A stretch of DNA of 51,106 nt from NCBI GenBank assembly GCA_027451445.1, contig DAIDJG010000240.1, forward strand, positions 1 through 51,106, read 5' to 3'. The notes under the pieces are model-generated. The model was not told the origin of the DNA, did no database searches, and saw nothing but the letters and a program-made list of their open reading frames with translations. This DNA comes from Singulisphaera sp. GTDB lineage: Bacteria > Planctomycetota > Planctomycetia > Isosphaerales > Isosphaeraceae. Of this stretch, positions 1 through 51,106 are shown piece by piece; within the stretch, counting starts at the first letter, position 1, and each line of letters opens with the position of its first letter. Position numbers and translations under genes: made by a program.

Positions 1-785
1 GGTCCGGGATCGGCTTGGGCGAGGATCCGGCCGTCGAAGTCAACGATCATACTTCCGCCCGGCCACGTGAACGGCGGATAGTTCGAGGCCGACGCTCCCT
101 GGTTCGCCGCGACCACGAACGCGAAGTTCTCAACCGCGCGCGCTCGATTGAAGAGCGTCCACCAATCGAGCGGGGGCGTCGCGCCCCACGGATCCATGTA
201 CGCCGAGACGCGGATCAGGACCTCTGCCCCACCCAGAGCAAGCGCACGAATCGATTCCGGAAAGAGCCAGTCGTAACAAATCGCCGCGCCGAGATGGCCG
301 ATCTCGGTCTCGGTTACGGGAAAGAGCGGAAGATCGTAACCCGCCAGGTCATGCGGGCTCGCGTGCTTTTCCCAGGGGAGCCAGGGATTCATCTTACGGT
401 AGCGACTTAGCAGCCCGTCGGGGCCAATCAGGCACGTCGTGTTGAACACCACGTTGGGCCACTTCGAGTCCGACTCGAGAAAGCTGCCCGTCTGAATCCA
501 TACCCCGCGCTCGCGGGCTTTCCGCGCATAACGGTCGGTATGCTCGTTCGGGATCGGAACCGCGAGCCGATCGCGCAGCTCTTCAACCGTCTCGTACACA
601 GGGGCGGCGTGGGCGAACTCAGGGAAGACAATCAGCTTGATGTCAAAAAACGGTCCGTACCCGACGACGGCCCTGTCAATCATCCCCAAAAGCACGCCGA
701 CGCGCTCCGGAATCTCGCTCCGGTCGCGAGGGCAAGGAAGATCGGTCTGGCATACCGCGGCGTAGTAGCGGTTCGTCGACGACAT
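1..785 (-). CDS. Carbon-nitrogen hydrolase (nitrilase superfamily), 3' end cut by the window
   Basis: I translated this frame by hand; it stays open from an ATG at 785 to the window edge, so the C-terminus is missing. About 261 residues are visible. The nitrilase-fold catalytic triad is present: Glu56 in FPEF, Lys131 in YRKMNPW and Cys170 in ICYDW. These enzymes hydrolyse non-peptide C-N bonds (nitriles, amides, carbamoyl groups) through a Cys thioester. The section after the Cys, with RVSAYMDPWG and a later NRARAVENFAFVVAANQG block, matches the usual order of the aliphatic amidase/N-carbamoyl hydrolase branch. GGGGAG lies about 12 bases before the ATG. The substrate cannot be told from the sequence. 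It is followed upstream by the secreted TPR gene on the same strand. Confidence 0.88.
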   Translation of the reverse strand, partial: MSSTNRYYAAVCQTDLPCPRDRSEIPERVGVLLGMIDRAVVGYGPFFDIKLIVFPEFAHAAPVYETVEELRDRLAVPIPNEHTDRYARKARERGVWIQTGSFLESDSKWPNVVFNTTCLIGPDGLLSRYRKMNPWLPWEKHASPHDLAGYDLPLFPVTETEIGHLGAAICYDWLFPESIRALALGGAEVLIRVSAYMDPWGATPPLDWWTLFNRARAVENFAFVVAANQGASASNYPPFTWPGGSMIVDFDGRILAQADPG

Positions 786-827
786 TTGGACCAGGCTTAC
801 TCCCCGCTCCCGCGTCGGGATGTGCGC

Positions 828-1637
828 TCAGTTCGATGGGGTTTCTCGCGGAGTCGATGCGTCCCGGAATGCGGCAAGCGTGGGATCCGCCGCGCGGTCG
901 GACAATCGAACAAAGATGTCTGAAGCCTGCTTGGTGCGTCCGGAAAGAAACCACTCAGCGCCCAGCGTAAACCAGGCGTCGCGGTCAGCGGGATTCGCTT
1001 GAAGGTGCGTCTCGAGCTTCGCGATGTGCCGTGCGAAGTCGCCCGGTTCCGCGAAGAGTGACTGCACGTCTTTGGCGTTCATGAGCCAGCCGGGCTGCGC
1101 GGCTTGGGCCTCACGGAACTGGTTGGCCGCTTCCGCATACTGGCCTCGAACCAACGCAAGCTGCGCAAGCCGGACCCGCGGCGCGGCGGCTTTCGGATCG
1201 GCGCGGATCGCTTGCTCAAACCGTTCTTCCGCACGCCGGGTGTTCCCCGCTTTAAACAACCGGTCTCCCAGCGTCACGAACTGTGCGGAGCGAGCTGGAT
1301 CTCCGCGTTTCTTTCCTGCTTCCGGCGGACGCGCTTTCAAGTCCCACATCGAGCCATTCGGCATCGGGCCGGCGAGGAGTTGTCCCCGGTCACGAACCAG
1401 GGTGACAGGATTAATCGAAGCATTTGCGCCGCCGAATGGGGGGATGCCGTTGGGAGCTACGACCAGCACAGGGTAGACATATCCAAATCCTCCCGCATAG
1501 ATTCCCGCCGGGAAGTAGCTGTGATGATGACCCAAGCCCGAGCCACCGACATGCCCTCCCCCATGAGAACCCGCCCGCGCATGACCAAGCGTGAGTAGCG
1601 AAAAAACGGCAAGGGTGAGTGTCGTGCGGGCGCTCAT
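828..1637 (-). CDS. Secreted tetratricopeptide-repeat protein
   Basis: This 269-residue protein begins with a clear signal peptide (MSARTTLTLAVFSLLTLGHARAG, cleavage probably near residue 22), followed by a Gly/His-rich stretch (residues 23-50) and a Tyr/Pro/Gly-rich linker. From about residue 115 to 260 there are TPR-like helical pairs, for example LGDRLFKAGNTRRAEERFEQAIRAD and VRLAQLALVRGQYAEAANQF-type repeats. TPR arrays bind protein partners, so this is probably an exported scaffold or envelope protein. AAGGAG stands 8 bases before the ATG, which fixes the start. It has no recognisable enzymatic domain. Confidence 0.85.
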   Translation of the reverse strand: MSARTTLTLAVFSLLTLGHARAGSHGGGHVGGSGLGHHHSYFPAGIYAGGFGYVYPVLVVAPNGIPPFGGANASINPVTLVRDRGQLLAGPMPNGSMWDLKARPPEAGKKRGDPARSAQFVTLGDRLFKAGNTRRAEERFEQAIRADPKAAAPRVRLAQLALVRGQYAEAANQFREAQAAQPGWLMNAKDVQSLFAEPGDFARHIAKLETHLQANPADRDAWFTLGAEWFLSGRTKQASDIFVRLSDRAADPTLAAFRDASTPRETPSN

Positions 1638-1777
1638 GCTCGGACTCCTTCCAGTTCCAACGTGGTCGCGCGGCTCATTTCACATTATCAAGCTTCGCCT
1701 TGAAAAAACCAAGGTGACGGACCGGCAATTCATGAGCGAACCTCGCCTCAACCATCATTCTCCCCTGCGCCGGCGGA

Positions 1778-4700
1778 CTAATTCCGTCCTGCGGTCGGTT
1801 GGCCACGCTTGAGCAGGCCGAGTTTTTTCGGGTCCGCGCCGATCTCGAGCGACCGTCGCGAGACGAAGTGTTCCGGATCGAGAACCAAGTCGTGCGGTGT
1901 TACCTCATTAAGATGAAATCGGGTTAGGAAGCGAACGCTTGGCGACGAACCTCGACTCGACGGGCCTGTGATCTTGCCTTTGAAGTGGCTTGCTCCCCAA
2001 AACTCCAACCACTGGCGGCTCAAGTCCAGGCGTGCGCTCGATTGCGATGCGACGTCCTCGGCTGCGGTGAAGTGTGGAACTTCGTACGCTTCGTTGTAGC
2101 CCTGCCAAAAGAGGGTCCCGTGGGCGAGCGACTCCCCTATTGAGCGCAACAAAACGGCCTCTCGCGCGACCGAACCGGGCGCAGCGACGTACGCGGACTG
2201 CTGCGAGAAAACCACGCACGGGCGGTCGGGGCCGGGGTCCGTTCCCTTCCAAGGTCCCACTTCCAGGAAGTTTTTCTCCGCGGTCAGGGTACAGTGATCG
2301 ACCAGAACGTCCACTTCGAAACGGGCTCGTGCGACCCGTGACGGGGCGAGCACGATCGCACTCCCACCAGCGGCAACCGCACAACCCGTCAGCGCAATCC
2401 GGCCTCGGCCGACTTCTGCCGACAATACGTCGCCGCCGGTGATCAAAGTGCACTCGGTCAGACGACAGTGCGGACGATCGACGGACTGTGCAAAAGGCCG
2501 AACCTGGTCCCGAAAGGGCTGAGTCGTTGCGGCGAGAAACCGGATCAGCCCGCCACCGGCGGTCTCAACAGTGCCGGGGGCGATCAACCGGCAGCGGTTT
2601 AGAATGAGGTGCCCATCCTCCACCTTCAACAAAGATTTGGGAGAACTTGACCCGTCACGCGACAGGTTGACGCAAGACAGAATCAGGTCCGCTCCCTTGA
2701 GCCCGATCATTGCGTCCATCGTACTGTCTGGAGCGGGATACCACGTTGGCATCTCATCAGGCGCGAGGGCAGGGTCACCAATGAGCTCGACGCTGACGCC
2801 GTCCGGGATTCGAATGGGGGTGAACGGGTGGGAGCCCGATCCCTTCACCGAAACGCGAAGATGATCACCGGCGCTCTCGAGGCGCTCACTCAGATACCGG
2901 CCAAGGTCGCCCTTCCACGGCGCCGCCTCGGTGTCGAAAACAGAGTTCTTTTCGCTCTGTGCGCTTCCCTTGGGACCAGTCGTCGGACGCGGAACAACGC
3001 GGAGTGCCGGGCCGGTGATGTATTTGGATGAGCCCACCGGTTCGGGCGCTTTCGTCGCGCCCTTTGGCGGCGGTGCCGGCGCCGTCGCAGGAATCGACAC
3101 CGGCCTGGGAGGCGCTGGTGACGGACTGGGGGGCTCCGGAACGAAAAGGTCAGCGACGTAGCCTGGGGCCTCGGGCCGCTCAAATGCGCCGAACGTTTTT
3201 TCGATCAGGTACGCGTTCGGAGTCGCAGCTCGTTCAAGCGTGGCGACGTTGTCTGAAGCGAACCCTCGAAGTTGTTCGGGAACAATCCGATCGAATGCGG
3301 TGTTCGGCCATCGAGCAGGTGTCTCACGACTGTTCAGGTCAGAGGTTGCCCACGCCTTTCGAACCGCAGCCAGATTAGGAACACGGCCTGATTGATCCCC
3401 GCCAGCGCTCATCCACGTGCTCCACCCGCTGAACACGTTTCGGTTTCCGTCCCATTGAACGCGCTCGGTCGCTCGGCCAGGGCCACGCGACAGAATCAAG
3501 CTGCCCTGGCTCGTGCCCTCAACGCACGCGAAGGTGTTGCCCAGAGCGCGGACCACGAGGGCCCGAGGTCGGCCGCCGGCAGGGGGCACGCTGAGATCGA
3601 ATACGGGAGCGCGAGACGCAACCACGCTTCGAACGAAGTGAATCCGCCGATCAGCGGATGCATCGGCGCCGGAAACCAACGCGACCGATCCGCCGCCCGT
3701 GAGCAAAACCGAGCGAGAGAACACGGCGTCGACCACGCCGCCGACGATGTCGAGGGCCGAAATCGACTGGCCTCGCAGCAAGCAACGCTCCAACCTCACA
3801 CGTGTCGGGCGGGTCGAGCCGACCGTCTTCACGAGATTGAACGTCCCCCCTTTTTGGTTGATGACGGTGATCGAACAGTTCACCATCGTCAATTCCGCAC
3901 CGGCGCACTCGAAAAGCGAGTTCTGGTCGAGCGCGAGTGCCTCGGCGTTCACCACGAGATCGAGACCTTCGATCAACAGCTCCTTGCCCTCGAGCAAAAT
4001 CAGCGCGTTCTGCTTCCGGGAACTCTCGTGCTTTGGCTTCTCGAACGCCACGATCGGACGGAAACCAGATCGGGAACGAATCACGCGTCGATCGCCCGGA
4101 ATCCGAATATCGTCTTCGAAAAACGGTCCATTATCCGCGATTTCGACCGAGCCGCCGATCACCTCGAGCGCCGCGCCGATGCGACTCTTCTCCGACGCCA
4201 CTCCCGATGCGCGTCGCACGACGGTCAGTTGTGCCGTCGAAGTCCGCTCCGGGATCGGCTGGGCGGCCCACTCCGGAAGGTAGGACGCATCGCCCTTCGG
4301 TCCGTAGTCCGCCTCCGCCGAGACGATCGGATTGGGGTCCGAGGGTTCGTGAAACACGGGAGCAGGCTTTGGCTTAACGATCTCCTTTGCTCGTTCTGCC
4401 TGTTTCGCGACGGTGACTCCCGACGTCCTCGGGGGGGGGCCAACAGGCGGGCTCGGTCCGAGTTTTCGTTCCTCCACAGGCAGCACGAAATCGTTTTCAA
4501 TTGGGGCGACTGTTTCGACACTCGACGTTCCACGTGAAGCCTTGATCAACTGATCCACGCCAATGACCAAGAGGATAATGGACGCACCGATGAAGACGTA
4601 GCGCTTGACGAGGGTCGACGTCGATCCCGACGTGAAGTACGTCGATGCCGTTGCTCGGCGGGTCGGGAGAGCGGACAGCGGCCGCTCTACGCTTTCATCC

Positions 4701-5959
4701 AGGAGCGCGGTCAATTGCTTGTCAGGCGCTACTGGATGCGCCGGTGCGGGCCGAGCGGGTCTTGCCGCTTTCGTCGGCGGATCGTCTTCGACAAGTGCAG
4801 CCAACTCGGCGAGGGGCAGAAGCTCCTCCTTGGGCTGAGGGGTCGCGCCGCGCGGAGCGGGGCGACTCGTCGTGATGGGAACGAGATCGTCGGAGTCGTC
4901 GTCTGCGATCAACGCGTCAACCGCAGATGGCCCCTTCGGCGCGTCCTCGTCGTCTTCGTCGACGAGGGCGTAAAGCGGCTCCTCCTTGGTCGCTGCGCCG
5001 GTGGACTCCACACGATTCAGCGCTTCGATCAGCCGGTCGTAAGACTCAAAACGTTTCTCCGGACGCTTCGCCATCATCCGTCTGGTGAGGTTCGCGAGTC
5101 CCTCACTCACTTCGGGACGCAGCTTTCTCGGGTCGGGCGCCGGCTGTGTGCAATGACGGGCAAGTTTGTCCGCGAGATCCCCCCCGGGGTATGGGGGCGA
5201 ACCCGTCAACAGAAAGTAGAGTGTACATCCCAGAGAATAGATATCGCTCCGCTCGCTTGTGGAGCGGCTGTCGCGCGCCTGTTCCGGAGACATGTAGTCA
5301 ACGGTCCCGACCGTTGTGCCGTCGCGGGTCACCCGCTCGTCTTCGCTCTCCGACTGAAGCGCGAGACCGAGATCGATGATCTTCACCTGGCCAGTGGGTG
5401 ACACCAAAATGTTCGCGGGCTTGATATCACGATGGATCACGCCCCGCCCGGACGCGAATCGCAGGCCTTCCGCGACTTCCTTGACGACACGGATGGCTTC
5501 AGGAATCGCCAGCGGCCCGCCGCCTCGCACGCGGTCATGGAGATCGCCTCCGTCGACGAATTCGAGAACCAGATAGTGCCGCCCCTGGTCGACCCCGCGG
5601 TCAAAGATGGCCACGATATTCGGGTGCTCGAGTGCCTCGGCACTCTTCGCCTCCCGCAAGAATCGCTGGAGCAGGGTCGGGTTTTTAGCGAGCGACCGCG
5701 GGAGCACCTTGACCGCAACTTCGTGCCCGGTCTCCTCGTGAACCGCACGGAAGACGGAGCTCATCCCGCCTGATCCCAAAGGCTTGGACAGGCGATAGCT
5801 GCCAATCCGCAGCTCCGGTTTTCCGCTGTTTTGGGACTCTTCGTCAGACATGCGTATGCTGGTTCCTGTCACTCCGCTCATCCGCGAGACTTCGCGGCGA
5901 GTCGGCGAGAGCGCCGCTTTTTCGACGTCGCTCAATGCGGACTCTCGCAGAGAGCCCAT
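1778..5959 (-). CDS. Giant Ser/Thr protein kinase with one TM segment and beta-helix-like ectodomain
   Basis: The 1,393-residue protein has an N-terminal Hanks-type kinase (about residues 53-315): a Gly-rich loop LGSGGMSSVF, Lys84 in AVKVL, catalytic HRDIKPAN (Asp178), DLG in place of DFG (Asp196) and an SPEQ activation-segment end. An acidic/Pro-rich linker follows, then one membrane segment (about 453-472, YVFIGASIILLVIGVDQLI). The outer part of more than 900 residues contains two blocks (roughly 590-830 and 1035-1290) of short hydrophobic rungs typical of right-handed parallel beta-helices. The layout suggests a receptor kinase sensing glycans or envelope state; the ligand is unknown. Two starts are possible: ATG 5959 (GGAG 10 bases upstream) and ATG 5851 (AGGAA 11 bases upstream, removing 36 weak residues). 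Confidence 0.9.
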   Translation of the reverse strand: MGSLRESALSDVEKAALSPTRREVSRMSGVTGTSIRMSDEESQNSGKPELRIGSYRLSKPLGSGGMSSVFRAVHEETGHEVAVKVLPRSLAKNPTLLQRFLREAKSAEALEHPNIVAIFDRGVDQGRHYLVLEFVDGGDLHDRVRGGGPLAIPEAIRVVKEVAEGLRFASGRGVIHRDIKPANILVSPTGQVKIIDLGLALQSESEDERVTRDGTTVGTVDYMSPEQARDSRSTSERSDIYSLGCTLYFLLTGSPPYPGGDLADKLARHCTQPAPDPRKLRPEVSEGLANLTRRMMAKRPEKRFESYDRLIEALNRVESTGAATKEEPLYALVDEDDEDAPKGPSAVDALIADDDSDDLVPITTSRPAPRGATPQPKEELLPLAELAALVEDDPPTKAARPARPAPAHPVAPDKQLTALLDESVERPLSALPTRRATASTYFTSGSTSTLVKRYVFIGASIILLVIGVDQLIKASRGTSSVETVAPIENDFVLPVEERKLGPSPPVGPPPRTSGVTVAKQAERAKEIVKPKPAPVFHEPSDPNPIVSAEADYGPKGDASYLPEWAAQPIPERTSTAQLTVVRRASGVASEKSRIGAALEVIGGSVEIADNGPFFEDDIRIPGDRRVIRSRSGFRPIVAFEKPKHESSRKQNALILLEGKELLIEGLDLVVNAEALALDQNSLFECAGAELTMVNCSITVINQKGGTFNLVKTVGSTRPTRVRLERCLLRGQSISALDIVGGVVDAVFSRSVLLTGGGSVALVSGADASADRRIHFVRSVVASRAPVFDLSVPPAGGRPRALVVRALGNTFACVEGTSQGSLILSRGPGRATERVQWDGNRNVFSGWSTWMSAGGDQSGRVPNLAAVRKAWATSDLNSRETPARWPNTAFDRIVPEQLRGFASDNVATLERAATPNAYLIEKTFGAFERPEAPGYVADLFVPEPPSPSPAPPRPVSIPATAPAPPPKGATKAPEPVGSSKYITGPALRVVPRPTTGPKGSAQSEKNSVFDTEAAPWKGDLGRYLSERLESAGDHLRVSVKGSGSHPFTPIRIPDGVSVELIGDPALAPDEMPTWYPAPDSTMDAMIGLKGADLILSCVNLSRDGSSSPKSLLKVEDGHLILNRCRLIAPGTVETAGGGLIRFLAATTQPFRDQVRPFAQSVDRPHCRLTECTLITGGDVLSAEVGRGRIALTGCAVAAGGSAIVLAPSRVARARFEVDVLVDHCTLTAEKNFLEVGPWKGTDPGPDRPCVVFSQQSAYVAAPGSVAREAVLLRSIGESLAHGTLFWQGYNEAYEVPHFTAAEDVASQSSARLDLSRQWLEFWGASHFKGKITGPSSRGSSPSVRFLTRFHLNEVTPHDLVLDPEHFVSRRSLEIGADPKKLGLLKRGQPTAGRN
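4526..4541. other. Weak parS-like site inside the kinase gene
   Basis: CGTTCCACGTGAAGCC keeps the central CCACGTGAA of the bacterial parS consensus TGTTTCACGTGAAACA but differs at four positions. It lies in coding sequence of the kinase linker. It may be a low-affinity ParB site or chance; the better sites are at 7364, 10712 and 18337. Confidence 0.3.
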
Positions 5960-6178
5960 TCGGCAAAGACTCCGGCGCCCGATGAGGGGCAGACTCAGCC
6001 CTGTCCCACTACCCCAATTCTATCGCGCGGTCGTCATGATGTGATCCCCCTGCTCTTTCGTGACGCGACGTTATTTCCTGCCTCCGGCTTGTCTTGGCGG
6101 ACCGCGAGTCTGGAGTCGCCAACTGGGGCCTGCGATGATCCGACTTGAACGATCAACGTCCAAATCCGGTCGGACGGA

Positions 6179-6961
6179 TTACAGACGTGGGAGCTGCAGC
6201 CCCCCGTCAACGTGGATCACTTCGCCAGTCGAGTATGGCAACATCCCCGTTGCCAGCGCGGCGACAACCTTCCCGACATCGGAGGGTTGACCCCACCTTG
6301 GAATCGGCGTCAATCCCTCGCGGATCCGTTTGTCGTAACTTTCGCGGGCGCCGCTCGTCATGTCGGTTTCGATGATGCCTGGACGAATCTCATAAACAAG
6401 GATACCGTACTCCGCGAGTCGCGCGGCGAACAACTTTGCAACCATGCTCAGTCCAGCCTTGGAGATGCAGTATTCACCACGTTTTACGCTGGCGAAGGTG
6501 CTGGAAACCGACGTAACGAAAATGATCATAGGCTCCTGACCAACGGTTCGATGAGGTCGTTGGATCAGCGCCTGGGCGACATGTTGGGAAAGGAAAAACG
6601 GACCTTTGAGATTGGTGTCTAGAACTTCGTTCCAGCTTTCGGGGCTCGCTTCGAGCAAGTCGACCCGCGAACGCGGCGCGACTCCCGCGTTGTTCACCCA
6701 GACGTCGATCGTGCCAAAGTCGCCGAGCACGTTTGAGACCAGAGCCTGCCCGTCGTGAATGTTCGCGACATCGGCTTGTAGGGCAACGGCTTTCGGTGCG
6801 CCCAACGCCAACGCGTCACGACATGTCTGCTCGGCCGCGTGACGGTCACGATGAAAATTGATTGCGAGCGAGTATCCTCGCCCCGCGAGTTCCAGGACAA
6901 TGCCCCGGCCGATTCCCCGACCGCCTCCTGTGACAACCGCGACGCGACTAGAATCCGCCAT
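6179..6961 (-). CDS. Short-chain dehydrogenase/reductase, FabG-like
   Basis: The 260-residue protein is a classical SDR. It has the NAD(P)-binding TGGGRGIG motif at residues 11-18, an ADVAN stretch that contacts the adenine, NNAG at about 89, a catalytic Ser in FVTSVSS and the Tyr-x3-Lys active site in YCISK. The C-terminus ends in the VDGGLQL pattern common in 3-oxoacyl-ACP reductase homologues. It could reduce a 3-ketoacyl thioester or another carbonyl; there are no fatty-acid synthesis neighbours to decide. GAGGGAAG precedes the ATG by about 8 bases. It is read away from the tRNA-Arg pair upstream. Confidence 0.9.
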   Translation of the reverse strand: MADSSRVAVVTGGGRGIGRGIVLELAGRGYSLAINFHRDRHAAEQTCRDALALGAPKAVALQADVANIHDGQALVSNVLGDFGTIDVWVNNAGVAPRSRVDLLEASPESWNEVLDTNLKGPFFLSQHVAQALIQRPHRTVGQEPMIIFVTSVSSTFASVKRGEYCISKAGLSMVAKLFAARLAEYGILVYEIRPGIIETDMTSGARESYDKRIREGLTPIPRWGQPSDVGKVVAALATGMLPYSTGEVIHVDGGLQLPRL

Positions 6962-7011
6962 GGCAAGCTTCCCTCAAGGTACCGGAATGCGGCAGGGCGT
7001 CGACTCATTGA

Positions 7012-7041
7012 TTGACACGCTACCTCATCTTGGACAAGAAT
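7012..7041 (+). promoter_or_regulatory. Sigma-70-type promoter for the tRNA-Arg pair
   Basis: TTGACA at 7012-7017 and AAGAAT at 7036-7041 are separated by 18 bases. The predicted start of transcription is about 20 bases before the first tRNA. The -35 box is a perfect consensus match and the -10 box matches 4 of 6. Confidence 0.65.
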
Positions 7042-7068
7042 CGAGAGCGAAGGCGGCAAGCAGCGTAC

Positions 7069-7142
7069 GCGCCCGTAGCTCAGGTGGATAGAGCGGCGGT
7101 TTCCTAAACCGCAGGCCGCAGGTTCGAATCCTGCCGGGCGCA
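7069..7142 (+). tRNA. tRNA-Arg (anticodon CCT)
   Basis: The 7-bp acceptor stem pairs GCGCCCG with CGGGCGC. The anticodon loop TTCCTAA gives anticodon CCT, decoding AGG. The T-arm GCAGG-TTCGAAT-CCTGC is perfect. The discriminator base is A and CCA is not encoded. A second tRNA-Arg follows 29 bases later and is probably co-transcribed. Confidence 0.96.
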
Positions 7143-7171
7143 TCGTTTACGCCTTGCCCTCAAGCAATCGG

Positions 7172-7245
7172 GCGCCTGTAGCTCAGCCGGATAGAGCAAC
7201 GGTTTTCTAAACCGTCGGTCGCAGGTTCGAATCCTGCCGGGCGTA
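7172..7245 (+). tRNA. tRNA-Arg (anticodon TCT)
   Basis: The acceptor stem GCGCCTG/CGGGCGT contains two G-U pairs. The anticodon loop TTTCTAA gives TCT, decoding AGA. The T-arm is the same as in the preceding tRNA-Arg, and much of the body is shared, which suggests tandem duplication followed by divergence of the anticodon. CCA is not encoded. Confidence 0.95.
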
Positions 7246-7363
7246 TTCTCATGGGCGATGCCGAGGCCAAAGATTCACGGTACGGTGAACTGTCTCTTGA
7301 CTGGTAGCAAGTCATCGGTTGGGATGAGCGTCGCTACGCGCTCGCCGTGAAACCAGCGGACAG

Positions 7364-7379
7364 TGTTCCACGTGGAACG
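7364..7379. other. parS site 1 (ParB centromere-like site)
   Basis: TGTTCCACGTGGAACG contains the perfect 14-bp palindrome GTTCCACGTGGAAC and differs from the general parS consensus TGTTTCACGTGAAACA at three positions. It lies in the short intergenic stretch between the tRNA-Arg pair and the ECF sigma gene, about 6.7 kb from parA, the distance expected of chromosomal parS sites. Confidence 0.8.
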
Positions 7380-7447
7380 GTGACCCGTCCGCATTTCTCT
7401 CGAGGTAGCGAACACCACAATCCTCTCGCGCTCAAGGGATGCCCCGC

Positions 7448-8155
7448 ATGCAGGGTGACAGTTTGTCGCAAACGACGATCTGGGCGACGATCACCACAGC
7501 ACACACTCCCGGACCGGAAGGTCAGCGCGCGATGGAGGAGTTGGTCAGTCGTTACCACCCGGCCGTCGAGCGCTACATACGTCTGAAGCTCCGAGATCGC
7601 CACCTTGCGGACGAGGTGATCCAGGAGTTCTGGCACAAGGTCCTGACACACAAGCTGGCCGGGGCCGACAAGAATAAAGGCCGATTCCGCGACTATATCC
7701 GTACGGTGCTCCATCGGCTGGTCATCGACCACTTTCGTGCTCGAAAGCTCCAGTCACTACCACCTGGTGAATTGCTCGACCCGAGCTCACCCGACGCCGA
7801 CTACGATCGAGTCTGGCGTGAGGTGGTGATCAAACGCGTCCTCTCGAGGCTGGAAACCTTCGAGATTCAAACTGCAAAGAATCGATACGCCACCGTTTTG
7901 AATCTGAGACTCAAAGAACCGGACGCGTCGATCGAAGAACTGACCGAGAAGTTGAGCACCCAGTTGGGGGTAACCGTCTCGCCTGAGGCCTTCAGGAAGA
8001 CCCTTCAACGCGCCCGGGCGAAGTTCTTGGAACTGTTGATCTTGGAACTCAAAGAAACAATTCATCCAGCCTCGCCCGAAGATATCGAGGCCGAGATTTA
8101 CGACCTTGGCCTCGGCCACTGGTATCGTCGTTATTCCTCTGAGGGCAATGGTTAG
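7448..8155 (+). CDS. ECF-type RNA polymerase sigma factor
   Basis: This 235-residue sigma-70-family protein has region 2 at about residues 28-95 (VSRYHPAVERYI, then DEVIQEFWHKVL and GRFRDYIRTVLHRLVIDHFRAR). The C-terminal helical part is longer than usual, ending in a putative region 4 with KTLQRARAKFLELL. The longer form of ECF factor is common in planctomycetes. ATG 7448 is preferred over ATG 7439 because AAGGGA stands 8 bases before it. No anti-sigma gene is adjacent. It lies directly downstream of parS site 1. Confidence 0.87.
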   Translation: MQGDSLSQTTIWATITTAHTPGPEGQRAMEELVSRYHPAVERYIRLKLRDRHLADEVIQEFWHKVLTHKLAGADKNKGRFRDYIRTVLHRLVIDHFRARKLQSLPPGELLDPSSPDADYDRVWREVVIKRVLSRLETFEIQTAKNRYATVLNLRLKEPDASIEELTEKLSTQLGVTVSPEAFRKTLQRARAKFLELLILELKETIHPASPEDIEAEIYDLGLGHWYRRYSSEGNG

Positions 8156-8394
8156 CGCTGGCTGCGAACTTTTCGTTACAACACTCCTGCCCTGCCCTTC
8201 CTCGCCAACCGACCCGTCTTGATAATTTACGCGCTATACGAAAATCTCCCCGACCACTTGACCGGTACGTTTGGTCCGTTAGAGTTGTATGGAGTCCGAT
8301 GTTGTGCCCGTGTCCTCCACGACATCAACGTGAATAGCTGTCCAGAAAACGGATGGACATCGCCAAGTGAGCTTGGCCTCAGAGGGGGGCGGCG

Positions 8395-8610
8395 ATGCTG
8401 GTTCTCTCCCGAAAGAAGAACGAGAGCATCATCATCAACGACAACATCACGGTTACGGTGATCGAGATTCGTGGAGACAAGGTACGCCTTGGAATCGAAG
8501 CACCCAAAGACGTGACCGTGCATCGTCGTGAAGTGTATGAAGCGATCCAGAGTCAACTCCAGGCGCGGACGCGCGACCACGGCTCCACGGCCTTGACCCC
8601 GGATTCTTGA
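8395..8610 (+). CDS. csrA: Carbon storage regulator CsrA
   Basis: This 71-residue RNA-binding regulator starts with the diagnostic [10 protein letters not shown] and continues with [11 protein letters not shown] and the VHRREVY RNA-contact segment, the full CsrA core of about 60 residues. CsrA dimers bind GGA motifs near ribosome binding sites and repress or stabilise mRNAs. The tail after residue 55 is short and polar. A strong GAGGGGGG stands just upstream. No fliW or flagellar gene is nearby to suggest a CsrA antagonist. Confidence 0.96.
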
Positions 8611-8713
8611 TTGCCGTGGGTCGTGGCCTATGGCATTCCCATCGGCACCAATCCGGTAGGCTCGATCGAATATGCGCCAGTGGTATGCGCTTGGCGTGCG
8701 CTGACTTCCCCAA

Positions 8714-9274
8714 TCACTGGGGCCGACTTGACTTGAGAAGGCGCACAAACTCGCGCATCCAGGGTCCGTTGTCGGGCCAACCCCGGACAGTGACGAGCGC
8801 TCCGTCAACCACCACATCGCGATTCACAAACTTTGCCCCAATCGCTTCCACGTCAAGAACCAGGTCGGGGTAGCACGTAAGTGTTTTCCCTGCTGCCCCG
8901 CCGGCGGCCATCACCAGCAACGGGCCGTGGCAGTTGGCTGCGATCGGTTTCCCACTCTCGACGAAGTGGCGAACCAGCGCTACGGCTTTGGGCTTATTGC
9001 GGAGGTATTCCGGCGCGCGCCCGCCCGGGAGGACCAGCGCGTCGTACTGCGTCGGGTCGACGTCTGCGATCCCAAAATCGGCCTGAACTCGGTAGCCCGC
9101 TCTCTCCGTATACGTGTCGAACCCGGGTTCGAAATCGTGGACTACCGACAGAAACGCGCGGCGCTCGGGGGCGACGATATGGACCGTCCAGCCTTCCTCT
9201 TCGAGACGATACTTGGCGTAGTAGATCTCCTGGGATTCTCCCGCGTCTCCGGTCAGCAGCAGGATTTTCAGCAT
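8714..9274 (-). CDS. DJ-1/PfpI family protein
   Basis: The protein has 186 residues from ATG 9274, with GGTGGAG 11 bases upstream; a longer reading to 9316 adds 14 unlikely residues. The class I glutamine amidotransferase-like fold is shown by LVLPGGRAPEYLR and the nucleophile elbow AANCHGP (Cys115-His116). Glu13 in GESQE occupies the position of the conserved acidic partner. Members are glyoxalase III/deglycase-like enzymes, chaperones or peptidases; this sequence alone does not choose between them. It stands alone, converging with csrA. Confidence 0.9.
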   Translation of the reverse strand: MLKILLLTGDAGESQEIYYAKYRLEEEGWTVHIVAPERRAFLSVVHDFEPGFDTYTERAGYRVQADFGIADVDPTQYDALVLPGGRAPEYLRNKPKAVALVRHFVESGKPIAANCHGPLLVMAAGGAAGKTLTCYPDLVLDVEAIGAKFVNRDVVVDGALVTVRGWPDNGPWMREFVRLLKSSRPQ

Positions 9275-9406
9275 GGCCGTGTCGACTCCACCTGGACTAA
9301 CATGTGCGATGCCCAACTGAGGCTAACGGGGTGAGTCGGATTCCGCAAGCCGTCGGAGCGTTTGAGGGGAAACCTTTCTTTGATCAGCCGCACGCCACAC
9401 CCGATC

Positions 9407-9436
9407 TTGACGCCAACGAAGTCGATACACTACAGT
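9407..9436 (+). promoter_or_regulatory. Sigma-70-type promoter for tRNA-Glu
   Basis: TTGACG at 9407-9412 and TACAGT at 9431-9436 are spaced by 18 bases, with the tRNA starting about 20 bases downstream of the -10 box. The spacing equals that upstream of tRNA-Arg and tRNA-Pro. Confidence 0.6.
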
Positions 9437-9456
9437 AACTCGCGACGCAACCGTAA

Positions 9457-9531
9457 GGCCCCGTCGTCTAGCCTGGTCTAGGACACATGCCTTTCACGCA
9501 TGCAACACGGGTTCGAATCCCGTCGGGGTCA
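9457..9531 (+). tRNA. tRNA-Glu (anticodon TTC)
   Basis: The acceptor stem pairs GGCCCCG with CGGGGTC. The anticodon stem CATGC/GCATG encloses CTTTCAC, giving anticodon TTC. The T-arm is CGGG-TTCGAAT-CCCG. CCA is not encoded. A strong terminator follows 10 bases after the 3' end. Confidence 0.96.
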
Positions 9532-9541
9532 TTGTCGCCGC

Positions 9542-9579
9542 AAATGATCCGGCCCGCTCGGCCGGATCATTTCATTTTC
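9542..9579 (+). terminator. Rho-independent terminator of tRNA-Glu
   Basis: A perfect 13-bp stem (AAATGATCCGGCC with GGCCGGATCATTT) with a 5-base loop is followed by a T-rich tail (TTCATTTT). Its position right after tRNA-Glu and its A/T flanks fit an intrinsic terminator; it could work in both directions. Confidence 0.85.
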
Positions 9580-9641
9580 GCTGACTGTGACTCGTGCGTT
9601 CAGCTCGGCGAGTCGGATCTTGAACGGCCCGTCAGTCGGGA

Positions 9642-10592
9642 TCAGACGGCATTCGCTGGCTCGGCTCCGAGCACCGCGAGGTGAGCGGAGACGCATCCTG
9701 CGAGCCGTGACACGTTGTATCCGCCCTCAAGAATGCTGACGACCCGCCCTTGCGCGTGGACACTGGCAATCCCCAACACGGCTTGAGTGATGTCGACAAA
9801 ATCCTCGGTCTCAAGGCCGAGGTTGCCGACCGGGTCTTCGGCGTGTGCATCAAATCCTGCGCTAACGAGAACGATTTCCGGTTTAAGTCTGTCCGCAAGT
9901 TTTTCGAGACCGGCGCGAAACGCTGACAGGTAGGCGTCGCGGCTGACGCCAAAGGGCAGGGGAACGTTCAACGTGCCGCCGAGTCCGTTTCCGGAGCCGG
10001 TCTCATTCTTTGCGCCGGTTCCGGGGTAGAACGGGTAGCGGTGGATCGAGAGGAAGCCGACGCGTTCGTCCTCGTAGAAGATTTCCTGCGTCCCGTTGCC
10101 GTGGTGAACGTCAAAGTCCAAAATAAGAATTCGCCCTATTTCGAGGTGGTCACGAGCGTGTGCGGCGGCAACGGCGATATTGTCGAACAGGCAGAACCCC
10201 ATCGGCTCCGCGGGACGGGCGTGGTGCCCCGGAGGTCGCACGAGGCACATTGCTCTTCGATCCGTACCCTTGACGACGGATTCGACAGCCTCGATGGCCG
10301 ATCCGGCTGCGAGCAGCGCCGCCTGGGTTGAACCGGGACCGACCCACGTGTCCGCCTCAATCAAGCCCCCGCCACCAGATTCAAATGCCACGACCTGGTC
10401 GATGAAGAACGGCTCATGCACTCTGGCGAGTTCCTCCTTCGTTGCCTCGCGGACCTTTCCCACGGAACAGGCTTGTAACTGGCCGGTGCGTTCGAGCTGA
10501 CGGAGGATCGCCTGCAGGCGTTCGGGTTTTTCGGGGTGGCCCCGAGGGGGGACATGGTCGAGCATTCGCATGTCTTTAAAGAGGGCGACCAT
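9642..10592 (-). CDS. Histone deacetylase-fold amidohydrolase (acetoin utilization/HDAC family)
   Basis: The 316-residue protein is full length for the class II HDAC-like family. Its active site is intact: RPPGHHARP (His123-His124), the Zn ligands in DFDVHHGNGT (Asp161, His163) and GFDAH (Asp248), and the C-terminal LEGGYN motif. These Zn enzymes remove acetyl groups from lysine, polyamines or small molecules such as acetoin adducts. Bacterial members usually act on metabolic enzymes or acetylpolyamines rather than histones. GAAAGG stands 8 bases before the start. It has no obvious operon partner and is divergent from the glycosyltransferase gene across parS site 2. Confidence 0.93.
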   Translation of the reverse strand: MVALFKDMRMLDHVPPRGHPEKPERLQAILRQLERTGQLQACSVGKVREATKEELARVHEPFFIDQVVAFESGGGGLIEADTWVGPGSTQAALLAAGSAIEAVESVVKGTDRRAMCLVRPPGHHARPAEPMGFCLFDNIAVAAAHARDHLEIGRILILDFDVHHGNGTQEIFYEDERVGFLSIHRYPFYPGTGAKNETGSGNGLGGTLNVPLPFGVSRDAYLSAFRAGLEKLADRLKPEIVLVSAGFDAHAEDPVGNLGLETEDFVDITQAVLGIASVHAQGRVVSILEGGYNVSRLAGCVSAHLAVLGAEPANAV

Positions 10593-10711
10593 GGCACGGC
10601 CTTTCGCGGGAGCAACGTTGACCGGGTTGGCAGTGTGATGCTTCGTTCAGAATCGCACCACTGCGATTCCGTGAGAGTACGGCGTCTTGCGACGCACCGT
10701 CAACCGTGTGG

Positions 10712-10727
10712 GGTTTCACGTGGAACC
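10712..10727. other. parS site 2
   Basis: GGTTTCACGTGGAACC is a near-perfect 16-bp palindrome and has the GTTTCACGTG half of the parS consensus. It lies in the gap between the divergent HDAC-like and glycosyltransferase genes, 3.3 kb upstream of parA. Confidence 0.82.
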
Positions 10728-10788
10728 GCACGGTTTTTCATGGACGAGTGCGTGCGATACCGAGGCTGAGCGGCTAGGATTAGCGAAC

Positions 10789-12486
10789 ATGAAAACGGCA
10801 GGTCAATACGCTCGATCGGAAGGGCTTCTCATCGCAATCGTCACGGTTGTGGGGGCAGTCCTGCGCGTGTGGGCGTTGGGCCGAATCAATCTGACTCACT
10901 TCGACGAAGGCATCTATGCTTTGTCGGGCGCCTGGATTTTTTCGTCACGCGGCTTTGCGGCGCTCGATCCCGGCTTGATCCCGTACGCTCCGCCTGGCCT
11001 CCCGTTCCTCATCGGAATTGCGTACGCCGTCTTCGGTCTCGCGGACACCTCGGCCATCCTTATTCCGGTGCTTTGTGGGATCGCGACGATTCCGGTGGCA
11101 GGCTGCGTTGCCAGACGCGCGTGGGGCACTGGCGGTGGAGTCGTCGCGGCGGCGTTCGCCGCGTTCTCACTTTTCCATATCGCGTTCTCCCGGAAGGCCC
11201 TCACTGACGCGCCGTTTCTTCTGACCTGGCTCACCGCGTTGATTGCGGGCGCACGCTTTCTCGAATCGCCCGGCTTCCGACGAGCCGTTGTCATGGGCGT
11301 GAGTGTAGGCCTTGCGCAACACTTCAAATACAACGGGTGGCTCGCCGGAGTCGTGGTTTTCGCGACCGCGATGCTTGACGTCGCGCGATCTGCCGAGTCT
11401 CGTCGGTCGCGGTCGCTCAGGCTCACGTTTGGATGGGGCGCGTGTGCGGCACTCATTGCGCTCATCCTCTACACGCCGTGGATTCAGTTCGTGGAGCATC
11501 ACGGTGGCTATGCAGCGCTTGTACGCCACCATCGCAATTACCTCGGAAGTTTCGGAACTTGGATCGCATACTGCGATGTGCAATTGAGACAAGAATCCGC
11601 GCTCGGAGGCGGTCCGGTCTTTCCCCTGCTCGCGTGGTCAGTCGCATGGTGGGGGAGCGCGGCGCTAAACCAAGAATGCGCAAAACGGCGGTTTCTTTCG
11701 GCAAATGTCGTAGCCACGTATTTTCTGGGAGCGGCGCTATTCCTGGTGCTTCCCAACTTTACTTGGTGGGCCAGTCTGATCGTGTTCCCCTCGGCGATGT
11801 GGTCAGGTAACGCCCAAGCGCGAAGCATTGCTGTCGGCTGGCTTCTGCTGTCCATGATGACGCCGTTGTATCATCCGTACGCTCGTCTTTGGCTTCCCCT
11901 TCATGCTCTTGGATGGATTCTGATCTCAGGATCGGTCATGCGATTGCAGCGAGCGGCCACCCGCCAGGAATCCGGAATAATCGCCTTGCGTGATTTCTTG
12001 ACCGATCCACGCACCGTCGCTCCCGTTGGTGCGGCGATACTCGCCGCTGCGATTTATACTGCGGCGGTGCGTCCGCATTCATTCCCAACCGGATGGGTAC
12101 TCGCGCCTGAGGCCTCGCTGCGGAGCATCGCCTTCGCCTTCATAAAAGACCACCCGCCGGCGGACGGAACGACCGCGCTCGTCCTTGCCCGCCGCCCGCT
12201 CGTGTTCTACCTGGAGCTGGCACGATGTCCGGTTGGCCTCGAGTCGGGTATCGATTCCCTGCGGCGTCGCCCGCGAAGGGATGAACTCGCCCTCGTGGAT
12301 AGCGCCATCCTACGTCAGGATGGCGATGTTGCGGATGCCCTCAGGAGACTCGAAACGCGTTGGGAGATCCGGCAACGGTTCGACGATACGCTTGATCCAG
12401 TGACGCTTCTGGATGTCAATCCGGCGGCCGCTTCCTCTGCGCATCCGCGAAGGGCGGAGTCGATCTGGGTGCTCGCTCCGCGCTGA
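10789..12486 (+). CDS. GT-C fold glycosyltransferase, GT39/ArnT-like membrane protein
   Basis: The protein has 566 residues from ATG 10789, with AGGA 10 bases upstream; earlier in-frame codons run through parS and are unlikely to be coding. After the first membrane segment comes NLTHFDEGIYALSGAW. This first-loop Asp-Glu is the catalytic acidic pair of polyprenyl-phosphate-dependent GT-C transferases. About 10-12 membrane helices span residues 12-430, followed by a soluble C-terminal part. It probably moves a sugar from a lipid carrier to a protein or lipid on the outer face. Acceptor and sugar are unknown. Confidence 0.85.
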   Translation: MKTAGQYARSEGLLIAIVTVVGAVLRVWALGRINLTHFDEGIYALSGAWIFSSRGFAALDPGLIPYAPPGLPFLIGIAYAVFGLADTSAILIPVLCGIATIPVAGCVARRAWGTGGGVVAAAFAAFSLFHIAFSRKALTDAPFLLTWLTALIAGARFLESPGFRRAVVMGVSVGLAQHFKYNGWLAGVVVFATAMLDVARSAESRRSRSLRLTFGWGACAALIALILYTPWIQFVEHHGGYAALVRHHRNYLGSFGTWIAYCDVQLRQESALGGGPVFPLLAWSVAWWGSAALNQECAKRRFLSANVVATYFLGAALFLVLPNFTWWASLIVFPSAMWSGNAQARSIAVGWLLLSMMTPLYHPYARLWLPLHALGWILISGSVMRLQRAATRQESGIIALRDFLTDPRTVAPVGAAILAAAIYTAAVRPHSFPTGWVLAPEASLRSIAFAFIKDHPPADGTTALVLARRPLVFYLELARCPVGLESGIDSLRRRPRRDELALVDSAILRQDGDVADALRRLETRWEIRQRFDDTLDPVTLLDVNPAAASSAHPRRAESIWVLAPR

Positions 12487-12523
12487 GCCCTGCGCGGACG
12501 AGCGAAGGCTTATAGGACGCCTC

Positions 12524-13876
12524 ATGAATCCGAAGACACCAATTTCGCTCTGGCCGGACCCGAATGCTCTCGGCGCCGTGACGGATCTTTATCAGATCAC
12601 GATGATGGCAGGTTATCGTGCTCACCAGATGGAGCACAAGAACGCGACGTTCGAGTTGTTCGTTCGGCGCCTTCCCAATGGGCGCTCATACCTGATATTC
12701 GCGGGGCTCGAACAGGCTGTTGGGGATTTGCTCCGCCTTGCATTCTCCGAAGAGCACATCAACGCTCTCAAAGCTTTACCGATCTTCGGCGCCGTCGCCC
12801 CGACGTTTTTTGATTGGCTGGCGGCGCTTCGATTCGAGGGCGATTTGTGGTCCGTGCCTGAAGGAACCGTTGTATTTGCGGGGGAACCCCTTGTCCGCGT
12901 ACGTGCACCACTCGCACAGGCGCAGTGGGTCGAGACGTACTTGCTCGCATCACTGAGTTATCCGACGCTCGTCGCGAGCAAGGCGGCGCGCGTCGTTGAA
13001 GCTGCGTCGGGCCGGCCTCTGTATGATTTTGGTGCCCGTCGTTCACACGGCCCGTACGCGGGATTAGTCGGAGCACGCGCATCGTACCTGGCTGGCTTCG
13101 ACGGAACGAGCAACGTTGAGGCAGGACTGAAACTCGGGATTCCGCTGGCGGGGACGATGGCCCATTCCTGGGTGCAATCGTTCCCCACTGAGCATGACGC
13201 GTTCACGTCGTTCGCGCGCGTATTCCCGAACCATGCGACGCTTCTCGTTGATACTTACGACACTTTGAAGGGCGTGACGCGCGCCTCCGCGATCGAGCCT
13301 GCGGTGAGCGCCGTTCGGTTGGACAGCGGCGATTTGCTTACGCTCAGCCGCGCGGCGCGATCCTACCTCGACGAACACGGACTGAGTTCCGTACGAATCT
13401 TTGCTTCCGGTGATCTCGAGGAGCACGCAATTCGCCGGCTGCTGGCGGACGGCGCACCGATCGATGCCTTTGGCGTGGGTACAGAGCTCATCACCAGTCG
13501 TGATGCGCCAGCGATTGCTATGGTTTACAAGCTCGTCGAAATCGACGGCGCCGGCTGCATGAAACTAAGTCCGGGGAAGAAAACCTATCCCATGGCGAAG
13601 CAGATTCGTCGAACGCTGGACGAACACGGGATCATCGTTCGCGACGTCGTCACGCGAGCCGACGAGCCGATGGACGGTGATCCCCTTCTCGTGCCCGTTC
13701 TCAAAGACGGTCGGCTTGTGGCTGCGCTGCCTAGCCTCACAGAGATTCGCGAGTATTGCGCGAAGCAACGCGCGAGTGTGCCGGCCCGGCTACGAAAACT
13801 GGACGATTCCGCGCAGTTCGAGGTCGAATACAGCAAGGCGCTAGAAGCGGAAGCATCGCATTGGCGACAGTCGTGA
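12524..13876 (+). CDS. pncB: Nicotinate phosphoribosyltransferase
   Basis: The 450-residue enzyme converts nicotinate and PRPP to nicotinate mononucleotide in NAD salvage. Typical segments are LGAVTDLYQITMMAGY at the N-terminus, FGARRSHGP around the substrate pocket, GTMAHSWVQSF, LVDTYDTLKGV and RLDSGDL, in family order. The start at 12524 is favoured by AGGA 8 bases before it and by the family length. It lies just upstream of parAB on the same strand, with no evident functional link. Confidence 0.94.
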   Translation: MNPKTPISLWPDPNALGAVTDLYQITMMAGYRAHQMEHKNATFELFVRRLPNGRSYLIFAGLEQAVGDLLRLAFSEEHINALKALPIFGAVAPTFFDWLAALRFEGDLWSVPEGTVVFAGEPLVRVRAPLAQAQWVETYLLASLSYPTLVASKAARVVEAASGRPLYDFGARRSHGPYAGLVGARASYLAGFDGTSNVEAGLKLGIPLAGTMAHSWVQSFPTEHDAFTSFARVFPNHATLLVDTYDTLKGVTRASAIEPAVSAVRLDSGDLLTLSRAARSYLDEHGLSSVRIFASGDLEEHAIRRLLADGAPIDAFGVGTELITSRDAPAIAMVYKLVEIDGAGCMKLSPGKKTYPMAKQIRRTLDEHGIIVRDVVTRADEPMDGDPLLVPVLKDGRLVAALPSLTEIREYCAKQRASVPARLRKLDDSAQFEVEYSKALEAEASHWRQS

Positions 13877-14068
13877 GTGGCGGTTCGAGTAGGAGCGCGT
13901 TGGGGGAAACCTGAGCTTTACAGCTACGGCTTCGCCGGCTACCATTCCCCGGCTCATCGAGGTGCACTTCACGCGAGTCTCGAAGGTTCTGGCAGGGATG
14001 CCGTCGTGGTTCGGTATGCGGCCTGCTGGACGCGGAACTCGGACGTGTTCGGGCGGAGCGCGTCGTCC

Positions 14069-14815
14069 ATGGCCAAAATTATCAGCGTGGCCAATCAAAA
14101 AGGTGGCGTCGGCAAGACAACCACCGCCATCAACGTGGCCGCCGGGCTCGCGAAAGCGGGCCGGACGTCGTTGGTGATCGACGTCGACCCTCAGTGCAAC
14201 GCGACGAGCGGGCTCGGAGTCGAGCCCGCCGACCGGCATCCGTTAGTTGCCGGCCGGCCGCTTGCGCAGTCTGTGGTCGAGACCGTACAACTCGGTCTGC
14301 ATGTCCTTCCGGGTTCCTTGAGCCTTGCCGATGCCGATGCTCTGTCTGCTTCGAACCGGCAGCGGGCATCGCAACTGCGAGAGCAACTCGCGCACGAGCT
14401 CTCTGGCTACGACTTCGTGTTCATCGACTGTCCGCCTTCACTCGGCCAGCTCACACGCGCCGCGCTCGGCGCCTCGGCAGAGGTCTACATACCGATTCAA
14501 TGTGAATACTTTGCGATGGAAGGGCTGTCACAGATCATCGACCTCGCCCGCCAAACCAAGGCCCGCGACAATCACCGGCTCGAGATCGGCGGTCTGGTGC
14601 TGACGATGTTCGATCCCCAACTCGAACTCGCGAATGAAGTCGCGAATGAAGTTCGAGGCTATTTCGACGACACCGTATTCGAGACGGTGATCCCCCGAGA
14701 CGTTCACATTAGCGAAGCGCCGAGCCACGGCGTGAGTGTGCTCGACTACGCCCCTCGAGCCCGGGGAGCCTGGGCTTACGCGGAACTTGTCATGGAGGTC
14801 ATGGACCGTGAGTAG
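14069..14815 (+). CDS. parA: Chromosome partitioning ATPase ParA/Soj
   Basis: The protein has 248 residues from ATG 14069; the open frame reaches 64 codons further, but that extension has no family similarity. It begins with MAKIISVANQKGGVGKTTTA, the deviant Walker A of ParA/MinD ATPases, and has VIDVDPQCNATSGLG and FIDCPPSL (Walker B). It is a short type Ib ParA with no N-terminal DNA-binding extension, as in chromosomal Soj. Its ATP-dependent nonspecific DNA binding positions ParB-parS complexes. Its stop codon overlaps the parB start, so the two are translationally coupled. Confidence 0.95.
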   Translation: MAKIISVANQKGGVGKTTTAINVAAGLAKAGRTSLVIDVDPQCNATSGLGVEPADRHPLVAGRPLAQSVVETVQLGLHVLPGSLSLADADALSASNRQRASQLREQLAHELSGYDFVFIDCPPSLGQLTRAALGASAEVYIPIQCEYFAMEGLSQIIDLARQTKARDNHRLEIGGLVLTMFDPQLELANEVANEVRGYFDDTVFETVIPRDVHISEAPSHGVSVLDYAPRARGAWAYAELVMEVMDRE

Positions 14816-15710
14816 CGCAAGCAAGCGACGACTGGGACGCGGGCTCGAGGCACTGCTCGGGCGCGAGGAAGGCGGGTACGAGCCGAGCTCGCTCGACACG
14901 GGAGACCTGCTGCACATCGCGGTCGATCAGGTCGATCCCAACCCGTTCCAGCCGAGGCGTGAGTTCGATCCCGCTGAGATCTCCGCACTGGCGGACTCGC
15001 TACGACAGCACGGCATGCTTCAGCCGATCCTCGTTCGGATGGTGGGCGATCGTTACCAGCTCATTGCTGGCGAAAGGCGCCTGCGCGCCAGCATCGAGGC
15101 TCGGCTGCACGAGGTGCCCGCGCGCGTCATGGAGCTCGACGACCAGCGAGTCAACGAGCTCGCGATGGTCGAAAACCTCCAGCGCGAGGACCTGAACGCC
15201 CTGGAGAAAGCGAGCGCATTTCGCGATTACCTCAATCGCTACGGCGGGACCCAAGAGGAGTTAGCCGGCCGGCTTGGTTTGGACCGCTCAACGGTGTCAA
15301 ACCTTATCCGCCTGCTCGACCTTCCCGACGAGGTACAAGACGCCGTTCGCTCCAAGAAGATCACGCAGGGACACGCCCGAGCCATCCTGGGCCTTGCCGA
15401 CTCGGAACAGCAGCGCGCCGCCTCGGTCCGGGTGATTACGGAGAACCTTTCCGTACGCCAAACGGAGGCTCTCGTTGCAACCGGCGAGCCGACTCCGCCC
15501 CGAGCCCGGATTCGGAAAGATCCCGCTCATCCGGATGCGACACCCGCGGGGGGCCGGGCACCTCACATGATCGAAGTCGAGCGCGCCCTCACGGAGCGTT
15601 TCGGAACCTCTGTTCTGATTCGTGTCAAAGCCAAGGATCGCGGGCAAATCGTGATCGATTTCAACTCTCAGGATGAGTTTGAACGCTTGACTCGGCTGAT
15701 TCAGGCATAG
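14808..15710 (+). CDS. parB: ParB centromere-binding CTPase
   Basis: The 300-residue protein starts at GTG 14808 inside the end of parA (GTGAGTAG overlap), with GGAGG 10 bases before it. The order is a basic N-terminus (KRRLGRGLEALLG, the ParA-stimulating peptide), the CTP-binding domain with QLIAGERRLRA and VENLQREDLN, a helix-turn-helix (TQEELAGRLGLDRSTVSNLIRLL), and a C-terminal dimerisation domain ending in EFERLTRLIQA. ParB loads at parS and slides as a CTP clamp. Three good parS sites lie within 7 kb. Confidence 0.96.
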   Translation: MSSASKRRLGRGLEALLGREEGGYEPSSLDTGDLLHIAVDQVDPNPFQPRREFDPAEISALADSLRQHGMLQPILVRMVGDRYQLIAGERRLRASIEARLHEVPARVMELDDQRVNELAMVENLQREDLNALEKASAFRDYLNRYGGTQEELAGRLGLDRSTVSNLIRLLDLPDEVQDAVRSKKITQGHARAILGLADSEQQRAASVRVITENLSVRQTEALVATGEPTPPRARIRKDPAHPDATPAGGRAPHMIEVERALTERFGTSVLIRVKAKDRGQIVIDFNSQDEFERLTRLIQA

Positions 15711-15743
15711 AGTCTACGTCTCATTCGAACGGGCCGAATCGAT

Positions 15744-15787
15744 CGAACCCGCGGGTCGGAGCATCGCTCCATTGGCCCGCGGGTTCG
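15744..15787 (+). terminator. Possible terminator hairpin after parB
   Basis: A perfect 12-bp stem (CGAACCCGCGGG with CCCGCGGGTTCG) encloses a smaller GGAGC/GCTCC hairpin, 34 bases after the parB stop. There is no T-run, so it may instead be an mRNA-stabilising or protein-binding structure. Confidence 0.5.
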
Positions 15788-16127
15788 TCATTCGTAGCGG
15801 ATTCACCGCACCAACGATGCAGAATATACATCCGATCATTAACTCTCGGCGCGTAGCTCGTGAATCGTGACTCGGCTTCCCATTTCTAGGGAGTCACTCC
15901 ACAATACGAGAAACCGCGCTCCCAGATCGTGCTCCATGGTTTCTCGTGCCGGATGCGCAAACCCTTTCCCCCGCAAGCGCGAGTTGGTGAAACGATCAAG
16001 TGGAGGAGAAATGGCCCAGAGTTTGCTTTGAGGGTACCCATCTTGGCGCGAAACGGAGACGAACCGGGCAAAGCGGCCCGGCGGCTTCGACGAGGTTGTG
16101 CTCGAAAGTCGAAGAGGATGAGCCTTG
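15788..16127. other. Intergenic stretch between parB and the histidine-kinase-like gene
   Basis: Apart from the hairpin just before it, I see no gene here. A 108-codon frame on the minus strand overlaps the downstream gene and shows no motif. The stretch likely carries the promoter of the downstream two-gene signalling unit, but I see no convincing -35/-10 pair. Confidence 0.5.
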
Positions 16128-16841
16128 ATGCTTGTCGATCCGGCGGAAACACTTGATTCGGTCATGCACCCGGAATTGTGGCTACTCTTCGCGACCGACC
16201 CCGCGCGGCGGGCCAGGCTCCACGAGATCCTGAGTTCCTACTGCCACGAGTGTCGTAATGACCTGAACAGCTTAAAGTTGAGCCTGTATCTTGCGGGCCG
16301 GTCAGGAACGGCCGATGATCTCGAGCCGTGGAGCGAGCTCGAACGGCTCTATTGCGACGTTGAACGTCAGTTCGACTTTCTACAGCAGATCTACCGCCCG
16401 ATGCCACTGATTCCCGTTACGCTCCCGATTGGGTTGCTCCTCGATGAGGCGATCCCGGCCTGGAAGCGCGCACTCGAGGATCGCGGCCTCACGCTGCAAG
16501 TGGTGGCACCCGCAAGTTCACCCATCTGTTCATTTGATCCCACACGCCTGAAGCCCGCGCTCGACGCCTTCGTAAAGTGGCGAAGTGAGGTGGCACATCC
16601 GGGCCGGTTGGTGACGCTCAATTACGGTGAAGAAGACGAATGCGTTCGCGTCGATTGGATCGAAACGGATCCGTGCTGCCGCTCGTCCTCCTGTCGAGTT
16701 CTCGATGGGATGGCGGTCGGGTTGTCGCTGCCTTTACTCGCCAGAGTGCTGGCTGCGCATGGAGGGACCCTCGCCTGCACGTCGACCGATGGGTTTCACC
16801 TTCGGCTGCGCTGGCCGGTCCGCTTTGGCAACACTCAGTGA
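16128..16841 (+). CDS. Degenerate histidine-kinase-like protein
   Basis: The protein has 237 residues from ATG 16128 (AGAGGA 9 bases upstream). It resembles the HisKA-HATPase core: a phospho-acceptor-like helix with SYCHECRNDLNSLKLS (His40, an H-E-x-R-N box) and a C-terminal GLSLPLLARVLAAHGG that copies the G2 box and following helix. The N-box is not conserved (DPTRLKPALDAFVKWR lacks the usual Asn residues) and there is no DGG(P)G G1 box, so ATP binding is doubtful. It may be a phosphotransfer scaffold or pseudokinase that serves the response regulator encoded 9 bases downstream. No membrane segment is present. Confidence 0.75.
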   Translation: MLVDPAETLDSVMHPELWLLFATDPARRARLHEILSSYCHECRNDLNSLKLSLYLAGRSGTADDLEPWSELERLYCDVERQFDFLQQIYRPMPLIPVTLPIGLLLDEAIPAWKRALEDRGLTLQVVAPASSPICSFDPTRLKPALDAFVKWRSEVAHPGRLVTLNYGEEDECVRVDWIETDPCCRSSSCRVLDGMAVGLSLPLLARVLAAHGGTLACTSTDGFHLRLRWPVRFGNTQ

Positions 16842-16850
16842 GACCATTCT

Positions 16851-17291
16851 ATGTTGAGCCTGACTCCAGGGGTTTTCTCGACGACACCAGTTCCGTCGAC
16901 CTCTTACGTGCTATTGGTCGATGACCACAGCCCATCGCTTCGCACTCTGAAGGCGATCATCGAGCAGGAGGGGTTTACGTGTCTCACGGCGACCTCCTCG
17001 AGCGACGCCATTCGGTTGTGTGATCTCAAGGCTCCAAAAGTCGTCGTCACGGACCTGGCGATGCCGAACCTGGATGGACACGGGCTCGCGCGCTGGCTCG
17101 CGATGAGGTTCCCCTCGATTCCGCTGATTTTGGTCACAGGGGAGACCCTGGATGAGCGAACGCGGGCCAAGCTCGAAGGCTCGTTTGCCGCGGTCTATTC
17201 AAAGCCGGTGGACGCTCGCCTGCTGATTGACCGACTGTCCCGGATGATGCCGCCGGCACAGAAACGAAGCGGAACCGCCAGCCGACCTTGA
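16851..17291 (+). CDS. Single-domain response regulator (receiver)
   Basis: The 146-residue protein is a CheY-like receiver with a short N-terminal lead: an acidic pair in LLVDDHS (24-25), phospho-acceptor Asp68 in VVTDLAMP, Thr96 in LVTGE and Lys118 in YSKPVD. There is no output domain, so it acts by protein contact or phosphotransfer. Its gene starts 9 bases after the degenerate kinase gene, so they are very likely co-transcribed. Its 3' end overlaps the promoter of tRNA-Pro. Confidence 0.92.
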   Translation: MLSLTPGVFSTTPVPSTSYVLLVDDHSPSLRTLKAIIEQEGFTCLTATSSSDAIRLCDLKAPKVVVTDLAMPNLDGHGLARWLAMRFPSIPLILVTGETLDERTRAKLEGSFAAVYSKPVDARLLIDRLSRMMPPAQKRSGTASRP

Positions 17292-17317
17292 CCGCCCACC
17301 CGCATGCAACATACGAT
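17288..17317 (+). promoter_or_regulatory. Sigma-70-type promoter for tRNA-Pro
   Basis: TTGACC at 17288-17293 and TACGAT at 17312-17317 are separated by 18 bases and overlap the stop codon of the response regulator gene. The tRNA begins about 19 bases after the -10 box. Confidence 0.6.
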
Positions 17318-17335
17318 GCCTGGAACAAACCGTCG

Positions 17336-17410
17336 CGGGGCGTAGCGCAGCCTGGTTAGCGCGCCTGCCTTGGGAGCAGGAGGTCACCAGTTCGAATCTG
17401 GTCGCCCCGA
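17336..17410 (+). tRNA. tRNA-Pro (anticodon TGG)
   Basis: The acceptor stem pairs CGGGGCG with CGCCCCG. The anticodon stem CCTGC/GCAGG holds CTTGGGA, anticodon TGG. The T-arm is ACCAG-TTCGAAT-CTGGT. The discriminator is A and CCA is not encoded. Confidence 0.96.
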
Positions 17411-17476
17411 TTCTGCCGGAAGCCGTGACGTGCTCGGCTCCTCTTTCACTTCGTGGTATGGGGTGCTCACCCTCCG

Positions 17477-18178
17477 ATGACTCAGCACGACCCCGCAAAA
17501 CGCCGGGTCGCCGAAGCTGCGGCGGCTCTGGTTGAGAGCGGCATGGCGGTCGGTCTCGGCAGCGGGACGACGGCAGCCGAAATGGTGATCGCGTTGGGTA
17601 AGCGCGTGAGCGACGAAGGACTGCGTATCGTCGCGGTCCCCACCAGCGTCGCGACTGCCGAACTTGCGAACTCCCTCCGAATCCCGCTGCGCGAGCTGGA
17701 CGATGTCGACTCGCTCGATCTGAGCCTCGACGGGGCCGACGAGGTCGACCCGTGTTTTCGCTTGCTGAAGGGGCACGGCGGGGCACTCCTGCGCGAGAAA
17801 ATTGTGGCGTCGTCAGCGCGTAAGCGCGTGACGATGATCACTCCAGAGAAGCGCGTTGAGTCTTTGGGTACAAAGATGCCGATTCCCGTCGAGGCAAGCG
17901 CCATCGGCCTCAGGCATACGGAACGTCGGTTGCAAGCCCTTGGGGCCTCGACGTCGATTCGAAAGCAGGCCGACGGCGCTGACTATCTGACCGACGGCGG
18001 CAACGGGATTATCGATTGCCGTTTCCCGTCCGTCGTTGATCCTGAAGAGCTCAATTGCCGTCTCCAGTGTGTGGTGGGAGTGTTCGACCACGGATTATTC
18101 CTCGGCCTCTGCGACGTCCTCGTCGTCGGATACCCCGACCGCGTTGAATGGATTGAGAAATCCGAACCGCGCAAATGA
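17477..18178 (+). CDS. rpiA: Ribose-5-phosphate isomerase A
   Basis: The 233-residue enzyme interconverts ribose 5-phosphate and ribulose 5-phosphate in the pentose phosphate pathway. It shows VGLGSGTTAAEM (phosphate loop), LDGADEVDP (catalytic Asp region), KGHGGALLREK (catalytic Glu/Lys segment) and DGGNGIIDC, in the order of the RpiA family. ATG 17477 is taken as the start; a GTG eight codons earlier is possible. It precedes deoC, another pentose-phosphate enzyme, but the two genes converge. Confidence 0.95.
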   Translation: MTQHDPAKRRVAEAAAALVESGMAVGLGSGTTAAEMVIALGKRVSDEGLRIVAVPTSVATAELANSLRIPLRELDDVDSLDLSLDGADEVDPCFRLLKGHGGALLREKIVASSARKRVTMITPEKRVESLGTKMPIPVEASAIGLRHTERRLQALGASTSIRKQADGADYLTDGGNGIIDCRFPSVVDPEELNCRLQCVVGVFDHGLFLGLCDVLVVGYPDRVEWIEKSEPRK

Positions 18179-18336
18179 CGGAATCAACGTCCGCAACGTT
18201 CCACTCCGGGGTTCAAGCCACGACCTCAGCAGTGGGTACAAAAGAAGCGATTCGCACTTAGGGTGATCAGCGCGGCTATGCTCTCGCGTTGTACCGCCCC
18301 TGGACACCGAGCGCCGCGGCTGGTATATCGGTCGTC

Positions 18337-18352
18337 CGTTTCACGTGAAATG
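18337..18352. other. parS site 3, overlapping the end of deoC
   Basis: CGTTTCACGTGAAATG holds a perfect TTTCACGTGAAA palindrome, the closest match here to the parS consensus TGTTTCACGTGAAACA. Read on the minus strand, the same bases supply the last codons of deoC and its TGA stop, so the site is built into a coding end. It lies 2.6 kb downstream of parB. Confidence 0.85.
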
Positions 18353-19036
18353 TCGACCGCCGAGTCGATTCCTCAGGTCGTCGAGGATTTCCGCCGTCTT
18401 GCTCGCGCCGAATCGGTCGCACCCGAGTTCGACGACTGCGATAGCCGCGTCGAGCGTCCGAATGCCTCCAGCCGCTTTGAGTTTGACCGAAGGGGGAGAA
18501 TGTTTGCGCATCAAGACGAGGTCGTCGTGAGTGGCTCCGCCGCTGCCGTAGCCTGTTGAGGTCTTTACGTAGTCCGCGCCGACCTCGCCGCAGATCTCGC
18601 AGAGCCGAATCTTTTGTGCCTCGTTGAGATAGCAGTTCTCAAAGATCACCTTCACGACGGCGCCTCGATCGTGAGCCGCTTTGGTGACGCGTGCGATGTC
18701 GCTCCGAACTGCATCCCAGCGCCCGCTGATCGCCTGACCGATGTTGATCACCATGTCGAGTTCAATGGCTCCGTCATTGATGGCCTGTTCGGCCTCAGCG
18801 ACCTTGATACTCGTCGCATGACCGCCATGCGGAAAGCCGATCGTGGTTCCCACAAGCACGCCCGTGTTTCTCAACAATTCCGCGGCACGCGCAACCGAAA
18901 AAGGCTTGATGCATACGCTCGCGACGCCGTACTTCGCGGCGATCGCGCAGCCGGCGTCAAGTTCGGCGTCGGTCAGAGTCGGCCCGAGGAGCGAATGATC
19001 GATGCGCTTGGCGATTGTGTCGTAAGTCAGTTCCAT
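18341..19036 (-). CDS. deoC: Deoxyribose-phosphate aldolase
   Basis: The protein has 231 residues from ATG 19036; the open frame extends 37 codons further without family similarity. The DeoC TIM barrel is shown by IDHSLLGPT, TTIGFPHG, ELDMVINIG (Asp94), VVKVIFE (Lys129) and the Schiff-base lysine in DYVKTSTGY (Lys158), then KAAGGIR. It cleaves 2-deoxyribose 5-phosphate to glyceraldehyde 3-phosphate and acetaldehyde in deoxynucleoside breakdown. Its last residues (His-Phe-Thr) and stop are encoded within parS site 3. Confidence 0.95.
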   Translation of the reverse strand: MELTYDTIAKRIDHSLLGPTLTDAELDAGCAIAAKYGVASVCIKPFSVARAAELLRNTGVLVGTTIGFPHGGHATSIKVAEAEQAINDGAIELDMVINIGQAISGRWDAVRSDIARVTKAAHDRGAVVKVIFENCYLNEAQKIRLCEICGEVGADYVKTSTGYGSGGATHDDLVLMRKHSPPSVKLKAAGGIRTLDAAIAVVELGCDRFGASKTAEILDDLRNRLGGRHFT

Positions 19037-19171
19037 GGTGCGATTAGATCTCCGGATGAAGCGGTCAGGCGCAGGATCGCCGGACGAGCGCAACTCGGCC
19101 GTGCCGTCGAGACGGGTTTGATTGTGCGCGGGAGAGCACCGGGGCACAATAGGACCCCGGTACGAGACGGA

Positions 19172-20446
19172 TTAGCGCACGGGGAACAACGAGCGCCGGA
19201 CGGTCTCACTTTTTTTTGGGAGTTGCAACGGTCGCTTCGAGGCGAGATTGGGCCGGAAGATCAGGAGGATGACAAGAGGAAGGTAGAGCACCACGAGTGT
19301 TCCGCCCTTGCCGAGATACCAGAATTGGCTCGCGACCAGTAGCGCAGCGGAGAGCGCAATCAAATCGCCGACGTTCTTTTCGGTAGGCCAGATCGAGACG
19401 ATGACTACGAGCGCCAGGTAGAGGATCAAGACGGGGGTTCGGTAGCTCCCATCGATTCGCGACCAGAAGCTTCCGGTCGTTGGGCTTTCGACGTTCGGCC
19501 AGAGACCCGCCTCACGGAGGCTGCGGGCACCCAGGGCTCGAGCCCACACGGCAAGGTCGGGGATAGTCCAGGCGAGAAGTCCGCACACGAAAACCACGGC
19601 GAGGCCCACGGCGAGAAACCGCAGCGCGCCTCGATTCCAATAAAAGCCGGCCCAGAGCGGAAGCAAACCGATACAGGCGGGCATCCAGCCCGCAGCCACC
19701 CCGATCAGCAGACCGGTCACCAGCGGACGGGTGTAGAGCAGCACCGCGGTCACGATCAGTGCGGCGGGCACGAGCTGGCCGGTATCCACGAGCGCGATCC
19801 GAGTGTAGGGCAAGAGCAGATAGCACGTCGCTGCGGCCAGGCCCGCGACCGGCCGGTCGAAGAGCCGCCAGCCCACCGCGATGAGGGCCGCGACGAGGCC
19901 GAGATGCATGAGACTGGCAAGAACGCGTTTCAGGATTTCTTGGGGCGGGTTCGGGCGGAGAGCGCGGGGCAGGGGGGTGTGGCTGAGCATCTTGGTGATT
20001 GGTGCATTGGCTCCCTCGGTTCCGGCTGGGGGCGGGTCGTCGCGCTCGACGGGTTCCGCAGGATTCCGCATCGGAACCTCGCTCAGCGGCAAGCTGATCG
20101 TCTCGGCCAGGAGCAGGCCAAGCACGCCAATCGCGAGGCAAACCAGCCCGGCCAGCGAGAGATTTGGCTCCAAAAGCGGCAGGCGAGTACGCGCCAGGTC
20201 GGCCAAACAGCGTGCCAACAAGAAAGCCGATCCCACGAACAGCAACACGAACGCGTTCCAGGGCTGAGGATTGCCGCCGACTAGCCACAACATCCCGGGC
20301 GCAAGCGCAAACAAGAGCAGTAGGTCGAGATTGCGCATGCTCCAGAATCTGTTGAACTTGAAAAAGATCGTCAGACAACAAAGCAGGGAAAGGAACAGCC
20401 AGACTCCTGGGCCAATCCCTAGGTCAACCACCAACGAATTATTCAC
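19172..20446 (-). CDS. Polytopic membrane protein, possibly GT-C/GT87-like
   Basis: The protein has 424 residues from GTG 20446, with GAGGG 6 bases upstream; a TTG nine codons earlier has no ribosome binding site. About 10 hydrophobic segments alternate with short loops, and there is a Pro/Glu-rich outer loop at about residues 125-170. The second half has the helix-loop pattern of mannosyltransferase-like GT-C proteins (TCYLLLPYTRIALVDTGQL, WPNVESPTTGSFWSRIDG), but I cannot see the first-loop acidic pair. A glycan-related role is a guess. It is downstream of rnc on the same strand, 348 bases apart. Confidence 0.75.
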   Translation of the reverse strand: MNNSLVVDLGIGPGVWLFLSLLCCLTIFFKFNRFWSMRNLDLLLLFALAPGMLWLVGGNPQPWNAFVLLFVGSAFLLARCLADLARTRLPLLEPNLSLAGLVCLAIGVLGLLLAETISLPLSEVPMRNPAEPVERDDPPPAGTEGANAPITKMLSHTPLPRALRPNPPQEILKRVLASLMHLGLVAALIAVGWRLFDRPVAGLAAATCYLLLPYTRIALVDTGQLVPAALIVTAVLLYTRPLVTGLLIGVAAGWMPACIGLLPLWAGFYWNRGALRFLAVGLAVVFVCGLLAWTIPDLAVWARALGARSLREAGLWPNVESPTTGSFWSRIDGSYRTPVLILYLALVVIVSIWPTEKNVGDLIALSAALLVASQFWYLGKGGTLVVLYLPLVILLIFRPNLASKRPLQLPKKSETVRRSLFPVR

Positions 20447-20794
20447 ATAACCCTCACTCGGCGAGTGATCCAAGCGTGAATTGAAAGGCGAGCGAAGCGG
20501 CGTATTAAGTGAATGCTTGAATCGACCGAGGGGCGCATTCGCCCGTACTCGGGGGTCGAGTTCCGTTGGGGAAACGACCGGGATGGGCGAATGCCTTGCC
20601 GTTCCGAGGCATTCGTTCCTCGCGACTTTAGCGGGCGCCGATCACGAGAACAAGCCGTGACTCGGGCCGCGCGTCGAAGATTCGCGTCGTGGATCCAGAC
20701 CCATCTGCGTGCGGACGATCTGATGACCCTTGCTCGGGCGCCTGGATAACGCCGGTAAGAACTGGAGTCTGGTCTGGGCGCTTGATTCCGATGG
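20447..20794. other. Intergenic stretch between rnc and the membrane protein gene
   Basis: No gene is evident; the short frames here show no motif. A 9-bp hairpin (CGAATGCCT with AGGCATTCG, 20588-20615) lies in the middle without a T-run. The stretch may hold the membrane protein's promoter. Confidence 0.45.
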
Positions 20795-21520
20795 CTAGTC
20801 CGAGGCATACGGAACTGCGTCGCCGGCGAGTTGGCTCAGGGCGTTCATGGCCGCCCGCTGCTCGGCTTCCTTCTTGTTGCGGCCCCAAGCAGGAGCGTAA
20901 CCGTGACGGCCGATCTGGGCGGCGATCTTGAAGCACTTCGAGTGGTCGGGCCCCTTCTCGTCCAGGAGCGTGTACGTCGGGGTTTCGCCAAACTGGCGCT
21001 GGGCGACCTGCTGAAGGTTGCTCTTGTAGTTCACGCCCCCGTGGCCGTCAACGGTTGCGTCGACCTCGGTTTCGATATGCTTCAGGATGAACCTCTTCGC
21101 TGCCTCCATGCCGCCGTCGAGATAGATTGCGCCAATCAAGCTCTCGAACACGTCCGCCAGCACGGATGAAGGAGGTCCGTCGCTCGAGCCCATCCCCTTG
21201 CCGAGAAGCAAAAACTCGTCAAAGCCGAGTTTTGCTGAGATCTTGGCACAGGTCTGTCGCGAGACGACGACCGATTTGATACGGGTCATCTCGCCCTCCT
21301 GATACTCGGGGAACTTGCGAAACAGCAGTTCGCAAACGATCGCGCCGAGGATGGCGTCGCCCAGGAATTCGAGACGCTCGTTGGAGGAGAGCCGATGGTT
21401 TGCGCTGGAAGCGTGGGTGAGTGCTTCCCGTAGGAACGTGGGATCACGAAACCGATAACCGAGCACGTCTTGACAGTGCTCGAGCTGCATCACACCGATG
21501 CGCGGTCCATGATCCGGCAT
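20795..21520 (-). CDS. rnc: Ribonuclease III
   Basis: The 241-residue protein has the full RNase III layout. The endonuclease domain carries the signature NERLEFLGDAILG (residues 47-59) and the second acidic cluster ADVFESLIGAIYLDGG near residue 120. A C-terminal double-stranded RNA-binding domain follows (about 168-235: NLQQVAQRQFGETPTY to KKEAEQRAAMNAL). It cleaves double-stranded RNA in rRNA and mRNA processing. A start at the second Met (residue 11) is also possible. It is divergent from the EF-P-like gene. Confidence 0.96.
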   Translation of the reverse strand: MPDHGPRIGVMQLEHCQDVLGYRFRDPTFLREALTHASSANHRLSSNERLEFLGDAILGAIVCELLFRKFPEYQEGEMTRIKSVVVSRQTCAKISAKLGFDEFLLLGKGMGSSDGPPSSVLADVFESLIGAIYLDGGMEAAKRFILKHIETEVDATVDGHGGVNYKSNLQQVAQRQFGETPTYTLLDEKGPDHSKCFKIAAQIGRHGYAPAWGRNKKEAEQRAAMNALSQLAGDAVPYASD

Positions 21521-21643
21521 AGTCCCACCGTGCGGGCGCTCAAGAGGTTATGCTCCAACAACATAGAGTATCCACGTCGGCCCCGGTTGTCAACCTGCGC
21601 ACTGTTGTCGTTGCGATGTGTTCACGTCGCGGGAGAGGTGGCT

Positions 21644-21673
21644 TTGACCCATCCCTGGGGGTGTCGTTATGAT
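21644..21673 (+). promoter_or_regulatory. Sigma-70-type promoter for the EF-P-like gene
   Basis: TTGACC at 21644-21649 and TATGAT at 21668-21673 are 18 bases apart, in the divergent gap between rnc and the EF-P-like gene. The predicted 5' UTR is about 47 bases. Confidence 0.65.
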
Positions 21674-21726
21674 GAGCACGAGGTTTCGTGAAAGCACCCC
21701 TGGGTCGACCTTAGCGAGGGTTCAAC

Positions 21727-22296
21727 GTGGTTCCCGCCAAAGATTTCAAGCGTCGGATGGTCGTCGAAATCGATGGCGCTCCGCACATGATCGAGCATAT
21801 TCAAGTTCAGACCCCATCCGCGCGCGGGGCCGCGACGCTTTATAAGATCAAGGCACGCAACCTCAAGACGAAGAACCGGGTCGAAAAAACGTACCGCGGT
21901 ACCGAGTCGCTCAATGAGTCCAGTTTCGAGCGCCGGCCGGTTCAATTCCTGTACCGAGACGGCGATGGCTTCCATTTCATGGATTCGGCCGACTTCAATC
22001 AGTTCTCCTTCTCGGCCGACGACCTGCGCGAGCTCGCGCCGTTCATGACCGAGAACATGGAAGGGGTGGAGTCGCTCGTCGTTGACGACGAAGTGATTGC
22101 GATTGAACTGCCCGACACAGTCGAGCTGCTGATCACCGACACCGCGCCAGGTACTCGCGGCAATTCGGCGACCGGCCGCACCAAGCCCGCCACACTTTCG
22201 ACCGGCCACACGATCCAGGTGCCCGAACACCTCGATTCGGGCGTGACTGTCCGAGTTGACACCCGCACCGGCGAATACCTCGGACGCGCGAACTGA
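21727..22296 (+). CDS. efpL: Elongation factor P-like protein, YeiP/EfpL type
   Basis: The 189-residue protein has the three beta-barrel domains of EF-P. The tip loop of domain I reads TPSARGAATLYK, matching the YeiP/EfpL subfamily (SPTARGAATLYK in E. coli YeiP) rather than the KPGKGQA loop of canonical EF-P. It ends with RTKPATLSTGHTIQVP and GEYLGRAN, the domain III signature. It should bind between P and E sites and relieve ribosome stalling at proline-rich sequences. Because the tip is Arg rather than a modifiable Lys, an EpmA-type modification is not expected. The start is GTG with GAGGG 7 bases before it. Confidence 0.9.
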   Translation: MVPAKDFKRRMVVEIDGAPHMIEHIQVQTPSARGAATLYKIKARNLKTKNRVEKTYRGTESLNESSFERRPVQFLYRDGDGFHFMDSADFNQFSFSADDLRELAPFMTENMEGVESLVVDDEVIAIELPDTVELLITDTAPGTRGNSATGRTKPATLSTGHTIQVPEHLDSGVTVRVDTRTGEYLGRAN

Positions 22297-22324
22297 CCGG
22301 GGCGGGCCCTGTCTTCACGACGAG

Positions 22325-25078
22325 TCAATCGGCCACGGTAAGAAGCCGGCCGCACTCTGACTGGGGACCCGGACGTGAGATCGTGATCCCAGTGTGTACT
22401 TCCACCGGCGCTGCTCCAGAACGCCGCAACAGCCAGTGTCCACACGGCACAAGCAGCGGCCGAACGAGCAACGCATCAACCGTGATCCCAATGACGAGGG
22501 CGAAGCCAAGCTGTCGGAGTGAGACCAGCGGGCTGAACAGGAACGACGCAAAACTGCACGCCGTGATCGCTGCCGCCGAAGTGATCAGGCCGCCCGTCTG
22601 ACCGATCGCCCGCTGAAGACCATTCCGCAGGCCGTGGCGAACCGTTTCCAGGTGGACCCGATCCATGAGGAACACGTTGTAGTCAACTCCCACCGCAACC
22701 AGCAGCACAAACAGGAAGTACGGCACCTTCCAATCGATCCCCTCAGCGCCCAGAACCGTGACGAAGAGGAGATGCGTTGTGCCCAGCGCGAAAGCGTACG
22801 TCAGGAGCATCGTGGCGACGAGATTGATGCCCGCTAGCGGGTCGCGGAGGGCAACCACGAGTACCAGAAAGACCCCGATCGGAATCACGAACCAGCTTTG
22901 AAACTGGTCGGCGCGTGTGAGCGCCCGGATGTCCGCGGCCTCAGCGTTGGGTCCCGTCGTTCGGACGGAGACTGCTGGTCCCTCGTTCGAGTCGAGGAAC
23001 TCACTCAATTTGTGCCGCAGGCCGACAACCTGGTCCATTGCCCCCGCCGAAAAGACCCGTTCCGCCTGGGTCACGTCGATGCGGGCCCGGTGACCGTCAG
23101 GAGTGATGTACGCCGCGAAGCTCCGTAAGAGCTCAGGGTGGTCCTTCACCGTTTCGGACGTCACGAGCAGGCGATCGAGGGCCTGACGTCCGACCGGATC
23201 GCGTAGGATTGAGGCCATCTCACGGTGTGCACGCCCGGCGCCTACCGCGATTTCTCCGGCACCCTCCGCGGCTCGCGTGAGGTCGCGGAGCATCGCGTCG
23301 CGCCCGTCGTCGGGGTTCGCCGTGCTCGGATCGGATGACGCCGAGGGCGCTGGCAACGCTGCTTTGGCCGGCGAGGTGACACCCGTGCCCAGGAATGCCA
23401 GCGACGCCTCCAGCAGTCCGGTCGCCGGGATCCTCGGCGCACGCATGCTCGCCTCTTTCGATGTCTTCGCGCCAGCATGCCCGGTCAGGTTGAGACCGGT
23501 CTTCTGTTCGAGCCAGAGCGCAGCCCTGAGCTTCCCCGCGCCTTCGTTGAGCCCCTTCTGAAGTGCGCTGGCTCCTTCGGACATCTGTGCGAAGCCGTCG
23601 TCGACAGCGGCCAGCCGCGACGCGATACGAGCCGGCCGCAGAGGCTCGGGGCTACCCAGCGGTTGCGTGGCCGAGCGCACTTCAACCAGCCGCTTGTGCC
23701 GCGCCAGCATTCGGCACACGTCGTCAATCAGCGCGATCCCTTCCGACTTTCGGAAATCCGCGTCCGACTCCAGGACCACAGCGAGTGGAGCGACGATGCC
23801 AGGGCCGAACTTGGCAGAGATCAATCGCAAGCCTCGAGCCGAAAGCGTTGGGCCCGGCAACTCCGTGACCACGTCCTGGACGAACGTTGTTCTCAGGCCG
23901 ACCACCGCTACAGGAGCCAGGACCAGGACCGTCAACGCCCAGGTGAGGGCGGGTCTCGTGAGCGCCTTGCGGCCGAAGCGATGCCAGAATCCGGACGAAG
24001 GCGCGGAGATACCGTCGAACGCCTGGGGACGATACTTCGCGAGCAGGACCAGCAACGCCGGGGTCAGGGTCAACGTCGCCACGAGCGTGATCACCAGACC
24101 AATCGCGACGCTCGGACCGGTGCTCGAAAAGAGCTTGAACCGGGTCGTTCCCATCAGTGAGAGGCCGATCACCACCGTTCCCGCGGTCGTCAGAAGGGCG
24201 ACCATCGCGCGTCGTAGCGTGTGCCGCATCGCGCCGGCGGGGTTGTGGGGATTCCAGTGCTCGCCGTACCGCCAGGAGATGAACAGGCAGAAGTCCGTCC
24301 CGCTGCCAAACAACAGGGCGACAAGGAAGAGCTCGACCAGCGGTGAAACCTCCCAGCCGGCCTTCGACACCATCCAGGCCAGGACCCCTCGGCTAATCAC
24401 GAGGCTGATCCCGATTGTCGTCAACGGCACCAACGCCAGCCACGCGGAGCGATAAACCACGAGGAGCACGCCCATCAGGAGGACGACCGTCGCCAGCGCA
24501 GCCCGATCGAGTGAGGTCTGGACATTCGCCATGTAGTCGCGGCCGATCACCGCGTCACCCGACCAGAGAACGTCCAGCCCCTTCGGCGCCACGATGCCGC
24601 CGGACTCCGTCTGTCGTTCGAGCCAGGCGACCGTCCGATGAGTGGCCGGGGCCACGAACGAAGCCGACAGCGGCACGACCAGAAGCTGCGTCGTTCCATC
24701 CTTGCTCAACAGCCGCTCGGCGATCTCCGGCGCGGAAGTCGGCCCGAGGACCCGAAGGACGGGCGGCGGTCGATCGCCCGATTCAAAGCGCCGGGCCAAT
24801 TGCTCGGCGTACGCATGGTCATCCGCACTCAGCCCGCTGGCCCGGTGGAGCGCGACCACGGCGGTCGCTTCCGACGACTGTTCGGGCCAGGCGTCCCGGA
24901 CGATCTCCGCAGCGAGGAGACTTTCAGCGTCGCGCGGAAGCAGCGACGCTTGCCCCTCGGCCGCAAGCCGCGTGAGGTCCGGAGCGAGTATGCCGACCAG
25001 GGCGGCGAGAAGCAGCCAGCAGACTACGACCCATCCCGGCCGCCGGCTCACCGTCGAGCGCAGGGCTTCCAATACCAT
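22325..25078 (-). CDS. MMPL/RND-superfamily transporter
   Basis: The protein has 917 residues from ATG 25078, with AGGAG 11 bases upstream; a GTG four codons earlier sits too close to that site. Two repeated units are each made of one membrane helix, a periplasmic domain and a five-helix bundle. The first bundle carries FGSGTDFCLFISWRY and the second AVGVDYNVFLMDRV, where the Gly-x-Asp-(Tyr/Phe) motif is the proton-relay element of MMPL proteins. The second outer domain has a long Ala/Gly/Ser-rich helical insert (about 475-650). Such proteins export lipids, hopanoids or siderophores; the cargo here is unknown. It lies 323 bases after the M48 gene on the same strand. Confidence 0.92.
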   Translation of the reverse strand: MVLEALRSTVSRRPGWVVVCWLLLAALVGILAPDLTRLAAEGQASLLPRDAESLLAAEIVRDAWPEQSSEATAVVALHRASGLSADDHAYAEQLARRFESGDRPPPVLRVLGPTSAPEIAERLLSKDGTTQLLVVPLSASFVAPATHRTVAWLERQTESGGIVAPKGLDVLWSGDAVIGRDYMANVQTSLDRAALATVVLLMGVLLVVYRSAWLALVPLTTIGISLVISRGVLAWMVSKAGWEVSPLVELFLVALLFGSGTDFCLFISWRYGEHWNPHNPAGAMRHTLRRAMVALLTTAGTVVIGLSLMGTTRFKLFSSTGPSVAIGLVITLVATLTLTPALLVLLAKYRPQAFDGISAPSSGFWHRFGRKALTRPALTWALTVLVLAPVAVVGLRTTFVQDVVTELPGPTLSARGLRLISAKFGPGIVAPLAVVLESDADFRKSEGIALIDDVCRMLARHKRLVEVRSATQPLGSPEPLRPARIASRLAAVDDGFAQMSEGASALQKGLNEGAGKLRAALWLEQKTGLNLTGHAGAKTSKEASMRAPRIPATGLLEASLAFLGTGVTSPAKAALPAPSASSDPSTANPDDGRDAMLRDLTRAAEGAGEIAVGAGRAHREMASILRDPVGRQALDRLLVTSETVKDHPELLRSFAAYITPDGHRARIDVTQAERVFSAGAMDQVVGLRHKLSEFLDSNEGPAVSVRTTGPNAEAADIRALTRADQFQSWFVIPIGVFLVLVVALRDPLAGINLVATMLLTYAFALGTTHLLFVTVLGAEGIDWKVPYFLFVLLVAVGVDYNVFLMDRVHLETVRHGLRNGLQRAIGQTGGLITSAAAITACSFASFLFSPLVSLRQLGFALVIGITVDALLVRPLLVPCGHWLLRRSGAAPVEVHTGITISRPGPQSECGRLLTVAD

Positions 25079-25401
25079 CTTGGGGTTCACTCCTGGGGAT
25101 TCCTATGCGGAAACTCACTCCCCTCGACCGAGCGGAGGGGCAGGGGAGGTCGGGTGTTTTTGTGCGGCAAGGATGTCAGGTCGGAAAACCGCGAGGACTT
25201 CCGAACGGCGGGGCAGGATGGCATGGTTGCGAGGAAGGTCGCAGCCCGGTGCACTTAATCTCTTACGGATTATCGGCAAAATTGAGACGAGGCTGGCCTG
25301 GTCAGGGTGGGAGATTCTAGACTCGAACCGTAACCATTTCCCGAACTCAAAGGTAGCTCGGAGGTTAGGACAACATTTGGGGACCGCCGAACCATTTGGC
25401 G
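25079..25401. other. Intergenic stretch with short G/C-run inverted repeats
   Basis: I see no gene. Near 25118-25148, CTCCCCTC and GAGGGGCAGGGGAG can pair in two alternative short hairpins, resembling the G/C-run repeats at 31.8 and 34.7 kb. The stretch separates the ubiquitin-like locus from the MMPL gene and may carry the latter's promoter. Confidence 0.45.
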
Positions 25402-26676
25402 TCATTCACGGAACAGCATACCATACACAAGAGGGGCCCCCGTTGTCCAGGGATGATAGCTGTTACAAAAGTCGATGCGCTCGCCGATGCTTGGGTGTGT
25501 GGATCGAAACGTTTTGAACAGTAGCCCTGGCCGGGGGTTGCTGAGGTTCTGTTCCTGGAGCTTCACGAACGCGAGGGCTCCGGAGTGGTTCGAGTGCGTC
25601 AGCTCCAGAGCGAAGCGATCGGCCTCAAATTCTTGGTGGCGGCTGTAGAAGTTGACGACGGGCATCAGGGCGAGCGTCGCCACGTGCATGAGCATCATGA
25701 TCAAGGGCACCGACGCCACGTCCGAGAGCCGGTTGAACCCGAAGCGCGACGTCCGCGCCATCAGCCAGTGGCCTGCGCGATCGACGAAGAAGAGGCTGGC
25801 GAGGACGATGAATGACGACAGAAAGACGCTGCGCACGACGTGCCCGAGCGCATAGTGGCCCATTTCATGTCCCATCACAAACAGCAGTTCTCGCTCGTTC
25901 AACTTCTTGATCAGCGTGTCCCAGAGCACGATCCGTTTGGTGCCGAGAAACCCGGTCACGTAGGCGTTGACCGTTTTCGTATCGCGGCTCTTGTCGACTT
26001 CGAACACGCGGCTGCCCTCGATCCCCGCTCGTGCTGCCAGGTCCAGGATCTTGGACTCCAGCGCCTTGTCCTGCATCGGTCCGAACTTGTTGAACAACGG
26101 GTCGACGAAAGTCGGTTTGACCAGCATCACGCCGAACAGGAAGGGGATGATCAACAGCGTGAGGTAGAGCCACCACCGCTTCGGCGAGCGTGCGATCAGG
26201 GCAAACGGGATCCACGCAAAAAGCACCCCGGTCACCGTCGAGACGGCCAGCGCCTTGAGCGAGTTTCCGAACCAGCGCCCCAGCGACTGGTTCGACAATC
26301 CGTAGGCATGCGGCCGGACGTATCCCATGTAGTAGTGCATGGGGAAATCGAGCAGAAACATGATCCCAAGATAAAGAACCACATACAACGCAATGACGAA
26401 GAACCACGGCCTTCCCTTGCGTGTCACCGCGTTGCGCATTTTCGCCGATGCACCCGTAAAGAGCAGCAGCGCCGGGATTCCCAGGTCCAGAATATGATTG
26501 GCGACCCAGATCCAATTACCAGTCACGTAGAAACGGATCGCGAGGGGCGACGCTGCAGGGACCGCAACCGGCTGCGATTCGTCCGGCGCGGGTTCGTCGG
26601 TGTCTTTGGCGAACGCCGCGAGCGGGAAGGTCAGGAGGACGACGAGCAGGGCGGCGAGAGGTGAGAACCGTGGCAT
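25402..26676 (-). CDS. M48 family (Ste24/HtpX-like) membrane zinc metalloprotease
   Basis: The protein has 424 residues from ATG 26676, where a signal-peptide-like start (MPRFSPLAALLVVLLTFPLA) begins; in-frame TTG codons at 26703-26706 are less likely. Several membrane helices (about 55-75, 92-110, 140-165, 168-186) precede the catalytic motif VMGHEMGHYALGH (His270, Glu271, His274). The third Zn ligand is in QEFEADRFAL (Glu351). The layout is that of Ste24-type CAAX proteases with an N-terminal membrane part. It lies 68 bases after the JAB gene on the same strand, so it is probably in the ubiquitin-like operon, where it might degrade or process membrane substrates. Confidence 0.92.
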   Translation of the reverse strand: MPRFSPLAALLVVLLTFPLAAFAKDTDEPAPDESQPVAVPAASPLAIRFYVTGNWIWVANHILDLGIPALLLFTGASAKMRNAVTRKGRPWFFVIALYVVLYLGIMFLLDFPMHYYMGYVRPHAYGLSNQSLGRWFGNSLKALAVSTVTGVLFAWIPFALIARSPKRWWLYLTLLIIPFLFGVMLVKPTFVDPLFNKFGPMQDKALESKILDLAARAGIEGSRVFEVDKSRDTKTVNAYVTGFLGTKRIVLWDTLIKKLNERELLFVMGHEMGHYALGHVVRSVFLSSFIVLASLFFVDRAGHWLMARTSRFGFNRLSDVASVPLIMMLMHVATLALMPVVNFYSRHQEFEADRFALELTHSNHSGALAFVKLQEQNLSNPRPGLLFKTFRSTHPSIGERIDFCNSYHPWTTGAPLVYGMLFRE

Positions 26677-26744
26677 GTCATGAATTCCGCTCTTTAAGCC
26701 CAACAAAGCTCCGGTAGCCCTCGGGCTCGGTGGACGTTCGCGGG

Positions 26745-28211
26745 TCAGGTGATTCGTATCGGCGCGGGGCCTTCGGGGTTCTCAACCGGAGGGGGCTCAG
26801 CACTCACCGGTTCTTTTGTGTTCGCGAACGTGACGATCAAGCCCAAAACCAGCAAGAGGCTCACCACCCAACCCGCCGCAGCGACCCACCAGGTGCGGTT
26901 GTACTTCTCGAGCAATTCGAGCGCTCGCCGGCCCTCCGTCGAGTCGAGCGCGACACTGAGCTGCTGGATCTTGGCCGCTTGCGTTTCGTTCTCACTCTCG
27001 AGATTGCCAACGCGTTTCCGGTAGCTGGCGACGTCCTTGGCGTCCTGCTCATTGTCCTCAGCTTTCTTCCGGAGCGCTTTGACGTCCGTCTCGAGCTTCT
27101 TCATTTCTGTGGTCATTCCCTTCGCGTCCCTGGCGAGTAGCTCGTTGACGTACCTCTGCTCTGCGAGCGTTTTCTCAGCCACTTCGCGCTCCGACACCAC
27201 CTTCTTGTACTGGTCGAGGAACCGGTCGGGCCCATCCTTGATGTCGGCCAGCTTGGTGTTCAGTATCAATTGGTTCGCCGCGGAGTTTTGATTCACGCCC
27301 TTCGTGATTTCCTGAAGCGCAAGCGTCTGCTCCTGCATTTGCTTGTAAAAACTGTTGAGCCACAGGACAGCGGCGACCGCGAGCACGCCGAGCATTGCGC
27401 CGAAGACGCCGAAGAGCGCGGCGGCCTGGATTCCATAGGCATTCATGGGAACATGCTGTTGAGCAGGTCGGGTGAGCATGGCAATCAGCTCGGCCTCCAA
27501 GCGGGGAGAGAGGCCGCTGCCGCCTCCGTCGGTGTTGGGGATGCCTTCCAGATCGTTCACCAGTCGTGAGAGCGCGATCCGTTCGCTCCGGTCGGCCGAG
27601 AGAAAGAAGCCGCCAAGCGCGTCGACACGTCCCTCGCGCCACTGAAAGAACCCGCGCGTCTGGCGGATCGGATCAACAACGTAAGCCACCTGGAGCGGTT
27701 GCGCGAAGAAGTTCCGGTGGATGAACAGATCGTGGCTCGACAGGAAGATCCCGAAATCGGGATGCGTGTGGTACCAGCCCACGATATCGAGCTCGGGATA
27801 GAGCCGGTCGCGCTCGCGGGTGATCTCCTCCCAGGAGTCGTGCGTATAGGTGAAACTTGCCTGTGTGTTTTCGTAGTGCTTCGCTTCGAGCGACTTCGTT
27901 ACCCACACAAAGGGCTCGCCCGTCTCCTCGTCGAGGCATTCCTTCCCGAGCAGGATGCCGCCGAGCTCGACCGACGTATCGCGCAGGGCGTGGCGCTCGA
28001 TGGCGTCGGCCGATTGTCGATCGAGGAAAATGGGGAGATCGAGCGGCCCTGGTACTTCGTACGCGATGCAGGCGAAGCGCCGATCGCGATCGGGCCGGCA
28101 CCGTCGTTCCGGCTCGCGGACCTTGACCTCGCCGAAGACCATCTCCTCGTCGCTCAAGTCAGGTCGCCCCCATCGTCCCCACGATTCGCCGTTCTTCGAG
28201 ATGTTCGCCAA
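26745..28211 (-). CDS. JAB/JAMM isopeptidase with two TM segments and a coiled coil
   Basis: The 488-residue protein has an N-terminal MPN/JAMM Zn-peptidase domain (about 55-205) with the complete motif: Glu82 in VELGGILLG and HTHPDFGIFLSSHD (His148, His150, Ser158, Asp161). This is the motif of Rpn11/CSN5/AMSH deubiquitinases. A membrane helix follows (262-286), then a charged coiled coil (about 335-425), a second membrane helix (441-462) and a Pro-rich tail. With the protease in the cytoplasm the coiled coil would lie outside. The likely role is removal or maturation of the neighbouring Ubl at the membrane. The start is uncertain: TTG 28211 or ATG 28142. Confidence 0.92.
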   Translation of the reverse strand: MANISKNGESWGRWGRPDLSDEEMVFGEVKVREPERRCRPDRDRRFACIAYEVPGPLDLPIFLDRQSADAIERHALRDTSVELGGILLGKECLDEETGEPFVWVTKSLEAKHYENTQASFTYTHDSWEEITRERDRLYPELDIVGWYHTHPDFGIFLSSHDLFIHRNFFAQPLQVAYVVDPIRQTRGFFQWREGRVDALGGFFLSADRSERIALSRLVNDLEGIPNTDGGGSGLSPRLEAELIAMLTRPAQQHVPMNAYGIQAAALFGVFGAMLGVLAVAAVLWLNSFYKQMQEQTLALQEITKGVNQNSAANQLILNTKLADIKDGPDRFLDQYKKVVSEREVAEKTLAEQRYVNELLARDAKGMTTEMKKLETDVKALRKKAEDNEQDAKDVASYRKRVGNLESENETQAAKIQQLSVALDSTEGRRALELLEKYNRTWWVAAAGWVVSLLLVLGLIVTFANTKEPVSAEPPPVENPEGPAPIRIT

Positions 28212-28311
28212 CGGCGGGCCAGGCTTGGACTCTCTTTCAGATTACCCGTGAAGTCAGCCCATCGCCCGGTCTTTTTCGCGCCGATCCAGCCAAATCGATG
28301 ACGCCCAGGCG

Positions 28312-29547
28312 TCATACCCCGAGCCCCCACCCGCGTTCGCGGTCTGCACGGTCCGCGGCAAGCAGGAAGAATCCCGATTCCACAGCGCCATCGACGCGCA
28401 CGATGTCAAAAGGCGGGACACCGACCTCCGCCAGCGTTCGAGACGACAGCGGCGACGGATCTTCGATCACGTGAAGCGTCTCCGGGAGACCCGCCTCGCC
28501 GCACGACGCGCAAACCGCGTCCGCCATCCGCACGCGGCTCCTCGGCCGCATCATCTCGGAGCGGCCGCCGCATTTCGGACAGACGATGGCTGTCACCAGA
28601 TCGCGTTCCAGCGCAAGGCTCAACGGACCTTCGAGCGTGTCGCGTACCGCGTCGAAAAGCTGTCCCACCGTGTGACGGTGGCCGATCGGCAATTCCGTCG
28701 GCTCGGGATAGGTCTCGTGGCTCAGGCACTCGTCGCGGCGCGGAAGCTTCGTTGTGTAAAACTGATTCGTCACGCCGTTGAACACCAGCGCCGAGCCCGC
28801 CGCGACCGGCAGCCCGTGAATCAGCTTGAGCGCCTCCTGCACCTCGAGCGCCGCCATCATCGAGGCGATCGTCGGGGCCGTCGGCACCTTCCCTTCCAGG
28901 ATCTGATCGCGGCGGAGCAGGGGGCAGGAATAGCGAAGATTCAGGAGCTGATAGTCCCGCTCCGTCATCGCGCATTCGTAACACGCAGAGTCGGGCGGCT
29001 GGAATACCTTCACGACCCCCTGGATCTCCTGGATGCCCGCGTCTACCCACGGCGTGCCGGTTTTCCAGCACTGACGGTTCACCCAGAGCCGCGCCTCGCG
29101 ATTGTCGAGGCAGCCGATGACCACATCGACTTCCGCGAAGAGCCCAAGGCCGACGTCGTGGATGACGTCGCCGTGCATCGGAATGACAGCGACGTCCGGG
29201 TTTATTTCGCGCGTCCTCCGCGCGGCGACGACGGCCTTCGACTGGCCGCCGTCCTCGGCGCGGAAGAGGACGGACCGGGAGAGGTTTGACGTCTCGATGT
29301 TATCGAGGTCGATCACGTAGATCGTGCCGACACCGAGGAGGGCGAGGTTCTTCAACACCTCGTTACCGAGCGCCCCCGCACCGACGACCAGGACACGAGC
29401 CGCGTTGAGCCGCTCCTGGCGCCACCAGGGGATGAGGCGCAGGCGGCCGTAACGATCGTCTTCGTCGATGATGAGGGCCCGTTCCTCGGGGGTCTCTGTG
29501 TTGCCGGAACCCTCGTCGAGGAACGTCAAGGGGGACTCGTCAGTCAA
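28312..29547 (-). CDS. E1-like ThiF-family adenylyltransferase with C-terminal zinc ribbon
   Basis: The protein has 411 residues from TTG 29547; this start overlaps the E2 stop by 8 bases and has GAGGAGA 9 bases upstream. The Rossmann core carries VVGAGALG (56-61), IDLDNIETSNLSRS (Asp80, Asp82, Asn88, Arg91), Lys104 in QSKA and CLDNR (Asp148), the ATP and adenylation residues of E1/MoeB/ThiF. Cys208 in RYSCPLL is the best candidate thioester Cys, ahead of a crossover-like loop and PTIASMMAALEVQEALK. CYEC (189-192) may bind Zn. After residue 285 come a possible E2-presenting segment and a CPKC...CASC ribbon (323-349). It would activate the Ubl and pass it to the adjacent E2. Confidence 0.92.
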   Translation of the reverse strand: MTDESPLTFLDEGSGNTETPEERALIIDEDDRYGRLRLIPWWRQERLNAARVLVVGAGALGNEVLKNLALLGVGTIYVIDLDNIETSNLSRSVLFRAEDGGQSKAVVAARRTREINPDVAVIPMHGDVIHDVGLGLFAEVDVVIGCLDNREARLWVNRQCWKTGTPWVDAGIQEIQGVVKVFQPPDSACYECAMTERDYQLLNLRYSCPLLRRDQILEGKVPTAPTIASMMAALEVQEALKLIHGLPVAAGSALVFNGVTNQFYTTKLPRRDECLSHETYPEPTELPIGHRHTVGQLFDAVRDTLEGPLSLALERDLVTAIVCPKCGGRSEMMRPRSRVRMADAVCASCGEAGLPETLHVIEDPSPLSSRTLAEVGVPPFDIVRVDGAVESGFFLLAADRADRERGWGLGV

Positions 29548-30343
29548 GGAAGACGATCTCCTCGGCGGGCGCGGGGCGAGGCCGTACAGGGCGCAGTTCG
29601 ACCGGGTTCTCCTCAACCTCGAGGATGATCAGTCCATCATCCGCTGAGGGTGTATCGTCGACTTCCCAGACTGGCTGGTTGTGGGAGCGCTCGCGGTCCG
29701 AATCGGGCGCACGGCTCTTGACGAACTCCCGGTACTTCGCCGCCTTCGCGCCTGTCTCTTTTGGTGGAGCAGGGGGGGCCGCGGGAGCGACCTCGGCGGG
29801 CCCCGTTTTCGGCGGGTCAACCCGTCCGAGCGCCGCACGGAGATCGCGTAAGGGTCGCGTGTCCAGCGGGAAGAGGAAGCTCTTCTGGTTAGCCACCCAG
29901 AGCGCGGCTTCGCGATTGTAGGGGCTGCGAATGTCGTAGTTGTGGAACCGCGCCATGTCCCAGAGCATACCGCATAGCTCGTCGAGGTTGAGGCTGGGAA
30001 CCCAGTGTGTCCCGTACCCGCCAAGGCAAACCATGCCAATCTCAGAGATGTTCGGATGGTAAATGGGCGTGAGCCAGCGGATCTCGGGCATCGTCCGCGG
30101 ATACGATGCGCCAAGCTTGATCTCGACTTCGTGATGAGCCCGCACCGCGACCGGTCCGCGTTCGCGGGCGAGGCTCTTGCCGCGGAATTCGATGATGTAG
30201 TGCTGAGGAGGAAGGCGGCCGTCGCCTTTCTGCACGCGGAACTTCAGCACAGAGCTTTCCGCCATCAAGCGCTCGAGGGCCGAGTGATCGGACCGCAAGC
30301 GCCGGATGCGCGGGGATTCATAGGTGGCCATCGCGCGACCCAT
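29540..30343 (-). CDS. E2 ubiquitin-conjugating-enzyme-like protein (UBC fold)
   Basis: The protein has 267 residues from ATG 30343 (AGGTGA 10 bases upstream; ATG 30331 is also possible). The UBC core at about residues 20-155 has SYPRTMPEIRW, then YHPNIS (His96-Pro97-Asn98) and MVCL with Cys106, then HWVPSLNLDEL. The spacing from Asn98 to Cys106 is eight, as in eukaryotic E2s such as the UbcH5 group, and the W-x-P after the Cys is also shared. Asn98 is the oxyanion-hole residue, Cys106 the thioester Cys. A Pro/Ala-rich and acidic tail (175-267) is specific to this protein. Its gene is 11 bases after the Ubl gene and overlaps the E1 gene. Confidence 0.93.
   Translation of the reverse strand: MGRAMATYESPRIRRLRSDHSALERLMAESSVLKFRVQKGDGRLPPQHYIIEFRGKSLARERGPVAVRAHHEVEIKLGASYPRTMPEIRWLTPIYHPNISEIGMVCLGGYGTHWVPSLNLDELCGMLWDMARFHNYDIRSPYNREAALWVANQKSFLFPLDTRPLRDLRAALGRVDPPKTGPAEVAPAAPPAPPKETGAKAAKYREFVKSRAPDSDRERSHNQPVWEVDDTPSADDGLIILEVEENPVELRPVRPRPAPAEEIVFLD
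29557..29563 (-). promoter_or_regulatory. Ribosome binding site that fixes the E1 TTG start
   Basis: GAGGAGA on the minus strand lies 9 bases before TTG 29547. It sits inside the E2 coding end, so E2 and E1 are translationally coupled. The longer frame to 29616 would start within E2 and lacks such a site. Confidence 0.7.
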
Positions 30344-30353
30344 CCCTTTCGCA

Positions 30354-30653
30354 TCACCTTTGACCGGCCACAACCTCGGGGTAAACGATCAGGTGATCGC
30401 CATCACGCACACCCGCTTCGACGAGCGTACTGCTCTCGATGAGCCGCCTGCCGCCTTCTTTGTGGTCTAGCGAGTAGCTCATCGGCTGGCCGTCAGGACT
30501 GGTGACGGGCAAGTTCATCTTGGTGATGATGTTCGGGAGAATCCGGCTGACCGGCACACTGTAGGCGATAACCGCCTTGACCGACTTGGCCCCCGTCTGA
30601 TCCAAGAACGTGACCTGGATCCCCGTAGGATCGGCATTTCCGCCGTAAGACAT
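30354..30653 (-). CDS. Ubiquitin-like protein (YukD/EsaB-like beta-grasp)
   Basis: The protein has 99 residues from ATG 30653, chosen because GAGGAGG lies 9 bases upstream; an extension of seven residues is possible. A beta-hairpin (GIQVTFLDQTGAKSVKAVIA) leads into a helix (SRILPNIITKMNL), then strands and a final DGDHLIVYPEV strand. This is the order of a beta-grasp Ubl, closest in feel to YukD-like proteins. It ends Val-Val-Ala-Gly-Gln-Arg with no Gly-Gly. Cleavage after Ala-Gly by the JAB peptidase would expose a Gly terminus, but this is inference. Being first in the Ubl-E2-E1 gene cluster, it is the likely modifier. Confidence 0.85.
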   Translation of the reverse strand: MSYGGNADPTGIQVTFLDQTGAKSVKAVIAYSVPVSRILPNIITKMNLPVTSPDGQPMSYSLDHKEGGRRLIESSTLVEAGVRDGDHLIVYPEVVAGQR

Positions 30654-30662
30654 GTCAGGATA

Positions 30663-30669
30663 CCTCCTC
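30663..30669 (-). promoter_or_regulatory. Strong ribosome binding site of the Ubl gene
   Basis: GAGGAGG on the minus strand, 9 bases before ATG 30653, decides this start over the upstream in-frame codon and suggests high translation of the modifier. Confidence 0.75.
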
Positions 30670-30728
30670 AGCATCCCATTCGCTGGTCGCGGGCCAATAT
30701 TGAACGGCTTGCCCGAAATTCTTCACGG

Positions 30729-30759
30729 ATTATTACGAGAGCTGCATCCATCAAGATAA
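30729..30759 (-). promoter_or_regulatory. Possible promoter of the Ubl-E2-E1 operon
   Basis: On the minus strand TTATCT (30754-30759) and TAATAAT (30729-30735) are about 18 bases apart, in the 172-base gap between the RING gene and the Ubl gene. The -10 box is good and the -35 box is poor, so this is tentative. Confidence 0.35.
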
Positions 30760-30825
30760 CCACCCTGGGGCGTCACCGAAATAGGTAAGACGCTGAATCG
30801 TGTGCGGGACTGGCCTCCCTTGGCA

Positions 30826-31662
30826 TCAGGCAGGCACGCTTTTCTTCCCCTGGCAGCCGTAGATCGAGCACGACCCCACGAATTCCCAGCAATCGACGTG
30901 ATGCGGCGTCCTGCACGACGCGCAGCGCACCGAAGGGCCCTCAATGGTCTCGCCACACACTTTACAAACCGGCAAGCCGGCATCCTCGGTCGTGGCCGCA
31001 CCCGCGGCGACGATGGCGATACCTTCCGTCAAGCGCGCAGCGACACCCAGTTGCAGGCCGTCATGAATCACCAGGGCTTCTCGCACCGCGTGTGCCAGCG
31101 CGTCGGTATTCAATCCAAGGTTCCGATCCACCTGCACCAGAAGCCGTTCGGGGTTGATCGAGATGAGAATCCCCCGGGGTGGGCCCAACCGCTCCAGATT
31201 GCCGATCGCCCAGCGCACCGTCGGGGAGAGGAACTCGCGTGCCATCTCCGAGTCATTGGCCTGCACCACGAACGCACGGTCAAACTCCTGATCGCCGACG
31301 CCGATCAGGCGCGTACCTTTCGGCGGCTGCGCCGGCGCGGGCCGGCCGGAGGGCGCGAGCTCCATGCGGAAAGGGAGGCCCTGCCGGAAACGAGCGACTA
31401 CGCGGGTCCTCGGCCCGAGGTTCTGCCCCGCCACGTTGGGCGCCAACCCAACGCGCACATTCGAACCGTTGTACGAGAAGCTGACCGTGGGTGGGTCGGA
31501 GAGCCCCCTGCTCTCGTATTTCCCTTGATAGCGGAGGGCCAACTGGCGGTAGGCCTTGAAGCGGGCTCCTGTGAGCCAGGAGCCGGCCGCGGCGCCGAGC
31601 CGGATGATGAGGTAGACAATGAGGGCGAGTGCGCCCAGGACGAGCCATCCCACGATTTCCAT
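30826..31662 (-). CDS. Membrane-anchored RING-like zinc finger protein (candidate E3)
   Basis: The 278-residue protein starts with one membrane helix (about 5-22) followed by Arg/Lys-rich residues, which predicts a cytoplasmic C-terminus. Residues 55-215 form an unrecognised alpha/beta domain. The C-terminal finger has eight ligands, Cys233, 236, 247, 250, His255, Cys258, 265 and 270, in the order C4HC3 of treble-clef RING/PHD-type fingers. This layout fits the prokaryotic RING finger family 1 known from Ubl-E1-E2-JAB neighbourhoods. It lies 172 bases upstream of the Ubl gene on the same strand and probably recruits the E2 at the membrane. AGGGAG stands 8 bases before the ATG. Confidence 0.88.
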   Translation of the reverse strand: MEIVGWLVLGALALIVYLIIRLGAAAGSWLTGARFKAYRQLALRYQGKYESRGLSDPPTVSFSYNGSNVRVGLAPNVAGQNLGPRTRVVARFRQGLPFRMELAPSGRPAPAQPPKGTRLIGVGDQEFDRAFVVQANDSEMAREFLSPTVRWAIGNLERLGPPRGILISINPERLLVQVDRNLGLNTDALAHAVREALVIHDGLQLGVAARLTEGIAIVAAGAATTEDAGLPVCKVCGETIEGPSVRCASCRTPHHVDCWEFVGSCSIYGCQGKKSVPA

Positions 31663-31826
31663 CCCCTCGCTCCCTGTCTCACCACACGGCCGCTCTTCTT
31701 CAGTCTACGGCTGTCGGACCCCGGAAGGCAACGAAGCGCCACCTTCCGAGATCCGCGTTGAGTCAGTAAGATCCGTTGAGGGGTCGAGACGCATTCGGAT
31801 CTGCGACAACGTCTGTGGTGGCGCGA

Positions 31827-31966
31827 ACCCCTCACCCCGCCGCTGCGCGGCGCCCCTCTCCCGCAAGGGGAGAGGGGCGTTTTCGCGTTTGAGCGTCGCA
31901 ACGGTGAAAGAAACACCTCTCCCCTTGTGGGAGAGGTCGGCCCTCAACGAGGGCCGGGTGAGGGGT
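31827..31966. repeat. Composite palindromic intergenic repeat (three hairpins)
   Basis: Outer arms ACCCCTCACCC (31827-31837) and GGGTGAGGGGT (31956-31966) enclose two strong hairpins. The first, at 31851-31879, has a 12-bp stem followed by GTTTTCG and would act as a + strand terminator. The second, at 31915-31937, is ACCTCTCCC with GGGAGAGGT, followed by a GGCCCTC/GAGGGCC stem. G/C-run structures like this are common dispersed intergenic repeats. Nothing else is seen between 31663 and 32035 except the ribosome binding site of the EamA gene. Confidence 0.75.
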
Positions 31967-32035
31967 GCGGGAGAGACCGTCAGCCCGCAACTCGCGTCGA
32001 TCCAATGGCCTGATGGGATAGGGTGAGGACGGGAC

Positions 32036-32941
32036 TTGGAACAGCCAGAGTGTTCGTCAGCCGCCTTTGGGCGGCGTTGTGTACTCACGGCGGCAGGACT
32101 GTGGAGTCTCAGCGGTGTTATCACAAAGCTGCTGGCGCTCGATGGCCTGACCATCGCGTTTTACCGGGGGCTGTTCGCCGGGCTTGTGCTGCTGCCGGTG
32201 GTTCCCTGGAAGCGCTGGCGGTTTCATCGGGGCTTGATCCCGCTTGGCCTGATTTTCGGCGCCATGACCGCGGTGTACATCGGCTCGATCAAGCGCACGA
32301 CCGCCGCGAACGCCATCTTTTTGCAATACACCTCCGTGTTCTGGACCGTCCCCCTGAGCGCCTGGCTGCTCGGCGAACGGCCCGATCGCCGCTCATTGGC
32401 CGGGATCGCGCTGGCGACTCTCGGCATCAGTGCCATCGTCGGTTACGGCTACGACGGGCGGTCCGGTGAGTGGGTGGGGATCGCGATGGGCCTGGCGAGC
32501 GGCCTGGGCTATGCCGCGGTCACCGTTTCGATGCGCGGACTGCGCGACTTCGACCCCCTCTGGCTCAGTGCTGTGGCGAACTTGACCGGCGCTCTGGCGC
32601 TCGGGGCGTTCATTGCCGGCGCTTCCGCCGCGACTCACAGCACGCTTCCCGCACCACCCACGTGGCCACAGCTCGCCCTCCTGGTCGGTTTCGGCGCGAT
32701 TCAAATGGCCATTCCGTATGCCCTCTTCGCGCGCGGGCTGCGCACGATCGGAGCGCCTGAGGCTGCGCTCATCGCGCTGCTGGAGCCGGTTCTAAACCCG
32801 ATCTGGGTGTTCCTCTTCCTCCAGGAGCGGCCCACGAAGGCGACGCTGATCGGTGGTGCCTTCCTGCTTTCGGGAGTGGCCGTCCGCTACTGGCCGGCGC
32901 GACGGATCGCCTCGACCGAGGAGCGCGGAGTGCCCGTTTGA
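32036..32941 (+). CDS. EamA/DMT-family transporter
   Basis: The 301-residue protein has ten hydrophobic helices in two EamA repeats, with GLWSLSGVITKLLALDGLTIAFYR at the start and the second-repeat end IALLEPVLNPIWVFLFLQERP, a hallmark of the drug/metabolite transporter superfamily. These carriers export or import small metabolites; the substrate is unknown. The start is TTG 32036 with GTGAGGA 8 bases upstream; no good ATG lies within the first helix. It is followed by the metallopeptidase gene 90 bases downstream. Confidence 0.9.
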   Translation: MEQPECSSAAFGRRCVLTAAGLWSLSGVITKLLALDGLTIAFYRGLFAGLVLLPVVPWKRWRFHRGLIPLGLIFGAMTAVYIGSIKRTTAANAIFLQYTSVFWTVPLSAWLLGERPDRRSLAGIALATLGISAIVGYGYDGRSGEWVGIAMGLASGLGYAAVTVSMRGLRDFDPLWLSAVANLTGALALGAFIAGASAATHSTLPAPPTWPQLALLVGFGAIQMAIPYALFARGLRTIGAPEAALIALLEPVLNPIWVFLFLQERPTKATLIGGAFLLSGVAVRYWPARRIASTEERGVPV

Positions 32942-33031
32942 CGGCCCTTGCGTTCCCTCGTAGCGGGGTGGCACAATGTCGCGCCTGGAGCTCCGCACTT
33001 CGACGCCGCCACCCTCAAGGAGCGCGGGATT

Positions 33032-34726
33032 ATGGGCTTTCGATCGCTCGTCGTATGCGCCACTGTGTTCATTATGAGTTCATCCACACTGCCCTCTCAG
33101 ACGCGAGCCGACGGACCCAACGACGAGCTCGCACGTCAGGTCATCAAGAAGCACGAGCAGACCGTCCGCCCCCTGGAGCTCGCGGCGTCGCTCGCTTGGT
33201 GGAACGCCAACATTTCGGGAAAGGACGTCGACTTCGCCACGAAGGAGGCCGCGCAGAACCTCCTCGACGGGGCGCTGGCCGACCGCGAGCAGTTTGAGAA
33301 GCTCAAGTCGCTGAAAGCCGCGAGGCCCACCGACCTAATCCTGGCCCGTGAGGTCGACGTTCTGTACCTGATGTACCTCGAAAAACAGGTGGACCCTGCG
33401 CTCCTGCGCAAGATCACGGCCAAGGCGAACGCGGTCGAGAAGGCGTTCAATGCCTATCGGGCCAAGGTGAACGGTCGCGAGATGACTGATAGTGAAGTGC
33501 GCAAGGTACTCAAGGGCTCGAAGGATTCGGCCGAGCGCCAGGCGGTGTGGGAGGCCAGCAAAGGGGTTGGACCGGTTGTCGAGGCCGATCTCAAGGACCT
33601 CGTCCGCCTGCGCAACGAGACCGCCCGCGCGCTCGGGTTCAAGAACTACCACGTCATGCAGCTCTTCCTGAACGAGCAGTCGCAAGAGCAGGTCATCAAG
33701 CTGTTCGACGACCTCGATACGCTGACCCGTGAGCCCTTCCGGGCCGCCAAGAAGGTGATCGACGAGCGGCTGGCGGCGAACTTTAGTATCCCCGTCGACG
33801 AACTGCGGCCCTGGCACTATCACGACCCGTTTTTCCAGGAGACGCCGGCGGTCTTCACGACCGACCTCGACGCCGCGTACGCCAAGCTCGATATCCTCAA
33901 GCTCTGTCGTGACTTCTACGCAGGTATCGGCCTGCCGATTGATGATGTACTTGCCAGGAGCGACCTGTACGAGAAGCCCGGCAAAAGCCCGCACGCGTTT
34001 TGCACCGACATCGACCGCGAAGGTGATGTGCGCGTCCTCGCGAACATCGTGCCCAACGAATACTGGATGGGGACGATGCTGCACGAGCTGGGCCACTCGG
34101 TCTACAGCAGCAAGAACATCCCCCGGACGGTCCCCTACGTGTTGCGAGGCGAAGCGCACATCTTGACCACCGAGGGGGTGGCGATGATGTTCGAGAAGTT
34201 CTCCAAGGACGCCGACTGGCTCCAGGCCATGGGGATCAAACTCGACGATCCCAAGGCGTTCGATGAAGCCGGCACGCTGATGCGGCGGAACCGGCTGCTG
34301 ATCTTTTCTCGCTGGTGCCAGGTGATGCTGCGATTCGAGAAAGGCCTCTACGAAGATCCCGACCAGGACCTCAACCGGCTGTGGTGGGATCTCGTCGAGA
34401 AGTACCAGATGATCAAGCATCCCGAGGGCCGCAACCTGCCGGACTACGCGAGCAAGATCCACATCGTGAGCGCACCGGCCTATTATCATAACTACCAGAT
34501 GGGCGAACTCTTCGCGGCGCAGGTCCACCACACGATCTGCCGGGAGGTGCTGGGAAACGTGGCGCCTTCGCAGGCGAGCTACGTCGGCAAGAAGGCGGTG
34601 GGCGACTACATGAAGCAGAAGGTCTTTGCGCCTGCGAGGACTCTGGACTGGAACGCGCTGACACGATTTGCGACGGGGGCCGACTTGAACCCCAAAGCGT
34701 TCGCCGCTGATTTCCGAGGGGATTAA
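33032..34726 (+). CDS. Secreted zinc metallopeptidase (M2/M3-like peptidyl-dipeptidase)
   Basis: The protein has 564 residues from ATG 33032 (AAGGAG 9 bases upstream), starting with a signal peptide (FRSLVVCATVFIMSSSTLPSQTRA). The mostly helical body carries the gluzincin motif LHELGHSVY (His351, Glu352, His355) and a downstream Glu381 in TTEGVAMMF, the third Zn ligand at the distance seen in M2 and M3 peptidases. The long helical N-terminal domain and YHNYQMGELFAAQ near the C-terminus match the angiotensin-converting-enzyme-like clan. It should trim exported oligopeptides. M2 versus M3 cannot be settled by eye. Confidence 0.9.
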   Translation: MGFRSLVVCATVFIMSSSTLPSQTRADGPNDELARQVIKKHEQTVRPLELAASLAWWNANISGKDVDFATKEAAQNLLDGALADREQFEKLKSLKAARPTDLILAREVDVLYLMYLEKQVDPALLRKITAKANAVEKAFNAYRAKVNGREMTDSEVRKVLKGSKDSAERQAVWEASKGVGPVVEADLKDLVRLRNETARALGFKNYHVMQLFLNEQSQEQVIKLFDDLDTLTREPFRAAKKVIDERLAANFSIPVDELRPWHYHDPFFQETPAVFTTDLDAAYAKLDILKLCRDFYAGIGLPIDDVLARSDLYEKPGKSPHAFCTDIDREGDVRVLANIVPNEYWMGTMLHELGHSVYSSKNIPRTVPYVLRGEAHILTTEGVAMMFEKFSKDADWLQAMGIKLDDPKAFDEAGTLMRRNRLLIFSRWCQVMLRFEKGLYEDPDQDLNRLWWDLVEKYQMIKHPEGRNLPDYASKIHIVSAPAYYHNYQMGELFAAQVHHTICREVLGNVAPSQASYVGKKAVGDYMKQKVFAPARTLDWNALTRFATGADLNPKAFAADFRGD

Positions 34727-34748
34727 GGATTCGGGGTCGCCAGAGAAA

Positions 34749-35072
34749 CATATAACTCCCCCTCTTGGGAAGGGGGGGTAGGCAAAGGCCGTCCGATGGG
34801 TGCGACTCCGCCACGAGCGGTCAATGATCGGACACCTCACGCTGCGCGCGAGGCCTGCGGTGACTGGCAAAGACAAAACCGCGCGCTACGGCGAAACGCC
34901 CTCGCAGACAAGCGTCATGATAGAAACCTTCGTTGTCCTCAAAACGAGAGTACGCCAAAGGCCACGCCGATTCCGAACGAAGGAAGCGGTTGCGGAGGCA
35001 AAGCAGTGAACCTATGGCGGCGCTTTAGGCCCACCCCCCCTACCCCCCCTTCCCAAGGGGGGGAGTTATATG
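34749..35072. repeat. MITE-like element: two 34-bp inverted arms with a 256-bp core
   Basis: The arms at 34749-34782 and 35039-35072 are inverted copies with one mismatch in 34 bases; both begin CATATAACTCCCCC and end GGGGGGGTAGG. Each arm can also fold on itself through its C-run and G-run. The core has no coding frame with any recognisable motif. This may be one non-autonomous element or two copies of a hairpin repeat in opposite orientation. The rest of the 34727-35277 gap (about 200 bases) presumably holds the promoter of the ECF sigma gene; no clear boxes were found. Confidence 0.75.
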
Positions 35073-35277
35073 ATTCGCCGTTGCGACGGGGGTGGCCATA
35101 GCGCCAAGTTAACGCGTAAGCCCCCAAGCGCCTTCCGATCGGGTGAGCTATGAGAGACCATTCCAAACGGCCATACAGCTCCGCGCGATAACTTTCTGGC
35201 GATTCTCCTAAGATTCCACTCGCTCGTGCGTTTACTCACTGAACAGCGGGAATTCGTCCCCGAATCCGGACGAGTCG

Positions 35278-35814
35278 ATGATTGGAACACCGCAATCCGA
35301 CAGTGGGGCCTGGGTCCGCCTGGCCGTGGACCGGTTCGAAAAGCCCTTGACCCTCTACGCAACCCGGATGCTGGGCGACGCCGAGTCTGCGCGCGACGTC
35401 GTTCAGGAGACGTTTCTCCGCCTGTGTGTTCAGGATCGCGCCTCGATCGAGCCGCGGCTGGCCGAGTGGCTCTTCACGGTTTGCCGCAATAAGGCGCTGG
35501 ACATCTTGAGGAAGGAGAATCGTATGACTCGGTTGAGTGAGGAGCAGGTCCTCCAGTGCCCGAGCCCCGCGCCTTCGCCGCCGGAGGTGGTGGAGCAGCG
35601 CGACTCGGCCGCTCGGGTCTACGACCTGCTCGAAACCCTTCCCGCCAGCCAGCGGGAGGTCATCCGGCTGAAGTTCCAGAACGGGTTCTCCTACCAGGAG
35701 ATCAGCCGGATCAGCGGGCACAGCGTTAGCAATGTCGGTTACCTGATCCACGTCGGACTCAAAACCCTCCGCGGCCAGCTCTTGAACGGTCAGCCGGCCC
35801 AGGCCCATACCTGA
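35278..35814 (+). CDS. ECF sigma factor, partner of the anti-sigma/VWA fusion
   Basis: The 178-residue protein has sigma region 2 (residues 15-85: YATRMLGDAESARDVVQETFLRL, then WLFTVCRNKALDILRKE) and region 4 (115-168: LETLPASQREVIRLKFQNGFSYQEISRISG), joined by a Pro-rich linker. Region 4 has a clear helix-turn-helix. The gene is 30 bases upstream of a gene whose N-terminus looks like an anti-sigma domain, so the two probably form a regulatory pair controlling envelope genes. No strong ribosome binding site is seen before the ATG. Confidence 0.92.
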   Translation: MIGTPQSDSGAWVRLAVDRFEKPLTLYATRMLGDAESARDVVQETFLRLCVQDRASIEPRLAEWLFTVCRNKALDILRKENRMTRLSEEQVLQCPSPAPSPPEVVEQRDSAARVYDLLETLPASQREVIRLKFQNGFSYQEISRISGHSVSNVGYLIHVGLKTLRGQLLNGQPAQAHT

Positions 35815-35844
35815 GCGACTCTCACTCCCAAAGGAGTCACGTGT

Positions 35845-38800
35845 ATGTCTCTCGACCCTGATGATCCCCGGCTGACCGCCTACGCCCTCGGTGAGCTTGA
35901 CGGCGCCGAGCGTGCCGCGTTCGAGGCGGAGTTGGCCGAGTCGCCCGAAAGCCAGTCGTTGATCGACGAGATCCGCGCGACGGCCCGGCTGCTCTCCGAG
36001 CACCTCCATCAAGAGCCCAGTCCCGGGCTCGCACCGGCGCAGCGCAAGGCCCTCGAGGGCCTGCTGGAACCCAAGGTCGCCAGGCCGTCGCTGGTCGCGA
36101 CGCTTGCCTATTTCGCGGTGGCGGCGAGCTTCCTGGGAGTGGTGGTCGGCCTGTCGCTCTGGCAGCGCTCGCACCAACCCACGCTTCCCCGCTTTGCGAA
36201 AGTGAATAATTCCCAACGCTGGGGTGTGAGCGACCAATCTCGCCTCGAGTCGGAGTCCTTGAGGTACGGACGGGGTGAGCGTGATGCCGCAGTGCCAGCA
36301 CTGAAAACGGCCACGACTGCGCCCTCCTCGGGTTCGGGGGAATTCCCGGCCACCGTCTCCGAACGCGCGTCCAAAGGTGTGGCTGATTTCAGGGATGTTG
36401 ATTCCAATGCGATGCTCCCGGGAAAGCCAATTTCCAGCGCGGCTCCGAACGGCGGGAGCGGTGGGCAACGACTGAAGGCGCCGATCGTGGTGGGCTCGTC
36501 GTCTGGAGGTATCGGCTATTTCACACCAGATTCGTCCGTTCCCTTTACTCAGGGAGCCGCCGCGGTTCCAAGCGGTGGTCGTCGACCCGCGTTCGGTGGG
36601 GCGCCGGCCGGCGGTCTGGGCGGGATGGGTGCTGGTAGAGGACAAGGGCCGGGCATGGCGGGATCGGCCAGCCGAGAAGGTTTTGCGTACGCTCCTGAAG
36701 CGAAAGCTCCCCGAGGCTTCGGCGTTCCCGGCACCGTCCCGCAAGTCAAGGCGCAGCCCGAGGCCTATTACCGCAAGCTCGGCAAAGGTGACGGCGAGGG
36801 ACTCAAGAATCCTAATGATGTACGGCAAGCCAATGAACCACAGCTACGTCGTTACGCGATGCCGGCGAAGGTTGAGCCCGCGCCTGCGTCTCCAGGGGTG
36901 AAGGTCCCACCTGCGCCTCAATCGCCATCAAAGGTCTCGGTTGCGGACCTGGAGAAGACCCGAGAACGGATCAAGGGCGCACCGGCTTCTCCCGATCATG
37001 CCGCACGTTCAAAGGAGACTGTGGCGCTGCTGCCCCGGAGCGAGATGCAGGCGGGCATTCGGGTTTCGGAGAAGGAGAACTTAGCGCTACTCCCACAGGG
37101 CGAGACGCGGGCCGCCGATCGGCTCGCTGGGGTCGATAGCGCGGATGCGTATCAACGGAAATTAGCGACTCGCGGTCTTGACGGTCAAACGGACAGCGGG
37201 GGCGCACGGGGGTCAAATAACGCGTCAGGCCCTCGATACAGCAAGGCGGTGGAACTCGGGCAGGGACAAATCCCTCCCAATGGCCGTTCGAACTTGGAAA
37301 CGGGCGTTTCGGGGGCGCTCGGGGCAAAGGGCGCGACGAGTGCTCAAAACGGCAACCGTGCGCAACTCAGCCAGGGGGCTTCTCCACGCGGGAATGGGCC
37401 AAACGGCCCGAACAATCCCCAAAGTGGCAACGCGTCCCAGAACGGACCCAACGGCGAGAAAGGCAACCAGCCGCAGAACGGACCCAACGGCGAAAAGAAC
37501 GCTCAGAATGCCAATCCCGCCCGGAACCAGAACCAGTCTGGCGGCCAACCCAATTCGCCGAACACGACTGGCAAGCCGGTCGGCCAACCGAACGGCCAAA
37601 TCGCGGGTGATGTCGCGTTTAACCTCTCGGATTCGAAAGCCAGAGACGCTGCGGAGGGCCGCTCCAAGCAGAAAACCCTCTCCGATAAGGAGGCCATGGA
37701 CTTCGAGCGCACGTCCGGCAAGAAGCGCTATGCGGAAGACAAGCTTGCCAAGGATCGTGTCGACGGGCTCCATGACATGATCATTCCCGCGTCTGTCCTT
37801 CCTGCTTCACCTGCCCCTGCAGCCGAAGCCCCTCCAGTGTCCTCTCCTGCCGGAGCGGCGAACGCTCCGTCCGAACCGGGAGCAAAGCCGGCTGCGAAGG
37901 AGGAACTCGAGGAGCTTGCTCTACTGGCCCGCAAGGAGTCAGCCGAAATCAAGGAGCGGGATCTCAAGCAACAGCTCGCCGAGCCCAATCAACAGGCCGA
38001 ACAGGTCCCCCAACTTCAAGACGAGGCGTTCGCCGAGATCAACGAGAATGCGTTCATTCGGGTCGATCAGGAGCCACTCTCGACCTTCTCCATCGACGTC
38101 GACACGGCGAGCTATTCCCAGGTCCGGCGTTTCCTCAAGATGGGCCAGTTCCCGCCTCGCGACGCGGTGCGCGTCGAGGAGATGATCAACTACTTCCCCT
38201 ACGACGACCCGCCCCCTTCGGACAGCGACCCGTTCTCGGTCCACATCGAGGTCGCGGGCTGCCCGTGGAACGCGAAACACCGTCTCGCTCGCATCGGGCT
38301 CAAGGGCCGTCCGATCGACGTCGACAAACGGCCACCCAGCAACCTCGTTTTGCTGGTGGATGTCTCCGGCTCGATGGATCAACCGAACAAGCTCCCGCTC
38401 GTCCAGGCGGGGCTCAAGCTGATGGTCGAGCATCTGGGCGAGAACGACCGAGTCGCGATCGTCGTCTACGCGGGCGCCTCAGGGATGGTGCTTCCGTCCA
38501 CGTCGTGTTACCGCAAGGCCGAGATCCTCTACGCGCTCGAGAATCTCAAGGCCGGGGGTTCGACCAATGGCGGTGCGGGGATCCAACTCGCGTACGACGT
38601 GGCCCGGGCCAACTTCATCAACGGCGGCACGAACCGCGTGATCCTTGCCACCGACGGCGACTTCAACGTGGGCATCACGAACCAAAACGAACTGACCTCG
38701 TTGATCGAGGCCAAAGCCAAGACCGGCGTGTTCCTGAGCGTCCTCGGCTTCGGCATGGGGAACATCAAGGACGCCACGCTGGAGAAGCTCGCCGACAAGG

Positions 38801-39420
38801 GGAACGGCAACCACGCCTACATCGACTCCCTCCAGGAGGCAGAGAAGGTGCTGGTCCATGAGATGGGCTCAACCCTCATCACGATCGCGAAGGACGTGAA
38901 GATCCAGGTCGAGTTCAACCCGTCGAAGGTCGGGGCGTACCGGCTGATCGGCTATGAGAACCGTATGATGCGGAACGAAGACTTCCGCGACGACACGAAG
39001 GATGCCGGCGAAATCGGCGCAGGGCACCACGTCACCGCGCTCTACGAACTCGTCCCGCCCGCGGGCGACGCCAAGCCTGAGCCCGAAGTCCTTGCCTTCC
39101 AGAAGCGGGAGACGGTCCCCAGCGACAAGTCGCTGCGCGTCATGCTCCGCTTCAAGAAGCCTGACGGTGACACGAGCCGCGAGATCGAGCACGGCGTCGT
39201 CGACAAGGGGCTGAAGTACATCGATGCCTCGCAAGACTTCAAGTTCGCGAGCGCCGTGGCGGGCTTCGGCATGCTGCTCAGGAACTCCCATAACCGGGGG
39301 ACACTGACGTACGCCGGGATCCTCGAGCTGGCGTCGCCGCTCACCACGAACGACCGCGCGGGGTACCGGACGGAGTTCCTGGACCTCGTGAAGAAGGCGA
39401 AGACACTGGCGGGGCAATAA
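35845..39420 (+). CDS. Anti-sigma-like/VWA (YfbK-type) membrane fusion protein
   Basis: The 1,191-residue protein starts with an anti-sigma-type helical segment ([21 protein letters not shown], no Cys/His zinc ligands), then a membrane helix at about 84-105. About 550 residues of low-complexity Gly/Asn/Pro/Gln-rich linker follow, with repeated Asn-Gly-Pro-Asn-Gly units (about 515-565). The C-terminal half has a YfbK-like N-domain (about 735-820, [18 protein letters not shown]), a VWA domain with an intact MIDAS Asp-x-Ser-x-Ser (from about 839, [10 protein letters not shown]) and a DUF3520-like end. The predicted topology puts the anti-sigma part inside and the VWA part outside. AAAGGAG precedes the ATG by 9 bases. 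Confidence 0.9.
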
Positions 39421-39470
39421 GGAACGGGCGGTCAACATGACGGTCCGGCCCACAGGAGCGGCTGGCAGGC

Positions 39471-39926
39471 TCAAGGTGTCGCCTTGTCTGCCGGCCGCTC
39501 TTCGTTGGGGGCGCGGCGAAGCCGACTCCACGCACCGTACACGATCAGCCCGAGCACCGACCCGACCAGGTTCAAGAGCACGTCGTCGATGTCGGCCACA
39601 CGCGTTTCCAGGCGGTATTGAAACGTTTCGATAAACAGGCTGAGGCCCCCGCCTGCGAGCGCGGCGTGCACGACGGTGGTTCGGCGATCCAAGCCTCGGA
39701 GCCACGGCAGCAGGAAGCCCAAAGGCGCGAACACGACCACATTTCCCACGTTGTTAAAGATGAGCGTGAAGCCACCCTGGATCCAGAAGTAGCGGATCGT
39801 GCGAAATGGGATCAGCCGCAAGCGGGCTTCCTCGGGGACGCGGTGCCCGGTGTGGTAGACGAGGGTCATATACAGCAGGAACGCGAGATACGGCACGAAC
39901 AGGGCAATTGCGCGTTTCCTCGACAA
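39471..39926 (-). CDS. VanZ-family membrane protein
   Basis: The protein has 151 residues from TTG 39926, chosen for the strong AAGGGGAG 8 bases upstream; ATG 39968 would add 14 residues without a site. Four membrane helices carry the VanZ pattern: LIPFRTIRY, NNVGNVVVFAPLGFLLPWL, SLFIETFQY and VADIDDVLLNLVGSVLG. The Glu/Gln and Asp-Asp-x2-x-Asn motifs are those of VanZ proteins, first known from teicoplanin resistance and otherwise of unclear function. It converges with the VWA gene. Confidence 0.92.
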   Translation of the reverse strand: MSRKRAIALFVPYLAFLLYMTLVYHTGHRVPEEARLRLIPFRTIRYFWIQGGFTLIFNNVGNVVVFAPLGFLLPWLRGLDRRTTVVHAALAGGGLSLFIETFQYRLETRVADIDDVLLNLVGSVLGLIVYGAWSRLRRAPNEERPADKATP

Positions 39927-39933
39927 GAGTTCG

Positions 39934-39941
39934 CTCCCCTT
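39934..39941 (-). promoter_or_regulatory. Ribosome binding site deciding the VanZ start
   Basis: AAGGGGAG on the minus strand lies 7 bases before TTG 39926, while no purine-rich site precedes ATG 39968. Confidence 0.7.
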
Positions 39942-40113
39942 GAGGCATCCATTGTTGGGGCCGATCATAGCCGGTTGCCCAAACCGATCAAGCGGAGGCC
40001 GGGGGCGTGCGTGGACTCCATACCCCCGTTATAATCCTCTCGGACTGGGGACTCGCTGGCTTAGCCACCCCCAGCGTTCTCCCGATTTCGTTCGCTGAGG
40101 CCAGACATCCATC

Positions 40114-40980
40114 ATGCCGGTGCTCGAGCGCGAGGAATACATCGAGCAGGCGTACTTCTTCCAGACGTTTCGCGAACGCGTGCTCGACGGCATGCCCGCG
40201 CAAGAGGTGCTCGCTGGGATCGGCGACGAGCTGCTCTCGACGACCCGCCTTCCACTCGCCGTCGGGTTCCTCCATGTCGAGATCAAGGGAACGGGTCTGA
40301 TCGGGCCCGCGATGGAGCGGCTCGCCCACTACTTCTCGGCGTTTCAGACGCACGTGATCACCCAGGCGGAGCTCGACCTCAGCCGGTTCACGATGGATCA
40401 GGCCCTCCTCATCCTGGAACGTGAGGCACGGTACAAGGCTGAGGGTCCGTCGCTGGCCGGACTCTTCGTCTATCAGTTTGAGGCCATTTCCCGTAACCGG
40501 CTGGGCTATCGGAAAGGGTTGTCCGCCATGGCGGCCGATCCGTTCTACGACGAATCCTGGCGTGACTACATTGCAACCCTCGGCGCAAGGCTTGGCGATG
40601 TGGACTTCGCCGACCTCATTTACGTTCGGTCTTCGTTTTTCGTCACCGAGCGTCAGCGTCTCAAGCCGGACTTCGTGCCCAAGTTTCCGATCCTTTTCGG
40701 TGAAAAGGAAGGGAAGATCGCCCGAGCAAATCGCGGTCGCGACCCGCTTTATCTCTTCTCCGCCCTCCAGCGCCAGCTCGCCTACCCGGAAGTTCCCCGC
40801 CCTCGCCGGCCCGACGAAGCCGAAGCCCGGATCGCCCTGCTCGAACAGCGCGTCGTCCAACTCGAAAACCGGATCAAGAGCCTGGAGACCGAAGGGACAC
40901 AGGATTTCGACCTCTCACAGCTCCGCGTCAAGCCGGAAGACACGGCCGGGTCGCCAGCGGGATGGGGAGAGAAGGGATGA
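40114..40980 (+). CDS. Conserved-looking cytoplasmic protein of unknown function with C-terminal coiled coil
   Basis: I do not recognise this 288-residue protein. It has no signal peptide or membrane segment. Residues 1-215 appear to be a compact, mainly helical domain (EREEYIEQAYFFQTFRERV, LLSTTRLPLAVGFLHVEIKGTG, LIYVRSSFFVTERQRLKPDF) with good codon use. Residues 225-258 form a short coiled coil (EAEARIALLEQRVVQLENRIKS), followed by an acidic tail. The coiled coil suggests dimerisation. GAGG is about 13 bases before the ATG. It stands alone between VanZ and an FG-GAP gene and may be a lineage-specific planctomycete family. Confidence 0.8.
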   Translation: MPVLEREEYIEQAYFFQTFRERVLDGMPAQEVLAGIGDELLSTTRLPLAVGFLHVEIKGTGLIGPAMERLAHYFSAFQTHVITQAELDLSRFTMDQALLILEREARYKAEGPSLAGLFVYQFEAISRNRLGYRKGLSAMAADPFYDESWRDYIATLGARLGDVDFADLIYVRSSFFVTERQRLKPDFVPKFPILFGEKEGKIARANRGRDPLYLFSALQRQLAYPEVPRPRRPDEAEARIALLEQRVVQLENRIKSLETEGTQDFDLSQLRVKPEDTAGSPAGWGEKG

Positions 40981-40988
40981 TCACGAGG

Positions 40989-41093
40989 ATGGCAGATGAT
41001 CAATGCAAAATGGCAGATGCAAGATGCCAAATGCCCGTTCGTCTTCACCATCTGTCATTTTGCATCTGCCATCGCTGATTGACCATCTGCCAT
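40989..41093. repeat. Nested inverted repeat of ATGGCAGATG units
   Basis: Outer arms ATGGCAGATG (40989-40998) and CATCTGCCAT (41084-41093) enclose inner arms ATGGCAGATGCAA (41010-41022) and TTGCATCTGCCAT (41060-41072), all perfect. The same decamer is thus present four times, twice in each direction, just upstream of the FG-GAP gene. This looks like a small dispersed palindromic repeat. Confidence 0.75.
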
Positions 41094-41133
41094 TCAGCAC
41101 CCTCGACGTGCCACCGAGAAAGGCTCGCAGACC

Positions 41134-42327
41134 ATGAATTCTCGCGTCGTCCATCGCCTCGGATTCGCCTTGCTTCTGGGATTGCTGCTCGCGACCGCAC
41201 ATACCCGATCTGCCGTCGGCATCGAGTTTGAACGCATCGTGATCGACAACAACTTCCCAGGCGCGTATCAGGTCGAAGTCGCCGACGTGAACGGCGACAA
41301 GAAGCTCGACATCATCGCGGTCGGCGGAGGGACGTGCGCGTGGTTCGAGAACCCGAAGTGGACCAAGGAGGTCCTGTCGGAAAAGAAAATGAGTCCGGGC
41401 ATCATCAGCAGTGCGACAGCGGATGTGGAGGGACGCGGCAAGGCGCAGGTGGCGATTGCATACAACTTCGCGATGACCGAGCCTACCAAGGGCGATCTCT
41501 TCTGGCTCCGGCAACATGATTCGGGGAAGCTACCCACAACGATTGCACCCGTCGATCACATTGGCAGCATCCACCGCCTGCGCTGGGGGGACGTGGACGG
41601 CGACAAGAAGCTGGACCTCGTCGTGGCGCCCATTTTCGGAGCGGCCGCCAAGGCTCCGAGCTTCGACCAGGAGGGAGCGACCGTGCTCGTCTACAGGCAG
41701 CGCATGGACGAGCACACGATCGACTTTCGCAATGCGGATAAAGCCGGCACCGCGCCGGTCTTGCACGCGATCGATGTGATCGATCTCGATGATGACGGCC
41801 GTGCGGATATCCTCGCCGCGAGCAACCTCGGCGTGACGCGCATGAGCTGCGGGACCGACGGCCGCTGGTCGTCGACAGACCTGATCCCTGGTGCGTCGGG
41901 CACCTCTCCCAAGCGCGGGTCGAGCGAGGTGCACGTCGGCCGCCTCCGCGACGGCCGCAAGTTCCTGACGACCATCGATCCCTGGCACGGCACCCAGGTG
42001 TCCGTGTGCCTCGCCGACAAACCGCAGTCGCTCACCTTCGGCGCCCGAACGGTGATCGACGACACGCTCGCGGATGGCCACGCGTTGTGGGTTGCAGACG
42101 TGGACGGCGACGGCGATAGTGAAATCTTCGCCGGACACCGCGGAGCCGATCACAGAGTCTCGATGTTCGACTTCGACGGCAAAGCGTGGAACCGGACCGT
42201 CGTCGACCGCGACATCGCCGCGCAAGATCTGCGCGGGGGTGATCTCGACGGCGACGGGACGCCCGACGTCGTCGCTGTGGGCGGCAGTACGCACAACGTC
42301 GTCTGGTATCGTCCCATCAAGCGATGA
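41134..42327 (+). CDS. Secreted FG-GAP/VCBS-repeat beta-propeller protein
   Basis: The 397-residue protein starts with a signal peptide (RLGFALLLGLLLATAHT, cut near residue 29). At least five calcium-binding-like repeats follow, of the form VADVNGDKKLDIIAVG, WGDVDGDKKLDLVVA, VIDLDDDGRADILAA, VADVDGDGDSEIFAG and GGDLDGDGTPDVVAVGG. These Asp-rich loops are typical of integrin-like beta-propellers. The end NVVWYRPIKR is the closing strand. It probably acts outside the cytoplasm in binding; no enzyme motif is evident. AAAGG precedes the ATG by 11 bases. Confidence 0.9.
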   Translation: MNSRVVHRLGFALLLGLLLATAHTRSAVGIEFERIVIDNNFPGAYQVEVADVNGDKKLDIIAVGGGTCAWFENPKWTKEVLSEKKMSPGIISSATADVEGRGKAQVAIAYNFAMTEPTKGDLFWLRQHDSGKLPTTIAPVDHIGSIHRLRWGDVDGDKKLDLVVAPIFGAAAKAPSFDQEGATVLVYRQRMDEHTIDFRNADKAGTAPVLHAIDVIDLDDDGRADILAASNLGVTRMSCGTDGRWSSTDLIPGASGTSPKRGSSEVHVGRLRDGRKFLTTIDPWHGTQVSVCLADKPQSLTFGARTVIDDTLADGHALWVADVDGDGDSEIFAGHRGADHRVSMFDFDGKAWNRTVVDRDIAAQDLRGGDLDGDGTPDVVAVGGSTHNVVWYRPIKR

Positions 42328-42339
42328 TCGGATCGTTGC

Positions 42340-42613
42340 CTAGAGCGGTTTTTCCGTGCGTTGCGCACACCCGAACCCCCCGACATCATTTTGTGTTTGG
42401 CGCCAGCATATTTTTGGGAGGGCGAGGCTCCGTCCGAGCCAGCCTTGTTCGGAGGACGAGTCTTCGAGTCCTCTGAACATCGCGTGCGATGACGCGGTTC
42501 CCCGGGCGGCACGCGATGATCCATCGGCTCGAAGACTCGCCCATGGATCAAGGCTGGCTCGGACGGAGCCTCGCCCTCCCGAGAGTGCGCAACGCGACTG
42601 TAAACCGCTGTAG
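42340..42613. repeat. MITE-like element with nested perfect inverted repeats
   Basis: The outer ends CTAGAGCGGTTT (42340-42351) and AAACCGCTGTAG (42602-42613) pair with one mismatch. The next layer GCGTTGCGCAC (42358-42368) and GTGCGCAACGC (42585-42595) is perfect. The third layer is a perfect 32-bp pair (42416-42447 with 42549-42580; arms start GGGAGGGCGAGGCTCC and end GGAGCCTCGCCCTCCC). Inner pairs GAGTCTTCGAG/CTCGAAGACTC and ATCGCGTGC/GCACGCGAT complete a long cruciform. No transposase is present, so this is a non-autonomous element or remnant. Confidence 0.8.
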
Positions 42614-43652
42614 ACCCAAGAGTTTTGGTGTGCGGTAGCCTGCTGCCACTTTCGCTTGCCGTCAACCGGTCGAATCACGCTGGGACGCACGTAACCGGTC
42701 GCAGTACGCGTTCGAGATGCGCCGAGCAGGGCCGCGAGTGCGATCAACGGGCTGAGGACCGGGCCGGATGTGGACTCGGCGACAACTGTCGTCGATGACG
42801 AAAAACTTGCCAACAAAAAATCGCGCGAGACACCTGAAAACACCGCGTCGGATTGAGAGCAAGGGTCGCAAGAACTCGCAAGTTACCCGGAGCATATAGA
42901 TAGGGATGTTGTGCGTGCATCCCCAACCGGAGCGCCGCCCTTTTGGGAGGCCCATCGCGCACCATCTCGTGACCGCGTACAGTTTTTCTTTTGCTGCGGG
43001 GGGTTTTTCGTGGACCAGACGCTGCGATTCCGTGTGCCAGATCGTTTTAACGACCATCGGTCGTTCGGCGTGGGTCTCCCGGGCCCGCCGTCGCGCCGCC
43101 GACAGGAGGTCGCAAGGAACGAGCGCGCTGCGACGGCTGCTCGCTGGGGCAATCGTGCGAACGGATGTGCGGCGGAGGCTGGAGACCCACGCCGAACCGC
43201 CCGGTGGCAGGTTCTCTCGCAATACGAAACGTTCGGTTGCACTTCGCTCCGCACCACCGGCGCCCCCCACCCGAAATCCTTGCAACGACCTCTCAAAACG
43301 AACGTGCGCTTGTGCGCACTCTTATTCGGTAATTCGGAACCCCATGGCTGGCAAGGGGTTCCGAATTACCGAATGGGCGATTTGGCCGACGATTCGGAAG
43401 TTCAATCAGGACAATGAGTTACGGCTAAACGACGGATGCAGCCTGGCAAATACGAGACGAGGGGTGGCAGATTGGGGGGATTGGGGAAAGAAGGGCTGGC
43501 GACGGGCGATCGAAACGTGAACTGCTCGACTCCGTGGACGCGTGAGTATTTCGTGAATTCCAATGAACTGGGTGGTCGCTGCCAACTGGGGTTGTTAACC
43601 TCGTTTCGCACCACCTTCCCCCAACGACGCGCCTGCCTCAAGGATTCGCCTC
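42614..43652. other. About 1 kb without a supported gene, rich in inverted repeats
   Basis: Frames of about 200 codons on both strands overlap here, but their Arg/Ser/Ala-rich translations show no domain, so I do not call a gene. The stretch contains an inverted pair TTCGGCGTGGGTCTCC (43064-43079) and GGAGACCCACGCCGAA (43181-43196), and the 20-bp hairpin at 43324-43374. It could hold an RNA gene or decayed element as well as the promoter of the downstream phosphoesterase gene. Confidence 0.5.
43324..43374. repeat. Perfect 20-bp stem hairpin
   Basis: ATTCGGTAATTCGGAACCCC (43324-43343) pairs perfectly with its inverse at 43355-43374 across an 11-base loop. It lacks a T-run, so a terminator role is unsure; it may be the core of a small repeat element or an RNA structure. 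Confidence 0.8.
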
Positions 43653-46142
43653 ATGACGCGCCCATGGCTCTCATTCGTTCTTTTGGCGTTCCTTGCTACG
43701 GCTGCGAGCCCGCTTTTCGCCGACGAGCCCGCGCACTCCCGGCATGAAACGACCTGGCCCGGCATCATGCGCTCGGGGACGGTGTTGCTCCCCAACGGCT
43801 GGTCGCTCAAACCCGCCGGAAGGCAAATCAAGCTCGGTGACTTCCCTGTTTTGATGGCCGAGCACCCGAGTGAGCCGATCCTTGCGGTCCTTCACGCGGG
43901 TTACGGCGAGCACGAAGTGCTCACGGTCGATCTGAAGTCGAACAAGACCCTCGGGCGCTTCGTGATCCCCGAGTCGTTCTCGGGGCTCGTGTGGACGCGC
44001 GACGGGAAACGGCTATTCGTGGGTGGTGGGTTCGATGACGTGATCTACCGCTTTGATCATGCCGACGGACTGTTGTCGAACAAGCGCAAGTTCGCCTATC
44101 CGAAGGGGCAGGCGAAATCGCGTGTGCCGGCGGGGCTCGTCGTGTCGGCGGATGGCAAGACGCTCTGGGCGGCCAATGCGCTGGGACACTCCATCTCCCG
44201 GTTCGACGCCGAAGAGGGGGGGATGCTGGGCGAGATCGCATTCGAGGCGGACTCGTACCCTTATGGCCTCGCGTGGGACGAGAGCCGCGAGCGGCTGTAC
44301 GTAAGCCTCTGGAACCGGGCGGAAGTGGCCGTCGTGGATTCGACGAAGCGCACGGTCGTAGCCCGTTGGGAGTCACAGGAGCATCCGAACGAACTATTGC
44401 TCGCGAACAAGGGAAAGGTCCTCTACGCGGCGAACGCAAACCGGAACACGGTCTCCGTCTTCGACACGGAGCAGGGGAAGGCGGTCGAAGTGATCGGGAC
44501 CGCGATCGCCCCGCAGGCTCCGGCCGGGTCGACGCCGAGCTCGCTGAGTCTCTCGGATGATGAGAAGGTGCTGTTTGTTGCGAACGCGAACACGAACAAC
44601 CTCGCTGTGGTGAACGTGTCGGAACCCGGGTCGAGCGCGCCGCTCGGGTTCATCCCGACCGGCTGGTATCCGACGTGCGTCCGCGTCGCCCGCGGCGGCA
44701 AGACGCTTTACGTGGCGAATGGAAAGGGCACGACGTCGAAGGCGAACCGCGAGGGTCCGAACCCGCTCGCCGGGGGCCGAGAAGGCATCCGGGAGTATAT
44801 TGCGGGGCTGTTTCAGGGGACACTCTCGGTGCTGCCCGTGCCGACGCCTCAGCAAATGGCCGGGTTTTCGGAGACCGTTTACGCTTGCAGCCCGATTCGA
44901 AAGGACAACCCGCTGAATGTCCGCGACGCGGCCCGTGAACCGGGGAACCCGATTCCGACCAAGGTGGGCGAACCCTCTCCGATCAAGTATTGCATTTATA
45001 TCATCAAGGAAAACCGGACGTACGACCAGGTTTTTGGCGACATGCCCGAGGGCAATGGGGAGCCGAGCCTCTGCCTGTTCCCGGAGAACGTGACGCCCAA
45101 CCATCACGCGCTGGTTCGCGAGTTCGTGCTGCTGGATAACTTCTACGTCGACGGTGAGGTCAGCGCTGACGGGCACGAATGGACCATGGGAGCGTATGCG
45201 TCCGACTACGTCGAGAAGACCTGGCCGCTCATGTACCGCGGTAACCGGCGGGTTCCTTACCCTTCGGAAGGGGCCTTCGCCATCGCTCGGCCGGCGGGTG
45301 GCTACCTTTGGGACAAGGCCGCGGAGAAGGGCGTCAGTTATCGGAGCTACGGCGAATTCATCAAGAACGGCGCGACTCCCAACGATCCGGCCACGACCTC
45401 AGTGAAGACGCTTCAAGGGCACTTCGATCCCAAGTTCCATGGATACGACCTCGATTATCCGGACGTGAAGCGTGCCGAGAGGTTTCTGGAGGAGGTCGCG
45501 GAGTTCGAGAAGGCGGGCGAAATGCCTCGCCTGATGGTGCTCCGTCTTCCCAATGACCACACCTCGGGTACGGCACCACGAAAGCCAACGGTCACAGCCT
45601 ACGTCGGCGACAATGACCTGGCGCTTGGACAGGTGGTGGAGGGCTTGAGCAAGAGCCGTTTCTGGAAGGAGATGGCGATCTTCGTCGTCGAGGACGATGC
45701 TCAGAACGGTTCGGACCACGTCGATGCTCATCGCACGGTCGCACTCGTCATTAGCCCGTTTGTGAAGCGCCACGCGGTCGACTCGACGATGTACAGTACG
45801 TCGTCCATGCTGCGGACGATCGAACTGTGCCTCGGCCTCGAGCCCATGAGCCAGTTTGACGCGTCGGCCCGGCCAATGGCGAATGCGTTCACCAGCAAAC
45901 CTGACTTCAAGGCGTTCCATCATCTTCCCGCACGCGTTGATCTCAACGCCAAGAACGACCGGACAGCCTGGGGAGCGGAAAAGTCGCTCCGCCTCAACCT
46001 CGAGGTCGAAGACCGGGCGGACGACCTCGTGTTCAACGAGATCATCTGGAAGGCCGTCAAAGGGGCGGGCTCTCCGATGCCACCACCCGTCCACGCGGCC
46101 TTCGTGTTGCCTCGACCCAAGATCACGCGGGACGACGACTGA
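43653..46142 (+). CDS. Secreted YVTN beta-propeller/alkaline-phosphatase-superfamily phosphoesterase
   Basis: The 829-residue protein starts with a signal peptide (WLSFVLLAFLATAASPLFA, cut after residue 23). Residues about 45-385 are YVTN/YncE-type propeller repeats (KTLWAANALGHSISRFD, KVLYAANANRNTVSVFD, KVLFVANANTNNLAVVN). Residues about 440-760 form a phosphoesterase domain with IKENRTYDQVFGDM and FVVEDDAQNGSDHVDAHR, the metal-ligand region of phospholipase C/acid-phosphatase-like enzymes. This two-domain form occurs in planctomycetes and related phyla. The likely substrate is an extracellular phosphoester. Its stop overlaps the next start (TGATG), so it is coupled with the CbiX-like gene. 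AAGGA stands 9 bases before the ATG. Confidence 0.92.
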   Translation: MTRPWLSFVLLAFLATAASPLFADEPAHSRHETTWPGIMRSGTVLLPNGWSLKPAGRQIKLGDFPVLMAEHPSEPILAVLHAGYGEHEVLTVDLKSNKTLGRFVIPESFSGLVWTRDGKRLFVGGGFDDVIYRFDHADGLLSNKRKFAYPKGQAKSRVPAGLVVSADGKTLWAANALGHSISRFDAEEGGMLGEIAFEADSYPYGLAWDESRERLYVSLWNRAEVAVVDSTKRTVVARWESQEHPNELLLANKGKVLYAANANRNTVSVFDTEQGKAVEVIGTAIAPQAPAGSTPSSLSLSDDEKVLFVANANTNNLAVVNVSEPGSSAPLGFIPTGWYPTCVRVARGGKTLYVANGKGTTSKANREGPNPLAGGREGIREYIAGLFQGTLSVLPVPTPQQMAGFSETVYACSPIRKDNPLNVRDAAREPGNPIPTKVGEPSPIKYCIYIIKENRTYDQVFGDMPEGNGEPSLCLFPENVTPNHHALVREFVLLDNFYVDGEVSADGHEWTMGAYASDYVEKTWPLMYRGNRRVPYPSEGAFAIARPAGGYLWDKAAEKGVSYRSYGEFIKNGATPNDPATTSVKTLQGHFDPKFHGYDLDYPDVKRAERFLEEVAEFEKAGEMPRLMVLRLPNDHTSGTAPRKPTVTAYVGDNDLALGQVVEGLSKSRFWKEMAIFVVEDDAQNGSDHVDAHRTVALVISPFVKRHAVDSTMYSTSSMLRTIELCLGLEPMSQFDASARPMANAFTSKPDFKAFHHLPARVDLNAKNDRTAWGAEKSLRLNLEVEDRADDLVFNEIIWKAVKGAGSPMPPPVHAAFVLPRPKITRDDD

Positions 46143-46558
46143 TGGCGCAATCGTCTGCTGTGACGGCTGTTCTGTTGATCGCGCACGGGAGCCGCCAGGA
46201 TTCGGCCAACGACGACCTCCATGCGCTGGCCGCTCGCCTGAGGGCGAGTGGCGACTACCCGATCGTGGAACCTTCGTTCCTCGAACTCGCGGAGCCGGCC
46301 ATTCTTGCGGGGGGAGCGCAATGCGTGGCTCAGGGCGCAACCCGAATCCTGATGATCCCTTACTTCCTTTCTGCCGGCGTTCATTTGACGCGCGACTTAA
46401 CCGCCGCACGCGACGCGCTGCGGGCCCAGCATGCAGGGGTTGACGTCCTGCTGGGGCCTCCCCTCGGCCCGCACCCGGTTCTCGACGAGCTCGTCGTCGC
46501 GCGGATCGCCCAGACCGCGCGGCAGGGGGCTGCCTCAGATTCCGATGGAAACGGTTAG
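46142..46558 (+). CDS. CbiX/SirB-like sirohydrochlorin chelatase
   Basis: The 138-residue protein is the length of single-domain CbiXS/SirB chelatases. It carries LLIAHGSRQDSAN (metal-binding His15) and MIPYFLSAGVHLTRDL, whose His is the second metal ligand, plus LGPPLGPHP near the end. It would insert Fe or Co into sirohydrochlorin for siroheme or B12. No other tetrapyrrole gene is visible here. It overlaps the preceding gene by one base and is probably translated by coupling. Confidence 0.88.
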   Translation: MAQSSAVTAVLLIAHGSRQDSANDDLHALAARLRASGDYPIVEPSFLELAEPAILAGGAQCVAQGATRILMIPYFLSAGVHLTRDLTAARDALRAQHAGVDVLLGPPLGPHPVLDELVVARIAQTARQGAASDSDGNG

Positions 46559-46736
46559 GGAGAGAGAATTTGCGTGATCGACGAAGGGCGTAAAACGATG
46601 CTGTCGGGCGCGTCGGCAGCACCCGCAATACCCATTGACACAAATATTCCGAAGGACTAGCGTGCTGCGTCCGATTGTTCTCCAAGGAAGGGGAACGCGC
46701 GTTGTTCCGACCGAAGGATCAAGGGAGTGATCTTCG

Positions 46737-47918
46737 ATGAGTCGTCAGTCCGAACCGCCTGCCGTACCTGCTCTCGACCTGAAGGCGCAGTACCAGACCA
46801 TTCGATCGGAGATCGAGACGGTGGTCCGGAACGTTCTCGAGAGCCAGTACTTCATTCTGGGTCCGGAAGTCGCCGGTCTCGAAGCTGAGGTCGCGCGCTA
46901 TAGCGAGGCCGCTCACGGCGTGGGGTGTGCGTCGGGTTCCGACGCGTTGCTGCTGCCGCTGCTTGCGCTCGAGGTCGGGCCCGGCGACGAGGTGGTGACG
47001 ACTCCTTACACGTTCTTCGCAACCGCAGGTGCCATCTGGCGGACGGGAGCGAGGCCGGTCTTCGTGGACATCGATCCTCAGACGTTCAACATCGATCCGT
47101 CCAAGCTGGAAGCCGCGATCACGCCCCGAACCAAGGTCGTCATCCCGGTCCACCTTTACGGCCAGACCGCCGACATGGACGAAATCAACGCGATTGCGGC
47201 CGGGCACGGTCTGTCGGTCCTCGAGGACTCCGCCCAGGCGATCGGAGCACGTTACAAAGGTCGGCGCACCGGCGCACTCGGCCAGGTCGCCGCGTTCAGC
47301 TTCTATCCGTCGAAGAACCTCGGCGCGTTCGGCGACGCCGGCATGGCCACCACCGACGACACGGAGCTCGCTCAGCGCATGGCCCGGCTCCGGGTTCACG
47401 GCATGGAGCCGAAGTACCACCACCACGAGGTCGGTTTCAATTCCCGGCTCGACGCTCTCCAGGCCGCCGTGCTCCGCGTCAAGCTCCGGCACCTCGACGA
47501 CTGGACCAACGCCCGGCGCGAGGCGGCGGAGCGCTACCGGAGCTTGTTCGAAGAGCACGACCTGCTCGATCGCGTCACGCTACCGGGCGAGCGGCCCGAG
47601 TGCTTTCACGTCTACAACCAGTACGTGATCCGCGTCCCCGCATCGGCCCGCGACCTGCTCCGCGCCTATCTCTCGACGCAGCGGGTGGGTACCGAAATCT
47701 ATTATCCGATTCCGTTGCACCTCCAGGTTTGCTTCTCTTCGCTCGGCCACGAGCCGGGCGACTTCCCCATCGCCGAAGCGGCCGCACGCGAGACCATCGC
47801 GCTGCCCATGTACCCCGAGCTGACCGAAGAGGCCCAGGCCCACGTCGTCGGATCGATCCGACGCTACTTCGACAGTCTCGGACGAACCAGCACCAAGAGT
47901 GGCGAACGCGCAGCGTAG
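46737..47918 (+). CDS. DegT/DnrJ/EryC1/StrS-family PLP aminotransferase
   Basis: The 393-residue fold-type I PLP enzyme has ASGSDALLLPLLAL (phosphate-binding), VFVDIDPQTFNID, HLYGQTADMD, LEDSAQAIGARY (Asp contacting the pyridine N) and the Schiff-base lysine Lys193 in FSFYPSKNLGAFGDAG. The C-terminal part has GFNSRLDALQAAVL and EIYYPIPLHLQ, the usual sugar aminotransferase pattern. It likely transaminates a nucleotide-bound keto-sugar for a surface glycan. No sugar-nucleotide partner genes are next to it. The start has an AAGGGAGTGATC stretch upstream. Confidence 0.94.
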   Translation: MSRQSEPPAVPALDLKAQYQTIRSEIETVVRNVLESQYFILGPEVAGLEAEVARYSEAAHGVGCASGSDALLLPLLALEVGPGDEVVTTPYTFFATAGAIWRTGARPVFVDIDPQTFNIDPSKLEAAITPRTKVVIPVHLYGQTADMDEINAIAAGHGLSVLEDSAQAIGARYKGRRTGALGQVAAFSFYPSKNLGAFGDAGMATTDDTELAQRMARLRVHGMEPKYHHHEVGFNSRLDALQAAVLRVKLRHLDDWTNARREAAERYRSLFEEHDLLDRVTLPGERPECFHVYNQYVIRVPASARDLLRAYLSTQRVGTEIYYPIPLHLQVCFSSLGHEPGDFPIAEAAARETIALPMYPELTEEAQAHVVGSIRRYFDSLGRTSTKSGERAA

Positions 47919-47937
47919 AAGTAGAATGGGGAGAGTT

Positions 47938-48050
47938 TATCCGCAGATGTCGCCGATGAACGCAGATTCAGAAAATGAGTCAAACCGCTTTGATCGGACT
48001 TCTCCCAGTTCTTTCTTTTTATCTGCGTCAATCTGCGTCATCTGCGGATA
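47938..48050. repeat. Inverted repeat of CGCAGAT units between the DegT gene and mutY
   Basis: TATCCGCAGATG (47938-47949) pairs with CATCTGCGGATA (48039-48050), and ACGCAGATT inside the left arm pairs with AATCTGCGT inside the right arm. This type of (CGCAGAT)n inverted repeat is a common dispersed intergenic element in several phyla. Confidence 0.75.
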
Positions 48051-48080
48051 GGATCCTCCCGATTTGGAGTTGGCTCGATC

Positions 48081-49229
48081 ATGTCGGCGGATGCTCCGGA
48101 CCTTGATCCGTTGAAGGTGGAGCGGATCCGGCGTCGTCTCGTGGAGTGGTACCAGGACGCGGGGCGGGATTTGCCCTGGAGGGCGGATCGCGATCCGTAC
48201 CGGGTCCTCGTTTCTGAGATGATGCTCGTTCAGACCACTGTGACGGCAGTGGTCCCGTATTTCGAACGCTTTTTGAAGCGGTTTCCGACAGTCGCCGCCC
48301 TGGCGGAAGCCGACGAGACCGAGGTCCTCAAGCAGTGGGAGGGCCTCGGCTACTACCGCCGCGCCCGGCAACTGCACGCGGCCGCCCGCGCGATCGTGGC
48401 CGATCATGGCGGCCGCTTGCCCGATGATCTGGAATCGCTCCGAGCCCTGCCCGGCGTCGGCCGGTACATGGCCGGAGCGATTCTCTCGTTCGCGTTCAAC
48501 CAAAGGGCCCCCATCCTTGAAGCAAACACCCAGCGCGTGCTCGCGCGCTGGATCGCGTTGGGCGAGGATATCAAAAGTACCCGTTCGCAGGCTCGCCTGT
48601 GGGACGCAGCCGAGCGGCTCGTTCCGGACCAGGATCCGGGCACCTTTAACCAGGCGTTCATGGAGCTGGGGGCTCTCGTCTGCACGCCTCGGACGCCCTC
48701 GTGCCTCTTCTGTCCGGTCAGTGGCGACTGCGACGCGCGACGCCTGGGCCTCCAGGAGACGATCCCCGTGATGGCGCTCAAGCCGCCGCCTCTCGAAGTC
48801 GCCGAGCAGTGTGCGCTCGTCGAGCGCGATGGACGGCTGTTGATCCTTCAGCGTGGGGCAGGGGGGCTCTGGGCGGGGTTCTGGGAGTTCCCGACGATTC
48901 ATTGCTCGGGTGCCGATCCGGGAGGTCGCGCGTTCGGCCAATCGGTTGACCTGGCTGAGGGAGTACGCCGTTTGACGGGGGTGACGGTAAAAATCGGGCC
49001 GCTGGTCCATTCCCTGCGCTACAGTGTGACGAAACATCGCGTCCGCCTCGAGGCCTACAATGCGGTTGGGCTGTCGGGGTCGTTGACACCGGGCGAGGGT
49101 TTCGTCCAGGCGCTTTGGGTGTCGCCCGAACACCTGGGGGATTATCCCTTTGGGTCTGCTGGACGGCGCCTGGCCTCGTGGGTATGCCGGCATCCGGGAG
49201 CTGCGGAAGATGCCGCGGTTGGCGACTGA
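48081..49229 (+). CDS. mutY: A/G-specific adenine glycosylase
   Basis: The 382-residue protein has an HhH-GPD glycosylase domain, an iron-sulfur cluster (Cys201, 208, 211, 217 in C-x6-C-x2-C-x5-C spacing) and a C-terminal NUDIX-like 8-oxoG recognition domain (about 235-370). Glu46 in VSEMMLVQT is the catalytic acid position; the usual Gln-Gln is Val-Gln here. The aligned catalytic Asp (ILDGNV in E. coli) is Glu147 in ILEANT. LPGVGRYMAGAI is the helix-hairpin-helix. It removes A opposite 8-oxoG. The Asp-to-Glu change may lower activity or be a lineage variant. It is the first gene of a short + strand run with clpX. Confidence 0.93.
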   Translation: MSADAPDLDPLKVERIRRRLVEWYQDAGRDLPWRADRDPYRVLVSEMMLVQTTVTAVVPYFERFLKRFPTVAALAEADETEVLKQWEGLGYYRRARQLHAAARAIVADHGGRLPDDLESLRALPGVGRYMAGAILSFAFNQRAPILEANTQRVLARWIALGEDIKSTRSQARLWDAAERLVPDQDPGTFNQAFMELGALVCTPRTPSCLFCPVSGDCDARRLGLQETIPVMALKPPPLEVAEQCALVERDGRLLILQRGAGGLWAGFWEFPTIHCSGADPGGRAFGQSVDLAEGVRRLTGVTVKIGPLVHSLRYSVTKHRVRLEAYNAVGLSGSLTPGEGFVQALWVSPEHLGDYPFGSAGRRLASWVCRHPGAAEDAAVGD

Positions 49230-49580
49230 AAGAAACACGTCACGACGGCTCGTCAAGATTCCTTTCGGTTCGCTTGCTCGGAGTCGAAACGTACTTTAGA
49301 ATGGGACGGTTGACCGACTGCGAGGCCACCAAGGGCTCAGTTATGCATCGGTGGGACGGTCCTTGGAGCCGCGAGGGTTCCGGGGATTGAATCGAGCGGC
49401 ACAAGGATGACAAGCGCCGGGACTCTCCCCCTTTCCTTCCTGAGATCAGGACGAAACCTTCAACCTCCGTTCTCGGGTTTCCGCGATTTCGAGAGAGACG
49501 GCACACGAAACGACGCAGAGCCGGCATGAATGCGCCGGCGCGGGATACTCCCCCCGTTGAAGGGATGAAAGGGATCAGGC
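49230..49580. other. Intergenic region upstream of clpX
   Basis: This 351-base stretch has no supported gene. It holds a candidate promoter at 49274-49302, leaving a long leader of about 270 bases before clpX. A second TTGACC at about 49309 has no well-placed -10 box. The long leader might carry regulation. Confidence 0.5.
49274..49302 (+). promoter_or_regulatory. Candidate promoter for clpX
   Basis: TTGCTC at 49274-49279 and TAGAAT at 49297-49302 are 17 bases apart. The -10 box matches 5 of 6 and the -35 box 4 of 6. Confidence 0.5.
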
Positions 49581-50948
49581 ATGCCATCGGGTAAGGACAT
49601 CACGGGCGGCGGTTCGGGTGGTGGAAAACGCGGTGGCGGTGGCAACTCCCCGTCGGGAACCACCGGTGGTACCAAGAAAAACGCCTACTGCTCGTTCTGC
49701 CGCAAGAGCTACCGCGATGTCGGCCCGCTCGTCGAAGGTCCAGGCGATGTCTACATTTGCGGCGAGTGCATTGAGCTCTGCCAGTCGATCCTCGACCAGG
49801 AACGCCGCCGCCGAGGGGTGCCGAAGACGCTGTTCACGGACATCCCAACCCCTCGCGAGATCAAGGAGCAGCTCGACTCCTATGTGATCGACCAGGATCG
49901 TGCCAAGAAGGTGCTCTCGGTCGCGGTGCACAATCACTACAAGCGGCTCGTGCATGGCGACGATCCGGAAGCCGACGTCGAGCTCGACAAATCGAACATC
50001 CTCCTGATCGGTCCCACCGGCTGTGGTAAGACGCTGCTGGCGCGGACCCTCGCGCGGATCCTGAATGTCCCCTTCGCCATCGGCGATGCGACGACCTTGA
50101 CCGAGGCGGGATACGTCGGCGAGGACGTTGAGAATATCCTGCTGAAGCTCTTGCACGCCGCGGACTTCGACCTCGAGAACGCCCAGCGCGGCATTATCTA
50201 CATCGACGAAATCGACAAGATCGGCAAGACGAGCCACAACGTGTCGATCACGCGCGACGTCTCGGGCGAAGGGGTTCAGCAGGCCCTCTTGAAGATGCTG
50301 GAAGGGACGGTTGCGAACGTTCCGCCGCAGGGGGGACGCAAGCATCCTGAGCAGCAATACATTCAGATGGACACGACGAATATCCTGTTCATCTGTGGTG
50401 GCACCTTCGTCGGGCTCGACAACATCATCGCCCGGCGCATCGGCCGCAAGACGATCGGCTTCGGCAGCCAGTCGGAATCGGAGCACAATCACGAACTCGG
50501 CGCACTGCTTGACCGCGTCACGTCCGACGACATCCTCGAATTCGGGATGATCCCCGAATTTGTCGGCCGCTTGCCGGTGATCTGCCCGTTGATGCCACTG
50601 GATGTCGACGCCCTTGTGAAGATCATGACGGCGCCTCGGAATGCGCTGGTGAAGCAGTACCGCAAGTTTTTCGAGATGGAAGGGGCCGATCTGGAGTTCA
50701 CCCCGGAGTCACTCGTCGAAATCGCGAAGCGGGCGAAGACGAAAGACACCGGTGCGCGTGGGCTGCGGTCGATCGTCGAGGAGGTCATGCTCGACATCAT
50801 GTACGAGCTTCCGGACCGAACGGCGAAAGAAAAAGGGCGATTCGTCGTCACGCCTGAGATCGTTCGCAAGGAAAAGAACCTGTTCGATACGCCTCCACTG
50901 CCGCTCACGCCGCACAAATCGACTGAGCGCAAGAAAGAGAGCGCCTGA
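49581..50948 (+). CDS. clpX: ClpX, ATP-dependent Clp protease ATPase subunit
   Basis: The 455-residue protein has the N-terminal zinc-binding domain (Cys37, Cys40, Cys60, Cys63) after a Gly-rich lead of about 30 residues. The AAA+ module follows: GPTGCGKT (Walker A), IIYIDEIDK (Walker B), [13 protein letters not shown], the IGF loop in RKTIGFGSQ that docks on Clp[11 protein letters not shown] and the sensor-2 GARGLRSI. It unfolds tagged proteins and feeds them to ClpP or works alone as a remodeller. No clpP or tig gene is adjacent upstream, unlike the common order. AGGGA stands 8 bases before the ATG. Confidence 0.97.
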
Positions 50949-51106
50949 GGGGAATCGGCCGGTGTCCCTCGGCTGCGGAGAGATCGTTTTTGCATGCGGT
51001 TATCAGTCGATGTACGCGTGTTTTCTCCAGGAGACGACTGCCGAAGACGGGTGGCTGGGGTCGAGCCCGCAGGGCGAAGCCCCCGGTCCGTTCGAACGGC
51101 CAAGAC
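50949..51106. other. Downstream of clpX to the window edge
   Basis: No gene is supported. The last 60 bases contain a GAGCCCGCAGGGCGAAGCCC motif, which looks like the start of another dispersed G/C-rich repeat, cut by the window. Confidence 0.4.

Follow-up and report, generated by a model that had tools for sequence, protein, structure and literature searches.

Five minus-strand genes at positions 26745-31662 of the window (the whole stretch of 51,106 nucleotides that was analysed) encode a RING-like protein, a YukD-type ubiquitin-like protein (Ubl), an E2, an E1 that carries a ubiquitin-fold domain (UFD) and a JAMM peptidase. We consider it probable that together they operate a functional cycle of ubiquitin-like modification, located at the inner face of the cytoplasmic membrane, with a likely role in membrane-protein regulation or quality control. 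Each gene lies at the place and on the strand assigned to it in a preliminary description of this DNA, and the reading of the locus as one for ubiquitin-like conjugation and deconjugation held in all the tests that we ran. The components, the active sites, the tail signature of the Ubl, the UFD of the E1, the membrane anchors, the co-occurrence and the grouping of the E1s, as presented below, were established by sequence analysis and structure prediction. Features are collected in Table 1, with residues numbered from the longest open reading frames; the E2 Cys106 and E1 Cys208 of the earlier description are Cys116 and Cys231 here.

Table 1. Positions of the genes, domains and motifs of the locus and its neighbours in the window
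Feature	Position (strand)	Details
MMPL-family RND transporter	22325..25090 (-)	also neighbour in 10 further Isosphaeraceae loci
M48 membrane metalloprotease	25402..26706 (-)	Ste24/HtpX-type; conserved neighbour in Isosphaeraceae
JAMM peptidase	26745..28211 (-)	membrane helices, residues 258-289 and 440-467, flanking a coiled-coil-like stretch
JAMM motif	27729..27770 (-)	HTHPDFGIFLSSHD; Glu82 at 27966-27968
E1-like enzyme	28312..29547 (-)	ThiF adenylation domain and C-terminal UFD with zinc-ribbon insert
E1 C-terminal UFD-like domain	28315..28719 (-)	CxxC...CxxC; AF2 mean pLDDT 94
E1 candidate catalytic Cys231	28924..28926 (-)	RYSCPLL; from sequence conservation
E2-like conjugating enzyme	29540..30343 (-)	start ATG 30343; Pro/acidic tail
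E2 SIM-like acidic-hydrophobic motif	29543..29563 (-)	EEIVFLD, at the C-terminus
E2 catalytic Cys116	30026..30028 (-)	eight residues past the HPN motif; from alignment
YukD-type ubiquitin-like protein	30354..30653 (-)	99 aa from ATG 30653; ends ...YPEVVAG-QR
Ubl Gly97	30363..30365 (-)	predicted conjugation residue, then Gln-Arg tail
RING-like protein	30826..31662 (-)	278 aa; N-terminal membrane helix, residues 1-31
RING-like Zn-ligand core	30853..30966 (-)	C233, C236, C247, C250, H255, C258, C265, C270
TtfA/CCDC47-like domain of RING-like protein	31024..31569 (-)	residues 32-213; AF2 mean pLDDT 92

The 99-residue Ubl gave a single Pfam match to YukD (PF08817; 57.3 bits against a curated cut-off of 27), and its profile found no relative among PDB sequences at E 0.001. 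In 72 of 74 homologues YPE(V/I)VAG with the equivalent of Gly97 is present, followed by 0-21 variable residues, and all 72 readable termini carry Ala-Gly and none di-Gly. Judged from the alignment, an invariant YPE(V/I)VAG before a variable tail is the signature expected when a Ubl is conjugated and its tail can be removed. Compared over one set of seven loci, the Ubl is also better conserved than EF-P (identities of 87-94% versus 73-85%). One could suppose that the protein is instead an unconjugated sulfur carrier of the ThiS/MoaD kind or a part of type VII secretion, its nearest Pfam family being YukD and the YukD of B. subtilis not being conjugated (PMC1779556). This is very improbable in the presence of a full E2/RING/JAMM set with conserved active sites, a UFD on the E1, and a C-terminal Gly that is invariant while the tail varies.

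The enzymes are recognizable by their families and by their active sites. The E2 scored 46.3 bits with Pfam UQ_con (cut-off 27), and the HPN motif and catalytic Cys are present in 74 E2s of the surveyed loci. The E1, which starts at a TTG overlapping the end of the E2 gene, has one ThiF match (194.6 bits, cut-off 28.1). The strict motif around its candidate catalytic Cys was found in 66 of 69 E1s and two of the remaining three retain the Cys as RYSCPQL; the stretches of the E1 that aligned with PDB sequences do not reach this residue. Because Pfam gave only zinc-ribbon and unrelated matches, all below cut-off, for the E1 C-terminal domain, structure comparison was used for this region. Its 14 best matches were NEDD8/SUMO E1 chains at their UFD (Z 6.1-7.2, and a Z of 6-7 is under the level that the comparison tool considers safe alone). 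Like UBA3 and UBA2 of the NEDD8/SUMO E1s, the window E1 has a UFD-like domain behind its ThiF domain, with the candidate Cys after a CxxC, but it is one chain, its UFD contains a zinc ribbon, and no separate catalytic-cysteine domain was seen. The JAMM peptidase matched Pfam JAB (39.3 bits, cut-off 22.5) and its motif is complete (Glu82, H148-x-H-x7-S-x2-D161), as are the JAMM residues of each uninterrupted JAB surveyed. The preliminary description had staked its reading on the E2 Cys, the E1 Cys and the JAMM residues, and all of these are conserved among homologues.

The tails of the E2s presented a further shared feature. A terminal SIM-like motif was found in 71 of 73 tails versus 0.8% of shuffled tails, with 2.2 such motifs per tail versus 0.10 in the shuffles, and these motifs may bind the Ubl non-covalently. 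A similar motif at the N terminus of the E1 is not claimed, because only 10 of 66 sequences match the pattern used.

The RING-like domain (residues 233-270) is of the C4HC3 type. It has the eight Zn ligands that characterise a binuclear treble clef, and all eight are found in 59 of 59 longer homologues, 42 matching the pattern and 17 having Cys in place of H255. With Prok-RING_1 (PF14446) the window protein scored 27.9 bits, slightly under the cut-off of 29.1, and the Pirellulaceae homologues scored above it (33.9-44.4 bits). A new observation is that the middle domain is predicted to have the fold of TtfA and CCDC47 (Z 14.5 with TtfA 6t84 and 10.4-13.4 with translocon chains), a match by fold only, at 6-14% identity. 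With mycobacterial TtfA the RING-like protein shares this fold together with an N-terminal membrane anchor and a cytoplasmic C terminus, and with CCDC47 of the ER multipass translocon it shares the fold; to our knowledge, neither TtfA nor CCDC47 carries a RING domain. Such a protein might be a zinc-binding membrane protein, a receptor or assembly factor and not an E3, with conjugation by the E1 and E2 only. The CxxC-x4-HxxC spacing, nearer to PHD or ZZ fingers, would suit this, as would the modest structural matches of the RING-like part (BIRC7 RING, Z 5.0; p62 ZZ, 4.7) and the RING genes that are unlinked in 11 genomes. We think this unlikely, given the co-occurrence of Ubl and RING in the family, the one to three RINGs that end the Pirellulaceae clusters, the homologues above the Prok-RING_1 cut-off, and the reported status of C4HC3 as the usual RING arrangement in prokaryotes (PMC11354881).

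A survey of 45 Isosphaeraceae genomes found the Ubl in 38 of them, 37 having a close ortholog that is mostly 80-96% identical, and Ubl and RING co-occur, all four genomes of one genus lacking both. The gene set is present in Singulisphaera acidiphila DSM 18658, the Ubl also occurs in many Pirellulaceae, and gene order is kept across both families. The expectation that the five genes would be neighbours in related genomes was borne out: they do adjoin one another in relatives, with the refinement that 11 of the Isosphaeraceae genomes examined carry the RING ortholog at a separate place. The relocated RING genes gave no hint of substrates, their neighbours varying by genome in five readable loci, with an EamA gene in one. 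The Pirellulaceae version is expanded, with a second E2 that is Cys-less, two JAMM peptidases, and up to three RINGs at the cluster end. Near these clusters a gene for a protein of about 250 aa is likewise conserved, on the opposite strand about 0.5-3 kb upstream; the protein has no Pfam match over cut-off.

The experimentally studied bacterial Ubl-conjugation systems described in the literature consulted act in antiphage defence (PMC10097602), Bub being presented as an immune operon (PMC13373217). The locus could likewise tag phage or defence proteins in the manner of CBASS Cap2/Cap3, Bil or Bub, and PADLOC returned distant E1-E2 and BilD matches for the E1 and a weak match for the JAMM peptidase. 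In the same search the Ubl, the E2 and the RING went unmatched, and no defence system was called. As the preliminary description had noted, no nuclease, cyclase or other known defence effector was recognised among the neighbouring genes examined, and the CD-NTase and effector that stand beside E1-E2 and JAB in CBASS type II are not found at this locus. No relatives of the Ubl were found in the phage, plasmid and viral-contig collections searched. The E1s of Isosphaeraceae fall into a single group (support 100/99), and synteny with the housekeeping genes for RNase III and EF-P is kept in several loci. Together with the near-universal presence in the family, these results favour a role other than defence, which we regard as quite improbable here. 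Because nearly all relatives retain the set with intact active sites, a household membrane pathway is the probable alternative.

The operon kind itself is already known, because it was predicted in 2011, planctomycetes included, and because an archaeal counterpart works in vitro. The operons of Burroughs, Iyer and Aravind reportedly encode a Ubl of the YukD kind and a UFD-bearing E1. They have the same Ubl-E1-E2-RING-JAB set and prokaryotic RING finger as found here, and the window locus has the C-terminal Gly of the Ubl, the HPN and Cys of the E2, the ThiF domain, Cys and UFD of the E1, and the JAMM motif that mark the type. The attribution to these authors in the preliminary description is correct in substance, since PMC4197634 cites their 2011 paper for related operons in Actinobacteria, Planctomycetes and Acidobacteria. 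In Candidatus Caldiarchaeum subterraneum, trimming of pro-ubiquitin by a JAMM enzyme, an E1/E2/RING cascade and deconjugation have been demonstrated in vitro (PMC5654768). Its operon likewise unites Ub, E1, E2, RING and JAMM (there Rpn11-like), but it has a di-Gly terminus and a small RING, whereas the window has an Ala-Gly terminus, a YukD-type Ubl, and a membrane-anchored RING and JAMM. BilABCD similarly combines Ubl, E1, E2 and JAMM in one operon, and its JAMM enzyme uncovers the C-terminal Gly of the Ubl (PMC11354881). It differs in having four genes without a RING, two Ub-like domains in BilA and two adenylation domains in BilD (PMC11354881); the window Ubl and E1 have neither duplication. 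The Ubl tail signature, the co-occurrence, the TtfA/CCDC47-like domain, the SIM-like motifs and the Pirellulaceae expansion come from the present analysis.

The E1, E2 and JAMM genes are flanked by the RING gene and by genes for an EamA transporter, the M48 protease, the MMPL transporter and RNase III. The protease reported beside the locus is indeed there, downstream of the JAMM gene with 38 bases between the two. In the 10 further loci with an MMPL gene, the divergent L058 and L050 included, this gene follows the JAMM gene downstream within 2 kb. Adjacency of M48 and MMPL was seen in many, not all, relatives, and neither gene was found near the Pirellulaceae loci. As a special case of the membrane-protein cycle, the adjoining MMPL transporter might be the main substrate, regulated by the TtfA-like RING protein. 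The TtfA fold and the recurrence of MMPL at the further loci point this way, and a precedent exists in the complex of MmpL3 with its N-terminally anchored, cytoplasmic partner TtfA (PMC6593404). We doubt that the transporter has so central a place, since MMPL was not found beside the Pirellulaceae clusters and occurs nearby in just about half of those Isosphaeraceae loci that have room for it, and the CCDC47 match would suit a broader client range.

For the modification cycle that we favour, we infer the following enzymatic steps. The JAMM peptidase would cut the Ubl behind Gly97; the single-ThiF E1, probably a homodimer, would adenylate Gly97 and then load the Ubl on Cys231, and its UFD would aid the handover to the E2 at Cys116. 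The RING protein, anchored in the membrane, would unite substrates with the charged E2, its TtfA/CCDC47-like domain perhaps touching integral membrane proteins or the machinery that inserts them, and the membrane-bound JAMM peptidase would afterwards strip the Ubl from its targets. The anchors of the RING and JAMM proteins, the TtfA/CCDC47-like domain and the M48 and MMPL neighbours in many relatives lend indirect support to envelope quality control, and the cycle would most likely act in this or in regulation, in Isosphaeraceae perhaps with the adjoining M48 protease. A proteasome was considered as degradation outlet and rejected, the sole proteasome-family protein found in the genome (PF00227) being HslV.

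More tentatively, and by analogy, this may be a housekeeping Ubl pathway for membrane proteins resembling ER-associated quality control. An anchored RING ligase of the CCDC47/TtfA type could reach multipass clients such as MMPL-type transporters or proteins at insertion sites, an E2 with repeated SIM-like motifs in its tail, in Pirellulaceae with a Cys-less partner, could bind the Ubl through them, and the membrane-bound JAMM peptidase could remove it. If this is true, bacteria would possess a household ubiquitin pathway, nearly universal in a family and unlike the antiphage systems described in the literature consulted, and the origin of E3-dependent, membrane-linked ubiquitin chemistry would become directly testable.

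The preliminary description had reported consecutive minus-strand genes for a RING, a Ubl, an E2, an E1 and a JAMM protein, and these are present in that order. They lie on contig 240 of a 10.9 Mb genome in 622 contigs. From the coordinates, Ubl and E2 are 10 bases apart, the E1 start overlaps the E2 end by 8 bases, and 38 bases separate the JAMM and M48 genes. The best PDB matches of the E1 include UBA7, UBA1, SUMO E1 and ThiF. Its C-terminal 135 residues were modelled by AF2 with a pLDDT of 94, and the top 14 structural rows for this domain were all ubiquitin-fold domains of NEDD8 or SUMO E1s (Z 6.1-7.2; row 15, Z 5.0). We assign it to this domain because the ranking is uniform, Z itself being moderate. 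The reading of the locus as a ubiquitin-like conjugation system is supported. The stretch that separates the RING gene from the EamA gene holds a low-complexity reading frame and may represent a repeat element.

Features of the window, the minus-strand genes in order of transcription
Feature	Position	Strand	Characteristics
RING protein	30826..31662	-	single N-terminal membrane helix, then basic residues
Ubl	30354..30653	-	YukD family, 57 bits; predicted conjugation residue Gly97
E2	29540..30343	-	UQ_con; HPN and Cys present
E1	28312..29547	-	ThiF, 195 bits
JAMM peptidase	26745..28211	-	JAB1/MPN; coiled-coil-like stretch between two membrane helices
M48 protease	25402..26706	-	
MMPL transporter	22325..25090	-	
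RING-EamA intergenic stretch with low-complexity frame	31705-32154		
Stem-loop	31915-31937		terminator-like, within the RING-EamA stretch

The Ubl terminus is VYPEVVAG in 23 Isosphaeraceae proteins and YPEIVAG in 49 others. Half of these 72 end at the Gly, and the other 36 extend 1-21 residues with varying tail sequences; only two of 74 Ubls deviate, in loci L130 (the frame runs on) and L175 (ends VAR). Trimming before activation predicts just such a conserved body, invariant Gly and free tail; trimming has been demonstrated for the archaeal pro-ubiquitin (PMC5654768). The tails of the E2s average 68 aa and have a high content of Pro, Glu, Ala and Asp. They carry 2.2 SIM-like motifs each versus 0.10 in shuffles, an enrichment rather than an independent prediction, since the pattern was defined after inspecting the tails. 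A motif is terminal in 71 of 73. We propose that these motifs would bind the Ubl.

The basic residues directly after the helix of the RING protein suggest, by the positive-inside rule, that the remainder is cytoplasmic. Its AF2 model (45-sequence alignment) has a mean pLDDT of 92. With Foldseek the sole match at E < 0.001 was TtfA (6t84, E 1.2e-6), which VIA-align superposed over 160 residues (Z 14.5, 3.9 A). Chains from three ribosome-translocon structures followed (Z 13.4, 10.5, 10.4; following row 7.8); we take these (7tm3_4, 9i78_4, 6w6l_7) to be CCDC47, the structure listing showing entry titles only. The RING part matched BIRC7 RING (Z 5.0) and p62 ZZ (Z 4.7), each weak alone. Among 45 family genomes, close orthologs of both Ubl and RING occur in 35, neither in four (all of genus g6), Ubl only in two and RING only in four, the six mismatched genomes being 77-92% complete. 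This co-occurrence (Fisher p = 0.006, kinship ignored by the test) ties the RING protein to the pathway independently of gene adjacency; in 11 inspected genomes of the family its ortholog lies apart from the Ubl locus.

In named collections, the close relatives belong to the Isosphaeraceae (Planctomycetota), examples being Singulisphaera, Aquisphaera, Paludisphaera and Tautonia. With the E2 as a single-sequence query, 33 of 59 relatives gave matches, nearly all of them Isosphaeraceae, and the Ubl profile matched 38 of 45 family genomes (E < 1e-49 in 37). A more distant second Ubl is present in 7/45, namely six of those 37 and G437, which has it only; in two genomes it has a TAG terminus and then a tail. 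The two such loci read (L063:1471-9329 in G024, L066:8504-16270 in G003) also encode an E1 and a membrane JAMM, together with an FHA membrane protein, a RING, a fusion protein of the form RING-membrane-Trypsin_2, and an E2 that carries a zinc ribbon at its C terminus. Phylum-wide, 30 of 392 sampled genomes were positive, and therefore the system is patchy outside Isosphaeraceae. Scanning genome contigs yielded 80 loci; most come from Pirellulaceae, the others from Isosphaeraceae and from MAGs labelled Wallbacteria, Riflebacteria and Abditibacteriales; E2 occurs in 77, E1 in 74, JAB in 68 and RING in 49, some loci ending at a contig edge.

The Isosphaeraceae order is (RING)-Ubl-E2-E1-JAMM. Many Pirellulaceae have Ubl-E2-E1-JAMM-RING or, alternatively, Ubl-E2-short JAMM-E1-membrane JAMM-second E2-RING(1-3). 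This second E2 (UQ_con, 39.8 bits, Pfam) mostly keeps HPN and lacks the Cys, and its tail carries 2.4 SIM-like motifs versus 0.05 in shuffles. Cys-less E2 variants exist in eukaryotes and offer an analogy. Catalytic residues are complete in both JAMM types, the sole broken case being an interrupted frame in L159. In L166 (1166-1912) and 28 more Pirellulaceae loci, a conserved protein of ~250 aa with no Pfam match over cut-off is encoded on the opposite strand ~0.5-3 kb upstream of Ubl. E2-like proteins of another planctomycete family (L067:8865-9665 in G037, L068:8171-8887 in G055) have HPN, no catalytic Cys and a C-terminal CxxC pair spaced like a zinc ribbon. The order E1-Ubl-E2-short JAMM was seen in L130, L149 and L168, whose MAGs carry the labels Wallbacteria, Planctomycetota and Riflebacteria. 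The E1s of these three loci cluster together (support 98/97), and the loci are either misbinned contigs or products of transfer.

A role in defence is argued against by the single group formed by the family E1s, by RNase III and EF-P synteny in several loci, by the lack of Ubl relatives in the phage, plasmid and viral collections searched, and by PADLOC matches limited to distant E1 and JAB models. In all seven loci allowing comparison, identity to the window was higher for the Ubl than for EF-P. Of 25 Isosphaeraceae loci, at least 16 have M48 no more than 1.3 kb downstream of JAMM and at least 10 have MMPL no more than 2 kb downstream, these being lower bounds because several loci are too short.

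A literature search excluding most subscription journals and all preprints found no experimental work on any planctomycete system. A passage of PMC4197634, citing Burroughs et al. 2011, states that Planctomycetes have operons related to the Caldiarchaeum one. This kind of system is already known, and any role in the cell is a proposal. We regard the locus as a new variant because of its membrane-linked RING architecture, the signature in the Ubl tail and the expanded form seen in Pirellulaceae.
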